From Fibrobacter succinogenes (GTDB lineage Bacteria > Fibrobacterota > Fibrobacteria > Fibrobacterales > Fibrobacteraceae): DNA of 64,000 nucleotides. Under the pieces are notes generated by a model. The model was not told the origin of the DNA, did no database searches, and was given only the letters and a program-made list of their open reading frames with translations. Shown piece by piece: positions 1 to 64,000 of the stretch (position 1 is its first letter; each line of letters starts with the position of its first letter). Location: positions 1-64,000 of the forward strand of contig CACXMH010000004.1 in the NCBI GenBank assembly GCA_902768715.1, written 5' to 3'. Made by a program: the position numbers and the translations under genes.

Positions 1-612
<612 letters not shown>

Positions 613-685
613 TTAAAGTTTTTAACGGGTTTAAAGATAGCAAAGGGCCGCAACAAAAAGTGAAAAATCGGCAAAAATCTTCAAA

Positions 686-705
686 AACTTACATTTTTGT
701 AAGTT
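686..705. promoter_or_regulatory. 20-bp inverted repeat, copy 1 (possible operator)
   Basis: Perfect inverted repeat AACTTACATTTTTGTAAGTT, with 8-bp arms and a TTTT centre, in the divergent gap between gdhA and the NrnA-like gene. An identical copy lies at 768-787, exactly 82 bp centre to centre, about eight helical turns. The rest of the 583-918 gap is AT-rich with no gene, and ends in a palindromic dispersed repeat. A dimeric regulator of gdhA is the simplest reading, but this is inference. Confidence 0.6.
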
Positions 706-767
706 AGTTTTTTGTCAGTTTTAGAAAGTTTGAATTTTCGCCAAATTTCACGGCATTGCAATAGCAA

Positions 768-787
768 AACTTACATTTTTGTAAGTT
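768..787. promoter_or_regulatory. 20-bp inverted repeat, copy 2 (possible operator)
   Basis: Identical to the copy at 686-705 over all 20 bases and in the same context. The pair could allow cooperative binding or looping over the gdhA promoter, which drives the minus strand. Confidence 0.6.
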
Positions 788-888
788 ACAACCATATTAC
801 CTCAAAAGTTTATAAAAATTTACAAACCAACGCGGCAATTGACACACCTGACACCCCACAAATGCTATTATTTGTGCAAACACAAACC

Positions 889-917
889 TGTCATTCCCGC
901 CCTGGGCGGGAATCTCC
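889..917. repeat. Dispersed palindromic repeat next to the nrnA start
   Basis: A tcattcccgccctgggcgggaa-type hairpin with arms TTCCCGCC/GGCGGGAA. It belongs to the short GC-rich palindromes scattered through the window's intergenic regions. Here it directly abuts the chosen start codon of the phosphoesterase gene, so its hairpin could affect translation. Confidence 0.6.
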
Positions 918-918
918 T

Positions 919-1884
919 ATGACTTTTATGCTTGACGATTTTTTGAAAAACACAAACACCCTGGCCATCTTCGGCCATGTGCGGCCCGACGGGGACTGCG
1001 TCGGCTCTACCCTGGCCCTATACAACTACATCCTGGACAATTTCCCAAATATCAAGGTCCAGGTCTATCTGGAAAAATTTCCCGAAAGCTACAGGATTTT
1101 GAACGGTGCCGACAAGGCGCTCCCGCTGTTCGAAAGTTCCGACGGGAGCGAACCCTTTGACGCGACGGTGCTTATGGACACGCCCTCCTTTGAGCGTGTG
1201 GGTGCCGGCGGAGCGGCATGTCTGCAAAACGCCAAGAAAACCTGCAACATCGACCACCATATCAGCAACCCCAAAAGCCTCTGCAACCTGAACGTCGTGG
1301 AGCCCAGCGCCAGTTCCGCCTGCGAAGTGCTTTTTGAACAGCTGGACCCATGCAAAATCAGCAAGCGCACCGCGGAATGCCTCTATCTTGGAATCGTCCA
1401 CGACACGGGAGCATTCAAGTTCAGCAACACGGGCAAGCGGACCATGGAAATCGTGGGTACCCTTATCGACAAGGGAATTGATTTCGCCCGCATCGTGAAC
1501 GAGACCTACTATTGCCGCACCTACAAGCAAACGCTGGTGACCGGGTTCGTGCTGCAGAACTGCAAGCTCGCCCTGGAGGGCCGCGTGGTGCATGCCTACG
1601 TGACTCCCGAAAAGATGAAGGAATTCGACGTGACGCCGGTGGACCTGAGCAACGTCATCGACACCCTGCGTGAAGTCTCCGGCACCGAAGTGGCGGTGTT
1701 CCTGTACCCCGTAAACGGCAAGTACAAGATTAGCCTCAGGAGCAACTACGTGGTAGATGTTAACGCCATCGCCAAGGAATTCGGCGGAGGCGGGCATACA
1801 CGGGCTGCCGGTGGCGATACGGACTTATCGCCGGACGACGCGATTCGGAAAATTCTCGAATTGGTGAAAAAACAATTAGGGTAA
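919..1884 (+). CDS. DHH/DHHA1 phosphoesterase, NrnA-like (oligoribonuclease / pAp phosphatase)
   Basis: Probably degrades nanoRNA or cyclic-dinucleotide-derived pGpG/pApA, or 3'-phosphoadenosine 5'-phosphate, in the cytoplasm. The 321-residue length fits NrnA. The N-terminal DHH domain shows FGHVRPDGDCVGS (metal-binding H and DxD), then a middle Asp in MDTP, then NIDHHISNP. The C-terminal DHHA1 domain ends in the substrate-binding GGGGHTRAAGG. The reading frame is open upstream to 712, but residues before 919 come from AT-rich intergenic sequence and a palindromic repeat, so the ATG at 919 (or 928) is preferred. It stands alone and is divergent from gdhA. Family confident; exact substrate not determinable. 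Confidence 0.88.
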   Translation: MTFMLDDFLKNTNTLAIFGHVRPDGDCVGSTLALYNYILDNFPNIKVQVYLEKFPESYRILNGADKALPLFESSDGSEPFDATVLMDTPSFERVGAGGAACLQNAKKTCNIDHHISNPKSLCNLNVVEPSASSACEVLFEQLDPCKISKRTAECLYLGIVHDTGAFKFSNTGKRTMEIVGTLIDKGIDFARIVNETYYCRTYKQTLVTGFVLQNCKLALEGRVVHAYVTPEKMKEFDVTPVDLSNVIDTLREVSGTEVAVFLYPVNGKYKISLRSNYVVDVNAIAKEFGGGGHTRAAGGDTDLSPDDAIRKILELVKKQLG

Positions 1885-1918
1885 TTCGGCTATCAGAACC
1901 AGACCGCATCACGAATTC

Positions 1919-1985
1919 GTCATCCTCACGAAAGTGAGGATCCGCTTGATGTAGATTAGCGGATCCTCGCCTGCGCGAGGATGAC
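1919..1985. repeat. Pair of inverted palindromic repeats
   Basis: Two copies of the gtcatcctc...gaggatccgc element in opposite orientation, giving a large nested inverted repeat between the convergent ends of the phosphoesterase gene and the peptidase gene. It may act as a two-way transcription barrier. Confidence 0.7.
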
Positions 1986-1998
1986 ATGCGTACAGGTC

Positions 1999-2451
1999 TC
2001 AATCCAAACCCTTAGCGACCCGGTAAATTTTAAGCAAATATCGCCGAACAGGCCGGACCACGTACCAAATTTTGGCGCACAAATTCCCACAAACGCCATA
2101 AAGGGGGCGTTTTTTACCAGTTTCTCCCACCACCTGGATAGCGAGAGCCTTGACACCGTCAATACTGCAGTGCTCTCGCCCCTGAAGGTTTCCGTCCCCC
2201 ATCAGGGTGATGCGGTCGCCATCAATATCGACGATGCGGTGGACCACATGGCGGCCACCTTCTACCTGGGCCAGCACCACATGCCCGACCCGAAGAGATT
2301 GGGGCTTTACCAGCACAACGCTTTCGCGCCCCCCGATGATAAAGGGGTACATGCTCCTGCCATTTACAGGGAGCGTCACCTGCACGCCCTCGCCTACCAG
2401 GCGGATGGCTTCGGAAAGGATTTGTTCATCAGTGGGCATGTCAGTTTGCAT
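1999..2451 (-). CDS. S24/S26 (SipW-like) peptidase-family protein
   Basis: About 150 residues. The N-terminal part has the signal-peptidase-type serine motif NGRSMYPFI, then VVLVKP and VGHVVLAQ strands, then VVHRIVDIDGD. The latter places His where SPase I has Lys, as in the SipW/archaeal Ser-His branch. GDGN follows in the next strand. No clear N-terminal membrane anchor is present; the C-terminus (about 115-150) is basic and moderately hydrophobic. It is the last gene of the nucleotidyltransferase / HPr-kinase-like cassette and overlaps or abuts the preceding gene. Starts at 2457, 2451 and 2439 are all possible; AGGA just upstream does not decide. By context it may cut a leader from the small peptides encoded upstream. 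That role is inference. Confidence 0.75.
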   Translation of the reverse strand: MQTDMPTDEQILSEAIRLVGEGVQVTLPVNGRSMYPFIIGGRESVVLVKPQSLRVGHVVLAQVEGGRHVVHRIVDIDGDRITLMGDGNLQGREHCSIDGVKALAIQVVGETGKKRPLYGVCGNLCAKIWYVVRPVRRYLLKIYRVAKGLD

Positions 2452-3454
2452 CCTCATTGCCACAAGAATCAGAACGAACTGTATGGATCCCGTCGCCTCT
2501 TCGAGGCTCCAGGATGACGTTTGGATCGGAGGCCAGGATGACGTCGGTGGAAGCGACACTTTCACAGCAAAGCCGGGCAGCGGCTTTGTCAGGCAAGCAC
2601 TCCAGGTGCCACACGGGAACGGTTTTCGCCATGGAATTCTCCGTAGCGTGCAAGCCGTCGGCAAGGGAGCGGTCCCAACGCTTGCCCGAAATGCTGGTGA
2701 CCAGAGCCGCATAGGCCTGCACCCCTCGCAGCCGGACAATCTTGTTGTAGGGCGCCTGAGAAAGCAGCACAATCCCACCCACAGGAGCCTGCACATTCCT
2801 GTAACAGGGAGTCTTACCGCTCCAGGGGGAGCCGTAAACTACGGCACCGGACATTCCGTCTACATCGTCGTAAAAACGCACCACCGGATTATCGTCGTTC
2901 ATCAGTTCAGAACCTTCGATGTGCTTGAGCCAGAGCCTGGCGTGGGTGCTCTTGCCAGTGCCGCTCTTACCCAGGAACATGTAGCCCCTGCCCTGGTAAC
3001 TGACCACCGCCGAATGGAAAAGCGCTGTGCCGAACCCAGCCGTAGCCAAGGCATATAGCACCATCAGGGCGTTGTTCAAGGCGAACTTTTGCAGACGCAG
3101 GTCCTGGGCCGCACTGCCCATCAGCAGGCGGGCCTCCCGATAATCTTTAGAACAAACTAGAGTCCCCGTCGACACATCCCGCAAGAGATACTCAAAGACC
3201 GACTCCCCCGCCGCAGTATGCCCGCAGATAATGGTCTGTCCCTCGTCCTCCTGACGGATTTCTTCGGTGTAGTCGAAGGGTGCGAAAGGGAGCACGGAAA
3301 GAGAGAAAATCTGATTCCGAGTCAAGCTCGGAATGACGAAGGGGGCATAGTTGTCCATGCACTGAGCAAAGAAATCCGCGTTTCCGGCGACACTCCCGAC
3401 CACAATCACAGAGAACTCATGGTCCGCCACCTTATAGAAGCGACACTCGCTCAT
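2441..3454 (-). CDS. HPr-kinase-like P-loop ATPase
   Basis: 337 residues. Residues about 160-180 carry the Walker A loop FLGKSGTGKSTHARLW, followed by MNDDNPVV and then YGSPWSGKTPCYRN, a layout seen in HPr kinase/PEP-carboxykinase-fold proteins outside sugar-transport control. The substrate-binding and hydrophobic regions of classical HprK are not conserved, and no HPr gene is near. Relatives accompany paeninodin-type lasso peptide clusters, where the kinase phosphorylates the precursor. The start overlaps the stop of the upstream nucleotidyltransferase (ATGA), so the two are translationally coupled. Two stretches, about residues 40-55 (FVIPSLTRNQ) and the last 35-40 residues, look translated from dispersed genomic repeats. 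Fold confident, substrate unknown. Confidence 0.8.
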   Translation of the reverse strand: MSECRFYKVADHEFSVIVVGSVAGNADFFAQCMDNYAPFVIPSLTRNQIFSLSVLPFAPFDYTEEIRQEDEGQTIICGHTAAGESVFEYLLRDVSTGTLVCSKDYREARLLMGSAAQDLRLQKFALNNALMVLYALATAGFGTALFHSAVVSYQGRGYMFLGKSGTGKSTHARLWLKHIEGSELMNDDNPVVRFYDDVDGMSGAVVYGSPWSGKTPCYRNVQAPVGGIVLLSQAPYNKIVRLRGVQAYAALVTSISGKRWDRSLADGLHATENSMAKTVPVWHLECLPDKAAARLCCESVASTDVILASDPNVILEPRRGDGIHTVRSDSCGNEDAN

Positions 3455-4563
3455 AGCCCGATCCTCCGACGCTTGAACCGCAAGGGCATCAGATAAAGGG
3501 TCGCCCGCCAGTACTTCAGTTCCTTGAAAATCGCATTCATGGGGTCAAAGGGTAGCCAGCTCAAGGCCTGCTTGCGGTCCCTGAGCCACCGGACAAAGAC
3601 ATTCCTGGGCTTCTGCCGATACTTGCCAAAATTACCGCCCACCAGCGCCAAGCGGAGCAGGCGCCTCCCCCGCCATGCACAGGGCTCACAGAGCATCAAA
3701 TCCCGATCCAGCCCCAGTACCTGCTGCAACACCCACATCACCGCGCTGCAAGCGTGCAACATGCCCAGCCGTTTCATCGCTCCCGACACGTCACGACGAA
3801 CTTCATCGGTGGAATTTTTCAGCAGAATGTAATAGTCTATATATTGCCGGAGTCCGAGGCCGCCGCTGTAGAAATGCTGTTGCAGGTGGGAAAGCTGCAT
3901 CACCAGGGCAAACTTGATGCCGGGCGCGTAAAAACCTTCGGGCACCATCTGGGCGTTCAAAATTTCACGGTTCAAGAAATCCTGGAGTTCCTGGCTCCTG
4001 TAAGGGTTACCGGAAGCGGGCCTGTAATGCACCTCCGCCATGATTCCGTCCTTGGTGCGCTCCAGGTGGGCATGGTGCCAGAAACGGCCAAACTCAAGAG
4101 CCGACTTTTCAATCATCCCCATCTCGACCAATAACTGGTTGATGCTGTCGCGACCACCTTCCACCCAGATGTCGATATCCCCCGATTGACGGAGGGTCGG
4201 GTCCGGATACAGGCGGGCGTTGGCTTGCCCCTTCAAGATGGCGTTCTTGCGGCCGACCTCCGTAAACAAACGGGTGAGCCTTGCCGCCTCCTTGTTCATG
4301 AGCCCGTTCATGCCACGGATGGCCTCTACCTCGGTGGCCCAGCGCATCAGCAACTGCATGGGCGGCCGGTTTTCCTTGGGGAGCTTCTCGATACCCGCAA
4401 AGGCAATACCCAGCACCGACTGCTGTTTTGCAAGAGAATACAGGCGGGTCCATTCCTCGGGTTCGAGTTGCTGCGGAAAGTTCACACCAGAACCTTCTGC
4501 GCCAAGTCCAAGACGCAGAAGCGCAGAAAGATGCTGAAGCGTTTTCTGAGAGGGAATTCCCAT
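3451..4563 (-). CDS. Nucleotidyltransferase-family protein (PF14907 type)
   Basis: 370 residues. The core motif AILKGQANARLYPDPTLRQS followed by GDIDIWV is the metal-binding GD(I)D pattern of the uncharacterised nucleotidyltransferase family PF14907. Further along are a His-rich HHAHLER, EVHYRP, and LSHLQQHFYSGGLGLRQYID, also typical of the family. Such proteins accompany HPr-kinase-like proteins in some lasso and other RiPP clusters. The frame is open to 4620, but those residues (VMPALSGH) come from a palindromic repeat and terminator, so the ATG at 4563 is chosen. No good Shine-Dalgarno precedes it. It lies downstream of a peptide gene and overlaps the kinase gene by 4 bases. Enzymatic product unknown. 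Confidence 0.82.
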   Translation of the reverse strand: MGIPSQKTLQHLSALLRLGLGAEGSGVNFPQQLEPEEWTRLYSLAKQQSVLGIAFAGIEKLPKENRPPMQLLMRWATEVEAIRGMNGLMNKEAARLTRLFTEVGRKNAILKGQANARLYPDPTLRQSGDIDIWVEGGRDSINQLLVEMGMIEKSALEFGRFWHHAHLERTKDGIMAEVHYRPASGNPYRSQELQDFLNREILNAQMVPEGFYAPGIKFALVMQLSHLQQHFYSGGLGLRQYIDYYILLKNSTDEVRRDVSGAMKRLGMLHACSAVMWVLQQVLGLDRDLMLCEPCAWRGRRLLRLALVGGNFGKYRQKPRNVFVRWLRDRKQALSWLPFDPMNAIFKELKYWRATLYLMPLRFKRRRIGL

Positions 4564-4575
4564 GGAGTCAAGTAT

Positions 4576-4608
4576 AAAAAAAAGGAGATGCCCGCTCAAG
4601 GCGGGCAT
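4576..4608 (-). terminator. Hairpin plus U-run between peptide gene and modification genes
   Basis: On the minus strand an 8-bp perfect stem ATGCCCGC/GCGGGCAT with loop CTTGA is followed by CTCC and eight Ts. It lies after the 47-residue peptide gene and ends 12 bases before the nucleotidyltransferase start. As an imperfect terminator it would give much more peptide mRNA than enzyme mRNA. The hairpin itself is one of the window's dispersed palindromes. Confidence 0.65.
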
Positions 4609-4683
4609 GACAATGAACAAAGCCGATTCACAGCCAAACCACCCTACTAGAGGCGCTTGGCGTGACAGGGCTTGTAGAAAAGC

Positions 4684-4827
4684 CTAGGCGAGGCGGTCGT
4701 CGTTATGCGTGGGTGCAAGACCGAGCTCATCACTATATTCTACACTGCCCTCTTGCAACAGAGCTTGGCGTTCCAGCTCCACCACAGTGAGTTCCGGTGC
4801 GGTATATTCTTTCTTGTTCATTTTCAT
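4684..4827 (-). CDS. Small peptide 1, candidate modified-peptide precursor
   Basis: A 47-residue ORF starting MKMNKKEYTAPELTVVEL and ending DELGLAPTHNDDRLA. A second peptide at 9809-9958 shares the KKEY(T/S)APELTVVEL start and the E(L/F)GLAPTxND..LA end, while the middle differs. Such leader-plus-tail conservation between paralogs supports a real gene. The Y-x-x-P-x-L pattern resembles the leader motif of lasso precursors. It begins 6 bases after the stop of the 1016-residue secreted protein, whose TAG stop is part of the AGTAGGG ribosome-binding site. A nucleotidyltransferase, an HPr-kinase-like protein and a peptidase follow. Alternative start at 4821. No signal peptide. Existence likely; role as a modified-peptide precursor is inference. 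Confidence 0.72.
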   Translation of the reverse strand: MKMNKKEYTAPELTVVELERQALLQEGSVEYSDELGLAPTHNDDRLA

Positions 4828-4833
4828 TAAGCC

Positions 4834-7800
4834 CTACTTTACAATCACCCTCTTGCCGTTGTGGTAGTAGGTTCCACGAGTTTCGGGCTTGCTGTTCAGC
4901 TTGCGGCCCTGCAGGTCATACCAGCGGTCCATGCGGAACTCGCCCGTTCTGGTGTTCATAACACCCCGTTCCACAACGTTGCCCTGTTCGTCCTGGACCA
5001 TCACGTTGATTTCGTCGGGCAGTTCTCCTGCAAGGCTTGCACCGACTGCCGACTTGGATGCCCCAGAATTGCCATTGTACACCAGGTAGGCACGCATGGG
5101 GCGGAGCCAGGCATTCTTGCCCGCCTTGACAAACTTACCGGCCTTGAAATCAGTCCCGTTAATATTGACATCCTTCGCGACAAATCCGTATGCGTAACCC
5201 AATTCCGGGTCTCCTTCGGCAAACTGACGCTTGGCATAGACACCCTTGAACAGCCAGTCACTATCTCCAATTCGAACATCATTAACGGAGGTCTTTTCAA
5301 GAGTAACAGTATCGTTAAAGACAAGACTTGAACCTCTCGTAATCATGATATACGGAGTATTGGCCGCAACATTCTTGACTGCGCTTACGTAAATGGAGTC
5401 AAATCCATCGGAAATCCGGGTTAGTTCATAGAAAGTTCCATTCTCCACATTTGACGAATCAATAGAGAACGGAAGCACGATTGTCGAATACTTGCCTATT
5501 TCGAAATCACGGTCGTAAACCAAAGAAGACACCTTTATGTTTCTGGGAATATCTATGGCTTCCAAAGAAGAACCGTCAATGACAGCCTCGTTGTGGCTCT
5601 CATATTCGTAAACCGTAACGCCACCGAACTTTTCCACCTTAATCAGGCCTTCTACCCAGTGGGGGTAAAGAATCAGGCCTGCATTATCAGTGTAGGTAGC
5701 GCCCAATTCATAAGCCTTGTCGCCACCGTCGCTAAGGCTCCAGCCATCCTGACCGTAACCCTTGCGAGTATAGGAGGCTCCCTTCAACGTGTATGCCACA
5801 TCGTGGGTTTTCTTTTCGGCAGGGACAAGTCCGGAACCATTGGCACCAGCATTATACTTGATCTCGTAAGTCTTTACCGACCAGCCAGCATACAGAGTCT
5901 TGTTGCCCGTCGTTCCCGTAGAAATCTGGGTAGCCCTGTTGGTCTTTTCACTATCGTAGTACCAGCTATCGAAATCGGCGCCATCCTTGGTGGGGGCCAC
6001 AAGCACAATATCCTTGCTCTCGATAGTGTATAAAGACGGATTCAGAGCACTGTTCTTACCGCCATCCAGCACATAGTCGATGGAAAATTCCGTCAATGAC
6101 CAATGGGCATGGAGAACGATGCTTTCTGTAATGCTCGTTTCGTCAAAGTCGAACTTGACACCGGCATCGGTGTACCAACCTTCAAACTCATAACCGATAT
6201 CGGCGGTGGGGTCCTCGGGAGCGGCGGTGGTTTCCCCCGCCTTCACCTTCACAAAGCTCACCTTGGTCTTGCCATGGCCTTCGGCATGGAAGGTCACCGT
6301 ATAGACAACTTCTGCAACCCACACAGCATAGAGGGTCATATCTTCGGTAGCCACAACAGTAAGGGTATTCAGGTCAACCACATTGTCTACCGTGGCATTG
6401 GGCGTCAGAGCCCAACCTGCAAAGTAGGCAAGCTGGTCACACTCACCATTCACAATCTCACCTACGCAGTAAGAGGTAGGCAGGGGCTCAATCCCTTCGA
6501 CGGTGATGGAGCTGTCCTTGGCGACACGCTTCGTCTTTTCGGAAACGCCCTCCGACGGGAAAACACCGGGGGCAACATTGAAGGTAATCTCGAAGGTCGG
6601 ATCCCAAACGGCATAGACCGTCGTAGGGCCATTTGCAACACCCAAGTCCACATCGGCTTCGGTAGCAGTTGCAGACAGCGACCATCCGGCAAAGGACTTA
6701 CCGCTAAAAGCAGGAATCCCGATTTCGTCGGCCGTAATCTTCTGACCGCTGGTGCGGTACTTTACGGTCGTAGCACCGGCAGCAAACGTACCGCCATTGG
6801 CATTAAAGACAATCTTGTATCCATCGGCACCATGACCGTTAAGGACTAGAGAATTCAAGCCCACAGACCAGGGAGAATCCTTGTCGCATACACCATCGGT
6901 CAAAGTTCCACCGTTCAGGCTACAAGCGATTTGTTCGGCATTGACCTCTTCAACACCTTCGGTCTTGCCCTTAGTTTTGCCACCACTGGTCGTGAATCCA
7001 AGACCCGAATCAAACTTGTCTTCATCGTAATAGAGATTATCGAAAGTGACATTTCCCTTGTACTGGTGTCCAACGATAGCGCCAACCGCACCTTCACCAT
7101 TAGAGACAAGGCTTTCGCCTGCATAGACGCAGGAGGAAATTTTCACCACACCGTTATTACCGAAATTCTTGGTATAGCCGGCAATTCCACCAACGTAGCC
7201 AATTCCATTGGCATCTATATTGACAGCGCTGAAGCAGTTCTTCACGGTACCGCCACCAACATTGCCCACAATTCCGCCCACAGCCTGGCCATCGCCGCTA
7301 GTGGTAATCTGACCCGTGGTGTAGCAGCCCTCGATTAGACTGGAATTTACGCTCTGCCAACCCACCACCGTACCGATGGAAATGGGCTTTTCAATCACCT
7401 TGTCCGGTTGTCCTAAACCGCCCTTGCCATAGCCGAGAACTTCGATATCTTCAAGTATCAGATTCCGGACCGTACCGCTAAAACACCCGATAAAGCCGAT
7501 ATTCTGGGCCATGTCCTTATCGTTATACTTTGCAATTAGTTCTTCGGCGTTGATGTACAAATTAAAGATGACATGGTTGTCACCGTCAAAAATGCCCTTA
7601 TAGTTATTCTTGTTGTTGCCCGCTGCAATAGGAGTCCAAAGCTTGTGACCCATGTCCAAATTGGCAGTCAGCTTGGCATTGTAATTGACCTTTCCGCTAT
7701 TCACCTGCTGGGCAAACCAGGCTAGCTTTTCCTCTGTGTCGATGATGTAGTAATCCGTGCCGCCAATATTGGATACTTGTGCGGCCTCGATAGAGGAGCC

Positions 7801-7884
7801 GTCCCAAACGGCAAAGGCCTGCCCCACTCCGAGCAGGACAAAAAGAAGCAATGGTACGAGATTCAGAATTTTCAAATTTTTCAT
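4834..7884 (-). CDS. Large secreted repeat protein (GLUG-like and InlB-type repeats)
   Basis: 1016 residues. The signal peptide MKNLKILNLVPLLLFVLLGV ends at AFA. Residues about 30-300 contain GLUG-like turns (VGGIVGNVGGGTVKNCFS, GYVGGIAGYTKN) preceded by FDGDNHVIFNLYI, a beta-helix style array. Residues about 355-750 carry several InlB B-type repeats (FNANGGTF...FAGWSLS...VYAVW). The last 240 residues are shared with the genes at 8035 and 10097 and end MDRWYDLQGRKL...YYHNGKRVIVK, resembling C-terminal sorting tails of Bacteroidota and Fibrobacter secreted proteins. The start has a GAGGCGG ribosome-binding site. The promoter at 7921-7949 has a CRP-like site upstream. First gene of the transcript carrying peptide 1. 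Surface location and adhesion role are inferred. Confidence 0.85.
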   Translation of the reverse strand: MKNLKILNLVPLLLFVLLGVGQAFAVWDGSSIEAAQVSNIGGTDYYIIDTEEKLAWFAQQVNSGKVNYNAKLTANLDMGHKLWTPIAAGNNKNNYKGIFDGDNHVIFNLYINAEELIAKYNDKDMAQNIGFIGCFSGTVRNLILEDIEVLGYGKGGLGQPDKVIEKPISIGTVVGWQSVNSSLIEGCYTTGQITTSGDGQAVGGIVGNVGGGTVKNCFSAVNIDANGIGYVGGIAGYTKNFGNNGVVKISSCVYAGESLVSNGEGAVGAIVGHQYKGNVTFDNLYYDEDKFDSGLGFTTSGGKTKGKTEGVEEVNAEQIACSLNGGTLTDGVCDKDSPWSVGLNSLVLNGHGADGYKIVFNANGGTFAAGATTVKYRTSGQKITADEIGIPAFSGKSFAGWSLSATATEADVDLGVANGPTTVYAVWDPTFEITFNVAPGVFPSEGVSEKTKRVAKDSSITVEGIEPLPTSYCVGEIVNGECDQLAYFAGWALTPNATVDNVVDLNTLTVVATEDMTLYAVWVAEVVYTVTFHAEGHGKTKVSFVKVKAGETTAAPEDPTADIGYEFEGWYTDAGVKFDFDETSITESIVLHAHWSLTEFSIDYVLDGGKNSALNPSLYTIESKDIVLVAPTKDGADFDSWYYDSEKTNRATQISTGTTGNKTLYAGWSVKTYEIKYNAGANGSGLVPAEKKTHDVAYTLKGASYTRKGYGQDGWSLSDGGDKAYELGATYTDNAGLILYPHWVEGLIKVEKFGGVTVYEYESHNEAVIDGSSLEAIDIPRNIKVSSLVYDRDFEIGKYSTIVLPFSIDSSNVENGTFYELTRISDGFDSIYVSAVKNVAANTPYIMITRGSSLVFNDTVTLEKTSVNDVRIGDSDWLFKGVYAKRQFAEGDPELGYAYGFVAKDVNINGTDFKAGKFVKAGKNAWLRPMRAYLVYNGNSGASKSAVGASLAGELPDEINVMVQDEQGNVVERGVMNTRTGEFRMDRWYDLQGRKLNSKPETRGTYYHNGKRVIVK

Positions 7885-7920
7885 AAAATCCGCCTCTACC
7901 CCTTGTTTTACCTATATTCC

Positions 7921-7949
7921 AATATAGAATATTCCATACTAAAACGCAA
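7921..7949 (-). promoter_or_regulatory. Predicted promoter of the 1016-residue secreted protein
   Basis: On the minus strand, -35 TTGCGT (7944-7949), 17-bp spacer, -10 TATATT (7921-7926), giving a start near 7914. The CRP-like palindrome at 7995-8014 is then centred about 90 bp upstream, as at the two sister genes. Confidence 0.5.
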
Positions 7950-7994
7950 GAATCAACAAGAAAAACATAAGTTTTCTGACAGATTTTTGTAAGA

Positions 7995-8014
7995 AACGTG
8001 ACTTTCGTCACGTT
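7995..8014. promoter_or_regulatory. CRP/FNR-like palindrome A
   Basis: Perfect 20-bp inverted repeat AACGTGACTTTCGTCACGTT containing GTGA-N6-TCAC. It lies about 90 bp upstream of the predicted start of the 1016-residue protein gene. It also sits 20 bp after the stop at 8035 and could form a hairpin with a GAAA loop on the minus strand, but no U-run follows, so an operator is the better reading. Confidence 0.55.
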
Positions 8015-8034
8015 CTTTTGCGAATTTTCAGCGG

Positions 8035-9531
8035 TTATTTTACGATAACACGGCTACCGTTATGGTAATAGGTACCCTGGGTTTGTGGCTTGCGGTTCAG
8101 CTTACGGCCCTGCAGGTCATACCAGCGGTCCATGCGGAACTCGCCCGTTCTGGTGTTCATGACACCCCGTTCCACAACATTGCCCTGTTCGTCCCGAGCC
8201 AACACGTTGATTTCGTCGGGCAGTTCGCCTGCAAGGCTAGCACCGACAGCAGACTTGGCGACTCCTGAATTGCCATTGTACACTAGGTAGGCCCGCATGG
8301 GGCGGAGCCAAGCATTCTTGCCCGCCTTGACAAACTTACCGGCCTTGAAATCAGTCCCGTTAATATTGACATCCTTTGCAACAAACCCGTAGGCATAGCC
8401 CAGCTCCGGATCTCCTTCGGCAAACTGACGCTTGGCATAGACACCCTTGAACAGCCAGTCACTATTTCCAATCCAAACATCATTAAAGGATGTCTTTTCA
8501 AGAGTAACCGAGCCGTTAAAGACAAGCCTTGAGCCTCTCGCAATCATGATATACGGGGTATTGGCCGCAACATTCTTGACAGCGCTTACGTAAATGGAGT
8601 CAAATCCATCGGAAATCCGGGTTAGTTCGTAGAAAGTTCCATTCTCCACATTTGATGAATCAATAGAGAAAGGAAGCACGATTGTCGAATACTTGCCTAT
8701 TTCAAAAGTCCTATCCAACTGCACAGAGGAGACTAAAATATTCTCGGGGATTTCGAGGGTTTCCTGCGAAGAAGCATCGACGACAGCACTCCTGGTAGAG
8801 CCCTTTTCGGTAATCGTAACGGCACCGTATTTGCTCACGATTGTGACGTTGTTTCCGCCAGCGCCTACAAGTGAACTAGCATTACCCTCGTAAGAAACAC
8901 CGGTAAGGGTCACGTCGCCCGTGATGTTGCCGCAGATTCCACCGACATTGACGGATCCTTTGCCTTTATTAGTCACATCGATATCGCCACCACTTTCGCT
9001 GATAGTCCCGGATGTGGCCGTACCCACAATTCCGCCGGCATCAATGGCATCGCCTCTCTTCCTTCCATTAATAGTCACCGTTCCATCAACCACATGGACA
9101 TTCTCTACAACGCCGCCATTTAGTTCACCTACGGCAACCGCAACAGAAACACCACTTGCGGAAAAAAGGTTCCAGTCGGTCAATTCATATGTACTTATGT
9201 CAGGCTTATCAAAAAAAATGTCCCTCAACACACCGCCATCTAATTTGGCGATAAAGGCAACATTGTTGGTAAAATAAATATTTTGCGAAATAGTCAAGTT
9301 TGAAATAGTGTGTCCCTGGCCATCAAAAACACCCTTAAATCCATCCTCACACAAGGGCGAGAAAGATTCTCCCTTCAAATCGATATCACGAGTAATCAGA
9401 ACCGTATCAGTTTTTGCGCATTTTGTGAGTCTAACCAGATTCCGTGCCGAGCCAATTTCAGTAGTCGTGGCGAAAGCAGAAACTGTCGCCAGTAAAAAAA
9501 GAACAAGACTACTGATTTGGGATTTTGTCAT
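8035..9531 (-). CDS. Secreted GLUG-like surface protein
   Basis: 498 residues. Signal peptide MTKSQISSLVLFLLATVSAFA. Residues about 25-230 hold a short GLUG-like region (FDGQGHTISNLTISQ, DAGGIVGTATSGTISESG, VNVGGICGNITGDV). Residues about 255-498 are almost identical, in protein and DNA, to the C-terminal 240 residues of the gene at 4834-7884 and end YDLQGRKL...YYHNGSRVIVK. InlB-type repeats are absent. Upstream in-frame codons to 9555 are ignored because the ATG at 9531 follows GTGGGGTC and starts the signal peptide. Unlike its two sisters it has no peptide gene behind it. It has its own promoter with the CRP-like site. Function unknown; likely surface or secreted. Confidence 0.82.
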   Translation of the reverse strand: MTKSQISSLVLFLLATVSAFATTTEIGSARNLVRLTKCAKTDTVLITRDIDLKGESFSPLCEDGFKGVFDGQGHTISNLTISQNIYFTNNVAFIAKLDGGVLRDIFFDKPDISTYELTDWNLFSASGVSVAVAVGELNGGVVENVHVVDGTVTINGRKRGDAIDAGGIVGTATSGTISESGGDIDVTNKGKGSVNVGGICGNITGDVTLTGVSYEGNASSLVGAGGNNVTIVSKYGAVTITEKGSTRSAVVDASSQETLEIPENILVSSVQLDRTFEIGKYSTIVLPFSIDSSNVENGTFYELTRISDGFDSIYVSAVKNVAANTPYIMIARGSRLVFNGSVTLEKTSFNDVWIGNSDWLFKGVYAKRQFAEGDPELGYAYGFVAKDVNINGTDFKAGKFVKAGKNAWLRPMRAYLVYNGNSGVAKSAVGASLAGELPDEINVLARDEQGNVVERGVMNTRTGEFRMDRWYDLQGRKLNRKPQTQGTYYHNGSRVIVK

Positions 9532-9602
9532 TTTGACCCCACTATCCCCAAACACCCGATTTGTTAGTTAGATTTCGCCTTTTACTTTATCTTGTATGGA
9601 AT

Positions 9603-9631
9603 AATTTATATTATTCTAGATCGGAAGTCAA
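9603..9631 (-). promoter_or_regulatory. Predicted promoter of the 498-residue secreted protein
   Basis: On the minus strand, -35 TTGACT (9626-9631), 17-bp spacer, -10 TAAATT (9603-9608), start near 9596. The sequence layout matches the promoter at 13773-13801. Three GTAAG-type half-sites with an 11-bp period (beginning at 9664, 9653 and 9642, reading the minus strand) lie between it and the CRP-like site. Confidence 0.65.
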
Positions 9632-9678
9632 GACTTTTTTACAAATTACTTACGAAAATCTTACAACAAGGACAAAAG

Positions 9679-9696
9679 AAGTGACAAGTGTCACTT
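9679..9696. promoter_or_regulatory. CRP/FNR-like palindrome B
   Basis: AAGTGACAAGTGTCACTT, a perfect 18-bp inverted repeat with GTGA-N6-TCAC. Its centre is about 91 bp upstream of the predicted start of the 498-residue protein gene. Confidence 0.6.
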
Positions 9697-9706
9697 AATA
9701 AAACCA

Positions 9707-9731
9707 TAAAAGAAGCCCGCTCAAGGCGGGC
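9707..9731 (-). terminator. Hairpin after peptide 2
   Basis: Minus-strand stem GCCCGC/GCGGGC with loop CTTGA, followed by TTCTTTTATGG. It has the same core as the hairpin after peptide 1 but a poorer U-run. It closes the transcript of the 1212-residue protein and peptides 3 and 2. The 80 bases between it and peptide 2 can form further GC hairpins and hold no gene. Confidence 0.5.
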
Positions 9732-9808
9732 ATAGCAACGACCGGGGACTACCCCCGTTCGTTCGATAATGAATCCAGAAGCCCCGTCACGACAGGGCAA
9801 ACGGTAGC

Positions 9809-9958
9809 TTAGGCCAGATGGTCGTTAGGCGTGGGCGCGAGACCGAATTCAGCACCATCACCCTCGAAACTACTACAAAGCGGCTGCAACTGGTCGGCAA
9901 GCTCCACTACGGTCAGTTCCGGAGCGGAATATTCTTTCTTTTCTTTTTCATCCAACAT
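9809..9958 (-). CDS. Small peptide 2, candidate modified-peptide precursor
   Basis: A 49-residue ORF, MLDEKEKKEYSAPELTVVEL at the start and AEFGLAPTPNDHLA at the end. It is paralogous to peptide 1 (4684-4827): 13 of 14 positions match in KKEY(T/S)APELTVVEL, and the GLAPTxND tail is shared, with a divergent middle that here contains a Cys (LCSS). The ATG at 9958 follows a good GAGGTG ribosome-binding site with 5-base spacing. It lies 13 bases after peptide 3 and before a hairpin. No signal peptide. It would need the modification genes at 2.0-4.6 kb to act in trans if it is a modified peptide. Function unknown. Confidence 0.72.
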   Translation of the reverse strand: MLDEKEKKEYSAPELTVVELADQLQPLCSSFEGDGAEFGLAPTPNDHLA

Positions 9959-9971
9959 TTAATCACCTCAT

Positions 9972-10088
9972 TTATGGATTACTGATAATCACCGTAATAT
10001 CCGACGGCAAATCGCTCGGCTCTACCAAAACCGTCGGTCCGTCAAAAAAAAGAACTTGCATCTCCGGGATAACATATTCCTTTTTCAT
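9972..10088 (-). CDS. Small peptide 3, YxxP-type leader peptide
   Basis: A 38-residue ORF beginning MKKEYVIPEMQVLFFDGP and ending SDITVIISNP. It shares only the leader pattern KKEYxxPExxV with peptides 1 and 2; the rest is different and hydrophobic to acidic. It starts 8 bases after the stop of the 1212-residue secreted protein. The AGTAGGG ribosome-binding site includes that stop codon, exactly as for peptide 1. Peptide 2 follows closely. Short MKKxYxxPxxxV peptides of unknown role are familiar in gut Bacteroidota and Firmicutes (general knowledge). Coding status is supported by ribosome-binding site, position and leader similarity. Confidence 0.62.
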   Translation of the reverse strand: MKKEYVIPEMQVLFFDGPTVLVEPSDLPSDITVIISNP

Positions 10089-10096
10089 GCAAAACC

Positions 10097-13000
10097 CTAC
10101 TTTACAACCTCTCTCTTACCGTTATGGTAGTAGGTTCCCTGGGTCTTCGGCTCCCCTTTCAGGCGACGGCCCTGCAAATCGTACCAGCGGTCCATGCGGA
10201 ACTCGTCGGTACCCGTATCCAAGACATCACGCTGGGTCATGTTACCCTGCGGATCCACGACCAGGACCTCAAGCTCTTCGGGAGGAACCATGTATGTGGA
10301 ACGATCCAGGCCAGCAGACTTCGACGCCGCAAGAGACGGATCGTACACCAGATAGGCGCGCATGGGACGTAGCCAGGCACCTGTTCCCGCCTTGACAAAC
10401 TTGCCCGCAGTGAAATCATGTCCGTTGATGGTCACGTTCTTGGCCACAAATCCGTATGCGAAACCCAATTCCGGGTCTCCTTCGGCAAACTGACGCTTGG
10501 CATAGCTGCCCTTGAAATACCAGGGCTTGCCTTCAACCCTAGACTCGTAAATGGTCCTTTCTGTCGCCTTTAGGGTCACATTTCCTGTAAAGGTGATGTT
10601 CTTAGCCGTTGTCTGCACAACATAGGGGGTATTGGCAGCAACAGATCCATTCACATGCCAGATAGTCGCATTAGAGAAATCATCGGCAACACCGGTAACA
10701 TCGTAGAAAGAGCCTCCCTCTACATTCAAGGTGTCAATAGCGAAAGGAAGCATAATCGTGGAGAACTTCCCTACCTCAAAATCACGGTTATAGGTTACCG
10801 AGGTAACGCTGATATCCGTAGGAATCGTGATGGATTCCATGGAGGAGCCGTCAATCACCGCCTCCTTACGGCCGTCAGTGGCGTAAGTGTAGATGGTAAC
10901 AGCACCGTACTTGACAGAATCACGGCTTTCCACCCAGTGAGGATACAGGGTAATGTTTACATTGTCAGTATAAGCAAACCCCACATCATAAACCTTTTCG
11001 CCACCGTCGGTCAAAGACCACCCATCGAGGGTGTAGTTTGCAAGCGTAAACTTATTATTTGGTATGTTCAAAGCATACGACGCATTCAGATTCTTTTGTT
11101 TTTCCACCTTACCATTTTTATATCCAGAATTTGTCAATTTGGCACCGGGCTGGAATGTAATTACGTTATACCATTTGGCATAAAGCGTCATATCCTTATC
11201 TATACCCTGAAGATATCGTATAGAAGTCTTAAAGGTGGGCTCCAAATACCAATCACTCATCTTAACAGGGTCACCAGAAACAAACGCGTTTTCCAACTTA
11301 ACCTTTTCCGGACCTGTATAGGTCGAAGAATTTCTATTTGTCGCCTCAACACCATACAATTCGTAAGTTATCGTATACGTTCCACAAGAAGTCCAATGCG
11401 GGAACAACTTGAGATCTGCATTATCAGCATACTTAGCACCAAACGCATAATCAACGCCATATCCTTCCTGACCATAATCCACCTTAGACCATCCATCAAA
11501 CGTACACCCACCAACAGCAAACTGAGGCGGATCCTCCCTAAGCGTAATCGTGTCGCCATAGTTTTTCGTTACACCATTCACCGTTGCAGAAATTACATTC
11601 CCAGAAAGGTACTGAATAGTGTAGGTTGCGAGAGTCCACTTTGCATAAATTTTCTTGTCACCCGTAGAGCCCGCACCAATTTGGGTAGCAGGGTTCGTGA
11701 ATTCTTGGTCATAGAACCAGCCATCGAAAGTTGCGCCTTCCTTGGTCGGAGCAGCAAAGACAATGTCGCCACTATTGATATTGTACGTAGACGGATTTTC
11801 CTCAGCATTAACGCCACCAGCCATTTCATATTCAATAGAATAGGATTCAATTTCCCACCTTGCATGGAGAACCAGATTACCCTTTAACGAGTCAGCAAAG
11901 GAATATTCGTTTTCCTCTGTGCAATTTTCGACTTCACACCATCCGACAACTTTGTATCCATCATCCGTAATGACCGTATCAGGACGAGAAACCGTTTCTC
12001 CTTCAGTAACCATCCTAACAAAATGGACATCCGTCTTTCCATGTAACGAGGCATCAAAGGTGACGGAGAATGTCGGAGCCTTTGTCCAAACGGCATACAG
12101 GGTAACAGGAGCAGTCACGTCAATGCCAGAAAGATGAAGCGTGTCATTTGCACCAATCTCATCATCTTTACCAAATGACTTTGACTCATAAGCCCAGCCG
12201 GTAAAGTAATATTTCACCTTATTTTCATCTGTCCCAATTTCATATACCGTGGGAACAGAAAAACCATCTACAGAAACCGTGCCATGCTTTGCCACAGAAA
12301 TTTTCTTGATTTTACTTCCATCAGGGAATATTGCGTCGGAGAAATCCCCTTCAGAATCAGTCTTAAAAGTCACCTCATAAAAATCATACCAAACAGCATA
12401 AATAGTCCTGGCAGCACTGGCTACACCGAGATCTGAAGCTGTATCTGCATCTGCTGTTACAGCCCATCCGGCAAATTTCTTTCCTGTACGCGTAGGCTCA
12501 CCAATTTCATCTGCCGTAATTGCGGCACCCTTCGCTAGAATTTTCGATGTTTTTGCTCCAGAAGCAAACGAACCTCCATTCCCGTTGAAAATGATTTTGT
12601 AGCCATCAGAACCATTCATGGAGAGACTGGATTGGCCAACGGACCAAACTTCGGATGTGTCTCCGGTACATACACCTTCATTCCATGTACCGCCATTCAA
12701 GGCACAGACAACATCTTCCGAATTAAGATTATCGATCGAATCGGCATTGAAAGTCTTGCCATCAGGCAATTTTCCAATACCCGGACAAACATCAGGATTT
12801 TCAAATTCTTGACAAAAATCATCCGAATAGTACAAATTTTCCGTTGTCAAAGTTCCCTTAGAATTTTCATAGCTACCCGCTACGGCACCGATGGAACCAT
12901 CAACCGTGTAAAGATGGTCTCCAGAATAAACACATGATGTCAGGGTAACATTACCATCGTTACGAATAGCCCCAACGACACCACCCACATTGGTATTCGC

Positions 13001-13735
13001 ACCACTAGCGGTCACGCTTACGGAACTGACGCAATTGGATATCGTCACATGCTTCACATTTCCCGCGATACCGCCGACACGGTTTGTTGCACCGCTCGTT
13101 TCAATGGAACCAGACGCCACGATATTTTCAATTTTTACAACCATTTTATCAGTCGCACCAACCCAGCCGACAAGAGAACCCACAGAAATCGGCTTATCAG
13201 ACCCAAGACCCGTGGTTCCAGAAGATGCCGCAGCATATATTTGGACATCCTTCAAGATCAAGTTCTTGACCGTTGCGTTGTTAGAAAGAATACCAAACAA
13301 TCCAATATTTTGGGCATAGGCAGTAACACCATTCTTGGATTTTCCAGTAATACCGGATATATCACTGTTGATTTCGGATGTATTAACATAAAGATTCGAA
13401 ATGGTAAAGCCCTGACCATCAAAAGTTCCTTTAAATCCAGTATCTTCACCAGTACCCGACCCAATAGGAAAAAACAGTTTCCCCTGCATATCAAGGGACT
13501 TGGTCAACTTGAATTTTTCTGAACTTAAAGCCTTGTTCGTTACATTGCAAGAAACCCACGCCAACTTTTCCGGCGTATCAATCTTATAGTAGCCGTCTGT
13601 TGTATCCTTGTCGGCGGCTTGTATCAAGAAATCACCCCAACCGGTGCTATTAACACAGTTAAGAGCAAACCCCTGGCTTGCCAAAACCAGGCCGGCAATT
13701 AGAACAAATTTGTTCAAAAATGACCAATTTTTCAT
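10097..13735 (-). CDS. Large secreted repeat protein (GLUG-like and InlB-type repeats)
   Basis: 1212 residues. Signal peptide MKNWSFLNKFVLIAGLVLAS ending near GFA. Residues about 30-320 form a GLUG-like region (FDGQGFTISNLYVN, NRVGGIAGNVKHVTISNC, TNVGGVVGAIRNDGNV). Residues about 375-980 hold a long series of InlB B-type repeats (FNGNGGSF...FAGWAV...IYAVW; LFPHW; LYAKW). The last 240 residues match the two neighbouring secreted proteins and end MDRWYDLQGRRL...YYHNGKREVVK, a likely sorting tail. A GTG at 13744 is possible, but the ATG at 13735 has AAGGTG at 8 bases and starts the signal peptide. Two peptide genes follow immediately. Likely a surface or secreted adhesin-like protein; ligand unknown. 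Confidence 0.85.
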   Translation of the reverse strand: MKNWSFLNKFVLIAGLVLASQGFALNCVNSTGWGDFLIQAADKDTTDGYYKIDTPEKLAWVSCNVTNKALSSEKFKLTKSLDMQGKLFFPIGSGTGEDTGFKGTFDGQGFTISNLYVNTSEINSDISGITGKSKNGVTAYAQNIGLFGILSNNATVKNLILKDVQIYAAASSGTTGLGSDKPISVGSLVGWVGATDKMVVKIENIVASGSIETSGATNRVGGIAGNVKHVTISNCVSSVSVTASGANTNVGGVVGAIRNDGNVTLTSCVYSGDHLYTVDGSIGAVAGSYENSKGTLTTENLYYSDDFCQEFENPDVCPGIGKLPDGKTFNADSIDNLNSEDVVCALNGGTWNEGVCTGDTSEVWSVGQSSLSMNGSDGYKIIFNGNGGSFASGAKTSKILAKGAAITADEIGEPTRTGKKFAGWAVTADADTASDLGVASAARTIYAVWYDFYEVTFKTDSEGDFSDAIFPDGSKIKKISVAKHGTVSVDGFSVPTVYEIGTDENKVKYYFTGWAYESKSFGKDDEIGANDTLHLSGIDVTAPVTLYAVWTKAPTFSVTFDASLHGKTDVHFVRMVTEGETVSRPDTVITDDGYKVVGWCEVENCTEENEYSFADSLKGNLVLHARWEIESYSIEYEMAGGVNAEENPSTYNINSGDIVFAAPTKEGATFDGWFYDQEFTNPATQIGAGSTGDKKIYAKWTLATYTIQYLSGNVISATVNGVTKNYGDTITLREDPPQFAVGGCTFDGWSKVDYGQEGYGVDYAFGAKYADNADLKLFPHWTSCGTYTITYELYGVEATNRNSSTYTGPEKVKLENAFVSGDPVKMSDWYLEPTFKTSIRYLQGIDKDMTLYAKWYNVITFQPGAKLTNSGYKNGKVEKQKNLNASYALNIPNNKFTLANYTLDGWSLTDGGEKVYDVGFAYTDNVNITLYPHWVESRDSVKYGAVTIYTYATDGRKEAVIDGSSMESITIPTDISVTSVTYNRDFEVGKFSTIMLPFAIDTLNVEGGSFYDVTGVADDFSNATIWHVNGSVAANTPYVVQTTAKNITFTGNVTLKATERTIYESRVEGKPWYFKGSYAKRQFAEGDPELGFAYGFVAKNVTINGHDFTAGKFVKAGTGAWLRPMRAYLVYDPSLAASKSAGLDRSTYMVPPEELEVLVVDPQGNMTQRDVLDTGTDEFRMDRWYDLQGRRLKGEPKTQGTYYHNGKREVVK

Positions 13736-13772
13736 ATTTCCCACACCTTGTTTTTTTTTCTTTACATAGTAT

Positions 13773-13801
13773 AATTTAGAATATTATAGGGTGCAAGTCA
13801 A
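13773..13801 (-). promoter_or_regulatory. Predicted promoter of the 1212-residue secreted protein
   Basis: On the minus strand, -35 TTGACT (13796-13801), 17-bp spacer, -10 TAAATT (13773-13778), start near 13766. Three 11-bp-phased GTAAG-like units (beginning at 13836, 13825 and 13814, reading the minus strand) lie just upstream, then the CRP-like site. Confidence 0.65.
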
Positions 13802-13848
13802 GCACTTTTTGTACAAAAAGCTTACAGAAAGCTTACATCAAAAAAAAA

Positions 13849-13864
13849 TGTGACGGGAGTCACC
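13849..13864. promoter_or_regulatory. CRP/FNR-like palindrome C
   Basis: TGTGACGGGAGTCACC, with GTGA-N6-TCAC, centred about 90 bp upstream of the predicted start of the 1212-residue protein gene. It is nearly the same 16 bases as the site at 24846-24861. Confidence 0.6.
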
Positions 13865-13914
13865 CCTGTAAGCCTACAAAAAGGGTGGGAAAATGCCTGT
13901 ACGAGGGTGAGGAT

Positions 13915-14036
13915 GGGAGATCCCCGCCTTCGCGAGGATGACGAGAAAGGAGGCGGGGATGACAAAGAGAGTGGGCTGATAGTGGATCCTCGCCGGAGCC
14001 TGCCCTGAGCCTGTCGAATGGGCGGGGATGACAAAG
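13915..14036. repeat. Cluster of dispersed palindromic repeats
   Basis: Several degenerate copies of the ggatcctcgcc...gcgaggatgac element, two of them ending ggcggggatgacaaag, fill the gap between the secreted-protein promoter and nudC. The 13736-14068 gap holds only this, the promoter and the regulatory sites. Confidence 0.65.
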
Positions 14037-14068
14037 GTGGGCGGGTTATTTGCTAAATTGTCGGGCCG

Positions 14069-14935
14069 ATGATCCACGAAATCCTCCCCCACAAGCTCGA
14101 TAACCAGTTCGATTGCCGCAATCCTAAACCCACGGACTACCTTATCCGCTATGACGGAGCAAAGACCTTATTGAAGAAAGACGCCACCTACACCATCCCC
14201 CGCGTAAGCGAGCTTCTGGAACTCGAAGGCAAGACTCTTGCCGATTTCGAGGGTCACTACCTCTTTAGCATCGACAATACGGCATTCTTTCTGGATGATA
14301 GCAACGCCAGCCAAACGGACCAGACACCACCCCCTCCCGCGGGTTACGAATACATGGTCAGCCGGACCTTCCGCAACATGAGCCCCGTAGAACGCCTAGG
14401 CGGGGCTACGGCCGCCCACCTCGCCCACTGGGAATCACAGAACAGGTTCTGCGGCAAGTGCGGACACCCCATGACCCGCGGCGAAAAAGAGCGTTCCGTG
14501 GTTTGCCCAAAATGCGGAAACGTAGTATATCCGCGCATTTCGCCGGTGGTGATTGTGGCGGTCCGCAATGGAGACAAGCTCCTGATGGCCCACAATATCG
14601 ACAACCCGAACCCGCGACTGTTCTTGATTTCGGGATTCGTGGAAATCGGCGAAAGCCTGGAACAGGCGGTACACCGCGAGGTTCTGGAAGAAGCCGGCAT
14701 AAAAGTGAAAAACATCCGCTATTTCGGGAGCCAGCCGTGGCCTTTCAGCGACTCGCTTATCACGGGATTTACCGCAGAACTCAACGGCGACGACACCATC
14801 CACATGCAAGAGGCGGAACTGTCCGAGGCCATGTGGGTCAGGCGCGAAGACATTCCCGAATACGAAACCGACGTAAGCATCAGCTGCTGCCTCATCGAGA
14901 ATTTTAGGCGGGGCTTTACGATACAAGACGCTTAA
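14069..14935 (+). CDS. nudC: NAD(H) pyrophosphatase / NAD-cap hydrolase
   Basis: Nudix enzyme that cleaves NAD(H), and in known NudC proteins also removes NAD caps from RNA. 288 residues. A zinc ribbon at about 128-152 is given by CGKCGHPM and CPKCGNVVYP. The Nudix box GFVEIGESLEQAVHREVLEEAGI has the expected G, E, REVLEE and G positions, and the family-specific SQPWPF motif follows. A -10-like TAAATT ends only 9 bases before the ATG, and no clear Shine-Dalgarno is visible, so the mRNA may be nearly leaderless. Single gene. Confidence 0.95.
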   Translation: MIHEILPHKLDNQFDCRNPKPTDYLIRYDGAKTLLKKDATYTIPRVSELLELEGKTLADFEGHYLFSIDNTAFFLDDSNASQTDQTPPPPAGYEYMVSRTFRNMSPVERLGGATAAHLAHWESQNRFCGKCGHPMTRGEKERSVVCPKCGNVVYPRISPVVIVAVRNGDKLLMAHNIDNPNPRLFLISGFVEIGESLEQAVHREVLEEAGIKVKNIRYFGSQPWPFSDSLITGFTAELNGDDTIHMQEAELSEAMWVRREDIPEYETDVSISCCLIENFRRGFTIQDA

Positions 14936-14991
14936 CTGCTAGATGGCGGCTCCGTCACCGAGCTTGACCCGGAACCGCCATGACGGCATAC

Positions 14992-15018
14992 AAAAAATCC
15001 CGCTGATTGCGGGATTTT
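14992..15018. terminator. Bidirectional terminator between nudC and the giant repeat protein
   Basis: Perfect 10-bp stem AAAATCCCGC/GCGGGATTTT with loop TGATT. It gives a U-run on both strands, longer on the minus strand, which serves the 2446-residue gene. Confidence 0.75.
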
Positions 15019-15023
15019 GTTGC

Positions 15024-15152
15024 TAGTGGATCCTCGCCTTGGTTCGACTTCGCTCACCACAGGTCGCGAGGATGACGAAGAGGGGCAGCTAGTGGATCCT
15101 CGCCTTGGTTCGACTTCGCTCACCACAGGTCGCGGGGATGACGAAGAGGGGC
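15024..15152. repeat. Tandem pair of about 66-bp palindromic repeats
   Basis: Two nearly identical direct copies of a unit starting ctagtggatcctcgccttgg and ending in a ggatgacgaagaggggc-type tail. Each unit contains the dispersed palindrome found elsewhere. They lie between the bidirectional terminator and the stop of the giant gene. Confidence 0.75.
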
Positions 15153-15154
15153 GA

Positions 15155-18100
15155 CTAGCGCTTCTTGCCCTTCTTACCCTTCTTCTTGTCCTTCTTGTTG
15201 GACTTCTTGTTATCGTCGTCCTTGGGCTCTTCCTTCTTAGCGGCCGGTTCGGCACCACCACGCAAGTCCTTCATCTTGAAGGTCACGTTGATTTCTGCCG
15301 TTTCGGGCTTGGAGTAGAGTCCACCCGGATCCTTCACCTTGAAGGTGAATTCGTCGAGACCGGAGAATCCCTTGTTCGGAATGTAAGTGAATGAACCGTC
15401 GCGTTCGTTCAGCTCAATCTTACCGTTATGGGGCTTCTGGACCAACTGGGCAGAAACCGGCTTCTCGTTATCCGGGTCGGTCACGCCAGACAGGAGACCG
15501 TCAGAAGCAGGAACCTTCAAGGTTTCCCCTTCCCTGGTCACGTAGGTCTGGGCACGGGCCTTCGGCGGGTCGTTCACCGCAATCACGGTAAAGGTAGCCG
15601 TCTTGGAGGCCTTGGCACCGTCGGGGTCAACCACGGCGAAGGTGATGCGTTCCGGCTTACCGGACCAGTCTTCGTGAGGCTGAGAAACGGTAACGGTCTT
15701 CTTGAACTTGTCGTACTTCACGTCGAGGTACTTGTTGCCCGTGAAGGTCCACTTCAGTTCGTCGAAGCGGTGATCCGGGTCGCGGGCATACTGGTCGAGC
15801 TTGATTGTTGCGACAACGCCCTTGTTGTCGTCTTCCTTGACCGTGAAGTCAGGGATATCGCGCATAATCGGGGCCTTGTTCACATGCTTCACCACGAACT
15901 TGGCCATGGCCTTGTCAGAGGCTCCTGCCGGGTCAGTGGCGGTAAAGATGAGAGTCTCATCGCCAGACCAATCCTGCTTCTTGGGCTTGATCACGGCTTC
16001 GCGACCGCCAGAAATCTTCACATCCAGGTTCTTGGCACCAGCAACCTTCCACTTGATCTCGTGGGGTTTGTTATCCGGGTCTTCCACATACTGGTCGAGC
16101 TTGATAGCCTTGAAGGGCTTGCCTTCTTCGATTTCCTGGCCAGGAATTTCCTTGACCATGGGAGCGTCGTTGACGGGCTTCACGGTGAACTTCACGTTCA
16201 CGGTTGCCTTTTCGCCGGAGGGGTCAAAGGCGTTCACGGCCACCGTTTCGGTACCGTTCCAGTACTTGTTCGGCACTTCGACGGTGAGCACGCCCTTGTC
16301 GTCGATGTTGAAAATCAGGTCATGCTTGACGGTAGAGGCCTTGGCCTTGCCACCCTTGGCGGCCTTGCCCTTCTTGCCCTTGGCAGGAGCAGCCTTGGCT
16401 GCGGGAGTAGCGTCGTCTAGAGTCCAGGTCAGTTCTTCCACCTTGTTGTCCGGGTCGCTCACGAACTTGGAGAAATCTACAGGAGCGAAGCTCTTCTTTT
16501 CGTCGATGACGAAGGGCTGCACGGGCTTGAGCACCGGAGGATCGTTCACCGGAGTCACCTCGAAGGTAGCATCGGCAGAAGCCTTTGCACCGGCCGGGTC
16601 AGCCACGGTGAACTTCACCGTTTCCTTGCCGAACCAGTTGGGGTTCGGGGTCACCACCATAGCGCGGGAGCCCTTCACTTCCACCTTCAGGTCCTTGTTG
16701 CCAGAAACGCTCCACTTGAGTTCGGCAGGCTTGTTATCCGGGTCGGTAGCCACCTTGGACAGGTCAACCGGTTCGAACTTTTCGCGTTCCTTGATCTTCT
16801 GGCCAGGAATCTTGGTCACCACAGGTGCGTCGTTGACCGGAGACACTTCGAAGAGGATCTGCTGAGAAGCCTTGGCCCCTTCGGGGTCAATGACGTTCAG
16901 GGTAACCTTTTCATTGCCGTTCCAGAACTTGTCCGGCGTGGTCACCACCAGCTGGTGCTTGGCGTTGACAGAGGCCTTCAAGAAACGGGTATTGCCGATT
17001 TCGAACTTGAGCTGTTCGATCTTGTGGTCAGGATCAGATACATACTGGGCAAGATCGATAGGCTTGAAGGATTCCTTTTCCTTGATGGACTGGGTGGGAA
17101 TCTGCTTGATTTCGGGAGCATCGTTGACCGATTCAACCTTGAAGTTCACCGTCTTGGAGGCTTCGGCACCTTCGGGGTCCTTGGCAATAAAGGTCACGTT
17201 GCGTTCGCCGTTCCAGAACTTGTTGGGAAGTTTGATATGGGCGATAGCCTTCTTGTCCACTTCCACAACGAATTCGTCTTGCGGGGCGGCCTTTTCTTCG
17301 GCAGCGGGTTCTTCCTTGGCACCCTTACCCTTCTTGCCCTTGCCCTTCTTGGCAGGAGCCTTCTTGGCAGGAGCGGCCTTGGCACCGCCAATCTTTTCCA
17401 CCTTCACGGTCCAGCTGAGCTGTTCGATCTTGTGGTCAGGATCGGAGACGAACTTGGAGAGTTCGATATCCTTGAATTCGCCCTTTTCCTTGATCTTCTG
17501 GCCAGGAATGTCCTTCATGACCGGAGCGTCGTTCACGGAGGTGATTTCGAAGGTCACCGTCTGCGTAGCGGAAGCACCGTCGGGGTCCTTCACCGTAAGG
17601 GTCATGGTTTCGGGAGCGCACCAGAAATACTTGTCCGGAGCAGAAACGGTGAGGATGCGGCTCGGAGAAATATCGGCTTTCAGCTTCTTGTTGCCGGTGA
17701 TGGTCCAGGTCAGCTCATTAGGCTTGTTGTCCGGATCCTTCACGAATTCGTCCAGCTTGATCAACTGGAAGGATTCCTTCTCCTTGATCTTCTGGTTGGC
17801 AATCTGCTTGGCGATGACCGGAGCGTCGTTCACGCGGGTCGCCTCGAAGTCCATCTTGTGGCTGGCAGAAGCGCCTTCGGGGTCGGTGACCGTGAAGGTC
17901 AGGGTTTCCTTGCCGTGCCACTGGGCATCGGGTGTCAGGATTTCCACAGTGTTGTCCTTCTTGATGTTCACCTTCAGCTGCTTGTTGCCAGAAACGGTCC
18001 ACTTGAGGCTAGAGGCCGGATGATCCGGGTCAGAAGCCATGGTAGAAAGGTCGATAGCCTTGAACTTGCCGCCTTCGCGGATGGTTTCGCCCTTCGGGGC

Positions 18101-21100
18101 CTTGTCAGAAATCTTGGGCACGTCGTTGATGGACTTCACCTCGAAGGTAGCGGTCTTGCTGGCCTTTGCGCCATCGGGGTCGGTCACCGTGAAGGTGATG
18201 TTGGCAGAACCGTTCCAAAGCTTGTCTGGAATGGCGATGGTTGCCACGCGGTTGTTATCAACCTTCACTTCGAGGCCTGCGCCCTGAGGAGCGGATTCCT
18301 CCTTGGCTCCCTTCTTGCCCTTCTTCGGGGCAGCCTTTGCACCGGCAGCCTTCACATCGAAGGACCAGGCCAGTTCAGACTTCTTGTGGTCGGGGTCATT
18401 CACCAAGTCATCCAACTTGATGGTGGCAAACTGCTTCTTTTCGTCGATGGACTGGCTCTTCAGTTCCTTTACGAACACAGGAGCGTCGTTGACGGATTCC
18501 ACCGCAAACTTGACGCTACGGCTGTCAGAAGCGCCTTCGGGGTCGGTCACCGTGAACTTGACGGTTTCTTCACCGTGCCAGTTGGGGTTCGGCTGGGTAA
18601 CGGTCACCTTGTGAGAACCGTCCATGGCCACCTTCAATTCCTTGGCGCCTTCAATCTTCCATTTCAGCTTGTTCTTCGGGTGATCCAGATCCTCTACGAA
18701 GTTATCCAGCTCGATAGCCTTGAACTGACCCTTTTCCTTGATAGACTGGTCAGCGATATCCTTCATGACCGGAGGATCGTTCACAGAATTCACCGTGAAG
18801 GCTGCGGTAGTAGAAGCCTTTGCGCCTTCGGGGTCGGTCACCGTGAAGGTGAGCTTTTCAGAACCGTTCCACAGCGGGTTCGGGGTATTGATGGTCACCT
18901 CGCCTGTCTTGGAAACGTTCACCTTCAGTTCCTTGTTTCCGGAAACGTCAATCTTGAGCTTTTCAAACGGATGGTCGGGGTCCTTCACCAGTTCAGCCAA
19001 ATTGATAGAGGCAAAGGATGCCTTTTCGGCAATGGTCTGGTCCTTGATCTTGCCGATGGTCGGGGCGTCGTTCACGGAGCTTACCGTAAAGGTAGCCGTG
19101 CAGCTGGCCTTGCCGCCTTCGGGGTCGGTCACCGTAAAGGTAATGACCTCTTCGCCATGCCAGTTCTTTTCGGGAATGACAATCTTTGCCATGCGCTTGT
19201 CATCGACAGTCACGGCGAGCTGCGGGGCGTAACCCTTCGGAGAGCCCTTGCCGGGCTTCACTTCGAAAGACCAGCTGAGCTGTTCGGGCTTGTGGTCCGG
19301 GTCGCTCACGATGTCGTTCAGGCTGATGATGGCAAATTCACGCTTTTCCTGGATGGTCTGGTCCTTGATGGGCTTGGTGAACACCGGCAGGTCGTTTACG
19401 GATTCGGCGGTGAATGTCACCACGCGGTTGTCGGTAGCCCCTTCGGGGTCGGTCACCGTGAACTTGATGGTTTCAGAACCGTTCCAGAATTTGGACGGGG
19501 CTTTGACGGTTGCCACATGCTTGTTGTCGATGTTGACCTTCAAGTCCTTCTGGCCGCTGAAGGTCCACTTGAGGTTGGCCTTGTCGTGGTCCTTGTCTTC
19601 TACAAAGTTGTCCAGCTCGATAGCCTTGAATTCGGCCTTTTCCTTGATGGTCTGGCTTGCGATATCCTTCATGACCGGAGGATCGTTGATGGACTTGACC
19701 GTGAACACGGCGTCGGACTTGGCAGAAGCGCCTTCGGGGTCGGTCACCGTAAAGGTCACCTTCTCGGAACCGTTCCACAGCGGGTTCGGGGTCTTGATGG
19801 TCACCACGCCGGCCTTGTCGATAGAAATCTTCAGGTCCTTGTTGCCGGTGACAGCCCACTTGAGCTGGGAGAACTCGTGGTCGGCATCGCTTGCCAGTTC
19901 GGCAAGGTTGATGGCGACAAATTCGCCCTTTTCGTCAATCATCTGGTCCGGAATCTTCTTGAGCACGGGCACGTCATTGACGGAGTTCACCGTAAACACG
20001 GCCTTGGAGGTGGCCGTTGCACCTTCGGGGTCGGCTACCGTGAAGGTAATTTCGTCAGAGCCGTTCCATAGCTTGTTAGGAATAATAATCTTGGCCACCA
20101 TCTGGGCATCCACTTCGACGGTGAGGCCGGATTCCTTCTTCTTGGAGCCGGGAGCGGGCTTCACATCGGTGGTGATGGTGAGTTCGCTCATCTTGTGGTC
20201 GGCATCCTTCACCATTTCGCCAAGCTTGATGGGCTGGAACTGTTCCTTTTCCTTGATGGTCTGGGCAACGACCTGCTTGGTAAATTCGGGCACGTCGTTT
20301 ACAGATTCTACAGTGTATGCCACAGAGCGTTCATCCGTTGCGCCTTCGGGGTCGGTCACCTTGATGGTCAAGGTTTCAGAGCCATTCCAGTGCTTGGAAG
20401 GCGGCGTAATGGTCATCACCTGCTTCGGATCCACATTGACCTTCAGCTCGCGGTTTCCGCTGACGGTCCACTTGAGCTTGTCGGCGGGGTGATCCAGGTC
20501 TTCGACGAACTTGCTCAGTTCGACAGGCTTGAAATCCTGCTTTTCCTTGATGGTCTGTTCCGGAATATCCTTCATGACCGGAGGATCGTTGATGGACTTG
20601 ACGGTGAGCTTCATGGTAGAAGAAGCCTTGCCACCTTCGGGGTCAGTAGCCGTGAAGGTCAGGGTTTCAGAACCGTTCCAGAGTTCGTTCGGAGTCTTGA
20701 AGGACACTTCGCGAGTCTTGGCGTTGATGTTTACCTTGATGTCCTTGTTGCCAGCCACTTCGAACTTGAGCTTGGACAGGTCGTGGTCGGCATCGCTGAC
20801 AAATTCGTCGAGGACGATAGAAGAGAGTTCGCTCTTTTCTTCGACCGTCTGGTCAGGAATCTTCTTGAACACGGGCACGTCGTTGATGGACTTCACCGTG
20901 AACTTGGCGTCTTTCTTGATAGAGGCGCCTTCGGGGTCAGTACAAATGAACGTGACGGTAGCAGAACCGTTCCAGTACTTGTCCGGAATTTCGACGGAGG
21001 CCACATGGTTTTCGTCGATGTTCACCTGCAGCGTACCCGTTTCCGGTTCCTTGCCGTCGTGCTTTACAGAAGCTTCCCAGGAGAGTTCGGAATTCTTGTG

Positions 21101-22495
21101 GTCGGCATCCTTCACATATTCATCCAGCTTGATCTTGCCGAAGGTTTTCTTCTCTTCGATGGTCTGGCCTTCGATGTCCTTGACGAACTCGGGCTTGTCG
21201 TTGACGGAGTTCACCGTAAAGGAGGCTTCGGATTCTGCACAAGCCTTTTCGGGGTCGCAAACCTTGAACTTGGCGGTTTCAGAACCGTTCCAGTACTTGT
21301 TGGGGATTGCAATGGTTGCCTGCTTGCCGTTGACCGTTACCTTAAGGTCCTTGGTGCCAGAAACAGTCCACTTGAGTTCCTCGAACTTGTGGTCCAGGTC
21401 CTTGACCAGCACACTCAGATCGATAGGCTTGAATTCCTGCTTTTCTTCGATAGTCTGTTCGGAAATGTCCTTCACGAACTCCGGAGGATCGTTGATGGAC
21501 TTTACGGTGTACTTGGCAGAAGTGTTGACGGACGCACCAGCGGGGTCGGTCGCCGTCCAGGTGATGGTCTCGGCACCGTTCCACAATTCGTTGGGAGTAG
21601 AAATCGTGGCAGAGCCGGACTTGTCAATCTTCACCTTCAGGTCCTTGTTGCCAGAAGCGGACCACTTGATGGTAGAAACGTCGTTATCCACATCGGTAAC
21701 GAAGTCGGTTAGGGAAATCTGTTCGAATTCGTTCTTTTCTTCGATGGTCTGGTCGGGAATCTTCTGGAGCACCGGAGCGTCGTTGATGGCCTTCACCGTA
21801 AAGGTGGCCGTCTTGGAATCGCTGGCGTATTCGCCGTCGGTGGCCGTGAACTTGATCTTGGCCGCACCGTACCAGTTGGTATCTGGAATCATGATCGTGG
21901 CGATACGGTTGTTGTCGATCTCCACGTTCAGGTCGCCTTCAGCCTGATCCTTGCCCACCGGTTGGATGTCCGTTTCCCAAAGAATCTGATTCTTCGGGTG
22001 GTCCGGGTCTTCGACAAAATCGTCGAGTTTGATCTTGGTGAACTGCTTACCTTCGTCGATAGTCTGGTCTGCAATGGCCTTCACTACAGGCGGGTTGTTT
22101 ACGGACTCGACGGAGAAGTTCACCGTCTCGGAACCGACCGCTCCTTTGGTGTCGGTTGCCGCGAAGGTAATGTCTTCAGAACCGTTCCAGTACTTGTCCG
22201 GGATAGCGATTGTGGCTACACGGTCGCCGGAAATAGTCACCTTCAGGCTCTTGTTGCCAGACACCGCCCACTTGATTTGGGCGGGCTTGTCCATGTCGTC
22301 GGACACGTACTGGTCAAGCTTAATCGTCGCGAACTTTCCGCCCTCTTGAATGGATTCACCGGGAATCCCGTTCACGGACGGAGCGTTGTTTTCTACAGCT
22401 GCCGCATCAGCTCCGGCTTCTTGTGCAATAACCACAGAGGCAAGAATGCCCGCAGAAGCAAACAAAGCTGTAATAGGCCAATTTTTACGTTTCAT
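15155..22495 (-). CDS. Giant secreted tandem-repeat (cadherin/Ig-like) protein
   Basis: 2446 residues. Signal peptide MKRKNWPITALFASAGILAS, then 22 tandem Ig/cadherin-like domains of about 97-140 residues. Each domain follows VNDxPVMKxIxxQTIKEK, an FVxDxDH turn, WTVSG, WNGSE and FTVTDPEGA, the calcium-site-like pattern of bacterial Ig/cadherin adhesins. Domains 2, 5, 8, 11, 14, 17 and 20 carry an extra loop, which in 14, 17 and 20 is Lys/Ala/Gly-rich. A 23rd, different domain (tandem-95 type; SGLDEFTFKVKDPGG) precedes a highly basic Lys-rich tail ending KKGKKGKKR. The start at 22495 follows GGGAGAACATCG; residues back to 22621 are intergenic. No sorting tail like the 2-14 kb proteins. Likely a surface fibre or adhesin; ligand unknown. 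Confidence 0.88.
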   Translation of the reverse strand: MKRKNWPITALFASAGILASVVIAQEAGADAAAVENNAPSVNGIPGESIQEGGKFATIKLDQYVSDDMDKPAQIKWAVSGNKSLKVTISGDRVATIAIPDKYWNGSEDITFAATDTKGAVGSETVNFSVESVNNPPVVKAIADQTIDEGKQFTKIKLDDFVEDPDHPKNQILWETDIQPVGKDQAEGDLNVEIDNNRIATIMIPDTNWYGAAKIKFTATDGEYASDSKTATFTVKAINDAPVLQKIPDQTIEEKNEFEQISLTDFVTDVDNDVSTIKWSASGNKDLKVKIDKSGSATISTPNELWNGAETITWTATDPAGASVNTSAKYTVKSINDPPEFVKDISEQTIEEKQEFKPIDLSVLVKDLDHKFEELKWTVSGTKDLKVTVNGKQATIAIPNKYWNGSETAKFKVCDPEKACAESEASFTVNSVNDKPEFVKDIEGQTIEEKKTFGKIKLDEYVKDADHKNSELSWEASVKHDGKEPETGTLQVNIDENHVASVEIPDKYWNGSATVTFICTDPEGASIKKDAKFTVKSINDVPVFKKIPDQTVEEKSELSSIVLDEFVSDADHDLSKLKFEVAGNKDIKVNINAKTREVSFKTPNELWNGSETLTFTATDPEGGKASSTMKLTVKSINDPPVMKDIPEQTIKEKQDFKPVELSKFVEDLDHPADKLKWTVSGNRELKVNVDPKQVMTITPPSKHWNGSETLTIKVTDPEGATDERSVAYTVESVNDVPEFTKQVVAQTIKEKEQFQPIKLGEMVKDADHKMSELTITTDVKPAPGSKKKESGLTVEVDAQMVAKIIIPNKLWNGSDEITFTVADPEGATATSKAVFTVNSVNDVPVLKKIPDQMIDEKGEFVAINLAELASDADHEFSQLKWAVTGNKDLKISIDKAGVVTIKTPNPLWNGSEKVTFTVTDPEGASAKSDAVFTVKSINDPPVMKDIASQTIKEKAEFKAIELDNFVEDKDHDKANLKWTFSGQKDLKVNIDNKHVATVKAPSKFWNGSETIKFTVTDPEGATDNRVVTFTAESVNDLPVFTKPIKDQTIQEKREFAIISLNDIVSDPDHKPEQLSWSFEVKPGKGSPKGYAPQLAVTVDDKRMAKIVIPEKNWHGEEVITFTVTDPEGGKASCTATFTVSSVNDAPTIGKIKDQTIAEKASFASINLAELVKDPDHPFEKLKIDVSGNKELKVNVSKTGEVTINTPNPLWNGSEKLTFTVTDPEGAKASTTAAFTVNSVNDPPVMKDIADQSIKEKGQFKAIELDNFVEDLDHPKNKLKWKIEGAKELKVAMDGSHKVTVTQPNPNWHGEETVKFTVTDPEGASDSRSVKFAVESVNDAPVFVKELKSQSIDEKKQFATIKLDDLVNDPDHKKSELAWSFDVKAAGAKAAPKKGKKGAKEESAPQGAGLEVKVDNNRVATIAIPDKLWNGSANITFTVTDPDGAKASKTATFEVKSINDVPKISDKAPKGETIREGGKFKAIDLSTMASDPDHPASSLKWTVSGNKQLKVNIKKDNTVEILTPDAQWHGKETLTFTVTDPEGASASHKMDFEATRVNDAPVIAKQIANQKIKEKESFQLIKLDEFVKDPDNKPNELTWTITGNKKLKADISPSRILTVSAPDKYFWCAPETMTLTVKDPDGASATQTVTFEITSVNDAPVMKDIPGQKIKEKGEFKDIELSKFVSDPDHKIEQLSWTVKVEKIGGAKAAPAKKAPAKKGKGKKGKGAKEEPAAEEKAAPQDEFVVEVDKKAIAHIKLPNKFWNGERNVTFIAKDPEGAEASKTVNFKVESVNDAPEIKQIPTQSIKEKESFKPIDLAQYVSDPDHKIEQLKFEIGNTRFLKASVNAKHQLVVTTPDKFWNGNEKVTLNVIDPEGAKASQQILFEVSPVNDAPVVTKIPGQKIKEREKFEPVDLSKVATDPDNKPAELKWSVSGNKDLKVEVKGSRAMVVTPNPNWFGKETVKFTVADPAGAKASADATFEVTPVNDPPVLKPVQPFVIDEKKSFAPVDFSKFVSDPDNKVEELTWTLDDATPAAKAAPAKGKKGKAAKGGKAKASTVKHDLIFNIDDKGVLTVEVPNKYWNGTETVAVNAFDPSGEKATVNVKFTVKPVNDAPMVKEIPGQEIEEGKPFKAIKLDQYVEDPDNKPHEIKWKVAGAKNLDVKISGGREAVIKPKKQDWSGDETLIFTATDPAGASDKAMAKFVVKHVNKAPIMRDIPDFTVKEDDNKGVVATIKLDQYARDPDHRFDELKWTFTGNKYLDVKYDKFKKTVTVSQPHEDWSGKPERITFAVVDPDGAKASKTATFTVIAVNDPPKARAQTYVTREGETLKVPASDGLLSGVTDPDNEKPVSAQLVQKPHNGKIELNERDGSFTYIPNKGFSGLDEFTFKVKDPGGLYSKPETAEINVTFKMKDLRGGAEPAAKKEEPKDDDNKKSNKKDKKKGKKGKKR

Positions 22496-22826
22496 CGATG
22501 TTCTCCCATAATTCCATCTGCAAGATGTTTCCCATGAAAATCCTGCTTTCCAATGTGATAACAGAGACCAAATATAAAGTTTTTTGGGCCTTTTTTTCTC
22601 AAAAACCGCTTTTTTTTGCAAAAAAATGGCGTTTTTGGCGTTGCTCAGGGAGTGTAAAATCGTAACTCGTTGATAATCAACAAGTTAGGGAATCCTCCAC
22701 CGTAAATTGAATTCCGGCGCGTTTGCCATTTGGGGGCGAAACAGGCCAAAAACAATGACAAATAATGATTAATTTGCTAAATTCCACCTAAATTTTGGAA
22801 AAACACCACCACAACCGGTAAGGTCT
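22496..22826. other. 331-bp divergent intergenic region
   Basis: No gene seen. On the minus strand a TATATTTG -10-like box at 22569-22576 could serve the giant repeat gene. On the plus strand ATGACA (22755-22760), 17 bp, TAAATT (22778-22783) could serve the gene at 22827. An imperfect palindrome centred near 22676 (aactcgttgat / atcaacaagtt) lies between. Confidence 0.5.
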
Positions 22827-23237
22827 ATGAAATTCGTATTTCTTTGCGATGCCAACTATCTGAAAGGCGACTACGCCAATTTCGTCAACAATTTCCCCTC
22901 CGGTCACGAACTCCTGACCATCACTTCTGACGATTTGCTGCAGTCCAAGACCATTCTCGAAGGTGCTTTCGCCCTCTTGGCCGAAAAGTCCACCTGGCAG
23001 AAGAACTTCAGCCTCTTCCGCTACTTTGGTCTCCTTCCCTCCCTCGAGGTTTTGCCCACGGCCTTTGTTGCCCGTGGCCGTCGCAACGAATCCCTGAAGG
23101 GCCGTAACGCCAACCGCAATCAGGAGATTTTCTTCAACCCTGCATCTACTTCCGAAGAGCTGCACATCCAGATCGACAAGTTCATTGCCGCTCCCCCCGC
23201 AGGCTTTTCTTACCCCAGGGGCACTGCCAAGGCATAA
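22827..23237 (+). CDS. Uncharacterised 136-residue protein
   Basis: Not recognised. Soluble, with no signal peptide or membrane segment. It begins MKFVFLCDANYLKGDYANFV, has ITSDDLLQSKTI and an aromatic/basic KNFSLFRYFGLLPSLEVLP segment, and ends near FSYPRGTAKA. The ATG at 22827 has AAGGTCT upstream and a plausible promoter at 22755-22783. It ends 6 bases before the next gene, so the two are co-transcribed. The neighbour carries an M23 endopeptidase domain, which hints at a role near cell-envelope metabolism, but nothing in this sequence proves it. Confidence 0.7.
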   Translation: MKFVFLCDANYLKGDYANFVNNFPSGHELLTITSDDLLQSKTILEGAFALLAEKSTWQKNFSLFRYFGLLPSLEVLPTAFVARGRRNESLKGRNANRNQEIFFNPASTSEELHIQIDKFIAAPPAGFSYPRGTAKA

Positions 23238-23243
23238 GTCCCC

Positions 23244-24752
23244 ATGCAGAGGAAAGTCCTGGACTACCTGTGCAAACAAGGCGGGCTGGGCTTATTTGCC
23301 TTCCCTGGCGACCAGGTAGATTTTGAATCCATCGACAAAGTAGCGCTAGCCCTGAACGCTGGCGCTCCTTTTGTTATTATGGACTTTTCCCACAAGTCCC
23401 TTTTGCCGGGTAACCATCTAAGGACGTTCTTCAAGAGAAAGCTTACTGACGAAGAACTGGAGTTCATCCGCGATTCTAAAGAAGGCCTTGTATTCAGGCT
23501 CAGCAAGGAGATGGGACTGGACGCGGAGCTCAACTTCAGGATTTTTTACCGCAACCTGGAAGCGGTTCGTTCTATTGTCCCGTTTATTTTTGCAATCTTG
23601 CCCGACGAACTTTCCAATGCGCAATTCAAGCGGATTGCAGACGTAGCCAAGGTGGTCATTATCGCAGGCAGTAACCGGGAAGCGGCCTCCGCCTATTTGC
23701 AGGACTACTCTTTTTTGCGGAAACGCGCTTTGGTCTGGCTTATCAAGGGAATGCCGGACAGGCGTAGGTACAGGGATGCAAACGAGGCCGTCAAAAAATC
23801 CTACTCGGGTTGTCGGGAAATTCGAAAAATAGACTGGACAAAGAAACCTGAGCGTTTTGCCAAGGCCCTGAAATTGCTGTTCAAGGCAGAAATATTGAAG
23901 AAAAACCCTCTCGACGGGTTCTTCAGGATATTCAGGAATTTCTTCTTGCTCTTTGTTCTTGCCGTTGTGGCGATACCCTTCTTGATTCCCTCCACCGTCG
24001 ATGTGGGCATTTCCCACGTGCGGGAGCGGAATTCGGAACGGGACAAGCTTTCCCTTGCACCGTCTTTCGAGTACACCTTTGACGGCAAGGAATCTATGCA
24101 AAGGCTTTCCCGCTATGCCATCGGCAGGTTCTTGTCGGTAATTACCGACGAGAAAATGGTCAAGCAATATGTGCAGGAGACCCTAAAAGAAAACAGCTAC
24201 CCAGAAGACCTGGGCCTTGCAAACGACAGGAATATTCCTCCAGAAGGAACCGTTATCAAGTTTTCCAAGCCAGAATACATCGAAAGCACGGCTTCGGATT
24301 CCATTGGCAACGCTTGGAGGTACTGGACATCTATTGTTTCGGACTCTATTGCCTACATTACGGAGTTTTACCACGAAAAACAGACCAAGGAATTCCGGCA
24401 GCACAACGGTATCGATTTGGCCAGCCGTCAAGGGGCCCGTATTCTTGCGCCCTTCGCCGCCAAGGCCTGGACCAGCAAAGACGAAAGAGGCGGAATCATC
24501 ATCGGGCTTGTTCGGCAAAAAGACGTTATCTTGTTCATGCACTGCGACCAGCTCCTGTACCTAGACGGCCAAGACGTGATGCAGGGCGACCCCATCGCTA
24601 CCGTAGGCGTAACAGGACACACCACCGGGCCCCACGCCCACATTGTGACAGGGCTTATCGACCCCAACGGCGACAAGCGAATCGGGAATGTGAAGTACAG
24701 GGTTATTGACCCCATGAAGTGGTACTACCGGTTTAAGCCGACACTGTTCTAG
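23244..24752 (+). CDS. Membrane-anchored M23-family peptidase with novel N-terminal domain
   Basis: 502 residues. The first 225 are soluble and basic with no family I recognise; VIIAGSNREAASAYLQDYSF recalls a degenerate alpha/beta nucleotide-binding fold, but no Walker A loop is present. One membrane segment follows at about 232-250 (FFLLFVLAVVAIPFLIPS). The C-terminal third holds the LytM/M23 metallopeptidase signature: HNGIDLAS with metal His and Asp, and GHTTGPHAHI with the HxH. This places a peptidoglycan endopeptidase-like domain outside the inner membrane and an unknown domain inside. Coupled to the 136-residue gene upstream. Most zinc ligands are present, so activity is plausible. Confidence 0.82.
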   Translation: MQRKVLDYLCKQGGLGLFAFPGDQVDFESIDKVALALNAGAPFVIMDFSHKSLLPGNHLRTFFKRKLTDEELEFIRDSKEGLVFRLSKEMGLDAELNFRIFYRNLEAVRSIVPFIFAILPDELSNAQFKRIADVAKVVIIAGSNREAASAYLQDYSFLRKRALVWLIKGMPDRRRYRDANEAVKKSYSGCREIRKIDWTKKPERFAKALKLLFKAEILKKNPLDGFFRIFRNFFLLFVLAVVAIPFLIPSTVDVGISHVRERNSERDKLSLAPSFEYTFDGKESMQRLSRYAIGRFLSVITDEKMVKQYVQETLKENSYPEDLGLANDRNIPPEGTVIKFSKPEYIESTASDSIGNAWRYWTSIVSDSIAYITEFYHEKQTKEFRQHNGIDLASRQGARILAPFAAKAWTSKDERGGIIIGLVRQKDVILFMHCDQLLYLDGQDVMQGDPIATVGVTGHTTGPHAHIVTGLIDPNGDKRIGNVKYRVIDPMKWYYRFKPTLF

Positions 24753-24812
24753 GTGTTAGGTAGTAGGTTGTAGGTATTAGGGGTTAGGATCTAGGGGTTA
24801 GGACTGCGGGAC
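24750..24812. repeat. TAGG-rich degenerate repeat
   Basis: A run of taggtgttaggtagtaggtt-type 6-8-base units between the M23 gene and the lipoprotein promoter. Similar tracts occur at six other intergenic places in the window. Confidence 0.65.
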
Positions 24813-24845
24813 TCAAGATGTGACAACCTCGCGAAGGAACGGCCA

Positions 24846-24861
24846 TGTGACGGGCGTCACA
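24846..24861. promoter_or_regulatory. CRP/FNR-like palindrome D
   Basis: TGTGACGGGCGTCACA is a perfect TGTGA-N6-TCACA match to the classical CRP consensus. It lies 156 bp upstream of the lipoprotein start. If the promoter is TTGGCT (24908-24913), 17 bp, TACAAC (24931-24936), it is centred about 90 bp upstream of transcription start, as in the secreted-protein genes. Confidence 0.6.
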
Positions 24862-25009
24862 GCACGAAGTTGTCAAAAAGCCCTTGCAAAACTTTTATTT
24901 TTCTTTTTTGGCTTTTTGTTGATATTTTATTACAACTTTGGGCTACAAATTGGATCGATATAAAGATATCTTTTGGTACATAATTTAAGCGGGAAAAAAA
25001 GGAGAAATA

Positions 25010-25447
25010 ATGAAAAAAATCTCGTTGGTCGTGTTCATGCTTATCGCAGCCATTTTGATGGGCTGCTCCTCTGTCAAGGCCCCTAAGGCAAGCCTTGCCG
25101 ACCACGACGAAGACCACAATATTCCCGCCATCGATGAGATGATCATTTCCATGAAAAAGGAATACATCCAGAAGTGCTACATGCCGGTGGCCAAGCGTGA
25201 ACCTCCTGAGAACGCCTGCCAGACCGAGCTGTTCCAGCTTTTGGAACGCCGTTACCACGCCGACTACAGCCAGGACCATGTAGATATGGCCAGCAACGAC
25301 CTGTTCTTCAAGGATATCGATGCCGAAATCAACAAGATGGTCCGTTCTGATCCCGAAGTCAGGGCAGCACTTCGTAACGGTGCTTTCCAGAGCATCAACG
25401 AGATGAAGACCTACTACAAGAGCAAGTACATGTTCAGCCACAACTAG
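25010..25447 (+). CDS. Putative lipoprotein of unknown function
   Basis: 145 residues. An N-terminal lipoprotein signal MKKISLVVFMLIAAILMGCSS with lipobox LMGC puts it on the membrane, probably the outer one. The mature part is charged and mostly helical (MIISMKKEYIQKCYMPVAK; ELFQLLERRYHADYSQDHVD) with two further Cys residues about 18 residues apart (KCYM, NACQ) that could pair. The start has GGAGAA at 6 bases. It is a single gene with a CRP-like site upstream and a strong terminator downstream. No family recognised. Confidence 0.8.
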   Translation: MKKISLVVFMLIAAILMGCSSVKAPKASLADHDEDHNIPAIDEMIISMKKEYIQKCYMPVAKREPPENACQTELFQLLERRYHADYSQDHVDMASNDLFFKDIDAEINKMVRSDPEVRAALRNGAFQSINEMKTYYKSKYMFSHN

Positions 25448-25472
25448 GCTTTACATTTTTTGTCAAGTGCTT

Positions 25473-25497
25473 AGGTCGCCTTTTGGCGGCCTTTTTC
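25473..25497 (+). terminator. Terminator of the lipoprotein gene
   Basis: GGTCGCC TTTT GGCGGCC hairpin (one G-U pair) followed by CTTTTTC. Confidence 0.8.
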
Positions 25498-25592
25498 ATA
25501 TAGTTTTGAAGCCATGGATTTGCCAATGGGTTTGCCATTAAATATATTGTGCTTGCAAAAATTGGTGATAGACCACAAACAAAGGAACACCC

Positions 25593-26978
25593 ATGAGAAA
25601 CTCGCTCAAGCTCGACGGCCAGGTCAAGACTTACCTCGACGAAAACGAACTCCCCAAGGCATGGTACAACGTCCGTGCCGATATGAAGAAGAAGCCCGCT
25701 CCCCTCCTGAACCCGGGAACTGGTAAGCCCGTAACTTTCGAAGACCTGCAGCCCGTGTTCTGCGATGAACTCATCAAGCAGGAACTGGACAACGAGACCC
25801 CGTACATTCCTATTCCCGAAGACATTCTCACGTTCTACAAGATGTATCGTCCGTCGCCGCTGGTCCGCGCCTACTTCCTGGAACAGGCCCTCGGCACTCC
25901 GGCCCATATCTACTACAAGTTCGAAGGCAACAACACCAGCGGCAGCCACAAGCTGAACTCCGCCATCGCTCAGGCCTACTACGCAAAGCAGCAGGGCCTT
26001 AAGGGTGTGACCACCGAAACGGGTGCTGGCCAGTGGGGCACGGCTCTTTCCATGGCGTCCGCCTTCTTTGGTATCGACTGCCAGGTCTATATGGTGAAGG
26101 TCTCCTACGAACAGAAGCCGTTCCGCCGCGAAGTGATGCGCACCTACGGTGCAAGCGTAACGCCGTCGCCTTCCATGACCACCGATATCGGTAAGAAAAT
26201 CAATGCCGAATTCCCGGGCACCACCGGAAGCCTCGGTTGCGCCATCTCCGAAGCCGTGGAAGCCGCCGTGAAGCAGCCGGGTTACCGCTACGTTCTCGGT
26301 TCCGTGCTGAACCAGGTGCTGCTGCACCAGTCCGTGATCGGTCTCGAAACCAAGGCCGCACTCGACAAGCTTGGCGTGAAGGCCGACCTCATCATCGGTT
26401 GCGCCGGCGGTGGTTCCAACCTCGGTGGCCTTATCAGCCCGTTCGTCGGCCAGAAACTCCGTGGCGAAGCCGACTACGATATTCTCGCTGTGGAACCGGC
26501 CAGCTGCCCGAGCTTCACTCGCGGTAAGTACGCCTACGACTTCTGCGATACCGGTAAGGTTTGCCCGTTGGCCAAGATGTACACTCTCGGATCCAGCTTC
26601 ATCCCGTCTGCCAACCACGCCGGAGGCCTGCGTTATCACGGCATGAGCAGCATTCTCTCCGAGCTCTACGATCAGGGCCTGATGCGTGCAACATCCGTGG
26701 AACAGACCAAGGTGTTCGAAGCCGCCAAGCTCTTCGCCCAGACCGAAGGTATTCTCCCGGCTCCTGAATCCAGCCACGCCATCCGCGCAACGATTGACGA
26801 AGCCCTCAAGTGCAAGGAATCCGGCCAGGCTAAAAACATTGTGTTCGGCCTCACCGGTACAGGCTACTTCGACATGGTGGCCTACCAGAAGTTCAACGAC
26901 GGCGAAATGAGCGACTACATCCCGACCGATGAAGACATCGCCAAGAGCCTCGCACAACTCCCGAAGGTCAACGGCTAA
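25593..26978 (+). CDS. trpB2: Tryptophan synthase beta-like PLP enzyme (TrpB2 type)
   Basis: 461 residues, longer than TrpB1 (about 400) and matching the TrpB2/TrpB-related subfamily. It condenses indole with serine to tryptophan, or a related reaction, using PLP. The PLP lysine is in NNTSGSHKLNSAIAQAY, followed by TETGAGQWGTALSMA. The phosphate-binding loop is GCAGGGSNLGG, and near the C-terminus are PAPESSHAIRATIDEA and GLTGTGYFDM. The N-terminal extension (PAPLLNPGTGKPVTFEDLQP) is typical of TrpB2. No trpA or other trp gene is adjacent. The start follows AAAGGAACACCC. A terminator at 27030-27060 is shared with the convergent nitroreductase. TrpB2 assignment firm; physiological role less so. 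Confidence 0.93.
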   Translation: MRNSLKLDGQVKTYLDENELPKAWYNVRADMKKKPAPLLNPGTGKPVTFEDLQPVFCDELIKQELDNETPYIPIPEDILTFYKMYRPSPLVRAYFLEQALGTPAHIYYKFEGNNTSGSHKLNSAIAQAYYAKQQGLKGVTTETGAGQWGTALSMASAFFGIDCQVYMVKVSYEQKPFRREVMRTYGASVTPSPSMTTDIGKKINAEFPGTTGSLGCAISEAVEAAVKQPGYRYVLGSVLNQVLLHQSVIGLETKAALDKLGVKADLIIGCAGGGSNLGGLISPFVGQKLRGEADYDILAVEPASCPSFTRGKYAYDFCDTGKVCPLAKMYTLGSSFIPSANHAGGLRYHGMSSILSELYDQGLMRATSVEQTKVFEAAKLFAQTEGILPAPESSHAIRATIDEALKCKESGQAKNIVFGLTGTGYFDMVAYQKFNDGEMSDYIPTDEDIAKSLAQLPKVNG

Positions 26979-27016
26979 TTGTCATTGCGAGAGGCGACAA
27001 GCCCCGAAGCAATCAC
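26979..27016. repeat. gtcattgcga-type dispersed repeat
   Basis: A gtcattgcgag...cgaagcaatcac element, a second family of short imperfect palindromes, directly after the trpB2 stop. Confidence 0.5.
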
Positions 27017-27029
27017 ACACCAAACTTAA

Positions 27030-27060
27030 AAGTCCCGGACATGGCGTCTGGGACTTTTTC
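27030..27060. terminator. Terminator between trpB2 and nitroreductase
   Basis: AGTCCCGGAC ATGGC GTCTGGGACT stem-loop followed by TTTTC on the plus strand; the A-run before it gives Ts on the minus strand. The genes are convergent. Confidence 0.75.
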
Positions 27061-27080
27061 TAACCTACTGCGAAACGAAA

Positions 27081-27605
27081 TTACAACGATTCGGCGAATT
27101 CATCCAAGGTCTTGCGCACAGGGTGTCTGGGCGAAGGGCCACCCCCATTTTCGGAATCGGCATAGCCGACATCCAAAAGGCAAGCCAGCTTTAAGTTGTT
27201 CGGAAAACCAAAAGCCTTTTCAATTTCAGAAGCGTTGAAGCCACGTGCCCAGAGGGTGGCAAGGCCGAGGTCGGTGGCCTGCATCATCATGGAGGTGGTG
27301 ACGATGCTTGCATCCATCACGCCGCTGTTGAAGTTGTCGTTGTACTTTTCGGCTGTGTAGCACTTGGGTTCGTCGTAGCAGACCATCAGCACCACGGGGG
27401 CGTTGTAGGCCATACGGGTGATGCTGCGAATCTTTTCCAGAGTCTCGGGAGACTTGATGACCTTCACGGTCACGGGCTGAGCGTTGATTGCCGTCGGGCT
27501 CAGGCGACCCGCCTCCAGCACCTGGGCGAGCTTTTCGGGTTCTACGGCCTGGGCAGTGAATGCGCGGCAGCTATAGCGATTCTTGGCCAAATCCATGAAA
27601 GACAT
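27081..27605 (-). CDS. Nitroreductase-family FMN protein
   Basis: 174 residues, typical for small nitroreductases, which reduce nitro, quinone or similar compounds with NAD(P)H and bound FMN. The N-terminal FMN-phosphate motif is NRYSCRAF, followed by SPTAINAQPVTVKVI. The middle VMDASIVTTSMMMQATDLGLATLWARGF is the dimer/flavin-binding helix region. The C-terminus GYADSENGGGPSPRHPVRKTLDEF is also family-typical. The start follows a GAGGTATTT ribosome-binding site. Single gene, convergent with trpB2. Natural substrate unknown. Confidence 0.9.
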   Translation of the reverse strand: MSFMDLAKNRYSCRAFTAQAVEPEKLAQVLEAGRLSPTAINAQPVTVKVIKSPETLEKIRSITRMAYNAPVVLMVCYDEPKCYTAEKYNDNFNSGVMDASIVTTSMMMQATDLGLATLWARGFNASEIEKAFGFPNNLKLACLLDVGYADSENGGGPSPRHPVRKTLDEFAESL

Positions 27606-27637
27606 AAATACCTCGTTTTGGAGGAAATATACATAAC

Positions 27638-27677
27638 TGGATCCTTCGACTCCGTTTCACTCCGCTCAGGATGACAC
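27638..27677. repeat. Dispersed ctggatccttcgact-type repeat
   Basis: A ggatccttcgactccg...cggaggatgac-type palindrome between nitroreductase and metG, directly upstream of the metG promoter. Confidence 0.6.
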
Positions 27678-27682
27678 CCAAT

Positions 27683-27713
27683 TTGGACTTATCCCATATA
27701 CTTTTACTAAATT
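27683..27713 (+). promoter_or_regulatory. Predicted metG promoter
   Basis: -35 TTGGAC (27683-27688), 19-bp spacer, -10 TAAATT (27708-27713), extended TAAATTTG. The ATG at 27721 is only 7 bases after the -10, so a leaderless mRNA is predicted. Confidence 0.5.
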
Positions 27714-27720
27714 TGGCAAC

Positions 27721-29790
27721 ATGAAAAATTTTTACGTTACTACCCCGATTTATTACGTGAATGACGCCCCGCATATTGGGCATTCCTACACCACCGTCCT
27801 CGCAGACATCCTCACCCGCTTCCACAAGATTTTGGGCTACCAGACGTTCTTCTTGACCGGGACCGATGAACACGGCCAGAAGGTGCAGCGCGCTGCCGAC
27901 AAGCGTGGCGTGACTCCGCAGGAACATGTAGATGAATACTACCACCGCTTCGAAGATTTGTGGAAGAAGATGAACATCGGAAACGATTTCTTCATCCGCA
28001 CTACGATGCCCGAACACAAGGCCTTTGTGCAGGAATGCCTGCAGAAGCTCTGGGACAAGGGCGAAATTTACTCGAAGGAATACGAAGGCTGGTACTCCGT
28101 CGGCGAAGAACGCTTCTTTACCGAAGACGAACTGGACGAGAACAAGTGCGATCCCATCAGCCACCGCCCGGTGGAATGGCTCAAGGAAAAGAACTACTTC
28201 TTCAAGATGGGTTCTTACCAGCAGAAGCTAATTGACTTTTTGGAAAGCCACAAGGACTGGATTGTGCCGGACTACCGCTGGAATGAAATCCGCGGGTTCC
28301 TGCGCCAGCCGCTGAACGACTTGTGCATCAGCCGTCCGAAGGCACGCCTCAGCTGGGGCATTCCGCTGCCCTTCGACACCGACTACGTGACCTACGTGTG
28401 GTTCGACGCCCTCCTGAACTACGTGAGCGCCTCCACCGCCTTCCACAAAACTTATGCCGACGGCACGCCGATTTGGCCCGCCACTTACCACCTGATCGGT
28501 AAGGACATCTTGACCACGCATAGCGTCTATTGGCCGACGATGCTTATGGCCCTCGACATTCCGCTCCCGCAGCACATCCTGGCCCACGGCTGGTGGCTCG
28601 TGAACGGCGGCGAAAAGATGAGCAAGTCCGCAGGCAACGTGGTGAACCCCATGGACTACATGGAAAAGTACGGCATCGACGCGTTCCGCTATTTTCTCGC
28701 CCGCGAAATGGTGGTGGGCCAGGATGCCAACTTTACCCACGACGGCTTTGTGCGCCGCATCAACAGCGACCTCGCCAACGACCTGGGTAACGTGCTGAAC
28801 CGCGTGCACCGCCTGGTGCTCAACAACTTTGAAGGCAAGCTCCCCGCAGCGACCTCCATCGGCGATGCAGAAAAGGAAGTTATCGACCTTGCGAACAAGG
28901 TGATTGCCGAAATCAAGGAAGGCCTGCCGCAAGCCCGCCTCTCCCAGTCTATCGAAACCATCATGCAGCTCGTGCGTAGCATCAACCGCTACCTCGAAGT
29001 CAAGGCTCCGTGGAAACTCGCCAAGGACCCGGCCCTCAAGGACGAACTTGCGACCGTTCTTTACATTTCTGCCGAAGCCGTGCGTCTCTCGCTCAGCCTG
29101 CTGTGGCCGGTAATCCCCGCCAAGGCAGAAGAAGGCCTCGCCATGATCGGCTGCAAGTTCCAAAGCGCCGACGACCTCGCCTGGGGTATCCTCAAGGGTG
29201 GCGAAGCGTTCGGCGAAGGCAAGCCGCTCTTCCCGCGTATCGAGGAAGAAGTCAAAAAGCAGGAAGCCCAGCCGAAGCCCAAGCAGAACAAGCCCCTGAT
29301 GGCCGCCGACGTGCCTGCCGCCATGGACATGCGCGTGGCCCAAATCAAGGAAGTGGCCGACCATCCGGACGCCACGAGCCTCTACGTGCTCAAGGTCGAT
29401 GCCGGCGAAGGCGAACTCCGCACCATCTGCAGCGGCCTCAAGAACAGCTACAAGGCCGAGGAATTGAAGGACCGCAAGATTCTGTTGTTCGCAAACCTGA
29501 AGCCCAGCGCTCTCCGCGGTATCATGAGCCAGGGAATGCTCTTTGCAGGCGACCTGGACAACGAAGCGCACACTTGCAGACTCGTGTCTGTTCCTGAAGA
29601 CGCAAAGCCCGGTGACCGCGCCCTCTTCAAGGGTGTCGCCCCCAGCGAACCGCGTGAACTGAAGGTGAAGGACTTCGAGAAGATAGCGCTCTCCGTGAAG
29701 GGTGGCGCGGTGTTCTGCGACGCCCTCGCCCTCGAAGTGAACGGCAAGCCCGTGACCTGCGACGTGGCCGACGGCAACGGAGTGCACTAA
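27721..29790 (+). CDS. metG: Methionyl-tRNA synthetase
   Basis: Charges tRNA-Met. 689 residues. The class I HIGH motif is in APHIGHSYTT (about 18-21), and KMSKS is in GGEKMSKSAGNVV. The specificity segment TGTDEHGQKVQRAA is present. The zinc-knuckle cysteines found in some MetRS are not seen, which fits the zinc-free form. Residues about 585-689 form an EMAP/Trbp111-like tRNA-binding domain (MDMRVAQIKEVADHPDATSL, ICSGLKNSY, SQGMLFAG). The start has no Shine-Dalgarno and sits directly after a -10 box. A strong terminator lies downstream at 29894-29922. Single gene. Confidence 0.97.
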   Translation: MKNFYVTTPIYYVNDAPHIGHSYTTVLADILTRFHKILGYQTFFLTGTDEHGQKVQRAADKRGVTPQEHVDEYYHRFEDLWKKMNIGNDFFIRTTMPEHKAFVQECLQKLWDKGEIYSKEYEGWYSVGEERFFTEDELDENKCDPISHRPVEWLKEKNYFFKMGSYQQKLIDFLESHKDWIVPDYRWNEIRGFLRQPLNDLCISRPKARLSWGIPLPFDTDYVTYVWFDALLNYVSASTAFHKTYADGTPIWPATYHLIGKDILTTHSVYWPTMLMALDIPLPQHILAHGWWLVNGGEKMSKSAGNVVNPMDYMEKYGIDAFRYFLAREMVVGQDANFTHDGFVRRINSDLANDLGNVLNRVHRLVLNNFEGKLPAATSIGDAEKEVIDLANKVIAEIKEGLPQARLSQSIETIMQLVRSINRYLEVKAPWKLAKDPALKDELATVLYISAEAVRLSLSLLWPVIPAKAEEGLAMIGCKFQSADDLAWGILKGGEAFGEGKPLFPRIEEEVKKQEAQPKPKQNKPLMAADVPAAMDMRVAQIKEVADHPDATSLYVLKVDAGEGELRTICSGLKNSYKAEELKDRKILLFANLKPSALRGIMSQGMLFAGDLDNEAHTCRLVSVPEDAKPGDRALFKGVAPSEPRELKVKDFEKIALSVKGGAVFCDALALEVNGKPVTCDVADGNGVH

Positions 29791-29893
29791 GCGACCGTTC
29801 GCGCTAGAATCTGTATAACAGGTACAGGGCTGGCGCTCACTCTCGCCTACGACGACTCGTCAATACGAGTCATCTACGGCTCACGGAGATTAT

Positions 29894-29922
29894 TAGGGAG
29901 GGCGTAGCCTTCCCTATTTTTT
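29894..29922 (+). terminator. Terminator of metG
   Basis: TAGGGAGGGC GTA GCCTTCCCTA stem-loop with one G-U pair, followed by six Ts. A second inverted repeat, gactcg..cgagtc, lies about 40 bp earlier. Confidence 0.85.
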
Positions 29923-29935
29923 GTATATTGAACAT

Positions 29936-30130
29936 ATGCAAAACATCATTGAGAAACTCAAGGGCTGTACCTTCGCCTATCTAAAATCCCTGAATTGGAT
30001 TGTTCTCCTTGGCATCGCTCTTTTTTGCATTGCCCTTGCAATTGTGAATAACATTCGCGTAGATGATGCCAAGTCTGTCACTTGGATCGGTTCCCAGGAC
30101 ATTCTGGAAAAACCGGCGGATATTCTCTAG
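29936..30130 (+). CDS. Small membrane protein
   Basis: 64 residues with one membrane helix (LNWIVLLGIALFCIALAIVN) and an exported C-terminus ending VTWIGSQDILEKPADIL. The tail might be the beginning of a rhodanese-like domain that has been cut short, but no continuation is found in the other frames before the next gene. The ATG at 29936 lies 6 bases after a TATATT box; 29921 is an alternative start. It sits 12 bases upstream of the MauE-like gene and is probably translated with it. Confidence 0.6.
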   Translation: MQNIIEKLKGCTFAYLKSLNWIVLLGIALFCIALAIVNNIRVDDAKSVTWIGSQDILEKPADIL

Positions 30131-30142
30131 AGGGAGGCGGAA

Positions 30143-30853
30143 ATGATTGATTGTTTTCAGCCTCAGAATCGCAAGCGTTCCATTGTTTCTGGCATCTTGA
30201 TGCTGGTGGCCACCTTCTTTGTGTCCGTATGCGTTGCCGAAATCAGCTTTCCAGAATCCATACTGACTTTTACCGACCAGGAATGGCTTATTGACCTGTG
30301 GCCCAAGGCTTACCGTTACAACATCCAGGTGGGACTTTGTGCCCTGATTATTGGCGGTGCGCTGATTGTGCCCGCTTTCAAGATTCAAAAGGATTTCGCC
30401 ATCCGCGCCCTGGAAACCCTTTGCCGTATCGGCATTGGCGGCATGTTCATCTTTGCCTCGATTTTCAAGATCCAGAACCCTCACGAATTTGCGGTTCTTG
30501 TAGCACAGTACCAGTTTTTCCCGGCACTTCACCTGGAATTCCTGAACAACTTTTTTGCCCTCGTCTATCCGCAATTTGAACTGTGGTTTGGACTCGCCAT
30601 GATTGTTTCGCCCTTTGTGCGGGAATCGGCCCTTGCCATATTCTGGATGTTTGTAAGCTTTATCATCGCCCTCAGCTGGGCCTTGTACCATGACCTGGGC
30701 ATCACCTGCGGTTGCTTTGAAATCGAAGGTGCGGCCGACAAGGCGGAAACCTGGACCAGCCTGATCCGCGACTTAATTCTCATTTGGCCTACCCTCTGGC
30801 TTGCCACACGCAAGAACAAGAGCCTGATTTCTGTCTGGAAGGCTTCCAAGTGA
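30143..30853 (+). CDS. MauE/DoxX-like redox-associated membrane protein
   Basis: 236 residues with about five to six hydrophobic helices (SGILMLVATFFVSVCVA, GLCALIIGGALIVPA, IGIGGMFIFASIFKI, LAIFWMFVSFIIALSWAL, LILIWPTLWLA). The segment GITCGCFEIEG has the CxC-type motif typical of MauE/DoxX-like proteins that help reduce or form disulfides in exported proteins. GGAGGCGG precedes the ATG. Its stop overlaps the following broken Nudix gene. Partner and substrate cannot be told. Confidence 0.82.
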   Translation: MIDCFQPQNRKRSIVSGILMLVATFFVSVCVAEISFPESILTFTDQEWLIDLWPKAYRYNIQVGLCALIIGGALIVPAFKIQKDFAIRALETLCRIGIGGMFIFASIFKIQNPHEFAVLVAQYQFFPALHLEFLNNFFALVYPQFELWFGLAMIVSPFVRESALAIFWMFVSFIIALSWALYHDLGITCGCFEIEGAADKAETWTSLIRDLILIWPTLWLATRKNKSLISVWKASK

Positions 30854-31270
30854 TCAACACCTCCCTTTGTTATATCGAGCAGGACGACAAATACCTGCTG
30901 CTCCACCGCGTCAAAAAAAAGAACGATATCCATTATTCGCGAAGCCCGCGAAGAAACAGGCTTGACCATCGTCCCCAAATACAGGGGCATTGTCACTTTC
31001 ATTTCAGACGGGATGAACGAGACAGAGTTTATGCACCTGTTCACGTCCAAAGAATTTAGCGGAAAAGTGCGGGAATGTGACGAAGGCGTGCTGGAATGGG
31101 TGTCGAAAGAAGATGTAATCAAGCTCCCCCACTGGGATGGTGACATGATTTTTCTTTCGCTGCTGAATCAGGATGTTCCCTTCTTTTCGCTGAAACTCAC
31201 CTACCGGGGAAGCACACTCGTTGAAGCCATTCTAGACGGCAAAAACGTCGATTACAGGGATTTTATTTGA
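30851..31270 (+). pseudogene. Nudix hydrolase broken by deletion of the Nudix box
   Basis: The first part (GTG at 30851) reads INTSLCYIEQDDKYLLLHRV then KKKND, the normal start of a MutT-like 8-oxo-dGTPase. At about 30930 the frame shifts, and the other frame continues IIREAREETGLTIVPKYRG and runs to the stop at 31270 (ETEFMHLFTS, YRGSTLVEAIL). About 20-23 residues normally between, holding the first half of the Nudix box (GGKxExGES), are missing, so the metal site is gone. The break is next to a run of eight As, but a homopolymer error alone cannot explain the missing codons. It follows the MauE-like gene directly. Confidence 0.8.
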
Positions 31271-32663
31271 ATTCCGGCGCAATGGTCAAAATCAGGTTGA
31301 CCCCGTGCAACCCATGGAAACCCACCTGGGCACGGAAAAGGTATAATTCAGGCATCCTGACGCGAATACCGAAACCCCAGGAATTATAGAATCGATCAAA
31401 GCTGAATTCTTTTACTTTTTCGGCGTGCATAGCATATTCGTCGAACAGCACCCCATCTACAAAACGGTCAATGGGCCAACGGTATTCGGCGCTAAGTCCC
31501 ATGATATGGTACGCCGACCATCCATCTCCGTAACCTCGCATTGGATACCTGGCATTCATTGTCGGGAAGGCGTTGAAGGGAGCTCCGCCCTTGTCCATTT
31601 CCCACATGTTTTCCATTCTGAACTGGAGGGCAACGACTCTTCGTTCAAGGAGCGTTTCCCTGATGTTTTCGGGCCTCCATACACGAAGTGCTTCGTCCCA
31701 GGAAAAATCCGTGTAGAACTTGCGGCTTTGCCTGGCCTCTCTTGCCGAAAGAATATACTGTTTTGCCTTTCCAAAATAGAAGTAATGCTGCCAGATAAGA
31801 CTGTTGTAAATGTAGTCGTGACTCTTGTCGCTCTTGGGAACTTTTCCGCTTCGCTGAGAGTCAAATGAATCATACCTTATTCCCCCATACTCCGGCGCAA
31901 AATTGTATTCTCCGGAGAGGATGACTCTGTCCCCTTTCGAAGGAGCGTACGGAAAGTCCAAATCGTCATACACCAGAGATAGAGCTACGGAATACTGTTT
32001 TGAAGATTGATACAGCCCACGATCAGCGATAGAAAAAACCGCATCGTTCAAAATACTGTCTTTTGAATTGTCTGGGAGATCTGCATCGATAAACATCTGG
32101 CTCGTTGACAGTTCCAAATTCAATTTCTTGGACTTGGTCAAGGGAGTCCCGATTCTCCATTGAAAGCTCATGGTTGAATCGGGTTGAATAAAGGCTTCCT
32201 TGGTTCCTGGAATGATAAAATTTGCATCACTGTCCCAATACAACTTGTAACGGAATCCGACAAACAGCGGCAAGCCAAAAGGTTCCTGCTTGGTGTATCT
32301 GTCAGAAAGGTACAGGTCTCCGTTTGCATAGTAGCTGCCTTGCAACACAAGATAATCTCTGTTAAAGAGCATACTCCGGTGACGGTATGTCATACCCAAC
32401 TGCGTTTGGGTTCCTGGTTTTAGGTTCATTGTGGGATAGACAAAAATTTTCTTGTCTTCTCCAAAAGACATCAATTCTACAGACTTTTCAATGACACCGT
32501 TGTTAAGAGCGTATTGGACTGGCGCAGACAACGGATAGACCGCAGCATTCAATACGGGCTGTATGATATGTGCGTAAACCCAAGAATCCTCTTCAACCAC
32601 CGTTTCTTCGGCATTTACAGACTGGAACAAGAAAAGAAACAGCAAAAAAACAAAAGACCTCAT
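31263..32663 (-). CDS. Outer-membrane beta-barrel protein (Omp85-like)
   Basis: 466 residues. Signal peptide MRSFVFLLFLFLFQSVNA. The mature chain is rich in alternating aromatic strands (YLVLQGSYYANGDLYLSDRY, KQYSVALSLVYDDLDFPYAP, YNSLIWQHYFYFGKAKQYIL), as in a 16-strand barrel, and resembles the barrel half of BamA/D15-type surface antigens. There are no POTRA domains. PMRGYGDGWSAYHIMGLSAE near the C-terminus recalls the conserved RGY region of Omp85 barrels. The stop overlaps the end of the broken Nudix gene. It is divergent from the MMPL transporter, with only 85 bp between starts. Codons before 32663 are intergenic. Function uncertain. Confidence 0.72.
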   Translation of the reverse strand: MRSFVFLLFLFLFQSVNAEETVVEEDSWVYAHIIQPVLNAAVYPLSAPVQYALNNGVIEKSVELMSFGEDKKIFVYPTMNLKPGTQTQLGMTYRHRSMLFNRDYLVLQGSYYANGDLYLSDRYTKQEPFGLPLFVGFRYKLYWDSDANFIIPGTKEAFIQPDSTMSFQWRIGTPLTKSKKLNLELSTSQMFIDADLPDNSKDSILNDAVFSIADRGLYQSSKQYSVALSLVYDDLDFPYAPSKGDRVILSGEYNFAPEYGGIRYDSFDSQRSGKVPKSDKSHDYIYNSLIWQHYFYFGKAKQYILSAREARQSRKFYTDFSWDEALRVWRPENIRETLLERRVVALQFRMENMWEMDKGGAPFNAFPTMNARYPMRGYGDGWSAYHIMGLSAEYRWPIDRFVDGVLFDEYAMHAEKVKEFSFDRFYNSWGFGIRVRMPELYLFRAQVGFHGLHGVNLILTIAPEFK

Positions 32664-32728
32664 GGACCTTTGTAGATTCCGTGCGTTACACCCCTTGTTT
32701 CTGCAAACCAAAAACATTCTGGAACACA

Positions 32729-32745
32729 ATATAATTATATTTCGA
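32729..32745. promoter_or_regulatory. Shared -10 region of the divergent barrel and MMPL genes
   Basis: A near-symmetric tataattata stretch offers TATAAT on both strands (plus strand 32730-32735), 14 bases before the MMPL ATG. No good -35 was seen. Confidence 0.35.
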
Positions 32746-32748
32746 TTG

Positions 32749-35187
32749 ATGTTTTCGCTAGTCACAAAAATCATCAAAAGAGCGACTCAATATCCGACAG
32801 CCATATTGGTTTTTTCTTTTGTCCTAGCGTTACTTTCTATCTATCCTGTCCAGAATTTACGGTGGGAACTACAGTTACAGGACGCCCTGACCACCAAAGG
32901 GAGCTCACCCCTCTATTACAAAGAAATAGAGGAAAAATTCGGGGCGCTTGGGAGCCTGACTGTTGTCATGGAGTCCGAAGACAGTTCCCTGAACTATTCC
33001 GCCGCCCGGTCGTTATACCAAAGATTGCTGGCAGACTCGACCATTCATTTTGCCGAATTTGAAACGGATATCGAATTCTACAAGAAACACAGCCTTCTCT
33101 ACATCGAAGAAAACGACCTGGACACGGTCGCCGAAAGAATCCGGTCTTTGCAAGAGAAAATCACCATGGCCCACAACCCCCTATATGTGGACATGACCGA
33201 CGACTCAAAGGCTTCAGCGGATTCAAACGACAATAAGGCCAACCAAACCGTTCTTGATTTCTCCGATCTGGAAAGCAAGTATTTCGCCATCCTTTCAAGG
33301 ACCCACGCCAGCAGTGACGGGAAAATTCGCGTTGTTGACATCTACCCCAAAAATTCCCTGTCCGACTTACAGGCTAACCGAGCCCTGCTTGGCAAAGTCA
33401 AATCGTTCTTCCAGGACAACCCTGAATACGGCTCTATAAAGGTCTATTATACCGGCAAAGTTTACGACACCATCCAGACGGGGCGGACCCTACTCCCCGA
33501 GGCGAAATTTGCAGGCAAAATCACCGCCCTCTTTATCTTGCTGCTTTTCATTATCCATTTCTACAAGCAGCCCCAACTCATACTGGTATCGGCGATTCCC
33601 GTGGGGCTTCCTATCCTTTACACCCTGGCTCTGGCCTGGCTGATGTATGGCCGCATCAACGTGTTCACCCTGCTGCTCGCCCTGGTTTTGCCCGGACAGG
33701 CCTGTCAGGTTATTACCCATGTACTGAACCGCTACTTTATAGAACGGTCCAGAAACTTGAGTCCCAAGCTTTGCATTGAGAGCGCCGTTCTGGGGATTGG
33801 TCCATCTACTGCGGTGTCGGCCGGAATCATGGCTTCGTTTTTCGCCTGCATGCTTATCGTTCCTGTGGCCGGAATCCGCGAGCTCGGCATCCTCGGTGCT
33901 ATCGGGAGTCTTTTGAACTGGATTTTTACCATACTTATCTCAACATCGCTCCTGCAACTTTTCCAGCGCAAGAAAGCATTCACCGTCAACAGTTTCCGAT
34001 TCCAGAGGGTTTTCAAGATTACGCTCCTGTCTTACAGGACCAACGGAATCATCATCACCATCTTATCCATTTTAAGTCTTGCTGCGCTGATTTATGGCGG
34101 CGTGAACCTAAAATTCCTTTATGATTTCAGGCAGACGGAACTTCCCCGCGAAGAACGGGTGGCGGATTCGTTAATTGCGCAGACTGGATTCCCGCAGTAT
34201 GACCCGGTCATCGTCATGATGTCAAAGGATAACGGCGACGAACTTTATGGAAGGTTCAAACAGCTCAAGTCCAAGGGCAAGATTCCCAACATTGATAATG
34301 TTTATACCTTAAGCGCTTTCTCGCCAAAAAATCAGGTCCACAAGAAAGAAAAACTGAAGGAAATTCAAGAATTCTTCACCAATGATGTATTGCAGCAACT
34401 TGATTCAACTGAAAGACTGAATGTGTCGAAGATTTCTGAGATTCTTTACCGATTCGATTTTGATGAAGACGACCAACCCGAAAATATCCGCAAGAAGTTT
34501 AGCGACATCGACGGGAATGCAGGGGCCTTTGCCTTTATTTTCTCGAACATCAATCCGAACAACGGGCTGGAATGTAGGCATCTGGCACACGACCTCGCCC
34601 TCTTGAACGCTAGTGACGACAGCACCTACAAGATGACCGGCGTGCCCGTTGTGCGGGCAAAATTCCTGGACCTGGTGCTGTCTAATGTTGACAAGACCAT
34701 TTTCTTGGGGTCTGTTCTGGTGTGGTTCTTCTTGCTGTTCTTCTACAACCGTTTCAGCAGGGCCATATTCACTATCCTCCCCTCCTTATTTGCCATGAGC
34801 TGGCTGTTGGCCCTGATCAACGTTCTTGGAATCAAGCTTTCTGTCTATAGCACTATCGCCTTCCCGATTTTGATTGGGGCTAGCGTTGACGGTTCTATTC
34901 AGTTGTGGACCGCCTATTACGAAAAGCGGAAAGGAACCGCCCTCACGCTTTTGCAAGGCAAGGCTTTCTCTATTTCCATAAGCCAGATGGCCGCCATGAT
35001 TGGAACTTACGGCTTGCTGATTTCTTCGCATCCGGGCCTAAAAAGCATCGGGCAAATTTCGTTTATCGGACTGATTTGCATCTCAATCGCCCAGTTCACA
35101 ATGTTTTCGTTAATTGCAGGTTCTCTAGACAACTACAGAATCCTGCAAAGGCAAAAAAAAGAAAATGCCCAAAAGTCTTTCCAATAG
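32749..35187 (+). CDS. MMPL/RND-superfamily transporter
   Basis: 812 residues. The two-fold RND layout is clear: an N-terminal helix, a large exported loop, then five to six helices (GKITALFILLLFIIHFY; VFTLLLALVLPGQACQVITH; GILGAIGSLLNWIFTILIST). This pattern repeats in the second half (TIFLGSVLVWFFLLFFYNRF; STIAFPILIGASVDGSIQLW; QISFIGLICISIAQFTMFSL). It belongs to the predicted exporters of lipids or other hydrophobic compounds (MMPL type) rather than the tripartite drug pumps. The ATG at 32749 is chosen because upstream codons contain the promoter. The last 23 bases overlap the aminotransferase gene. A shared divergent promoter links it to the outer-membrane barrel, suggesting envelope lipid transport; that is inference. 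Confidence 0.85.
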   Translation: MFSLVTKIIKRATQYPTAILVFSFVLALLSIYPVQNLRWELQLQDALTTKGSSPLYYKEIEEKFGALGSLTVVMESEDSSLNYSAARSLYQRLLADSTIHFAEFETDIEFYKKHSLLYIEENDLDTVAERIRSLQEKITMAHNPLYVDMTDDSKASADSNDNKANQTVLDFSDLESKYFAILSRTHASSDGKIRVVDIYPKNSLSDLQANRALLGKVKSFFQDNPEYGSIKVYYTGKVYDTIQTGRTLLPEAKFAGKITALFILLLFIIHFYKQPQLILVSAIPVGLPILYTLALAWLMYGRINVFTLLLALVLPGQACQVITHVLNRYFIERSRNLSPKLCIESAVLGIGPSTAVSAGIMASFFACMLIVPVAGIRELGILGAIGSLLNWIFTILISTSLLQLFQRKKAFTVNSFRFQRVFKITLLSYRTNGIIITILSILSLAALIYGGVNLKFLYDFRQTELPREERVADSLIAQTGFPQYDPVIVMMSKDNGDELYGRFKQLKSKGKIPNIDNVYTLSAFSPKNQVHKKEKLKEIQEFFTNDVLQQLDSTERLNVSKISEILYRFDFDEDDQPENIRKKFSDIDGNAGAFAFIFSNINPNNGLECRHLAHDLALLNASDDSTYKMTGVPVVRAKFLDLVLSNVDKTIFLGSVLVWFFLLFFYNRFSRAIFTILPSLFAMSWLLALINVLGIKLSVYSTIAFPILIGASVDGSIQLWTAYYEKRKGTALTLLQGKAFSISISQMAAMIGTYGLLISSHPGLKSIGQISFIGLICISIAQFTMFSLIAGSLDNYRILQRQKKENAQKSFQ

Positions 35188-36361
35188 AACCCTGAATATT
35201 GCCGCCTCCCTGACAGTTGCCATTGACAGTCTTGCCAAGAAAATGATTGCCGAAGGCAAGGACGTGGTTAGTCTTGGTGCCGGTGAACCGGATTTCCCGA
35301 CTCCAGAACCAATCTGCAAGGCGGCGCATAGCGCCATCGACAGTGGAAAGACCCGCTATACCGCCCCCATCGGCATTTTGGAGTTACGCAAGAAAATTTG
35401 TGAAAAGCTCTCCAAAGAAAACGGGCTCTGTTATGAACCCGAACAGATTACGGTCACCAGCGGTGCAAAGCACGCCGTGTTCAACTCCCTTGCCGCCTTG
35501 ATAAACCCCGGTGACGAGGTGATTATTCCAGCCCCTTATTGGGTGACTTATCCTGAATTGGTGAAATGGCTTGGAGGCGTTCCCGTATTTGCTGACGGAT
35601 TGCAAGAAAATGATTTCAAGATAACGGCCGAACAGCTGAAAAAAGTTTGTAATGACAAGACCAAGGCCATTTTAATGAACAATCCCTGCAACCCCACCGG
35701 TTCCGTGTATAGCCGCGAGGAATTGGAGGCCTTAGCAAAGGTCATTGTCGAAAACGACCTCTACTGCATTTCTGACGAAGTCTATGAATACTTCGTTTAT
35801 CAGAGAACTTTTACCAGCATCGCTTCTATTGACGGGATGAAAGACCGTTCCATTGTCATCAACGGTTTTTCCAAATCTTACTGCATGACCGGTTGGCGTG
35901 TAGGTTACGACGCCTCCCCCGCACCCATTGCAAAAATTATCGGAAAAATCCAAGGGCAAGCCACACACCACCCGAGCAACATCGCCCAGTACGCCGCCAT
36001 CGGGGCTCTAGAGATGGGAAATGCAGAATCCCTCAAAATGAGAGATGTTTTCCGCAAGCGCAGGGACTTTATGGTGTCAAAAATCGGCGAAGCCCTGGGG
36101 CAAAAGCTGCGCGCTCCCGAAGGAGCCTTTTACCTGTTCGCCCCTGTAAGTTCCGTCTATGGACGATCAACGCCAGCGGGAAAGACCATCAAGGGGTCCG
36201 TAGAATTATGCGAATACATTCTTGAAAGTCAAGGGCTTGCCATTGTACCGGGAGCAGCATTTGGAAACGACAGTTGCGTGCGTTTTTCTTATGCCGCCAG
36301 CGACGAAAATTTGGAAAGTGCCTGCAGGCGTTTCGAAGCCGCCATCAGGAGCTTGAAATAG
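35165..36361 (+). CDS. Aspartate-type aminotransferase (class I PLP)
   Basis: 398 residues, the usual length of AspC/AAT-Ib enzymes, which transfer amino groups between aspartate or similar amino acids and 2-oxo acids. Motifs: LGAGEPDFPTP near the N-terminus, YTAPIGILELRKKI, MNNPCNPTGSVYS, SDEVYEYFVY, the PLP lysine in NGFSKSYCMTGWRVGY, and FRFS-like CVRFSYAAS near the end. The gene starts inside the transporter gene and is translationally coupled to it, then is followed closely by the FHA-ABC gene. Preferred amino acid cannot be told. Confidence 0.92.
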   Translation: MPKSLSNRTLNIAASLTVAIDSLAKKMIAEGKDVVSLGAGEPDFPTPEPICKAAHSAIDSGKTRYTAPIGILELRKKICEKLSKENGLCYEPEQITVTSGAKHAVFNSLAALINPGDEVIIPAPYWVTYPELVKWLGGVPVFADGLQENDFKITAEQLKKVCNDKTKAILMNNPCNPTGSVYSREELEALAKVIVENDLYCISDEVYEYFVYQRTFTSIASIDGMKDRSIVINGFSKSYCMTGWRVGYDASPAPIAKIIGKIQGQATHHPSNIAQYAAIGALEMGNAESLKMRDVFRKRRDFMVSKIGEALGQKLRAPEGAFYLFAPVSSVYGRSTPAGKTIKGSVELCEYILESQGLAIVPGAAFGNDSCVRFSYAASDENLESACRRFEAAIRSLK

Positions 36362-36385
36362 CCGTTCTAAAGGGCATCCGACGAC

Positions 36386-38449
36386 ATGTTCCATATAGTC
36401 ACACCCGAAAAAGGAAAGCCGTTTACCATCGGACGAAAAGAGGATTGCGACATCCGATTCTCCGACGTTTTCGTTTCCAGGGAACATGCGACCATAGAAT
36501 TTGCCGACGGTTCATGGAATCTAAAGAACCTTTCAAGCAATAGCGTCACCCAGGTCAACGACGAAGACGTTTCTGAAATTCCGCTGAAAGATGGCGACAT
36601 CATCGTCATCGGGCTTCACCGATTGAGAGTGACTTTACGGGGCGACGCCCTTTCCCTGCTGCTTCTGGATGCTTCCGATTCTACAGAATCATACACCTTG
36701 ACCTCAGAAGATCAAGAAATTACGCTGGAAGGTGAAAATGGGAACACCACCTTCAAGGTGAAACTTTTGGATTCTGGCTGCAGGCTCCATTTTGCTAAAA
36801 AATTGACGGATTCCGACGGCAAAAAGACACACGAAATACGCCTGGATGCAGGCGACACCATCCGTCTTGAGAACTTCGAGTTCTCGTTCCAGGCTGGCGA
36901 CCTGCTGGTCAAGCGGGTCATGTCCGGATTTGACGTGACGCTTAGGAATCTAGATGTCTATGCAGGCAAAAAAGAGCTGTTGTCCGACATAAACCTCTAC
37001 CTGCCCGCAGGAGAAATTCTTGCCATTATCGGACGCTCCGGCCAAGGAAAATCTTCGCTCCTAAAACTTCTGAAAGGGGAATACACCAAGTCTCCCGAAG
37101 GCGAAGTCCTTTATTCAGGGCTAGATTACCGCAACAAGGAAATACGCAAACGGATTGCGTTCTTGCCGCAAGACCCGGCACTCCACAAGGACTTGACCGT
37201 CATGGAAACGCTCCTGCACGGGGCAAAAGTTTCCATGGACAAAAAGGAGCTGAAGGAATCTTTCCAGGAACGGGCCGACCGAATTTGCGAGCTCTTTGGA
37301 CTCACCGCCCGCAAGAACAACCCTGTAAAGACCTTGAGCGGTGGCGAAATGCGAAGGCTTGCCCTGGCCCAGGAACTTATCGGCTCTCCTGGCCTGATTG
37401 TGCTGGACGAGCCCCTTTCGGGCTTGGACCCCTACAACGCAAACATTCTGTGCACCCACCTGAAACAGCTGGCCTTCTTAGGCCATACGGTAATTCTCAC
37501 CACCCACAGCTACGAGGCCCTGAACATCGCCAACAAGGTGTTGGTTATCCATCAGGGCAAGCAGGTCTTTTATGGTTCTCGCGAAGAATCGGTGGGGTTT
37601 TTCAATACCAAAAGTGCCGAAAGTATTTTAGCGGGGTTGAACGACGACTCCTTTATCCGCTGGGCATCTTCGAAAAAATCTATGGAAGTGGCAGAAGGCG
37701 AAAAAAAGAATCGAACCTATTTCAAGACCGATAAAAAATCGACTCTGCTTCCTTACCATATCCAGTTGATTCTCAAGCAGTGGTTTCGCGACAAAGGGAA
37801 ACTCTTTGCCCTGTTTATACAGCCCTTTATCCTCGGATTTGTCTTCTCCCAGATTTTCTCCAACAATTCGCCTCTTGGGATTGTAAGCTTTGCCTTAATC
37901 CTCTGTGCCAACTGGTTTGCCCTTTCCCTTTCGATTCGAGAGATCGTTCAAGAAAAAGAAATTTTGACTAACGATCTGCGAAAAGGCATGTCCATCGCCC
38001 CCTACCTGCTTGCCAAAACGGGAATTCCCTCCGTTGCGGCCTTCATGCAGACCTTCGTTATTTACGGTTTTATCTCCTTCAAGGTGACGATGCATCCGAC
38101 CTTGCCGATTCTTGCCCTCGTGTTTGCCTTGACGGTGATTCCTGCCGTGTGCATGGGTTGCCTTGTCAGCGCATTTTCCAAGAATCCCGGCCAGGCAAAC
38201 GCTTTCTTGCCCCTGATTATCATTCCGCAGGTGGCCTTGGCCGGAGCCCTTGTTCCCTTGGACCAGATGCAGGCTATCGGAAAGGCTCTTTCCTTTGCCA
38301 TTTGGTCAAGGTTCGACCAGGACGCCCTTCTGGATTTACTTTTGGACAGGCCTTTCGAGAGTCTGAACTTTATAATGTTGATGACACTCATCATTATATT
38401 TTGTATTATAACCTTCGTCAATTTACACCTTCTTAGAAAAGCAAAATGA
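36386..38449 (+). CDS. FHA-domain ABC transporter (ATPase and permease fused)
   Basis: 687 residues in one chain. An N-terminal FHA phosphothreonine-binding domain (FTIGRKEDCDIRFSD, VSREHATIEF) is followed by a second degenerate FHA-like region to about 185. The ABC ATPase has Walker A GRSGQGKSS, signature LSGGEMRRLALAQ, Walker B GLIVLDEPLSGLD and the switch His in TTHSYEA. The permease has about six helices of the ABC2/ABCG type (LFALFIQPFILGFVFSQIF to IIFCIITFVNLHLL). It ends with an ATGA overlap into the Ser/Thr kinase gene, so kinase and phospho-sensing transporter are made together. Substrate unknown; control by phosphorylation is inferred. Confidence 0.9.
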   Translation: MFHIVTPEKGKPFTIGRKEDCDIRFSDVFVSREHATIEFADGSWNLKNLSSNSVTQVNDEDVSEIPLKDGDIIVIGLHRLRVTLRGDALSLLLLDASDSTESYTLTSEDQEITLEGENGNTTFKVKLLDSGCRLHFAKKLTDSDGKKTHEIRLDAGDTIRLENFEFSFQAGDLLVKRVMSGFDVTLRNLDVYAGKKELLSDINLYLPAGEILAIIGRSGQGKSSLLKLLKGEYTKSPEGEVLYSGLDYRNKEIRKRIAFLPQDPALHKDLTVMETLLHGAKVSMDKKELKESFQERADRICELFGLTARKNNPVKTLSGGEMRRLALAQELIGSPGLIVLDEPLSGLDPYNANILCTHLKQLAFLGHTVILTTHSYEALNIANKVLVIHQGKQVFYGSREESVGFFNTKSAESILAGLNDDSFIRWASSKKSMEVAEGEKKNRTYFKTDKKSTLLPYHIQLILKQWFRDKGKLFALFIQPFILGFVFSQIFSNNSPLGIVSFALILCANWFALSLSIREIVQEKEILTNDLRKGMSIAPYLLAKTGIPSVAAFMQTFVIYGFISFKVTMHPTLPILALVFALTVIPAVCMGCLVSAFSKNPGQANAFLPLIIIPQVALAGALVPLDQMQAIGKALSFAIWSRFDQDALLDLLLDRPFESLNFIMLMTLIIIFCIITFVNLHLLRKAK

Positions 38450-39957
38450 GTCCCGAGAATCAATCCAATACTTTCCCTCGCCCCTTTAACGAAAACTACG
38501 ACCTGATAGATACTCTCGGACGGGGAGGCATGGGCTACGTCTATAAGGCCCTGGACAAAAGGCTCGGCCGCGAAGTGGCCCTGAAAGTGTTGGACTCGTC
38601 TTCTGACGAAGAGGCAATCCAGAGGTTTTACCTGGAAGCCCAGGCCATGAAAGAACTGGACCACATGAACATTGTCCAGATTTTCGACTTTGGAAAGCAG
38701 GCCAACCAGCTTTTTATTGCCATGACCTATGTGAAGGGCGTGGCCCTCTCCGACATTTTGCAGAAGCAGAGCAAGCTCCCCTTCTCCTCTATCGAAGTGA
38801 TTATCAAGCAGATTGCCCGCGGTCTTTTGTATGCCCACAACCGCGGTATTGTCCATAGGGATGTGAAGCCCTCCAACATCATGATTACCCACGATAACCG
38901 TGTCTATATCATGGATTTCGGGATTTCTTACATCCAGGAGATGGAAAAGCAGCGCCTTACCAGAACGGGCATGACCATGGGCACGCCCGAGTACATGTCT
39001 CCGGAGCAGTGCCACGGCGAAGAAGTGACCCTCCAGTCCGATATCTACAGCATGGGCATCATTTTGTTTGAAATGACCTGCGGACAACTCCCGTTCAACG
39101 GCAACAAGCCCATAGAGATTGCCATTCAGCATGTGCAGAAACAACCGCCTGACCCGCGACAGTTCAGGCCGGACATGCCCAAGGGGCTTGCAGAACTGAT
39201 TCTCAAGTGCCTCAAGAAAAAGCTGAACGAACGTTTCCACGACATGCAGGAATTTTTGGATACCTGCGATGCGGTTTTCCCGCAAAAGGACACCCGAAGC
39301 ACAGGCAAAATTACAGGACGGAAAACCTCATTGTTCAGCCATGGAAAGGAATCCATTGCCGAGGTGGCCACAAAGATTCCCTCTAAGGCAAAAAAAATCC
39401 ACCGCAAGCTGACGGCTCTCGCCCTTTCTATATTCCCGCTGATTATCATCTTGATGGTGCTCCTGATGCTCACCCACAAGCCCGAAAGCACCCTGCGGGA
39501 TTTAGAGTGGGACGAAGCGGTAGGCAATTTTGAAACCAAGTCCCTGGAAAATGACGGTGGTGTAGATTATGGTCTAGACAACCTGGGCGACGGCGACCTG
39601 AAAACGGCATGGCTCAATAGCATGCCCCTGAAGCCGCAAAATCCCGTTTTGAGCCTTTATTTCAAGAAAAACACCTTGGTCACCCACCTGGGAATAGCCA
39701 TCGGATACCAGAAATCTGTTGACGACCTGTTTGGCGACCGATTCCGTATTTTCAAGAAGCCGAAAACTATTACGGTAGAAACCGCAGACGGATTCAAGCA
39801 AAAAATCAAGCTGGAAAATATCAAGGGCATGCAGTACCCCACCATCCAGGCCATCGAGACCACAGAACTCAAGTTCTACTTGGAAGACATCTACGAAGGG
39901 GAAAACGAAGATTTCGCCATTTCGGAAATAAGGCTCCTGGGGATGGAGGTTGATTAG
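38446..39957 (+). CDS. Receptor-type Ser/Thr protein kinase with discoidin-like ectodomain
   Basis: 503 residues. Hanks-type kinase domain at about 20-275: glycine loop LGRGGMGYVYKA, catalytic Lys in VALKVL, HRDVKPSNIMI, DFGIS, GTPEYMSPEQ. A basic linker leads to one membrane helix at about 325-342 (LALSIFPLIIILMVLLML). The exported part (about 350-503), with DGDLKTAWLNS and ISEIRLLGMEV, resembles the F5/8C- or NADase-type glycan-binding fold and may sense a sugar polymer. It overlaps the FHA-ABC gene, a likely substrate or effector. Kinase confident; ectodomain family moderately so. Confidence 0.88.
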   Translation: MSPENQSNTFPRPFNENYDLIDTLGRGGMGYVYKALDKRLGREVALKVLDSSSDEEAIQRFYLEAQAMKELDHMNIVQIFDFGKQANQLFIAMTYVKGVALSDILQKQSKLPFSSIEVIIKQIARGLLYAHNRGIVHRDVKPSNIMITHDNRVYIMDFGISYIQEMEKQRLTRTGMTMGTPEYMSPEQCHGEEVTLQSDIYSMGIILFEMTCGQLPFNGNKPIEIAIQHVQKQPPDPRQFRPDMPKGLAELILKCLKKKLNERFHDMQEFLDTCDAVFPQKDTRSTGKITGRKTSLFSHGKESIAEVATKIPSKAKKIHRKLTALALSIFPLIIILMVLLMLTHKPESTLRDLEWDEAVGNFETKSLENDGGVDYGLDNLGDGDLKTAWLNSMPLKPQNPVLSLYFKKNTLVTHLGIAIGYQKSVDDLFGDRFRIFKKPKTITVETADGFKQKIKLENIKGMQYPTIQAIETTELKFYLEDIYEGENEDFAISEIRLLGMEVD

Positions 39958-40145
39958 GGGATAGGATCTAGGGGCTAGGATCTAGGAATAAGGGTATGAG
40001 GTATGAGGTATGAGGTATGAGGTGTGAGGTGTGAGGTGTGAGGCGCGAGGCGCGAGGAATGTCATCCTCGCGCAGGCGAGGATCCGCTTGAGTAAGAAGG
40101 TTTGAGGGATGTCATCCCCGACCTGATCGAGGATCCGCTTGAGGA
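39958..40145. repeat. TAGG/GAGG degenerate repeats and two palindromic elements
   Basis: Begins with aggatctaggggctaggatc-type units, passes into six or more tandem gaggtatgaggtgtgaggcg-like units, then two copies of the gtcatcctcg..gaggatccgcttga palindrome (from about 40058 and 40108). No gene. The ribosome-binding site of yraN follows directly. Confidence 0.7.
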
Positions 40146-40152
40146 ATTAAGA

Positions 40153-40581
40153 ATGAAAAATGAAGGTGTGAATCGCAATTCGGTCAAGTCCGTCAACCGC
40201 AAGAAGGGTAACGCTATCGAGACGGAGGCTTCGGCCTACCTGATGCGGAACGGTTATGAAATTCTGGACAGAAACTACGCCTACCGCGGAGGCGAGCTGG
40301 ACATTGTGGCCAGAGACGGACAGACTGTTGTTTTCGTAGAGGTCAAGTCCGTGTGGACCGCTGGACAAGGAAACCCCGCAGCCCGCGTAAATGCCCTCAA
40401 GCAGCGTAAAATCTGGAACACCGCCTGCCATTACCTCTACACCCAAAAAGAAAAGGCCCCAAAAGGCTTTGACACTCCCTGCCGTTTCGATGTCCTTTCT
40501 ATTCGCGCTTACCAAAAGCCCATGCAGTTTGAACACTACAAGAACGCCTTCGAAGGGTCGCAGGTGATTCCACAATGCTAG
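40153..40581 (+). CDS. yraN: YraN/UPF0102-family nuclease-like protein
   Basis: 142 residues. The family core is intact: GNAIETEASAYLMRNGYEIL, then NYAYRGGELDIVARDG and VVFVEVKSV, giving the E...D...ExK pattern of a Holliday-junction-resolvase-like fold. The family is widespread next to rnhB or topA, but here it stands alone among repeats. The frame is open upstream to 40102 through a palindromic repeat, but the ATG at 40153 has GAGGA at 8 bases and is chosen. Biochemical role not established for the family. Confidence 0.85.
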   Translation: MKNEGVNRNSVKSVNRKKGNAIETEASAYLMRNGYEILDRNYAYRGGELDIVARDGQTVVFVEVKSVWTAGQGNPAARVNALKQRKIWNTACHYLYTQKEKAPKGFDTPCRFDVLSIRAYQKPMQFEHYKNAFEGSQVIPQC

Positions 40582-40740
40582 GGGTTAAGGGATTAGGATC
40601 TAGGGGTTAGGATCTAGGGAAATGTGGAGTGTGAAATGTGAGGTTCGAGGCACGAGGTTCGGGGTTCGAAGTGCGGGAGATGTCATCCTCGCGACCTGTG
40701 GTGAGCTGCGTCGAACCAAGGCGAGGATCCGCTTAAGGAA
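40582..40740. repeat. TAGG/GAGG-rich tract plus palindromic element
   Basis: ggttaggatctaggggttag-type units, a gaggttcgaggcacgaggtt stretch, then a gtcatcctcgcg...gcgaggatccgctt palindrome with a long middle. No gene. Confidence 0.65.
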
Positions 40741-40796
40741 TCAAAGGTTAGAAGGTCAGAATTTAAGGAAAAAATGGAATAGAAGGTATTTGGTCT

Positions 40797-41390
40797 ATGC
40801 GTTTTGAAGTTCATCCAGACAATCCACAGGCAAGAATCGTGAAACTTGCGGCTGCCGCCTTGGAAGACGACGGTCTGGTACTCTACCCCACCGAATCCGG
40901 TTATGCTATCGGTTGTAACGCGGAATCTCCGAAGGCTATCCACAAGCTTTACGCCCTGAAAAAGCCTATGAAGAAATTCTTCATGGCCCTGATCGTGCCA
41001 AACATCAAGGCGGCTACGGACTATGCCCGCGTAGATAACTTTGCCTTCAACATCATGAAGCCGAGAGTCCCTGGGCCCTACACCTTTGTTTTGCCTGCGG
41101 ACCCACACATCGCCCGGCGGCTAGACGTAAAGCGTCCAGAAATCGGCATCCGTATGCCGACACACCCCTTCTTCACGGAACTGTTCCAGCATTTTGACAA
41201 GCCTATCCTAAGTACGGCGGCAAAGCTCAGCGAAGAAGACCTTCACGACCCCGACGAAATATGGAAGACCTTCGAACACTCCGTAGAGATGATGGTGGAC
41301 TGTGGGCCTATCGAAATCAACCCCACAAACATCATCAGCCTGGTGGGAGACCAGGTAGAAGTGATTCGTGGGGAACTGTTGGACCCCTAA
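40797..41390 (+). CDS. YrdC/Sua5/YciO-family protein (threonylcarbamoyl-AMP synthase-like)
   Basis: 197 residues, about the length of the single-domain YrdC/YciO group. In TsaC/Sua5 proteins this domain makes threonylcarbamoyl-AMP for t6A in tRNA. Seen: LYPTESGYAIGCNAESPKAI, then the KxR-like LYALKKPMKKFFMALI, then PGPYTFVLPA and GIRMPTHPFFTEL, then ILSTAAKLS. The KKPMKKFF in place of the KxR motif of TsaC suggests the YciO branch, whose role is less clear. No operon partner; it follows a long repeat tract. Confidence 0.82.
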   Translation: MRFEVHPDNPQARIVKLAAAALEDDGLVLYPTESGYAIGCNAESPKAIHKLYALKKPMKKFFMALIVPNIKAATDYARVDNFAFNIMKPRVPGPYTFVLPADPHIARRLDVKRPEIGIRMPTHPFFTELFQHFDKPILSTAAKLSEEDLHDPDEIWKTFEHSVEMMVDCGPIEINPTNIISLVGDQVEVIRGELLDP

Positions 41391-41402
41391 TTTTTCGATT
41401 GA

Positions 41403-42500
41403 TTAGTTTCCGTTGATGCAGCGGACAGAGTAGGCGTTGCCCTTGTTGTTCACAAGCTGTCGGACCATCTGGTCTGACATGCGGCCCATGGCCCAAAGCC
41501 AAATGGTTTCGTTCCTGCCGTTCTGGGACGACCAGAAACCGGCATACTCGCCCATATCTTCGTAACGCACCGTCTTGGCACCAATCATCTTGCGGTAGCC
41601 CGAAGAGAAAACCGTAAAGCCGTATTCGTCTGTGCCGCCACCACCGTGCCAACCCGTGGTGGCCTTCAGTTTGCTTGCAAATGCACCGCACTTATCAACG
41701 CCATCGTAGCACTGGGTAAGGCCCGTCAGCATATCCTGCCATTCCCTGTCACGGGGCAGGTGCCAGCCTTCGGGGCAAGCCTTGCGGGCTCCTTCCAAAT
41801 CGTAAAGACGGCCACTGCGGACACAGTAGTTGTCCTTGTCCTCATAGCACCAGGAATGCCCGGGCACATTGTAGTTCACGTTCTGGGCGAACCATTCACG
41901 ACCCTCGATCTTGATGGTCCTGTAAACCTGACCGTCGCGGGGGTCCTTGAACTGGCTGGAATTGTCGCGGATGGTGGCACGGTGTTCCTGTTCTTCGCGT
42001 CTGAAATTCACCAGCAGTTCACGCTTGTACTTTTCGCCCTTTTCGTATTTCTTGTTCCATTCGTCCTGGGCTTTTTTGTTGAAGAACTTGATTTTCAGGT
42101 CTCCAACAGCATAGAGTATATCTCCGCAGGCCAAATCCACACCTGCCACATGCACAACCAGGTCTTCTTTTCCGTATGTCTCCGGATCGCCAAAATAAGA
42201 AATCCAGGCTTCCCTGGTGGTGTTACAGACAGAGAAAAAATCTCCCCTTTCAATAACTTCTGCTGGGACAGTCATGTTCCCGGAAACCGAAAAAGAGAAT
42301 ACTTCGCTATCCACCTTGAAAGAGACAGGCTGTACGTTCTTGTAGTGGGTGTATTTGCCTAGACGGACATTGCCACTAATCTTTGCAGAAGCGTAATTAG
42401 CCTCTTCGTTGGTCTTGAAAATAAAATCCCATGACTTGGGCAGGGCAAAGGCACAAATTGCAGATAGACTGACTAAAAAACAGATAGTTTTGCGAATCAC
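41403..42500 (-). CDS. Secreted FISUMP-domain protein
   Basis: 365 residues. Signal peptide MIRKTICFLVSLSAICAFA. Residues about 30-175 form an unrecognised domain ending in a charged helix. Residues about 180-365 are the Fibrobacter succinogenes major paralogous (FISUMP) domain: DGQVYRTIKIEGREWFAQNV, CYEDKDNYCVRSGRLYDLEG, CPEGWHLPRDREWQDML and the C-terminal AYSVRCI. This domain occurs in very many Fibrobacter secreted proteins, and its role is unknown. The Cys residues probably form disulfides. Single gene, convergent with the YrdC-type gene. Strong marker of the host lineage. Confidence 0.92.
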   Translation of the reverse strand: MIRKTICFLVSLSAICAFALPKSWDFIFKTNEEANYASAKISGNVRLGKYTHYKNVQPVSFKVDSEVFSFSVSGNMTVPAEVIERGDFFSVCNTTREAWISYFGDPETYGKEDLVVHVAGVDLACGDILYAVGDLKIKFFNKKAQDEWNKKYEKGEKYKRELLVNFRREEQEHRATIRDNSSQFKDPRDGQVYRTIKIEGREWFAQNVNYNVPGHSWCYEDKDNYCVRSGRLYDLEGARKACPEGWHLPRDREWQDMLTGLTQCYDGVDKCGAFASKLKATTGWHGGGGTDEYGFTVFSSGYRKMIGAKTVRYEDMGEYAGFWSSQNGRNETIWLWAMGRMSDQMVRQLVNNKGNAYSVRCINGN

Positions 42501-42599
42501 AAAAACCCCTCGTTAAAAACAGGAACAATCATAGTTTTTTTTAAGACTTATGGCATCGCCATTATGCAGAATCAAGCTAAAAAAGCTACATTGTAGGCC

Positions 42600-43445
42600 A
42601 TGGCAAAAAACAAGTACATTCTTCAGATTCATTGCCCTGACCAGACAGGACTTATTGCGGGTACTACCCAGGTCCTTGCGAAAGCGGGTGCTAACATTAT
42701 TGATTTACAACAACATACGGCCAAGGACATCGAGACCTTTTTCCTCAGGGCCGTTTTCGAGATGGAATCCGAGGACGTCCAGGAGATTTACAAGCATCTT
42801 GAAACCCTGGAAGGTCACCTGAAACTCAACTGGAAGCTGTTCGACACCTCCAAGATTGAGCGCGTCGCCATTTTCGTGTCCAAGACGGACCACTGCCTTT
42901 ACGATTTGCTCCTGAAGCAACGTGACGGTGACCTGCCCTGCGAATTCAGCTGTATCGTCGGAAACCACCCCGATCTTGGGCCCGTGGGCGGCACTTTCGG
43001 AGTGCCTTTCTATTACGTTCCCAGCAATCCGGACAAGACCATTCCCGAAAACCGTTTCCGCGAAATCATCGCCGAAACCAAGACGGACACGGTGGTCCTC
43101 GCCCGCTACATGCAGATTTTGAGCGAAGCCTTTACTGAAGAATTCAAGTACCGCATCATCAACATCCACCACGGGTTCCTGCCGGCCTTCAAGGGGGCAA
43201 AGCCCTACCACCAGGCCTGGCACAAGGGTGTGAAGATTATCGGTGCTACCGCCCACTTTGCAACTGAAGACCTGGACCAGGGGCCAATCATCTGCCAGGA
43301 TATCCAGCGGGTGCCCGAAACGGCCAGCATCGACGAACTGGTGGAACTGGGCAAGGATATCGAGAAGCGGACCCTTTCTGCCGCCCTGAAACTCTGGCTT
43401 GAACACCGCGTGTTCGTCTATGCTGGAAGAACCTTTATTCTTTAG
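42600..43445 (+). CDS. purU: Formyltetrahydrofolate deformylase
   Basis: 281 residues. It hydrolyses 10-formyl-THF to THF and formate, balancing one-carbon units. The N-terminal ACT domain (YILQIHCPDQTGLIAGTTQV) is followed by the formyltransferase-fold catalytic half. This has VGNHPDLGP, the catalytic Asn-His region NIHHGFLPAFKGAKPYHQA, the Asp of EDLDQGPIICQDI, and GKDIEKRTLSAALKLWLEHR. A -10-like TACATT ends 7 bases before the ATG and no Shine-Dalgarno is seen, so a leaderless mRNA is possible. Single gene. Confidence 0.95.
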   Translation: MAKNKYILQIHCPDQTGLIAGTTQVLAKAGANIIDLQQHTAKDIETFFLRAVFEMESEDVQEIYKHLETLEGHLKLNWKLFDTSKIERVAIFVSKTDHCLYDLLLKQRDGDLPCEFSCIVGNHPDLGPVGGTFGVPFYYVPSNPDKTIPENRFREIIAETKTDTVVLARYMQILSEAFTEEFKYRIINIHHGFLPAFKGAKPYHQAWHKGVKIIGATAHFATEDLDQGPIICQDIQRVPETASIDELVELGKDIEKRTLSAALKLWLEHRVFVYAGRTFIL

Positions 43446-43451
43446 GTTCAA

Positions 43452-43503
43452 GATTGTAAGTGTCTGAAGTTGCCTAACACCTACAACCTATAACCTAATA
43501 CCT
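43452..43503. repeat. TAGG-type degenerate repeat, reverse orientation
   Basis: cctaacacctacaacctata-like units between purU and the next gene; a complement of the tracts at 24750 and 51826. Confidence 0.55.
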
Positions 43504-43518
43504 TTACAAGGAGACACC

Positions 43519-44019
43519 ATGTCCGAAGAAATCAAGAATGAAGAAGAAAAGGTTGAAGTAACACCCGCGGCCGCTGCAGATGTTCCCGCCGAAAAGCCTG
43601 CGGAAACACCTGCCGCCGAACCGGCTCAGCCTGCCGTTGAACCTGCTCAGCCTGCCGTTTCCGAAACCCAGCCCCAGATTATTATCCAGAAGGAACGGGG
43701 ATTTTCCCACTATGTGGGCTTCGCCCTGCTCTGCGTGCTGTGCATCTGCTTCTTCTTTATGCCGGGAATCGCACTCACCTTCGGCGTGAGCCGCCTAGTC
43801 TCGCTGAACGGTGCTGCCGCCTGGATTTTCAGCGCCATCTTGAGCTTTATCATCTGGCTCATCTTCAAGTTGAAGGTCAAGGGATTCAAGAAATCCTTCT
43901 ATTTCTACATCGGACTCTGTGTGGTGGTATTTGCACTTCTTATCGCCATCGAGGTGTTGACCGAAAAGTTGAACGTGTTCGCCAGCATCTTTGCCCTTTT
44001 GAGCGGAGCCGCGGCGTAA
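43519..44019 (+). CDS. Membrane protein with Pro/Ala/Glu-rich N-terminus
   Basis: 166 residues. The first 60 are acidic and Pro/Ala-rich with a short internal repeat (EPAQPAVEPAQPAVSE), probably disordered and cytoplasmic. Three to four membrane helices follow (YVGFALLCVLCICFFFMPGI, AAAWIFSAILSFIIWLIF, FYIGLCVVVFALLIAIEVL). No known family. The start has AAGGAGA at 6 bases, a strong ribosome-binding site. Flanked on both sides by TAGG-type repeat tracts. Confidence 0.75.
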   Translation: MSEEIKNEEEKVEVTPAAAADVPAEKPAETPAAEPAQPAVEPAQPAVSETQPQIIIQKERGFSHYVGFALLCVLCICFFFMPGIALTFGVSRLVSLNGAAAWIFSAILSFIIWLIFKLKVKGFKKSFYFYIGLCVVVFALLIAIEVLTEKLNVFASIFALLSGAAA

Positions 44020-44076
44020 CGCATACCTAACCCCTAGCCCCTAGATCCTAGCCACTAAATCCTAACCCCTACCCCT
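44020..44076. repeat. CCTA-type degenerate repeat
   Basis: cctaacccctagcccctaga-like units ending directly at the pyrE start, so the pyrE leader consists of this repeat and no Shine-Dalgarno is visible. Confidence 0.6.
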
Positions 44077-44748
44077 ATGAACATCAAAGATCAATTTGTC
44101 CATTTTCTTGTAGAATCCGGTGCTCTCAAGTTCGGTGACTTTATCACCAAGAGCGGTCGCGAGACCCCGTATTTCATCAACACCGGAGAATTCCGCACGG
44201 GAGCAAGCCTTTCTAAACTTGCCGAATACTACGCCAGCACCTTCATGGTGCACTTTGACGGCAAGGCCCAGAACCTCTATGGCCCAGCCTACAAGGGAAT
44301 TCCCCTGTGTGCCGCTACGGCCATGAAACTCTCCGACGTCTATGGTCAGAACCTCACCTTCACCTACAACCGCAAAGAAGTGAAGGACCACGGCGAAGGC
44401 GGTTCCCTGGTGGGCTACAAGTACGCCGAAAAGACCAACGTGGTGATTATCGAAGACGTGATTACCGCAGGCACCAGCGTGAACGAGACCATGCAGGCCC
44501 TCTCCAAGATTGAAAACGCCAACGTGGTCGGACTCTTGATTTCGGTGGACCGCAAGGAAAAACTGGAAAACGGCAAGTCCGCCCTCCAGACCGTGCAAGA
44601 CGAATACGGCATCGTTGCCCACTCCATCGTGAACATCAACGATATCATCGCATTCCTCGAAAGCGAAGAGAACCGCAAGGCCATCAACGCCCCCGAAGGA
44701 ATTCTCGACAAGGTTTACGCCTACCGCGAAAAGTGGGGCGCAAATTAA
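44077..44748 (+). CDS. pyrE: Orotate phosphoribosyltransferase
   Basis: 223 residues. It joins orotate to PRPP in pyrimidine synthesis. The PRPP-binding motif VVIIEDVITAGTSVNETM is clear, preceded by YGPAYKGIPLCAATAM and the flexible-loop YNRKEVKDHGEGGSLVG with the catalytic Lys and His residues. FGDFITKSGRETPYFINTG at the N-terminus matches the family. It lies 10 bases before the next ATG, so it may share a transcript with the lipoprotein and barrel pair. No other pyr gene is nearby. Confidence 0.95.
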   Translation: MNIKDQFVHFLVESGALKFGDFITKSGRETPYFINTGEFRTGASLSKLAEYYASTFMVHFDGKAQNLYGPAYKGIPLCAATAMKLSDVYGQNLTFTYNRKEVKDHGEGGSLVGYKYAEKTNVVIIEDVITAGTSVNETMQALSKIENANVVGLLISVDRKEKLENGKSALQTVQDEYGIVAHSIVNINDIIAFLESEENRKAINAPEGILDKVYAYREKWGAN

Positions 44749-44758
44749 CTAGGTGAAA

Positions 44759-45457
44759 ATGCTCAAGGGAGTCTGGACTTTTGGCCTCTGGTGTATAGTC
44801 GCTTGCATCCTTCTCGGTTGCGGCACGCACTATCAGTGGACAAAAAGTCATCCTGCCTACAGGATTCCGCCGCGGGACGACCTTGCCGTGGTCGGTGCAG
44901 ACAAGGCCTTTGTGCTAATCCGTTCTGCCTGGTTTGCCAAGAAGCTGAATATTTCCGCAGACAGCATCCAGACCAGCGTCACCACAGAATGCGCAAACCT
45001 TCTGACAGGCGAGCTGAAAAAACGCTACAGCAGATTGAAGGTCGTGCCCTCAAGCCAGCTGGATGGCCTGCCCGAAGAGAGCCTAAAGCTCGATCAGCGG
45101 ATTTTCATCAAAGGAAAATTCCCGGAGCAGGGTGTAATGGTGGCCGATTCCAGCGGAAACATACCCAAGACCATCCTGATTGTCCACGAAGTCATTATAG
45201 GGACTGACCTGAGCAGGGAAAACTATTTCGATTACGCCCTCATCCACAACGAAGGTCCAGAAAAGAAGACTTCTAACAACCTGACAGCCATCGCTTCCTA
45301 TACCCTCTGGGATAACGAAAGGCAACGGGCACTGTTCAGCGCTGTCGATCAGGTGGAACGCCCTATCGTAAAAATTTCAATGGGCGACATAGAAGAACTG
45401 GTTCGTGACATCGCAACCCAGATACAGCGTAACCTTGACGCAGGAGCGGGCCTATGA
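44759..45457 (+). CDS. Putative lipoprotein
   Basis: 232 residues with lipoprotein signal MLKGVWTFGLWCIVACILLG and lipobox LLGC. The mature part (YRIPPRDDLAVVGADKAFVL, AKKLNISADSIQTSVTTECA, SYTLWDNERQRALFSAV, VRDIATQIQRNLDAG) has no family I recognise. Its pattern of charged strands and helices and its final helix recall periplasmic assembly-type lipoproteins. The GTG at 44753 is in frame, but the ATG at 44759 after AGGTGA is preferred. It overlaps the downstream barrel gene by 4 bases (ATGA), so the two products probably work together in the outer membrane. Confidence 0.78.
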   Translation: MLKGVWTFGLWCIVACILLGCGTHYQWTKSHPAYRIPPRDDLAVVGADKAFVLIRSAWFAKKLNISADSIQTSVTTECANLLTGELKKRYSRLKVVPSSQLDGLPEESLKLDQRIFIKGKFPEQGVMVADSSGNIPKTILIVHEVIIGTDLSRENYFDYALIHNEGPEKKTSNNLTAIASYTLWDNERQRALFSAVDQVERPIVKISMGDIEELVRDIATQIQRNLDAGAGL

Positions 45458-46716
45458 AAAAGCTCCTGTATGTTTTGCTGATAGGCCTGCTTGCGGTGAT
45501 TTCCCACGCCAAGGACATCTATTTCGATTCCCATTACACCCTTTGGAAAGATGGCGACATCTTGATTTGGAATGTAGATAAGTCCATCACCATCGACCCC
45601 AAGGAATTTTGCCTTTCGCTGAAGCGGAACAACACCAGCATCGGTGACCCAAAGTGCCGTATTTTCGGTGAATGGGAACGCGACTCCGTAGCACACCGGT
45701 ACGCCACCTGGCTCGGTTACAATCTGGAACCTGGCGCCAAGGCGGAATACCTGAAGGCAAGACACCCCGCCATGATAGCAAAGATTCAAGCACTAGAAGA
45801 CAAAATCGTGATGTACGTGTCCAAGGTCGAAGGTGTCGTGAGGGTAGCTTTGTTCGATGAAACTGCGGCTACGCCAAAAATGGCAGGCACGGTGGCATTT
45901 AACAGCGACCCTATCGCCTTGTACGACGAAATGGCCAATTCTTTTTTTGACCGCCCGGCCAAAAGACGGCTCACCAAAAAAGAACGGGAAAAAATGGCCT
46001 CGGAGCCCGACGAATACTACAAGGAAACTCCCAGTTTCAACGGATGGATTGGCGTAGGCCTCGGGTATTCCCAGGCAAAAATCCCGCTAACTCCCGACAA
46101 CTGGTACCGAAGCCATATCGACAGCAAGGTCCGCAGGTACCGCGTCACCAAGGACTCCACCAGCCTCTGGAACTTCATAGACGATTCCGACCCGTTTTTA
46201 AGCCTTTATGTCGGTGGAACCTGGTACGGTTTTATCGGAGCAGAAATCATCTACCGCCTGGCCAAACATAATGTAAAAACCGACAGCAAAGACACATCTT
46301 ACGACGAGCTTGACCATTGGTATTTCTACCAGCACGAAATCGGGCTCAGCATACACCTCTCCAAGACATTCCCCATGAACAAGTGGCTGGACATCACGCC
46401 TTTCGTGTTTCTCGGGTTCCAGTACAGTTTCTTTGTAGAAGAAATCGACGTGAAGGACGATGTGAAAAAACCTTCGGCCGCCTACGAAAAGCGGGTAGAA
46501 TTCGAGGAAGTGTATAAGGGTGCGCTAATAGGTATCGGCAGCCAGTTTGTGTTCGCCAAGCATTACGGCATAAGCCTGCGCACGGGAATCTCTAGCAGAG
46601 GGCGTGACACCTATTCGGACCCCTCCCCCGACGCCGCCGCCGAACCCACGACCATCGGAGGCTCTACCATCGACTGCTTTGTAAGCCTCGGGCTCGAGTA
46701 CCACTGGATCCTGTAG
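45454..46716 (+). CDS. Putative outer-membrane beta-barrel protein
   Basis: 420 residues. Signal peptide MKKLLYVLLIGLLAVISHA. The first half (about 20-190) is soluble, with WKDGDILIWNVDKSITIDPK and a basic stretch RPAKRRLTKKEREK. The second half alternates aromatic strands (GWIGVGLGYSQAKIPL, LYVGGTWYGFIGAEIIYRLA, ITPFVFLGFQYSFFVEEI) and ends with the barrel-like LGLEYHWIL. No family recognised. Coupled to the lipoprotein gene upstream. No Shine-Dalgarno of its own is obvious apart from GAGCGGG. Confidence 0.75.
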   Translation: MKKLLYVLLIGLLAVISHAKDIYFDSHYTLWKDGDILIWNVDKSITIDPKEFCLSLKRNNTSIGDPKCRIFGEWERDSVAHRYATWLGYNLEPGAKAEYLKARHPAMIAKIQALEDKIVMYVSKVEGVVRVALFDETAATPKMAGTVAFNSDPIALYDEMANSFFDRPAKRRLTKKEREKMASEPDEYYKETPSFNGWIGVGLGYSQAKIPLTPDNWYRSHIDSKVRRYRVTKDSTSLWNFIDDSDPFLSLYVGGTWYGFIGAEIIYRLAKHNVKTDSKDTSYDELDHWYFYQHEIGLSIHLSKTFPMNKWLDITPFVFLGFQYSFFVEEIDVKDDVKKPSAAYEKRVEFEEVYKGALIGIGSQFVFAKHYGISLRTGISSRGRDTYSDPSPDAAAEPTTIGGSTIDCFVSLGLEYHWIL

Positions 46717-46734
46717 CGGCTAAAATTCTACATT

Positions 46735-46751
46735 TGCACTCTTTGAGTGCA
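46735..46751. repeat. Short inverted repeat
   Basis: TGCACTC TTT GAGTGCA-type hairpin after the barrel gene. It could be a weak terminator, but no U-run follows. Confidence 0.4.
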
Positions 46752-46767
46752 TTTAGCTCGGCTCGGT

Positions 46768-46797
46768 CATGTCAAAACAACAAGTTGTTTTGTCATG
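46768..46797. promoter_or_regulatory. 30-bp inverted repeat over the DEAD-box promoter
   Basis: Arms CATGTCAAAACAAC and GTTGTTTTGTCATG differ at one position and flank a short AA centre. The right arm contains the -35 TTGTCA of the helicase promoter, so a protein bound here could block transcription. Confidence 0.5.
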
Positions 46798-46818
46798 ACT
46801 CTCGCCTTTTGCTAAATT
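46790..46818 (+). promoter_or_regulatory. Predicted promoter of the DEAD-box helicase
   Basis: -35 TTGTCA (46790-46795), 17 bp, -10 TAAATT (46813-46818), extended TAAATTTG. The ATG at 46829 is 10 bases after the -10, leaving almost no leader. Confidence 0.6.
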
Positions 46819-46828
46819 TGTGCCCACT

Positions 46829-48220
46829 ATGAGCGAAGAAATTATCGAAGAGAAGAAAGAGGAAAAAATCAATCCTTTCTTGACGCCGGTCAAGATTATC
46901 GAACCGAAGAACAAGCTGCCCGACTATACATTCGACCAGCTGCCCGACGAACAGAAGAATATCTTGAGAGAACACGGCTGGACGGAGCTGATGCCCGTAC
47001 AGCGCAAGACCATCCCCTACATGCTGGCCGCCCGTGACATGCTGGTGCAGTCCAAGACCGGCTCGGGCAAGACCGGGGCCTACGTGCTGCCCCTATTGCA
47101 GGTCATCGTGCGGGACCATCCGTATCCGCAGGCTCTGATTCTTGTGCCTACTCGCGAGCTTTGCATCCAGGTGCAAGACGAAATCGAAAAGCTTTCCAAG
47201 GGCACGGGCATTAGGTCCGTGGCCATCTTTGGCGGTGTGGCCTACGAGCCCCAGCTGAAGGCTCTCCGCGAAGGCGTGCACATCATCGTCGCAACCCCAG
47301 GCCGCCTGATGGACCATGTGCAGCGCGGCAACGTGGACTTTTTGGACATCCGCGACCTGGTGCTGGACGAAGCCGACGAAATGCTTTCCATGGGATTCTA
47401 CCCCGACATGCAGAAGATTCGCCGCTACCTGCCCAAGGCCATTTCTTGCACCATGTTCAGCGCCACCATCCCCCAGACGGTGAAGAGCCTCGCCCGGGAA
47501 TTCCAGCGCCCCAGCGCCGAATTCCTTTCCCTCAGCTACGACAAGGTGATTGCCAACAACCTGGAACACCGCTGGTATCCTTGCGACGTGATGGAAAAGG
47601 ATTCCATGACCATCAAGGTGCTGGAATACTACAACCCCGACAGCTGCATGATTTTCTGCAACAAGAAGAGCGACGTGAGCTATTTGGAGCAGGTGCTTTC
47701 GGGCTACGGCTTCCAGGTGGGTGCGTTAAGCGGCGACGTGGCACAGTCCATGCGAGAAAAGACCCTGAACGCCTTCCGCGACAAGAAAATCAAGATCCTG
47801 ATTTGTACCGACGTGGCCGCCCGCGGAATCGACGTGGACCATGTGACCCACGTGATTGTGTATGACCATCCCGCGGACCACGAAGTGTATGTGCACCGCA
47901 GCGGCCGTACCGCCCGTGCGGGCAAGAGCGGGCTCTGCATCTCCCTCATCACCCCTGTCGAAGAAATCGAAATCAAGCAGACCGCCGCCGACTTCGGCAT
48001 CAATTTCATCAAGATGGAAACGCCTACCGACGAAGAGATTGCCAAGCGTGTCAGCGACCGCCTGCGTGTTCGCCTGGAGCAGGAACGGCAGCATTTCGGT
48101 GGGCAGAAGGCTACCGAACGCATCAGCAGGTTCTTGCCGCTGGTGCGGGAACTGGCCAGCATCCCCGAAGACCAGATGCTGCTGGCGTTCTTGCTGGACA
48201 AGTACGCGTGGAGAAGGTAG
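46829..48220 (+). CDS. DEAD-box RNA helicase
   Basis: 463 residues. ATP-dependent RNA helicase core: F and Q motif LREHGWTELMPVQRKTIP, motif I QSKTGSGKTGAYVLP, Ia VPTRELCIQ, GG, Ib TPGRLMD, motif II LDEADEM, motif III SATIP, then MIFCNKK, TDVAARGID and HRSGRTARAG. The C-terminal 80 residues carry a charged helix (RVSDRLRVRLEQERQHFG) rather than the DbpA or CsdA RNA-binding domain. An acidic/basic 25-residue N-terminal extension precedes the core. The GTG at 46820 is ignored in favour of the ATG at 46829. It is followed 9 bases later by map. Likely acts in ribosome assembly or RNA decay. Confidence 0.95.
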   Translation: MSEEIIEEKKEEKINPFLTPVKIIEPKNKLPDYTFDQLPDEQKNILREHGWTELMPVQRKTIPYMLAARDMLVQSKTGSGKTGAYVLPLLQVIVRDHPYPQALILVPTRELCIQVQDEIEKLSKGTGIRSVAIFGGVAYEPQLKALREGVHIIVATPGRLMDHVQRGNVDFLDIRDLVLDEADEMLSMGFYPDMQKIRRYLPKAISCTMFSATIPQTVKSLAREFQRPSAEFLSLSYDKVIANNLEHRWYPCDVMEKDSMTIKVLEYYNPDSCMIFCNKKSDVSYLEQVLSGYGFQVGALSGDVAQSMREKTLNAFRDKKIKILICTDVAARGIDVDHVTHVIVYDHPADHEVYVHRSGRTARAGKSGLCISLITPVEEIEIKQTAADFGINFIKMETPTDEEIAKRVSDRLRVRLEQERQHFGGQKATERISRFLPLVRELASIPEDQMLLAFLLDKYAWRR

Positions 48221-48229
48221 GTTTGTGAA

Positions 48230-48991
48230 ATGGCCAAAATTAAAGTAAAATCTGCAAAAGAAATCGAGCTTATCCGCGATGCGGGGGCTCTCGCCGCCGA
48301 GACGCTGATTCTTGCCGGCGAAATGTGCAAGCCCGGCGTTTCCACCCTGGAAATCGACGAGTTCATCGGGGACTACACCAACAAGCACAAGGGCCGTTCC
48401 GCCTGTATGGGCTACCACGGCTACCCTCGCTACGCCTGCATCAGCATCAACGAGGTGGTGTGTCACGGCATCCCCCGTGCCGATACCATCCTTAAAGACG
48501 GCGATATCGTGAACATCGACATCACCACCATCCTCTCTGGCTACCATGGCGACACCTCCGCCATGTTCTGCGTAGGTAAGGTTTCCAGCCTCGCCCAGGA
48601 ACTGGTGGACACCGCAAAGTTCTGCATGGAAGAAGGCATCCGCGCCGCCGGCGAACCCAGGGCCCGTTTCTGCGACATCGGCTGCGCTATTCAGGACATC
48701 GCCGACGAACACGGTTTCAGCGTGGTGGAAGACTACTGCGGCCACGGCATCGGCCGGGGCTTCCACGAAGAACCTACGGTGCTCCATTTCCGCAACTCCG
48801 AGCGCACTCCCTTCATCGAGGTGGGCAACGTGTTCACGGTAGAACCCATGATCAACGTGGGCAAGCCCGGCACCAAGACCCTGAACGACGGCTGGACCGC
48901 CGTGACACGCGACGGTTCACTTTCAGCCCAGTGGGAGCACACCATCGTGCGTACCAAGGACGGTGTGGAAATTCTGACACTTCCGCGTTAA
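48230..48991 (+). CDS. map: Methionine aminopeptidase type I
   Basis: 253 residues. Removes the initiator Met from nascent proteins. The five metal ligands are in view: VNIDITTILSGYHGDTS (two Asp), CGHGIGRGFHEEPTVLHF (His), VFTVEPMI (Glu) and SAQWEHTIVRT (Glu). YACISINEVVCHGIP holds the substrate-side His. No N-terminal zinc-finger extension, so type Ia. It sits 9 bases after the DEAD-box gene and 8 bases before the next, forming a three-gene unit. Confidence 0.97.
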   Translation: MAKIKVKSAKEIELIRDAGALAAETLILAGEMCKPGVSTLEIDEFIGDYTNKHKGRSACMGYHGYPRYACISINEVVCHGIPRADTILKDGDIVNIDITTILSGYHGDTSAMFCVGKVSSLAQELVDTAKFCMEEGIRAAGEPRARFCDIGCAIQDIADEHGFSVVEDYCGHGIGRGFHEEPTVLHFRNSERTPFIEVGNVFTVEPMINVGKPGTKTLNDGWTAVTRDGSLSAQWEHTIVRTKDGVEILTLPR

Positions 48992-48999
48992 GAGGGAAC

Positions 49000-49335
49000 A
49001 TGTCGTTGCTGGGGAATTTACGCGACAAGGCGGTGGAAACTTTCGTGAGGAACCACGAAATGGTGAAGCGGTTTGGTGACGTGCAGTCCATTTCCATCGA
49101 TTCGGACATGGGCACCGCCGACGTGGCCGTACTCCTGCACGGAGAAGACAGGCCCATCAAGTTCCGCGGATACTACTCCTTCGAAGACGGCGATACCGGC
49201 ACCGACATCGTCATCCGGAAAATCACCTGCGAAAGGGAATGGATTGACACCGCCCTCTCTATGTGGGTAAACGGCAAGAACTACCGCTACACCCTCCCCG
49301 GCCTGGCAGGTAGCATCGCAAAGATTGTGTTCTAA
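49000..49335 (+). CDS. Uncharacterised small protein downstream of map
   Basis: 111 residues, beginning MSLLGNLRDKAVETFVRNHE. A short N-terminal helix is followed by beta strands (DVQSISIDSDMGTADVAVLL, PIKFRGYYSFEDG, TDIVIRKITCEREW, KNYRYTLPG). The fold looks like a compact antiparallel sheet, but I recognise no family. AGAGGGAAC gives a good ribosome-binding site for the ATG at 49000; the longer frame from 48931 lies inside map. Last gene of the helicase-map unit, before a bidirectional terminator. Confidence 0.75.
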   Translation: MSLLGNLRDKAVETFVRNHEMVKRFGDVQSISIDSDMGTADVAVLLHGEDRPIKFRGYYSFEDGDTGTDIVIRKITCEREWIDTALSMWVNGKNYRYTLPGLAGSIAKIVF

Positions 49336-49348
49336 ATCGATTTATGTC

Positions 49349-49375
49349 GGGCAAACAGAGTTTGCCCTATTTTAT
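49349..49375. terminator. Bidirectional terminator
   Basis: GGGCAAAC AGA GTTTGCCC perfect stem-loop followed by TATTTTATT. It separates the convergent helicase-map unit from proB-dgt and touches the dgt stop. Confidence 0.8.
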
Positions 49376-50682
49376 TACAGCCCAGTCACCAGACCGCCGA
49401 TCTGGCGGGCCAAGTAGGTGGCGTAGTTGTCGGTCATGCCGCTCACAAAGTCCAGCACCTGGTGGTAGGCCTCGGCGGTAGTGACGCTCTGGCCAATCTT
49501 GGCGTTACCGATAAGCCGCACGATTCGACTAGCCCGGTAGGAGCTCTTCACGTTCACCCGGTAATCATGAACGCCGCTGATAAAGGCGTCCAGCACGGTG
49601 CTCAGGGTGGTGTAGCTCCCTACTTCCAGTTCGGTCTTGCGGCGGTCGGGATAAATGCGTTCACGGCCCAGGCGCTTGGCGATAAAGATTCCACGCATGG
49701 CATCGGAACGGGACAAGTCAATCAGGTGCTTGTCCAGAGTGCCTTCCATAATCTGCTCGTAATTGTTGGCAAAGACCACCGCCACATCGTCGATGAGGTT
49801 CTGAATAGCCTTGCCCCGCACGCTGGAGAGAAAATCCCTGAAATTCTGGCCGTTTTCTTCGTATTCCTTGTCGATGTTGATGTCCGGACCGCAGAGGTAA
49901 CTGAACATGTCGCGAACATCGGCAAAGGTAAGGATGCCCAGCTCGATGGCGTCTTCTACGTCGAGAATGGAATAGCAGATGTCATCGGCGGCTTCCATCA
50001 GGTAAACCAGGGGGTGCCTCACCCACTTCCCGTTCCCGATTTCGGGGAGACCGAGAATTTCGGCGGTGTTCCTGTACAAATCCGCCTCGGTGGAGAACAA
50101 GCTGGTGGGGTGACCGTAGCACGCCAGGGACGGGTACTTGATCATGGCCCCGATGGTGGCGTAGGTCAGGCGCATTCCGCCGTCCAGAAAGTGGTATTCC
50201 AGCTTGGAGAGAATACGGTGGCCCTGGGCGTTGCCGTCAAAGTTTTCGAAGTCCGCCTGTTCCTTGTCGGTAAGGTCCTTCAGGGGGGCGGAATTGCGGT
50301 TCTTGCGGAACCATTCCCGAATGGCGGACTCCCCTGCATGCCCGAAGGGCGGGTTACCGATATCGTGGGCCAGGCAGGCAGACTGGACGATGGTTCCAAA
50401 ATGGTATTCGTTGATGCTCTTGGGCAGATACTTCTTTATCAGGTGATAAACCGTCACCGCAAGGCTGCGTCCCACGCTGGCCACCTCGATACTGTGGGTC
50501 AGGCGGCTGTGCACATGGTCGTTTACGGAGAACGGGTGCACCTGGGTCTTGCGGCCCAGCCTGCGGAAAGCCGTAGAAAAAACGATGCGGTCAAAGTCCC
50601 TGTGAAAGTCCGAACGGTTGGGGTCACGGTCTGCGGGGTGACCATAGCGGGTAGCCGAAAGAAGAGTTTCCCAGTTCAGCAT
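49375..50682 (-). CDS. dgt: dGTP triphosphohydrolase-like protein
   Basis: 435 residues. HD-domain phosphohydrolase that releases triphosphate from dGTP (and other dNTPs in some relatives). The N-terminal RNRSDFHRDFDRIVFSTAFR-like region has FRRLGRKTQV. The HD ligands are RLTHSIEVASVGR (His) and CLAHDIGNPPFGHAGE (HD), with a distal Asp in LMEAADDICYSILDVEDAIE. It overlaps the proB stop by one base (TGATG), so translation is coupled. The pairing with proB has no obvious metabolic logic. Confidence 0.93.
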   Translation of the reverse strand: MLNWETLLSATRYGHPADRDPNRSDFHRDFDRIVFSTAFRRLGRKTQVHPFSVNDHVHSRLTHSIEVASVGRSLAVTVYHLIKKYLPKSINEYHFGTIVQSACLAHDIGNPPFGHAGESAIREWFRKNRNSAPLKDLTDKEQADFENFDGNAQGHRILSKLEYHFLDGGMRLTYATIGAMIKYPSLACYGHPTSLFSTEADLYRNTAEILGLPEIGNGKWVRHPLVYLMEAADDICYSILDVEDAIELGILTFADVRDMFSYLCGPDINIDKEYEENGQNFRDFLSSVRGKAIQNLIDDVAVVFANNYEQIMEGTLDKHLIDLSRSDAMRGIFIAKRLGRERIYPDRRKTELEVGSYTTLSTVLDAFISGVHDYRVNVKSSYRASRIVRLIGNAKIGQSVTTAEAYHQVLDFVSGMTDNYATYLARQIGGLVTGL

Positions 50683-51821
50683 CAGAATACCACCAGGTCG
50701 TTCTTGTGAATCAGTTCGTCGGGCACGGAACTGCCCAAAATCTCGTGGACTTCCCGTGTCTTTTTGCGGAGCACCAGCTTCAGCGTTTCACTGTCAAAGC
50801 CGGCCACGCCGCGGGCAATTACCGTTCCAGACTCATCCAGAACTTCGATCAAGTCGCCCTTGTCAAAGTGCTTCTTGACCGCAAGCACACCTACAGGAAG
50901 CAGGCTGGAATGCTTTTCGCGCAGGGCCTTGGAGCCGCCCTCGTCCACCACCACGCTTCCACGGGGGGTGGTAATAAAGCGGAGCCAGCGCTGACGGCTG
51001 TTCAACTTGTTCTTGGAGCCGGCAAAGAACGTGCCCACCGCATTTTCAAGGACCACCTGATGGGGCAGCACCTTCATGCCGTTGGCAAGGAATGCGTTGG
51101 CGCCACTCCGGGTCACGTTACGGATAGAATCCAGCTTGCTGCGCATGCCGCCGGTACTGACCGCAGAACCCGCCTCGCCGGGCTTGCCTGCAAGGGCAAG
51201 TATAGCCGGGGTAATTTCGGGAACAAAGCGCAACAGGCGGGCGTCAGGATTCTTTTTCGGGTTGTCGTCGAAAAGTCCGTCTTCGTCGGTGAAAATCAGG
51301 AGCAAATCGGCATCAAGGAACAGGGCCACGTCGCTGGAAAGCTTGTCGTTATCCCCCACCTTGATTTCGGCCACCGCCAAGGAGTCGTTCTCGTTGATGA
51401 TGGGAACAATCTTTCGGGCAAGCATGGCCTTGATGGTGTTCTGCAAATTCTTGAATCGGGTGCGGTCCCGGAAGTCGTCTGCCGAAAGGAGGATCTGGCC
51501 CACGGAAAGATCCACCCAGCGAAACATCTCCCGGTAGGCATACATCAGGTCAATCTGGCCCACGGCGGCACAGGCCTGCTTTTCGGCCATGTTGGTGGGC
51601 TTTTCCTTGTAGCCCAGTTCCGCCATGCCCGTACCCACGGCTCCGCTGGTGACAATCACCACTTCCTTGCCTGCTTCTATCAGGCGGGAAACGGAATCGG
51701 CCAACTTCTGGATGTAGCGGCTGCGGACACCGCCCTTGGCGCTGTCCACCAGAATTCGGGAACCGATCTTTACAACAATACGGCGGGATTCATTAAGGAT
51801 GTTCTTACGAAGTTCACTCAT
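50682..51821 (-). CDS. proB: Glutamate 5-kinase
   Basis: 379 residues. First step of proline synthesis, phosphorylating glutamate. The N-terminal amino-acid-kinase domain shows VVKIGSRILVD, VIVTSGAVGTGMAELG, ENDSLAVAEIKVGDNDKLSS, LLIFTDEDGLFD and GTGGM-like VSTGGMRSKL. The C-terminal PUA domain (about 285-379) includes GSVVVDEGGSKAL and RGVAGFDSETLKLV. Promoter region is a repeat tract (51826-52075). First gene of proB-dgt. No proA is nearby. Confidence 0.96.
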   Translation of the reverse strand: MSELRKNILNESRRIVVKIGSRILVDSAKGGVRSRYIQKLADSVSRLIEAGKEVVIVTSGAVGTGMAELGYKEKPTNMAEKQACAAVGQIDLMYAYREMFRWVDLSVGQILLSADDFRDRTRFKNLQNTIKAMLARKIVPIINENDSLAVAEIKVGDNDKLSSDVALFLDADLLLIFTDEDGLFDDNPKKNPDARLLRFVPEITPAILALAGKPGEAGSAVSTGGMRSKLDSIRNVTRSGANAFLANGMKVLPHQVVLENAVGTFFAGSKNKLNSRQRWLRFITTPRGSVVVDEGGSKALREKHSSLLPVGVLAVKKHFDKGDLIEVLDESGTVIARGVAGFDSETLKLVLRKKTREVHEILGSSVPDELIHKNDLVVF

Positions 51822-51825
51822 GCGG

Positions 51826-52076
51826 ATGTAGGTAGTAGGTTATAGGTTGTAGGTGTTAGGGACACTGGGGACGAGACGTTTAGTGGTTAGTGGTTAGTGG
51901 TTAGGTTGTAGGTTGTAGGTTGTAGGTGTTAGGTATTAGGGGCGCTGGGGACAAGAGGTGCGAGGCCCGAGGAATGTCATCCTGACGACCTTTAGGTCGG
52001 AAGGATCCAGGTCCACATCACTCTGACCTGGATGCTTCATCGCTACGCTCTTCAGCATGACGCTATTCATTTTCCG
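51826..52076. repeat. Long TAGG-type tract plus palindromic elements
   Basis: About 120 bases of ggttgtaggtgttagggaca- and tagtggttagtggttag-like units, then a gtcatcctgacgacc..ggaaggatccagg palindrome and a related second element ending cttcagcatgacg. It fills the gap between proB and rapA. The proB promoter must lie in or near it, but none is clear. Confidence 0.7.
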
Positions 52077-52080
52077 TTCC

Positions 52081-55071
52081 TTACCTACACACCAAAAGTC
52101 GGATGGCGTCCAGACGGAGCTGCGGGGTGGAAACAATCTTACGGCGTTCCGTCACGTTCTTTTTCATCTGCTGCAAGGCAGAAGAACTTCCGCCGTGGCC
52201 GCGCATCAGCATCAGGTGGTTCATGCGCTGGTATTCCTGCTCGGTGCGTTTTTCCACCAGGTCGGCGGCTTTTTCGGCATATTCCTTCGCCATGGCGTTG
52301 ATGGACTGGCGGGCAAAGCCAAGACCTTCCTTGGCAAAGAACCTAAGGGTCGCATCGACGGCCTTGTTCCCGCGAGGCACAGCCACATCCCTGAGGCTTG
52401 CCGTCTTCAGGTTTTCGAGAACAGAGGACATGTCCTTGCCTGTAGGGTCAATCAAGGCAGAAGCATAGCAGGGCCCAACGATATCGGACATGCCCCACTC
52501 TTCGGGCACAGGCAGTTCCACTACAAAATTGTACTGCATCATGAGCCCACGCAGGCCCGAGTCCTGCCAAATGGAGCAGGCCACCGTACCGTGGTTCACG
52601 CCAGTCTCGTAGTCGATAACGCCTTGGGCCAACGGGTGTTCCAAGCTTACAAAGTCCACCTCGTCGTGAATCATGGCCACCTTGCGGTCGAAGGTCACCG
52701 TAAGGGAGATGGCATCGGAACCCTGTTCCTCGTCTTCGCTCTGGGCGGCCATCATAGCGCGAGTGGGCATACCGGGAACTGTGCCCGCTTCGATCTGGGG
52801 GCCCATGGTAATCACGGAACAGCCGGCAATGGCGCTGGGTTCAATATCCAGCCCACGGGCCTTCAGGGAATCCAGCAGCAGGTCCTTCATCTCCGGCTCG
52901 GCGTCAATCTTCTCGATGGCGTCGGTAATCTCCTTCGCCTTTTCCGGGTTGCGGGAGTTGAACTCCAGAAGGCGGTCACGACCCTTCTCGATTTTCTTGC
53001 GCATCTGTTCGGAATCTTTCTGAACCGCGGGAATGACCTTGGCCATAAAGTTTTCCATGCTGTTCAGAGGATCCGCCAAAGCTTCAATCAGGCTGTCCGT
53101 ATATTTGAGGAACAGCTCGCCGCCGCCCATCAGGGGCGCGCCAAAGGCATTCAGGCCTTCGTCGTACCAGCGGAACATCACCTCCTGGCCAGAACCCTTC
53201 ACGTAGGGCACGTGCACGTATATGTCCTTGGTCTGGCCGATACGGTCCAGACGACCGATGCGCTGTTCTACCAGCGCCGCATCCAAAGGCAAGTCGAAAA
53301 GAATCAAATGATGGGAGAACTGGAAGTTCCGTCCTTCGGCACCGATTTCAGAAGCGATAAGGATGTTCGCCCCGTTGGGCTTGCTAAAATTCGCAGCCGC
53401 CTTGTCACGAGCCAAAATGCTCATGCCTTCGCTAAACACGGCAAGACCGCCTTCGCCCAGGTATTCCGTAAGCACGGTCTTAAGGGCCATCAAAACAGAT
53501 TCGCTTTCGCAAATCAAGAGAATCTTGTCTTTCTGGTGCTTTTTCAGGAATCCCTTGAGCCAGACAATGCGTTCGTCCTTGTCCCAGGCGTCGGAATACT
53601 GGGTACAGAGAAGACCGTTCTCCTGGATGTCCGTGGTCAGGTCGTCACCGGTCGCACCATCTTCCATGTAGAGGTATTTCTGGGCGGCAATTTCTACCAT
53701 GTCCCGGTATTCTGGATTGGGTTCCAGCGGAATGGCATCCAAGATGCGTTTCGGGAAACCGCCCACGCCCTTGCGGGTGTTCCTGAACACCACGGAACCT
53801 GTACCCATGGCATCTACAATCCGGCGAATCCACTCCCCTGCCGTCAAAGACTTGGAGCTTTCCTGTTCCAGCCAGGGGCGGATCTTGGAATTCTTGGGCA
53901 CGGCCTCGTAGAGGTCGTCCCAGCTCATCTGGTGGTTCGGGTCTGTGGGAATCTTCTTGAGGTCGTTTACCAGCTTGTTGTAGGCCTCTTGGTCGGCGAT
54001 AAATTCCTTGTAGTCCGTAAACCGAGTAGGGTCCAACATTTTGAGACGGTTGAACTGGGATTCCGGATTGAGCTGCAGAGGCGTACCCGTCAAAAGCAGC
54101 AGGCCCTTGGTCTTTTTGGAAATGGCGTTTACCAGCGTGTATTCTCGGCTGGTAAAGCCGTCTTCGCAGACCAGGTGGTGGGCTTCATCTACGATGGTCA
54201 TGTCCCAGTCAATCTTGAGCAGGTCTTCGATCAGGGCGACCTGCTTGATGAGAAGCTCCACGGAAACGATAAAGTTGTTGCCCCGCATAAAGGGGTTGGG
54301 CTTGGCCTCGTCCTTTTCTACGTTCACGAATATGCTCTGCATGTAACCGTCATCTACCAGGGTGAACAGCTGGTTGAAGCGGCGCTTCATTTCTACCATC
54401 CACTGGTGTTTCAGGGTATCGGGAACGAGAATCAAGGTCTTTTCGATACGGCCACGGGCCTTGAGGGCATGCCAAATCATGCCCGCCTCGATGGTCTTGC
54501 CCAGGCCCACCTCGTCGGAAAGCATGAGCCTCGGGAGTGCCGTGCTGGAGCAGGCCCTATAGCACAGGTAATACTGGTGAGGAATCTTATCGACCCGAGG
54601 GCCAATCATGCCACGCACCGGAGAGGATTGCCACTTGCAGCTTAAAGCCAGGGCACGGCTACGGCGGTCAAAAGACTTGGAAGAAACGTCACCCTGGGAA
54701 TTACCACCGTAGATACCGTCGGCCCCCACATTGGAAAGGGCCTTGAACAGGTCAACAACGCGGGCCCCCTGTTTTGCCACCAGGTCCGATTCCTTGATTT
54801 CTTTGCCGCCACGACCAACATAGACAACTACACCAGAGGATTCCCGGAGAGATTCGATAACGAAGGATGCTCCCTTCTCGCTTTTGGCGGTCTCCCCCGG
54901 ATTCAAAACGAAGCGCTCTACGGGAGCGCTATCCATGCGGTAAATACGAGTCTGGTTTACAAGGGGAAAGCGGAAGACGACGTTGCGGCCCTGCAATTCC
55001 GAAACAATACCGAGACCCAAGTCCGGCTCCGATCGGCTCACATAACGCTGGCCAGGCACAAATATATTCAT
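52081..55071 (-). CDS. rapA: RNA polymerase-recycling SNF2-family ATPase RapA
   Basis: 996 residues, close to E. coli RapA (968). RapA binds RNA polymerase and helps it recycle. N-terminal tudor-like domains (GQRYVSRSEPDLGLGIVSEL, RVERFVLNPGE-like) precede the SNF2 motor: motif I LSDEVGLGKTIEAGMIW, DEAHHLV, LLTGTPLQL, then GGFPKR, EGMSILARDKAAANF, IASEIGAEGRNFQFSHHLIL, QRIGRLDRIGQ. The C-terminus ends LRLDAIRLLVC as in RapA. Starts at 55104 and 55212 are open, but MNIFVPGQRYVS at 55071 aligns with the family start (MPFTLGQRW) and follows TAGATTTG by 6 bases. Confidence 0.93.
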   Translation of the reverse strand: MNIFVPGQRYVSRSEPDLGLGIVSELQGRNVVFRFPLVNQTRIYRMDSAPVERFVLNPGETAKSEKGASFVIESLRESSGVVVYVGRGGKEIKESDLVAKQGARVVDLFKALSNVGADGIYGGNSQGDVSSKSFDRRSRALALSCKWQSSPVRGMIGPRVDKIPHQYYLCYRACSSTALPRLMLSDEVGLGKTIEAGMIWHALKARGRIEKTLILVPDTLKHQWMVEMKRRFNQLFTLVDDGYMQSIFVNVEKDEAKPNPFMRGNNFIVSVELLIKQVALIEDLLKIDWDMTIVDEAHHLVCEDGFTSREYTLVNAISKKTKGLLLLTGTPLQLNPESQFNRLKMLDPTRFTDYKEFIADQEAYNKLVNDLKKIPTDPNHQMSWDDLYEAVPKNSKIRPWLEQESSKSLTAGEWIRRIVDAMGTGSVVFRNTRKGVGGFPKRILDAIPLEPNPEYRDMVEIAAQKYLYMEDGATGDDLTTDIQENGLLCTQYSDAWDKDERIVWLKGFLKKHQKDKILLICESESVLMALKTVLTEYLGEGGLAVFSEGMSILARDKAAANFSKPNGANILIASEIGAEGRNFQFSHHLILFDLPLDAALVEQRIGRLDRIGQTKDIYVHVPYVKGSGQEVMFRWYDEGLNAFGAPLMGGGELFLKYTDSLIEALADPLNSMENFMAKVIPAVQKDSEQMRKKIEKGRDRLLEFNSRNPEKAKEITDAIEKIDAEPEMKDLLLDSLKARGLDIEPSAIAGCSVITMGPQIEAGTVPGMPTRAMMAAQSEDEEQGSDAISLTVTFDRKVAMIHDEVDFVSLEHPLAQGVIDYETGVNHGTVACSIWQDSGLRGLMMQYNFVVELPVPEEWGMSDIVGPCYASALIDPTGKDMSSVLENLKTASLRDVAVPRGNKAVDATLRFFAKEGLGFARQSINAMAKEYAEKAADLVEKRTEQEYQRMNHLMLMRGHGGSSSALQQMKKNVTERRKIVSTPQLRLDAIRLLVCR

Positions 55072-55180
55072 AGCACCCAAATCTAGAATTTTTTTAGCAT
55101 TCATTGTTGTTGTTTTAGGTCGAAAAGAACAGAAATCGGCCCTAAATAACATCGATTTTTTTTCTAGATTTGTAAAGGAT

Positions 55181-55912
55181 ATGTCATGGTTTTTTATAGA
55201 TGAATCCATCACCGAGGGTGAAAGGCGGCAAGGCCCCTATACCCTGGACGAGATTCTCGGTTTTGTAGAAGCAAAAAAGATTACGGACGACACCCTGGTC
55301 TGGCATTCTGGCGAAGAAAACTGGAAGCCCTGGAAGGACACCCTGGAGGCAAAAACCCACGCCTCCCGTGAAGAAGCCCTGCAAGACGCCATCGAACAGC
55401 TCTTGAAGCAGACCCAGACCGGAAAGCATTACGCCGGATTTTTCGTGCGGCTGGTAGCCTATATCATCGACAACTTTATCGTTGGGCTGTTCGGCGGAAT
55501 TGTGCTGTTCATCATGAGCCGAACACATTCCATAGACCTGGACAAAATCCAGGGACTTGCGGCAGCTTTCCTTGACGACCCCACCTCTGCAGAGGCCATG
55601 AACAACCTTTTCAACGCCCCCGGAATGTGGGAATTCATGCTGATTTGCTCTATTCTCCAGGCTATCTACTTTATCTTTTTTACGGGAAAGTTTTCCGCCT
55701 CGCCGGGCAAGATGCTCCTTAAAATCCGCATTGAATCGGCCCAAGGCGAAAAGCTCAGCTGGGGGCTTTCTTGTGTGCGCTACATGGCGAGCATTTTTAC
55801 ACAGTTTACACTTACCTTGTACGGCCTCGGCTACCTGATCGTATGTATCGATCCCAAGCGCAGGGCGCTCCACGACTGGATTGCGCGAACCCGCGTGGTT
55901 TACAAGGACTAG
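55181..55912 (+). CDS. GYF_2 plus RDD-family membrane protein
   Basis: 243 residues. The N-terminal 60 residues form a GYF_2-type domain (WFFIDESI...QGPYTLDEILGFVEAKKITD, VWHSGEENWKPW), often a docking module in bacteria. The RDD domain follows with about three helices (FFVRLVAYIIDNFIVGLFGG, FMLICSILQAIYFIFFTGKF, YMASIFTQFTLTLYGLGYLI) and its hallmark R, D, D residues (RLVAYIID, ASPGKMLLKIRI, CIDPKRRALHDWIA). Function unknown, perhaps transport or stress-related. Divergent from rapA and 9 bases before murA. AAGG precedes the ATG, which lies 10 bases after a TAGATTTG box. Confidence 0.87.
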   Translation: MSWFFIDESITEGERRQGPYTLDEILGFVEAKKITDDTLVWHSGEENWKPWKDTLEAKTHASREEALQDAIEQLLKQTQTGKHYAGFFVRLVAYIIDNFIVGLFGGIVLFIMSRTHSIDLDKIQGLAAAFLDDPTSAEAMNNLFNAPGMWEFMLICSILQAIYFIFFTGKFSASPGKMLLKIRIESAQGEKLSWGLSCVRYMASIFTQFTLTLYGLGYLIVCIDPKRRALHDWIARTRVVYKD

Positions 55913-55921
55913 GAGATTTGT

Positions 55922-57199
55922 ATGTACCGTTTTGAAGTCCATCAAGTAAAGAAACCTCTGGAAGGCGAAGTAGATATTTCCGGGGCGAAGAATGCCGTGC
56001 TGGCGGTGATGGCGGCAGCACTCCTCGCCGATGGGGTTTCCGAAATTACCAACGTCCCCCACCTGAAAGACATGAAGACCATGAGCGATGTGCTCAGGGT
56101 CATCGGCTGCCATATAAGCGGTGAAGCCCATGTGTTAAAAATTGACACCCGCCAGGCAGACCACCTGGAAGCTCCCTACGAACTGGTGAAGACCATGCGA
56201 GCGAGCTTTTACGTGCTGGGGCCTCTGGTGGCCAGGTTTGGACGCTGCCGCGTCTCGCTGCCCGGAGGATGCGCCTGGGGGCCCCGTCCTGTAGATTTGC
56301 ACCTGAAAGGCCTCGAGGCACTGGGCGCAAAGATTACCCTTACCCGCGGCTATGTGGAAGCCACCTGCGAAGGGCGGCTCCCCGGCGGTAACTTCAACTT
56401 CCCCATTTCCAGCGTTGGCGCTACGGTGAACGTGCTGATGGCTGCCACCCTCGCCAAGGGCACCAGCGTGCTCCAGAATGCGGCGCTGGAACCGGAAATC
56501 GACAACCTGGTGGACTTTCTCGTGTCTATGGGTGCAAAAATCCAGGGCCGCGGCACACGAACCCTCACCGTGCAGGGCGTAGAAAGCCTTCGCCCCGGCA
56601 AGTGCTTTACCATTCCCGACCGTATCGAGGCAGGCACGTTCCTGTGCGGAGCGGCCATCACCCGTGGCTGCGTCAAGGTGAACCGGGTCATTCCCGAACA
56701 CATCGCCTCTACCCTGGATGCCTTCCGCGAAATGGGCTGCAAGGTGGATGTAGGCCCCGACTGGGCCCAGGTGGATGCCCGAGGCCTAGAGTTGAAACCT
56801 ATCAGCATATCGACACTCCCCTTCCCGGGATTCCCCACCGACATGCAGGCACCCCTCATGGCCACCCTGGTTTCCGTGCCCGGCAACAGCCTGATTCAGG
56901 ACACCGTCTATAACGACCGATTCAAGCACGTGGCCGAACTGGAACGCCTGGGCGCAAATATCCAGATCAACGGGAACACCGCCACCATCAAGGGCGGCAC
57001 ACCTCTCGAAGGCACCGAAATCATGGGTTCTGACTTGCGGGCTACGGCAGCCCTAGTGCTTGCGGCCCTCATTGCCGACGGAGAAAGCACCGTCCACCGC
57101 GTGTACCACCTGGACCGCGGTTACGAAGATTTCGAAGCCAAGATGGCAAAGCTGGGCGCTACCGTCATCCGCCACAGCGACGACGAAGAAATGGAATAG
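55922..57199 (+). CDS. murA: UDP-N-acetylglucosamine 1-carboxyvinyltransferase
   Basis: 425 residues. First committed step of peptidoglycan synthesis, adding enolpyruvate from PEP to UDP-GlcNAc. The substrate Lys-Asn region is DISGAKNAVLAVMAA. The catalytic Cys is present in LPGGCAWGPRPVDLHLKGLE (so fosfomycin-sensitive type). Also seen: GATVNVLMAA, PDRIEAGTFLCGAAIT, PGFPTDMQAP, DLRATAALVLAAL and HLDRGYEDFEAKMAKLGA. AGGAGA at 6 bases gives the start. It is in line with the RDD gene upstream. Confidence 0.98.
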   Translation: MYRFEVHQVKKPLEGEVDISGAKNAVLAVMAAALLADGVSEITNVPHLKDMKTMSDVLRVIGCHISGEAHVLKIDTRQADHLEAPYELVKTMRASFYVLGPLVARFGRCRVSLPGGCAWGPRPVDLHLKGLEALGAKITLTRGYVEATCEGRLPGGNFNFPISSVGATVNVLMAATLAKGTSVLQNAALEPEIDNLVDFLVSMGAKIQGRGTRTLTVQGVESLRPGKCFTIPDRIEAGTFLCGAAITRGCVKVNRVIPEHIASTLDAFREMGCKVDVGPDWAQVDARGLELKPISISTLPFPGFPTDMQAPLMATLVSVPGNSLIQDTVYNDRFKHVAELERLGANIQINGNTATIKGGTPLEGTEIMGSDLRATAALVLAALIADGESTVHRVYHLDRGYEDFEAKMAKLGATVIRHSDDEEME

Positions 57200-57208
57200 A
57201 TTCTAGGG

Positions 57209-57685
57209 CTATTTGCCCATTGGCTTTCCGCCCTTCGAAGGAGGAGCGTCGGGTTTATCCCGCATTGGTTCACGGTCTTTAAAGTCTGGGCGGCCTTTCC
57301 CGCGATTCGGGTCAAACATCTCCCTTTCGCGGGGCTGATTTTTCGGGAATTCCCCTTCGAAACGGGGCCTTTCGTCATGATTTTTCAATCCGTTCTGACG
57401 CATCTGATTGCGTTCTGAAGGCGGAGCTTCGCGAAGCTTGGAAAGAATTTGCTCCCTGGCCTGCTTGCGTTCTTCGCGCATGCGTTGCCAGTCTGCACGC
57501 TCCTGCTGGCTTAAACCCGGGGTTTCCTTGGAAAATTCCTGCTTTTCGGCTGGAGTCGGAACGTAGGATTCAGGTGCAGAGGATTCGTCGGCGGCAAAAG
57601 AAATTGCCGTCGCGAAGAGAATTGCGGATATGAATTTAGTCTTGTTCATACCCAAAGATTTGCAAATTCCGTGCCAAAGTTCCAT
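57209..57685 (-). CDS. Small secreted, highly charged protein
   Basis: 158 residues. The signal peptide begins at the internal MNKTKFISAILFATAISFAA. The mature part is rich in Arg, Glu, Pro and Lys, with SQQERADWQRMREERKQARE, PPSERNQMRQNGLKNHDERP and an extended Pro/Gly-rich C-terminus ending PPSKGGKPMGK. It is probably partly helical and otherwise disordered. No family recognised; the WQRMREERKQAREQIL segment is faintly like CpxP/Spy-type metal-stress proteins. The ATG at 57685 has GAGAGGTC upstream; 57649 would give a shorter signal peptide. It lies directly after the sigma-54 activator. Confidence 0.68.
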   Translation of the reverse strand: MELWHGICKSLGMNKTKFISAILFATAISFAADESSAPESYVPTPAEKQEFSKETPGLSQQERADWQRMREERKQAREQILSKLREAPPSERNQMRQNGLKNHDERPRFEGEFPKNQPREREMFDPNRGKGRPDFKDREPMRDKPDAPPSKGGKPMGK

Positions 57686-57699
57686 GTTGACCTCTCGTC

Positions 57700-59154
57700 T
57701 CACTTAAACTCTTCCTTTTTCATACCCAGCCGTTCCATGATTTCTCGCAGGACCTTGCGGTCTATGCCGAGAATGGTTGCCGCCAGGGTCAGGTTCGCGT
57801 TGGAGTCCCGCAGGGCGTTACCGATGACTTCACGCTCAACGGCCTCTCTTGCCTCTTTCAGCGTCCTGGGCGATTCCTTCGCATCTTTCTGGATAGTTTC
57901 AAGACCCAAGTCCGCCGGCTGTATCACGCCGTGAACCGCCTGGACAAGCGACTTCTGAATCTTGTTTTCCAGCTCACGGACGTTTCCCGGCCAGTGGTAG
58001 CTGAGCAGGGCCTTTTCGGCATTGCGACTGAGCTTGAACTTGCCTCGCCCATACTCTGCGCCGTAGCGTTTCAAGAATTCCTCGGCCAAGAGCACCACGT
58101 CTTGCCCCCGTTCCCGGAGAGGCGGCACCTGGATTGGCATGACCTGAATGCGGAAATACAGATCTTCGCGGAACTTTTTCTCTTTAACGGCCTCTTCCAG
58201 GTCCACATGGGTGGCAGAAATCACCCGCACATTCACGGGAATTTCCCGATTGTCCCCTACGCGGGTAATGTGCTTTTCTTGCAGCACCCGCAAAAGCTTC
58301 ACCTGCATGTTCAGGGGCAGTTCTCCAATCTCGTCCAAAAAGATGGTGCCTCCGTCAGCTTCCTCGAAATACCCCTTGCGGTTATCGACGGCTCCCGTAA
58401 ACGAACCCTTGGCATGCCCGAACAGCAGCGATTCTATAAGGTATTCCGGAATAGCCCCGCAGTTCACCGCAATAAAGGGCTTGTCACATCTGGGACTGTG
58501 GTTGTGCAGGTAGCGGGCAAAGACCTCCTTGCCAGTGCCCGTCTCCCCGCGAATAATGACCGGCAAGGGCAGGGGCGCCAAACGATCCGCCAGGGCTACA
58601 AGGTCTTCCATGACCTTCGACGAATAGACGATGCCGTCTTTGCGGACCACATTCTTGAGCACGTCCAGGGATTCCTTGTCCCGCAGGCGGTCAAAGGCGG
58701 CAAAGGTAATCTTTTCGCAGACCGTCACAAAGGAATCGAACAGCTTGCTGTCCGCCTCCGTAAAAGGCTCCGTGCGGGCGGCCCGCTGCAAATACAGGTA
58801 CCCCGATTCGGAATCGGGAGTCCGGAAAGGCGAAACCATGATGCTTGTCAGCTGATTCTGCACAATGGACTTGGAAAGGTCTGCCGAATCGTCGTCCAGC
58901 TGATTCCAGACAATGGCACGGTTTTCGCTCTTGGCGTGCCGAACCGCCGAAATAGAAATAGAAACCTTTTCAGGGTCCGAAAAATGGAGAGGGACTTCGC
59001 CGCCGATATCCAAGACGGCAGCGTCCGCATTCAAGACTTCACGGGCGATATTCAGGATTTTCGGGAAAAGAGTATCCGGCTCCTGTTCGTCCAGGAGAAT
59101 CTTGACCACGTCAAGCATTTTCTCTGTGGCCACAAGGGAATCCGGATTCATCAT
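57700..59154 (-). CDS. Sigma-54-dependent activator (GAF, AAA+, Fis HTH)
   Basis: 484 residues. An N-terminal GAF-like sensor (about 10-165) is followed by the AAA+ activator: Walker A RGETGTGKEVFARYLHN, the sigma-54 loop KGSFTGAVDNRKGYFEEA (GSFTGA in place of the common GAFTGA), Walker B GGTIFLDEIGELP, RVISATHVDLEEAV, FREDLYFRIQVMPIQVPPLRER, and WPGNVRELEN. A Fis-type helix-turn-helix closes it (LTLAATILGIDRKVLREIME). No receiver domain, so it responds to a ligand or to phosphorylation. Its start overlaps the stop of the kinase-like gene upstream. Targets unknown. Confidence 0.93.
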   Translation of the reverse strand: MMNPDSLVATEKMLDVVKILLDEQEPDTLFPKILNIAREVLNADAAVLDIGGEVPLHFSDPEKVSISISAVRHAKSENRAIVWNQLDDDSADLSKSIVQNQLTSIMVSPFRTPDSESGYLYLQRAARTEPFTEADSKLFDSFVTVCEKITFAAFDRLRDKESLDVLKNVVRKDGIVYSSKVMEDLVALADRLAPLPLPVIIRGETGTGKEVFARYLHNHSPRCDKPFIAVNCGAIPEYLIESLLFGHAKGSFTGAVDNRKGYFEEADGGTIFLDEIGELPLNMQVKLLRVLQEKHITRVGDNREIPVNVRVISATHVDLEEAVKEKKFREDLYFRIQVMPIQVPPLRERGQDVVLLAEEFLKRYGAEYGRGKFKLSRNAEKALLSYHWPGNVRELENKIQKSLVQAVHGVIQPADLGLETIQKDAKESPRTLKEAREAVEREVIGNALRDSNANLTLAATILGIDRKVLREIMERLGMKKEEFK

Positions 59155-60281
59155 TCACCTTCCTCGGGTTTCAATCGTTCCAGCACGCCTTCCAGGTTCG
59201 GCATTTCTACCGAATCGGGAGCGGCCTGCATCTGGCTATCCCTGGTCTTTTGCATCAGGAGCGCCCCTGTTTCATCTACAGAGGTTTCGTTCCTGCCAAA
59301 GAACGCAAGGGCGACCAGAACCAACACAATCAAAATAAATAGACAAGCCCCAAAATAAAAGCCTTTTTTGCCCTTTTTCGGAGAATTTCTAGAATTCAAG
59401 AAGGGCAAATCCGCTTTTTCGAGAGTTTTTGTCTCGTTTTTTTGCAAAATCTCGGAAATTCTTTGGCCAAAGATTTCCAGGGCGTGGGCCAGCTGAACCC
59501 CTACACCGCCATGCTTTTCCAAGGCGATTTCCAGCAGTTCGTCCAGCTCTTCCAGGTCTTCTAGGCGGGCATCCGGGCTGGGCTGTAGAAGCCCTTTCCA
59601 GAGAGGCTCCAGCAGGGACAAGTCTTCGGGAGAAAGGCTGACTTTTTTCGCCTGGATTTTTTCCAGAAGGGAAAGCCCGATTTTTTCGGGACCCAGGTTT
59701 TCCATAGCCCCGCGAATTTGTTCAAAAGTTTCGCCTTCAAGCAACGGCTCTCCTGCAACCCAGAAGTACAGCAACGCACCAAGGCTGAACAGGTCCGACT
59801 TTTCGGAGGGGGCAGTTCCCGAAAACCGCTCAGGAGCAGAATAATGCAACGCACCAGGCCCGACGATTCCAAAGTCCATCAGTACAGGAGACGCTGAACG
59901 GTCAAAGAAAACGTTGGAGGGATTGATGTCCCCGTGGGAAATCCCCGCCCTGCGCAAGACTTGCAAGGCCGCCACAATTTTCCGTAAGGAATGGAGGGCC
60001 ACACCGAGGGGCATGGGGGAAAGCTCTTTCGAGGAAACCCCATCGACATAGTCATAGACGATGTAGGGCCTCCCCTCCACCGCTCCCGATTCCAGGATGC
60101 GGTAAACACCCGGCACGTTCAGCTTCTGGAGCTTTTCGATAACCGAAGCGTCATAAGAAACGCCTGCATTGTACCACTTGAAGCTGTAGGTCCTGGAAGA
60201 TTCTCCCTGGACCTTATAAATGCAAGCCTCGCCTCCCTGGTGAATAAAGCTCGCCGATGTAAAGGAACGGACCAAATCCAT
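59151..60281 (-). CDS. Membrane-bound Ser/Thr kinase-like protein
   Basis: 376 residues. Protein-kinase fold with a loose glycine loop HQGGEACIYKVQGE, the Lys in YSFKWYN, catalytic loop SHGDINPSNVFFD (HGD rather than HRD), and metal-binding MDFGIVG, then HYSAPERFSG and SDLFSLGALLYFW. The kinase ends at about 245; a membrane helix at about 312-332 (YFGACLFILIVLVLVALAFF) puts a 40-residue tail outside. HGD is common in choline- and small-molecule-kinase-like families, so the substrate might not be a protein. It overlaps the sigma-54 activator gene, so a signalling link is likely. No discoidin-like ectodomain, unlike the kinase at 38446. Confidence 0.82.
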   Translation of the reverse strand: MDLVRSFTSASFIHQGGEACIYKVQGESSRTYSFKWYNAGVSYDASVIEKLQKLNVPGVYRILESGAVEGRPYIVYDYVDGVSSKELSPMPLGVALHSLRKIVAALQVLRRAGISHGDINPSNVFFDRSASPVLMDFGIVGPGALHYSAPERFSGTAPSEKSDLFSLGALLYFWVAGEPLLEGETFEQIRGAMENLGPEKIGLSLLEKIQAKKVSLSPEDLSLLEPLWKGLLQPSPDARLEDLEELDELLEIALEKHGGVGVQLAHALEIFGQRISEILQKNETKTLEKADLPFLNSRNSPKKGKKGFYFGACLFILIVLVLVALAFFGRNETSVDETGALLMQKTRDSQMQAAPDSVEMPNLEGVLERLKPEEGE

Positions 60282-60980
60282 CTACAGCTTTCCCGATTCT
60301 AACATGGACTTGAGGGAATCTTCGGCGACGGCGGTCCAGTGCCTGAGCGCCCTGCTGGTCGAATCCCGCTGGAGGCCCATGGACCAGATGTCCCAGGCCG
60401 CCGGAACGTCTCCTTCGTTCCAATACAGGTTTCCAAGGTTCACGTAGGCCGACATGAAGGTAGAATCCCTGGTGATGGTATAGATGTAAATGTCCTTGGC
60501 TTCGTCCGTGCGGCCCAGGTTTTCAAAGATAAGGGCCTTCAGGTTGAAGCTGTAGAAATTGCCGGAGTCAAGAGCAATGGAGCGGTCCAGCAAAGGGAGC
60601 ACGTTGGCCCTGGAATTTTCGGACAGAGTTGCCCGCGAAAGGTAAAACAGGCTGTTGGAATAGGCCTCTCGAATCGAAGCCGTGCTATCGACGTTCCAGA
60701 GAATCCGGAACTCGGCCACCGTACGCTCCCAAAGCGGAAGCGTCTGACCATCCAGTTTCTCTTTTTCTTCGGCGATGGCGTAATACGAAAGGGCCAGTCC
60801 GTAACGGGCGTCCCTGTCCAGGGGATTTTCATCTAGCGCTTTTGAAAAATTGACAACGGCACGGTCATAGTCGCCTATGCGCAAGGCATCGTTCCCGCGG
60901 GAAACCATATCGCCCCTGCAGGCAAAAAGAAAGAACGCCGAAACAAGGAGAGCGGCTATTTTCAGTGACCTACAAGCCAT
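60282..60980 (-). CDS. TPR-repeat lipoprotein
   Basis: 232 residues. Lipoprotein signal MACRSLKIAALLVSAFFLFA with lipobox Cys in FACRGD. At least four TPR-like repeats: GNDALRIGDYDRAVVNFSKA, ARYGLALSYYAIAEEKEKLD, FYSFNLKALIFENLGRTDEA, AYVNLGNLYWNEGDVPAAWD. Likely a periplasm- or outer-membrane-facing protein-binding scaffold. It ends directly before the kinase-like gene, so the TPR, kinase and activator genes form one operon. Partner unknown. Confidence 0.85.
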   Translation of the reverse strand: MACRSLKIAALLVSAFFLFACRGDMVSRGNDALRIGDYDRAVVNFSKALDENPLDRDARYGLALSYYAIAEEKEKLDGQTLPLWERTVAEFRILWNVDSTASIREAYSNSLFYLSRATLSENSRANVLPLLDRSIALDSGNFYSFNLKALIFENLGRTDEAKDIYIYTITRDSTFMSAYVNLGNLYWNEGDVPAAWDIWSMGLQRDSTSRALRHWTAVAEDSLKSMLESGKL

Positions 60981-61024
60981 GTTATCAATATATAAAAATT
61001 CCTTGAAAAAGTCCTTTTGGAGTA

Positions 61025-61057
61025 CGAAAAGTCCCGGAGGGGCTCCCTCCAGGACTT
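61025..61057 (-). terminator. Terminator of the carbohydrate-binding lipoprotein gene
   Basis: Minus-strand AAGTCCTGGAGGG AGC CCCTCCGGGACTT hairpin followed by TTCG. It separates that gene from the TPR operon. Confidence 0.7.
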
Positions 61058-61101
61058 CCGTGATGTCAAAAGTATGGGGATAGGTTTTGCTTTTCAGGAC
61101 A

Positions 61102-63090
61102 TCACTTGTAATAGTAGGTCATGCCGTTGGCCAGTTCCACCGTACTCATGGAACCCACATCTACGGAGGATACGCTGGAACCGACGTCATTGCTGAACAC
61201 AATCATGCTGCCCGAAACGCTGGGCTTAAAAGCCGCCTTGTTCGAGCCGTAGGCCGTGCCCGCCGTGAAGGAGACGGAGTTGCAGTTCACCATGCTTTCG
61301 GTCTGGCTCCCGAACCCGAGCAGGACACCTCCCGTCACAGAAATTCCAGAATCCGTATCGATAATGCCGCCGCTCATGTTGGTAGAGCAAGAACCGCTTG
61401 TGCTGCCACCCTGGCTTCCGGGCCTGCTTCCGCCTGGGCCACCGCCCATGCCACTGCCGGAACCCAGTTCCAGAATCACCACGCCGCCGCTCATCTTGAC
61501 AGAGCCGTTGGCATCCAGCACGTCCACGTCGTTACCGGCGGCATAGAGGTAATGGTATCCGCCGTAGATTTCGATATACCCTACGGACTTGGAGGCCGCG
61601 CCCCCGCCACCAGGGCCACCCCGCTGGGAGCCGCTTGCGGTACTGCCGTCTGCGGAGCCTCCGGCTGCGTTCCAACCGTCGTCACTTGTAGTTACGGCCG
61701 TCTTTCCGCCCTTGGCGATAATGTACCAGCCTTCAAAACCCTCTACCGCCTTGGTCACGTTCACAATTCCGTTGTTAATCATGAGGGTAGAGTCCGCATG
61801 GACTCCGTCGTCACCGGCGGAAACGGTGGTTTCGCCGCCGTTGAAATAAACGTTCATGTTGGAATGGATGCCGTCGTCGCTTGCGGTCACGTTCACGATA
61901 CCGGCGTTGATGTAAATCAGGTTGTCAGAAACGATTCCCTTGCCACTGGACTTGACCGTAATCTTGGGCGTAGAAACGGAATCGGCCAGAAGCAGGTAGT
62001 TGTAGGCCTGGATACCGTCGTCACCTGCGGTAATGTTGAACTCGCCTCCCGTAATGACAATCTTTCCCTTGGTATTGTCGGTCACGGAACCCTCATCCTC
62101 CCCTTCGTCACTCTTGATCCCGTCACCATTTGTAGCCTTGATCGTGTAGATACCGCCCTCGATATCCACAGAACCCTTGCCCTTGATGGCGTTGTTCTTG
62201 GCGGTCACATTCATGGTGGGCACATCCTTGATTCGCAAGTCGTTGGTGGTATGGATTCCATTGTTGTAATTGCCGGTCACCGTCAGTTTTCCGTTGCCCT
62301 TGAAGGTGATGTCGTCCTTGGCATAGATGGTTGCCGAAGTGGTATCTTCCTTAGCAGAACCATTCTTGGTGTATTTCCAGATGGTGGTGCGGGTAGAAGC
62401 GTCGGCAAGCTTGTTTTCTGTGCCATCTACCAGCATAAAGAACACCTTTTCGGCGCTCTGCACATAGAAGGGAGCTTCGGAGGCACTTGTCAAATCCAGG
62501 CTGTTCAGGTAGAGGTAAACCAGGGCATCTGTACTGGCGGCCACCACCACCTGGAAATTACTGGACTTGCCGGAGAGGTAGTAATTGCCGGCACAGCTGA
62601 TGGTCGCCATTTTCTTGTCGTTGTCCACGGTAACACAGGAATTCCCGTCGTTTTCAACAGAAAGGCCCGACTCGCTAAAGGTGAGTTTCAGATCGCCCTC
62701 GGCTTCCTGGTAGGTGACCGCCTCAGTCACCACCTGCTCGATAACTTCTTGGCTAGAAGTCGGGTCGTAAACGTTGTCGTTTCCGGACGTGGCGGACTTG
62801 CCCGAAGCGCTGGACTTTCCGGCTACGGTGGCGGCACAATCGCTTGCATTTGTAGTCTGGGAGCCATCGCTGCAGACATAGACCGTCGTGGTCGTAGAAT
62901 CGGAAACCCCGCTTGTGCATTCAGCTGCACTATTGACAACACTTCCGTCGTTGCAAGTATAGGTGGTCACCTCTTCAGTTGTGGCGATTCCGTCGTCTTC
63001 TGAAGCCGAAGTGGTGGTATTGTCGCTACAGGCCGCCAACAGGGCAGCTGATACGATAGAAATTGGACAAATGAGATTCTTGATATACAT
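61102..63090 (-). CDS. Carbohydrate-binding Cthe_2159-type lipoprotein
   Basis: 662 residues. Lipoprotein signal MYIKNLICPISIVSAALLAA with lipobox AAC. A Ser/Thr-rich linker with two short Cys-containing repeats (TYTCNDGSVVNSAAEC and VYVCSDGSQTTNASDC) follows. The bulk (about 130-660) is the DUF4353/Cthe_2159 beta-helix: INAGIVNVTASDDGIHSNMN, VSAGDDGVHADSTLMINNGI, IVITGGEFNITAGDDGIQAY. Cthe_2159 binds acidic carbohydrates such as polygalacturonate and also cellulose. Low-complexity Gly/Ser loops (GSGMGGGPGGSRPGSQGG) interrupt it. Probably displayed on the outer membrane to hold plant polymer, in keeping with a fibre-degrading lifestyle. Single gene. Confidence 0.88.
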   Translation of the reverse strand: MYIKNLICPISIVSAALLAACSDNTTTSASEDDGIATTEEVTTYTCNDGSVVNSAAECTSGVSDSTTTTVYVCSDGSQTTNASDCAATVAGKSSASGKSATSGNDNVYDPTSSQEVIEQVVTEAVTYQEAEGDLKLTFSESGLSVENDGNSCVTVDNDKKMATISCAGNYYLSGKSSNFQVVVAASTDALVYLYLNSLDLTSASEAPFYVQSAEKVFFMLVDGTENKLADASTRTTIWKYTKNGSAKEDTTSATIYAKDDITFKGNGKLTVTGNYNNGIHTTNDLRIKDVPTMNVTAKNNAIKGKGSVDIEGGIYTIKATNGDGIKSDEGEDEGSVTDNTKGKIVITGGEFNITAGDDGIQAYNYLLLADSVSTPKITVKSSGKGIVSDNLIYINAGIVNVTASDDGIHSNMNVYFNGGETTVSAGDDGVHADSTLMINNGIVNVTKAVEGFEGWYIIAKGGKTAVTTSDDGWNAAGGSADGSTASGSQRGGPGGGGAASKSVGYIEIYGGYHYLYAAGNDVDVLDANGSVKMSGGVVILELGSGSGMGGGPGGSRPGSQGGSTSGSCSTNMSGGIIDTDSGISVTGGVLLGFGSQTESMVNCNSVSFTAGTAYGSNKAAFKPSVSGSMIVFSNDVGSSVSSVDVGSMSTVELANGMTYYYK

Positions 63091-63227
63091 TTTAAGCTCC
63101 TTTCCTATAAAATTATTTAGAAAAGGAGCTTAATTGGGGCGTTTTTTTGACTTTTTTAAAAAACTGATTTTTTTATTCGGAACTTTTTGTTCCGTTCGCA
63201 ACGAATGGTTCCAAAATATTCGAAAAG

Positions 63228-63256
63228 CAAAAGGCCCCCTCGCGGAGGCCTTTCAG
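63228..63256 (-). terminator. Terminator of the Lys/Ala-rich small protein
   Basis: Minus-strand AAAGGCC TCCGCGAGGG GGCCTTTTG hairpin with a short T-run. Confidence 0.75.
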
Positions 63257-63273
63257 TTTCTACAAGAAACAGA

Positions 63274-63591
63274 TTACTTGGCAGCGAATTTCTTGGAAGC
63301 AGCCTTGACCTTGGGGTCGTTCTGGGCTTCCTTGATCTTCTGCTTGATGCCGTCCTCGATAGACTTCTTGAGCTTGGCGGCGAGGGCGGGGAAACGTTCT
63401 TCCAGAGAATCGCTAAATGCAGCAGGCTTTTTGGCAGGAGCGGCACCACCCTTGCGGCGGGCATCGGCGGGGCGCTTCTTCTTGGCACCAGCAGCCTTGG
63501 CGGCGGGAGCCTTCTTTTCCTGAGACTTTTCTTGGGATTTTGTTTCCTGAGGTTTGGTTTCTTGTGTTTTGACTTCGGTTTCTTCTGCCAT
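63274..63591 (-). CDS. Lys/Ala-rich small basic protein
   Basis: 105 residues. The N-terminal 60 are of low complexity (QETKPQETKSQEKSQEKKAP, AAKAAGAKKKRPADARRKGG, AAPAKKPAA), like the Lys/Ala-rich tails of bacterial histone-H1-like proteins. The C-terminal 45 form an amphipathic helical segment (SLEERFPALAAKLKKSIEDG; KIKEAQNDPKVKAASKKFAA). It may bind DNA, RNA or ribosomes. A TATCTTTG -10-like box lies about 35 bases upstream, and AAGAGGTACATT gives the ribosome-binding site. Single gene. Confidence 0.75.
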   Translation of the reverse strand: MAEETEVKTQETKPQETKSQEKSQEKKAPAAKAAGAKKKRPADARRKGGAAPAKKPAAFSDSLEERFPALAAKLKKSIEDGIKQKIKEAQNDPKVKAASKKFAAK

Positions 63592-63657
63592 AATGTACCT
63601 CTTGGAAAATGTTAACTTGACGGGCCAAAGATAGCATTTTTTCTTTGGAAATGCAAG

Positions 63658-63672
63658 TTAGGGGCTAAGGGA
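63658..63672. repeat. Short TAGG-type remnant
   Basis: gttaggggctaaggg directly after the mnmG stop (minus strand); the smallest of the TAGG-type tracts. Confidence 0.4.
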
Positions 63673-64000
63673 TTAGGATTTAGATCTGTTATTTTCCAGC
63701 CAGTGATACAACATGGTGATGTCGGCGGGGCGCACTCCCGGGACCCTAGACGCCTGCCCGAGGGTCATGGGCTTCACGGCATTCAGGCGCTGGCGGCTTT
63801 CGATGCTGATAACCCCAACCTGCATAAAGTCCAGGTCGGCAGGGAGCTTCACGGACTCCATCTTTTTCTGTTCCTCAATTTCCTTGGACTGCCTCTCCAG
63901 GAAACCAGCGTAAATCTCTTCGGCATACAGGAACCACTGGTCCCGACGGGGAATGTTCCGCGCCGGAAGGGCGGTCTCGAACAGGCGTTCGGGGTCGATT
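63673..64000 (-). CDS. mnmG: tRNA 5-carboxymethylaminomethyluridine-modifying enzyme MnmG, C-terminal part
   Basis: With MnmE it modifies U34 of several tRNAs. Only the last 108 residues are in the window; the gene continues beyond the right edge. The C-terminal domain reads EEIYAGFLERQSKEIEEQKK, VKLPADLDFMQVGVISIESR, RQRLNAVKPMTLGQASRVPG and VRPADITMLYHWLENN, matching the conserved tail (LPxDxDYxxVxGLS...RPxTLGQASRxxGVxPADI). The internal Met at 63861 is not the start. Confidence 0.95.
   Translation of the reverse strand, partial: IDPERLFETALPARNIPRRDQWFLYAEEIYAGFLERQSKEIEEQKKMESVKLPADLDFMQVGVISIESRQRLNAVKPMTLGQASRVPGVRPADITMLYHWLENNRSKS

Follow-up and report, generated by a model that had tools for sequence, protein, structure and literature searches.

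Small peptide genes adjoin the genes of a family of large surface proteins in rumen Fibrobacter and Prevotella

Large surface proteins of one family in rumen Fibrobacter and Prevotella nearly all have a very small peptide gene beside their own, and these peptides appear to be handled by a common set of kinase, peptidase and exporter that is encoded elsewhere in the genome. The arrangement looks like an undescribed way to equip surface proteins with a processed peptide: a literature search found no description of the combination of peptide, kinase/RRE set and surface protein, and neither the peptides nor the ~270-residue C-terminal domain of the surface proteins is covered by any curated family. 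The peptides are also small enough for gene callers to overlook. The DNA analysed, referred to below as the window, is a 64,000-nucleotide stretch of a Fibrobacter MAG that contains three peptides of one family.

Gene layout in the window

An initial annotation of the window described four neighbouring genes, for a peptide and three enzymes, and all four are present on the minus strand, as are all other features of the window described here. Peptide A (4684-4827, 47 aa; leader KKEYTAPELTVVELERQALLQEGS, tail VEYSDELGLAPTHNDDRLA) has the lasso-like YxxP leader originally ascribed to it. The PF14907 nucleotidyltransferase (3451-4563, 370 aa; E 1.3e-44), whose best start is at 4563, retains intact LKGxANxxLYP and GDIDIWV motifs. 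It is followed by a kinase of predicted PEPCK/HPrK fold (2441-3454, 337 aa), with the motifs LFHS, GKSGTGKST, NDDNP and GSPWSGKT and a weak match to Pfam Hpr_kinase_C, and by an S24/S26 Ser-His peptidase of the SipW/archaeal type (1999-2439, 146 aa) that matches PF00717 (E 8e-5) and a signal peptidase I model (2.6e-5); its Ser (GRSMYPF) and His (VHRI) motifs are both intact. The enzyme set of kinase, nucleotidyltransferase and Ser-His peptidase had thus been read correctly.

The grouping of these genes was not. Peptide A follows, with a gap of 6 nt, the gene for the exported surface protein A (4834-7884, 1016 aa). That protein combines a signal peptide with Flg_new repeats (PF09479, E 8.6e-38) and a C-terminal domain at 4837-5640. 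Between peptide A and the nucleotidyltransferase gene lie 120 nt that include a terminator-like palindrome (4588-4608). Peptide A is therefore better seen as the last gene of a surface-protein unit, and the peptide belongs mainly with the surface protein ahead of its gene, not with the enzymes behind it.

The initial annotation recognised the 47-aa peptide and overlooked two further members of its family in the window, peptide B (9809-9958, 49 aa, MLDEKEKKEYSAPELTVVELADQLQPLCSSFEGDGAEFGLAPTPNDHLA; E 6.6e-16) and peptide C (9972-10088, 38 aa, MKKEYVIPEMQVLFFDGPTVLVEPSDLPSDITVIISNP; E 6e-10). Peptide C lies 8 nt behind the gene for surface protein C (10097-13735), an exported GLUG/InlB-repeat protein of 1212 aa that carries the shared C-terminal domain at 10100-10915. 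Another terminator-like palindrome is found behind peptide B (9715-9731); both palindromes are consensus matches only, of a kind found 19 times where 12.3 were expected. Surface protein B (8035-9531, 498 aa) has the same C-terminal domain (8038-8841) as A and C and no peptide of its own.

A dispersed family of precursor-like peptides

Across the genus the peptides form a dispersed multicopy family, with 0-13 copies per genome. Their conserved leader reads Y-x-[A/K]-P-x-M-x-V-[V/I]-x-L...L-L-x-[G/A/S]-S (in short, YxxPxM...LLx[GAS]S), and after it comes a tail of ~19 residues that is acidic and variable. Such genes have the make-up of RiPP-type precursors, being short, with a conserved leader and a variable C-terminal part, and encoded within the system. 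The family occurs in 56 of 61 genus genomes and in none of 24 outgroup genomes, and its substitutions are biased towards synonymous ones (pN/pS 0.44 in the leader and 0.62 in the tail, synonymous change being nearly saturated). The family is thus not a product of chance, and the earlier view that the peptide is real and under selection was sustained.

Pairing with surface proteins

The natural unit proposed at first, a four-gene cassette of peptide and enzymes, is rejected, since the peptides are dispersed and placed behind surface-protein genes. Among 41 full-length copies of the C-terminal domain in 13 genomes, 38 are followed by a peptide, the other three including surface protein B of the window; reciprocally, 46 of 50 Fibrobacter peptides are placed behind a gene with this domain. 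The gap between the two genes is mostly 5-25 nt (median 16 nt). Peptides away from any surface gene make up the remaining 4/50 in Fibrobacter and roughly one in two of the Prevotella peptides seen, and both tandem and stand-alone copies occur. The same peptide-protein pairs, together with the gene set described below, are found in Prevotella, Segatella and Bacteroidales.

The C-terminal domain is a conserved unit of ~270 aa that has no name. In a PDB fold search with it no hit went below E 0.07, and the best Z was 2.5, across 48 residues, a result that assigns it neither to a known nor to a new fold. Peptide and domain are co-inherited (Mantel r 0.55, p 0.0005). The correlation of the tail with the domain is only slightly above that of the leader, which points to co-inheritance rather than to specific contact between tail and domain; tail-specific co-variation is accordingly not claimed.

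An enzyme, RRE and exporter set, mostly in single copy

The enzymes form one mostly single-copy set that comprises an HPr-kinase-fold kinase, an S24/S26 peptidase, PqqD (RRE) and a peptidase-less ABC transporter, often joined by a PF14907 nucleotidyltransferase. The genes for nucleotidyltransferase, kinase, S24 peptidase, PqqD and ABC transporter lie side by side in most relatives and, in the clade of the window, are divided between two loci; in the window's own genome PqqD and the ABC transporter are encoded at a second locus (G000:C7:15358-17288). PqqD (PF05402, 52.2 bits against a cut-off of 23.4; E 8e-14) is a discrete RRE. The RRE had been reported as absent and is missing only locally. 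PqqD is present in nearly all well-covered relatives, and in nearly all relatives it lies within the cluster. Only 21 of 59 adequately flanked loci, most of them from Prevotella or other Bacteroidota, yielded the nucleotidyltransferase.

The predicted structure of the kinase (pLDDT 84.7) can be aligned with PEPCK along its entire length (Z 15.2, rmsd 5.0, 261 residues), and Foldseek pairs it with L. casei HprK/P (1jb1) at E 6e-5; P-loop, upstream His and Asp-Asp motifs are found in 23 of 23 sequences, as in the shared HPr kinase/PEPCK fold. The score against Pfam Hpr_kinase_C is 15 bits, below the gathering score of 33.3. The kinase is thus of the same fold and of a different family. At least 573 relatives of it exist, and in a preliminary, midpoint-rooted tree the Fibrobacter sequences group together among those of Bacteroidota, a placement compatible with horizontal transfer. 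In the peptidase, the catalytic dyad is conserved as GxSMxPF in 20/22 and [VI]HR[IV] in 21/22 sequences, the exceptions (L042 and L043) being mis-cut ORFs. PDB sequence searches with the kinase profile and with the peptidase gave no match.

Enzymes that frequently occurred without the peptide had been named as a finding that would break the link between the two. Compared per genome, kinase and peptides are both present in 28 of 30 good-quality genus genomes and both absent from 2 (exact p ~0.0023, not corrected for phylogeny), so that the kinase accompanies the peptides in every peptide-bearing genome of this set, and the link was not refuted. G001 and G014, which have no kinase, are also without PqqD, the orthologous exporter, peptides and any full-length C-terminal domain. 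Outside the quality cut, G018 and G066 have peptides and no kinase, and G064 has a kinase and no peptide. G027 keeps PqqD, the ABC transporter and one peptide; its kinase is absent.

Proposed function

We favour, with moderate confidence, a trans-acting system that makes an RRE-guided, kinase-modified and exported peptide dedicated to the co-encoded surface protein; its chemistry and the role of the peptide are what we infer. PqqD would bind the YxxP leader and present the peptide to the kinase, which would phosphorylate a Ser or Thr, the best candidate being a near-invariant Ser located 20 residues downstream of the Tyr, or else one in the tail. If a nucleotidyltransferase is encoded, it may attach a sugar or a nucleotide to this phosphate. 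Cleavage at LLx[GAS]S would then fall to the S24/S26 enzyme and export of the tail to the ABC transporter. The tail could thereafter work together with the C-terminal domain of the partner protein, or act upon it, for instance by anchoring, sealing or stabilising the protein on the surface of the cell.

More tentatively, Fibrobacter and rumen Bacteroidota may display surface proteins in this way as a general strategy: each large adhesin-like protein of the family would have its own small peptide that is phosphorylated (or further decorated) under PqqD guidance, trimmed, exported and joined to or inserted in the C-terminal domain, fixing the protein on the surface. A RiPP-like maturation pathway, so far viewed as natural-product chemistry, would be tied to a family of large surface proteins of dominant rumen bacteria, with a testable prediction on adhesin display in Fibrobacter and Prevotella.

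Less probably, the peptides are ordinary RiPP-type natural products, for instance bacteriocins or signals, that arise from a minimal pathway of kinase and RRE, with the surface protein as no more than carrier, receptor or genomic hitch-hiker. The system has the leader/core pattern of a RiPP pathway as well as its RRE, exporter and leader peptidase, some peptides stand alone (mainly in Prevotella), and up to 13 variants per genome would fit a diversified product set. However, a near one-to-one tie to one exported-protein domain at many loci in two phyla is atypical of bacteriocin clusters, no recurring immunity gene accompanies the peptides, and the surface domain itself is lost together with the pathway.

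Still less likely is a cytoplasmic or periplasmic chaperone, pilot or regulator of the surface protein, switched on and off by phosphorylation and never matured to an exported product. The short gaps suggest translational coupling, and 1:1 stoichiometry, a small acidic tail and an enzyme of the HPr-kinase type, classically a regulatory Ser kinase, would all suit such a role; yet it leaves the conserved exporter and leader-peptidase genes without a function, and the leader shows, besides a small-x-small site, a recognition motif of the PqqD/lasso type.

A lasso peptide system with unlinked lasso enzymes is rejected as highly improbable. The YxxP leader is lasso-like, kinase, nucleotidyltransferase and PqqD are all known from lasso clusters (PMC9266682, PMC7533575), and PqqD has a weak resemblance to the models of lasso PqqD, scoring 22.6 bits where the cut-off is 70. 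The initial annotation had nevertheless found no lasso B2 protease, and its domain, PF13471, is unmatched in all ten genomes checked whereas the same search finds B2 in control genomes; moreover, by eye, the tails have no common pattern of Gly/Ala-1 and Asp/Glu-7-9.

Equally improbable, and rejected, is an origin of the peptide frames as chance ORFs within a 3' region that is repeated among surface-protein genes: the peptides do lie mostly behind related genes, where 3'-region duplication alone could give similarity, but YxxPxM...LLxxS is kept at the protein level across phyla, and the genus-wide distribution, the substitution pattern, the stand-alone and tandem copies and the co-loss with the enzymes speak against it.

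Comparison with known systems

SipW-TasA type signal peptidases are Ser-His S26-type enzymes dedicated to few surface-related substrates. The peptidase described here resembles them in type and would likewise serve a small set of surface-related substrates, but it has no evident N-terminal membrane anchor and its proposed substrate is a peptide of 36-55 aa without a Sec signal.

The SynChlorMet cassette has radical SAM genes, none of which was noticed in passing at the present loci. It includes a PqqD relative (ScmD, TIGR04248), and its ScmC (TIGR04249) is the closest sequence model for the kinase; at 24 against 125 bits for TIGR04249 and 14.5 against 100 for TIGR04248, membership is rejected. 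The HPr-rel-A system (NCBIfam) likewise pairs an HPrK-like kinase (HprK-related kinase A, TIGR04352) with a PqqD-like peptide chaperone (TIGR04353), and is rejected on scores far under the curated cut-offs (13.4 against 200 bits and 14.9 against 35, respectively).

The C-terminal domains of type IX secretion (TIGR04183 / BTD of F. succinogenes, PMC6851124) resemble the present one in that it, too, closes exported surface proteins with a basic stretch (..DLxGRKL..KGxYYxNGKKVIVK), whereas the conserved unit here spans ~270 aa. None of 26 C-terminal domains matched the NCBIfam/Pfam sorting-domain models (TIGR04183 and others) even at E 10, and identity with the TIGR04183 type A sorting domain is rejected. 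The translocon protein SprA (SprA_N) is encoded in 10/10 genomes, equally in those without the peptide system.

Phosphorylated lasso peptides (paeninodin PadeK, ThcoK/SyanK and pseudomycoidin PsmK/PsmN; PMC9266682) likewise combine an HPrK-type kinase and a PF14907-type nucleotidyltransferase acting on a YxxP-leader peptide with a discrete PqqD-type RRE. In those systems, homologous kinases phosphorylate a Ser of the lasso precursor, and PsmN is associated with hexose addition to it (PMC9266682). The present system differs in that a Ser-His S24/S26 peptidase stands in place of the B2 protease, absent from every genome tested, and in that its peptides are dispersed, tied to surface-protein genes and provided with acidic, linear-looking tails. 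It may explain part of the discrete lasso-type RRE proteins without lasso enzymes that were found by RRE-Finder (PMC7470986).

Genomic organization of the peptide locus

Genes for three exported surface proteins, three peptides and three enzymes lie between 13.7 and 2.0 kb on the minus strand of the window. The surface proteins are C (13735-10097), B (9531-8035) and A (7884-4834). Peptides C (10088-9972) and B (9958-9809) come after surface protein C, and peptide A (4827-4684) comes after surface protein A. The enzymes, furthest downstream, are a PF14907 nucleotidyltransferase (4563-3451), an HPr-kinase-like protein (3454-2441) and an S24/S26 peptidase (S24; 2439-1999). The initial annotation recognized peptide A and the three enzymes correctly but overlooked peptides B and C and the surface gene ahead. 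Only 6 nt separate the stop of surface protein A from the start of peptide A, and terminator-like palindromes (consensus matches only) lie between peptide A and the nucleotidyltransferase (4608-4588) and behind peptide B (9731-9715), so that the window peptides appear to form the 3' ends of transcription units headed by surface-protein genes. Flg_new (InlB-type) repeats were found by profile search in two of the three surface proteins.

The window contains two palindromic repeat-like elements (3313-3338 and 890-914). One, ATTCCGAGCTTGACTCGGAAT, lies in frame within the coding sequence of the kinase, at a loop around residue 40 that in a relative (L052) holds a different repeat-like insertion, CHPGLEPVPDSFRDA; the second lies upstream of a DHH gene.

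A conserved leader and a variable tail

Searched with a profile built from a 24-peptide alignment, 61 genomes of the genus contain 0-13 dispersed copies of the peptide family each, 56 of them at least one, and 24 genomes of other genera in the phylum contain none. Among 70 Fibrobacter and 50 Bacteroidota peptides, numbered from the leader Tyr, Pro is invariant at +3, with Met/Leu at +5, Val/Ile at +7/+8, Leu at +10 and mostly Gly/Ala/Ser/Cys at +19. Leu-Leu occupies +16/+17 in 96% and 87% of Fibrobacter peptides, and Ser is found at +20 in 93% of Fibrobacter and 72% of Bacteroidota peptides. The tail beyond +20 is variable and has a median length of 19 residues; Asp/Glu make up 22-25% of it and Lys/Arg only 5-6%. 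In the window's clade, synonymous change in the peptide genes is near saturation (pS about 0.65; pN 0.30-0.35), and pN/pS values of 0.44 for the leader and 0.62 for the tail indicate a translated leader under constraint and a tail that is freer to change.

The enzyme set

The named relatives of the window locus are Fibrobacter MAGs. Most relatives have their genes in the order [surface protein-peptide(s)]-nucleotidyltransferase-kinase-S24-PqqD-ABC transporter; in the clade of the window, the last two of these genes, PqqD and the transporter, are found at a second locus of the same genome (G000:C7:15358-17288). This 89-amino-acid PqqD protein (PF05402, E 8e-14) is the RRE that had been reported as absent; the reported absence of a lasso protease was borne out, as B2 (PF13471) occurs in none of 10 genomes searched. 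The transporter has membrane and ATPase domains and no peptidase domain in a domain search, which makes the S24/S26 enzyme, with intact Ser and His motifs, the natural candidate for leader removal. Catalytic motifs are likewise intact in the kinase (P-loop, His and Asp-Asp; 23/23) and the nucleotidyltransferase (DxD; 17/17). The kinase scores under the Pfam HPr kinase gathering threshold; its structure model (pLDDT 84.7, pTM 0.83) aligns over its full length with PEP carboxykinases (Z 15.2, rmsd 5.0 A, 261 residues) and matches L. casei HprK/P (Foldseek E 6e-5).

Additional PF14907 copies (L088:11987-13129, L089:6054-7187, L098:6150-7283 and L041:10379-12698) adjoin other peptide/surface-protein pairs or lie in tandem in the main locus, which suggests peptide-specific versions. 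A DUF5662 (PF18907) gene (L036:4484-5020 and equivalents) is a frequent neighbor of the main locus, where it commonly follows the transporter.

At least 573 kinase relatives were found in named genomes; the best 80 belong to Fibrobacter, Prevotella, Segatella and other Bacteroidales, with about 50-62% identity outside Fibrobacter. PqqD is present at 55 of the 59 loci with sufficient flanking sequence, S24 at 50 and the ABC transporter at 44; the nucleotidyltransferase, at 21, is thus accessory. The commonest order is kinase-S24-PqqD-ABC. Of nine Bacteroidota genomes tested, eight had peptides; as in Prevotella sp. MA2016, many of these lie 5-13 nt behind a surface protein that has the C-terminal ending described below. 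A quick, unrooted kinase tree places the Fibrobacter sequences together amid Bacteroidota, a pattern that would fit transfer among rumen bacteria.

Pairing with surface proteins and joint loss

At 20 dispersed loci of the genus, nearly all peptides directly follow an exported protein with the C-terminal signature ..[WY][YF]D[LM]xGRKL..KP..KGxYYxNGKKVIxK. When profiles of the peptide and of the C-terminal domain (about 270 amino acids, alignment A3) were searched in 13 genomes, 38 of 41 full domains were followed by a same-strand peptide no more than 200 nt downstream. Conversely, a domain gene lay within 400 nt upstream of 46 of the 50 Fibrobacter peptides, against a rough chance expectation of about 3 in 10,000 per peptide. 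The median gap at loci examined is 16 nt. A Mantel test shows co-inheritance of peptide and domain (r 0.55, p 0.0005); the correlation of the tail only slightly exceeds that of the leader, so this result supports co-inheritance rather than specific tail-domain contact. Surface protein B is one of the three domains without a downstream peptide; it shares 81% identity with surface protein A over the C-terminal domain and is probably a duplicate whose peptide was lost or never present.

Among 30 good-quality genomes of the genus (at least 90% complete, at most 5% contaminated), kinase and peptides are both present in 28 and both missing in two (G001 and G014; exact probability about 0.0023, phylogeny ignored). 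None has the kinase without peptides, the pattern that would have spoken against the proposed cassette. The two genomes also lack PqqD, an orthologous exporter and any full-length C-terminal domain. Discordant genomes (G018, G027, G064 and G066) occur only beyond the quality cut. G027 retains a single peptide, and its locus L130 (C2, 8093-11262) has nucleotidyltransferase, PqqD and ABC genes without kinase and S24, possibly through decay or an assembly fault. In G032 the sole kinase match is distant and peptides of the YxxP family are absent; the divergent kinase-PqqD-S24 trio of this genome (L131, C83, about 7551-10852) adjoins Wzz-like/polysaccharide genes and is possibly a second, different system.

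Proposed function and relation to known systems

Surface protein, peptide and enzymes form a three-part genetic system with intact catalytic motifs, co-inheritance and co-loss. Judging from the enzyme families, PqqD would hold the YxxP leader and the kinase would phosphorylate the peptide, as PadeK phosphorylates a Ser of the paeninodin precursor (PMC9266682). At loci that encode a nucleotidyltransferase, this enzyme may extend the phosphate, in line with PsmN, which apparently adds the hexose in pseudomycoidin (PMC9266682). The S24/S26 peptidase would then cut at LLx[GAS]S and the ABC transporter export the tail. The tail's action for the surface protein is the least certain step. The main rival reading, in which the tail is a stand-alone natural product, draws on some peptides having no surface gene; anchoring or stabilization of the surface protein through its C-terminal domain is favored because peptide and surface protein pair one to one and because domain and pathway are lost together. 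This domain matches no Pfam or NCBIfam model, the T9SS sorting domain included, and its AlphaFold2 model (pLDDT 83.5) gave no convincing PDB match in a structure search. All 10 genomes tested, with or without the peptide system, encode the T9SS translocon SprA.

The surface-protein pairing and dispersed-substrate architecture had no match in the literature searched, which covered few subscription journals. Lasso clusters or other PqqD/HPrK cassettes already contain every enzyme family of the set, and the chemistry would accordingly be of a known kind. Thousands of the discrete RREs reported by RRE-Finder are lasso-like yet lack lasso enzymes (PMC7470986), and the present system may be among them.
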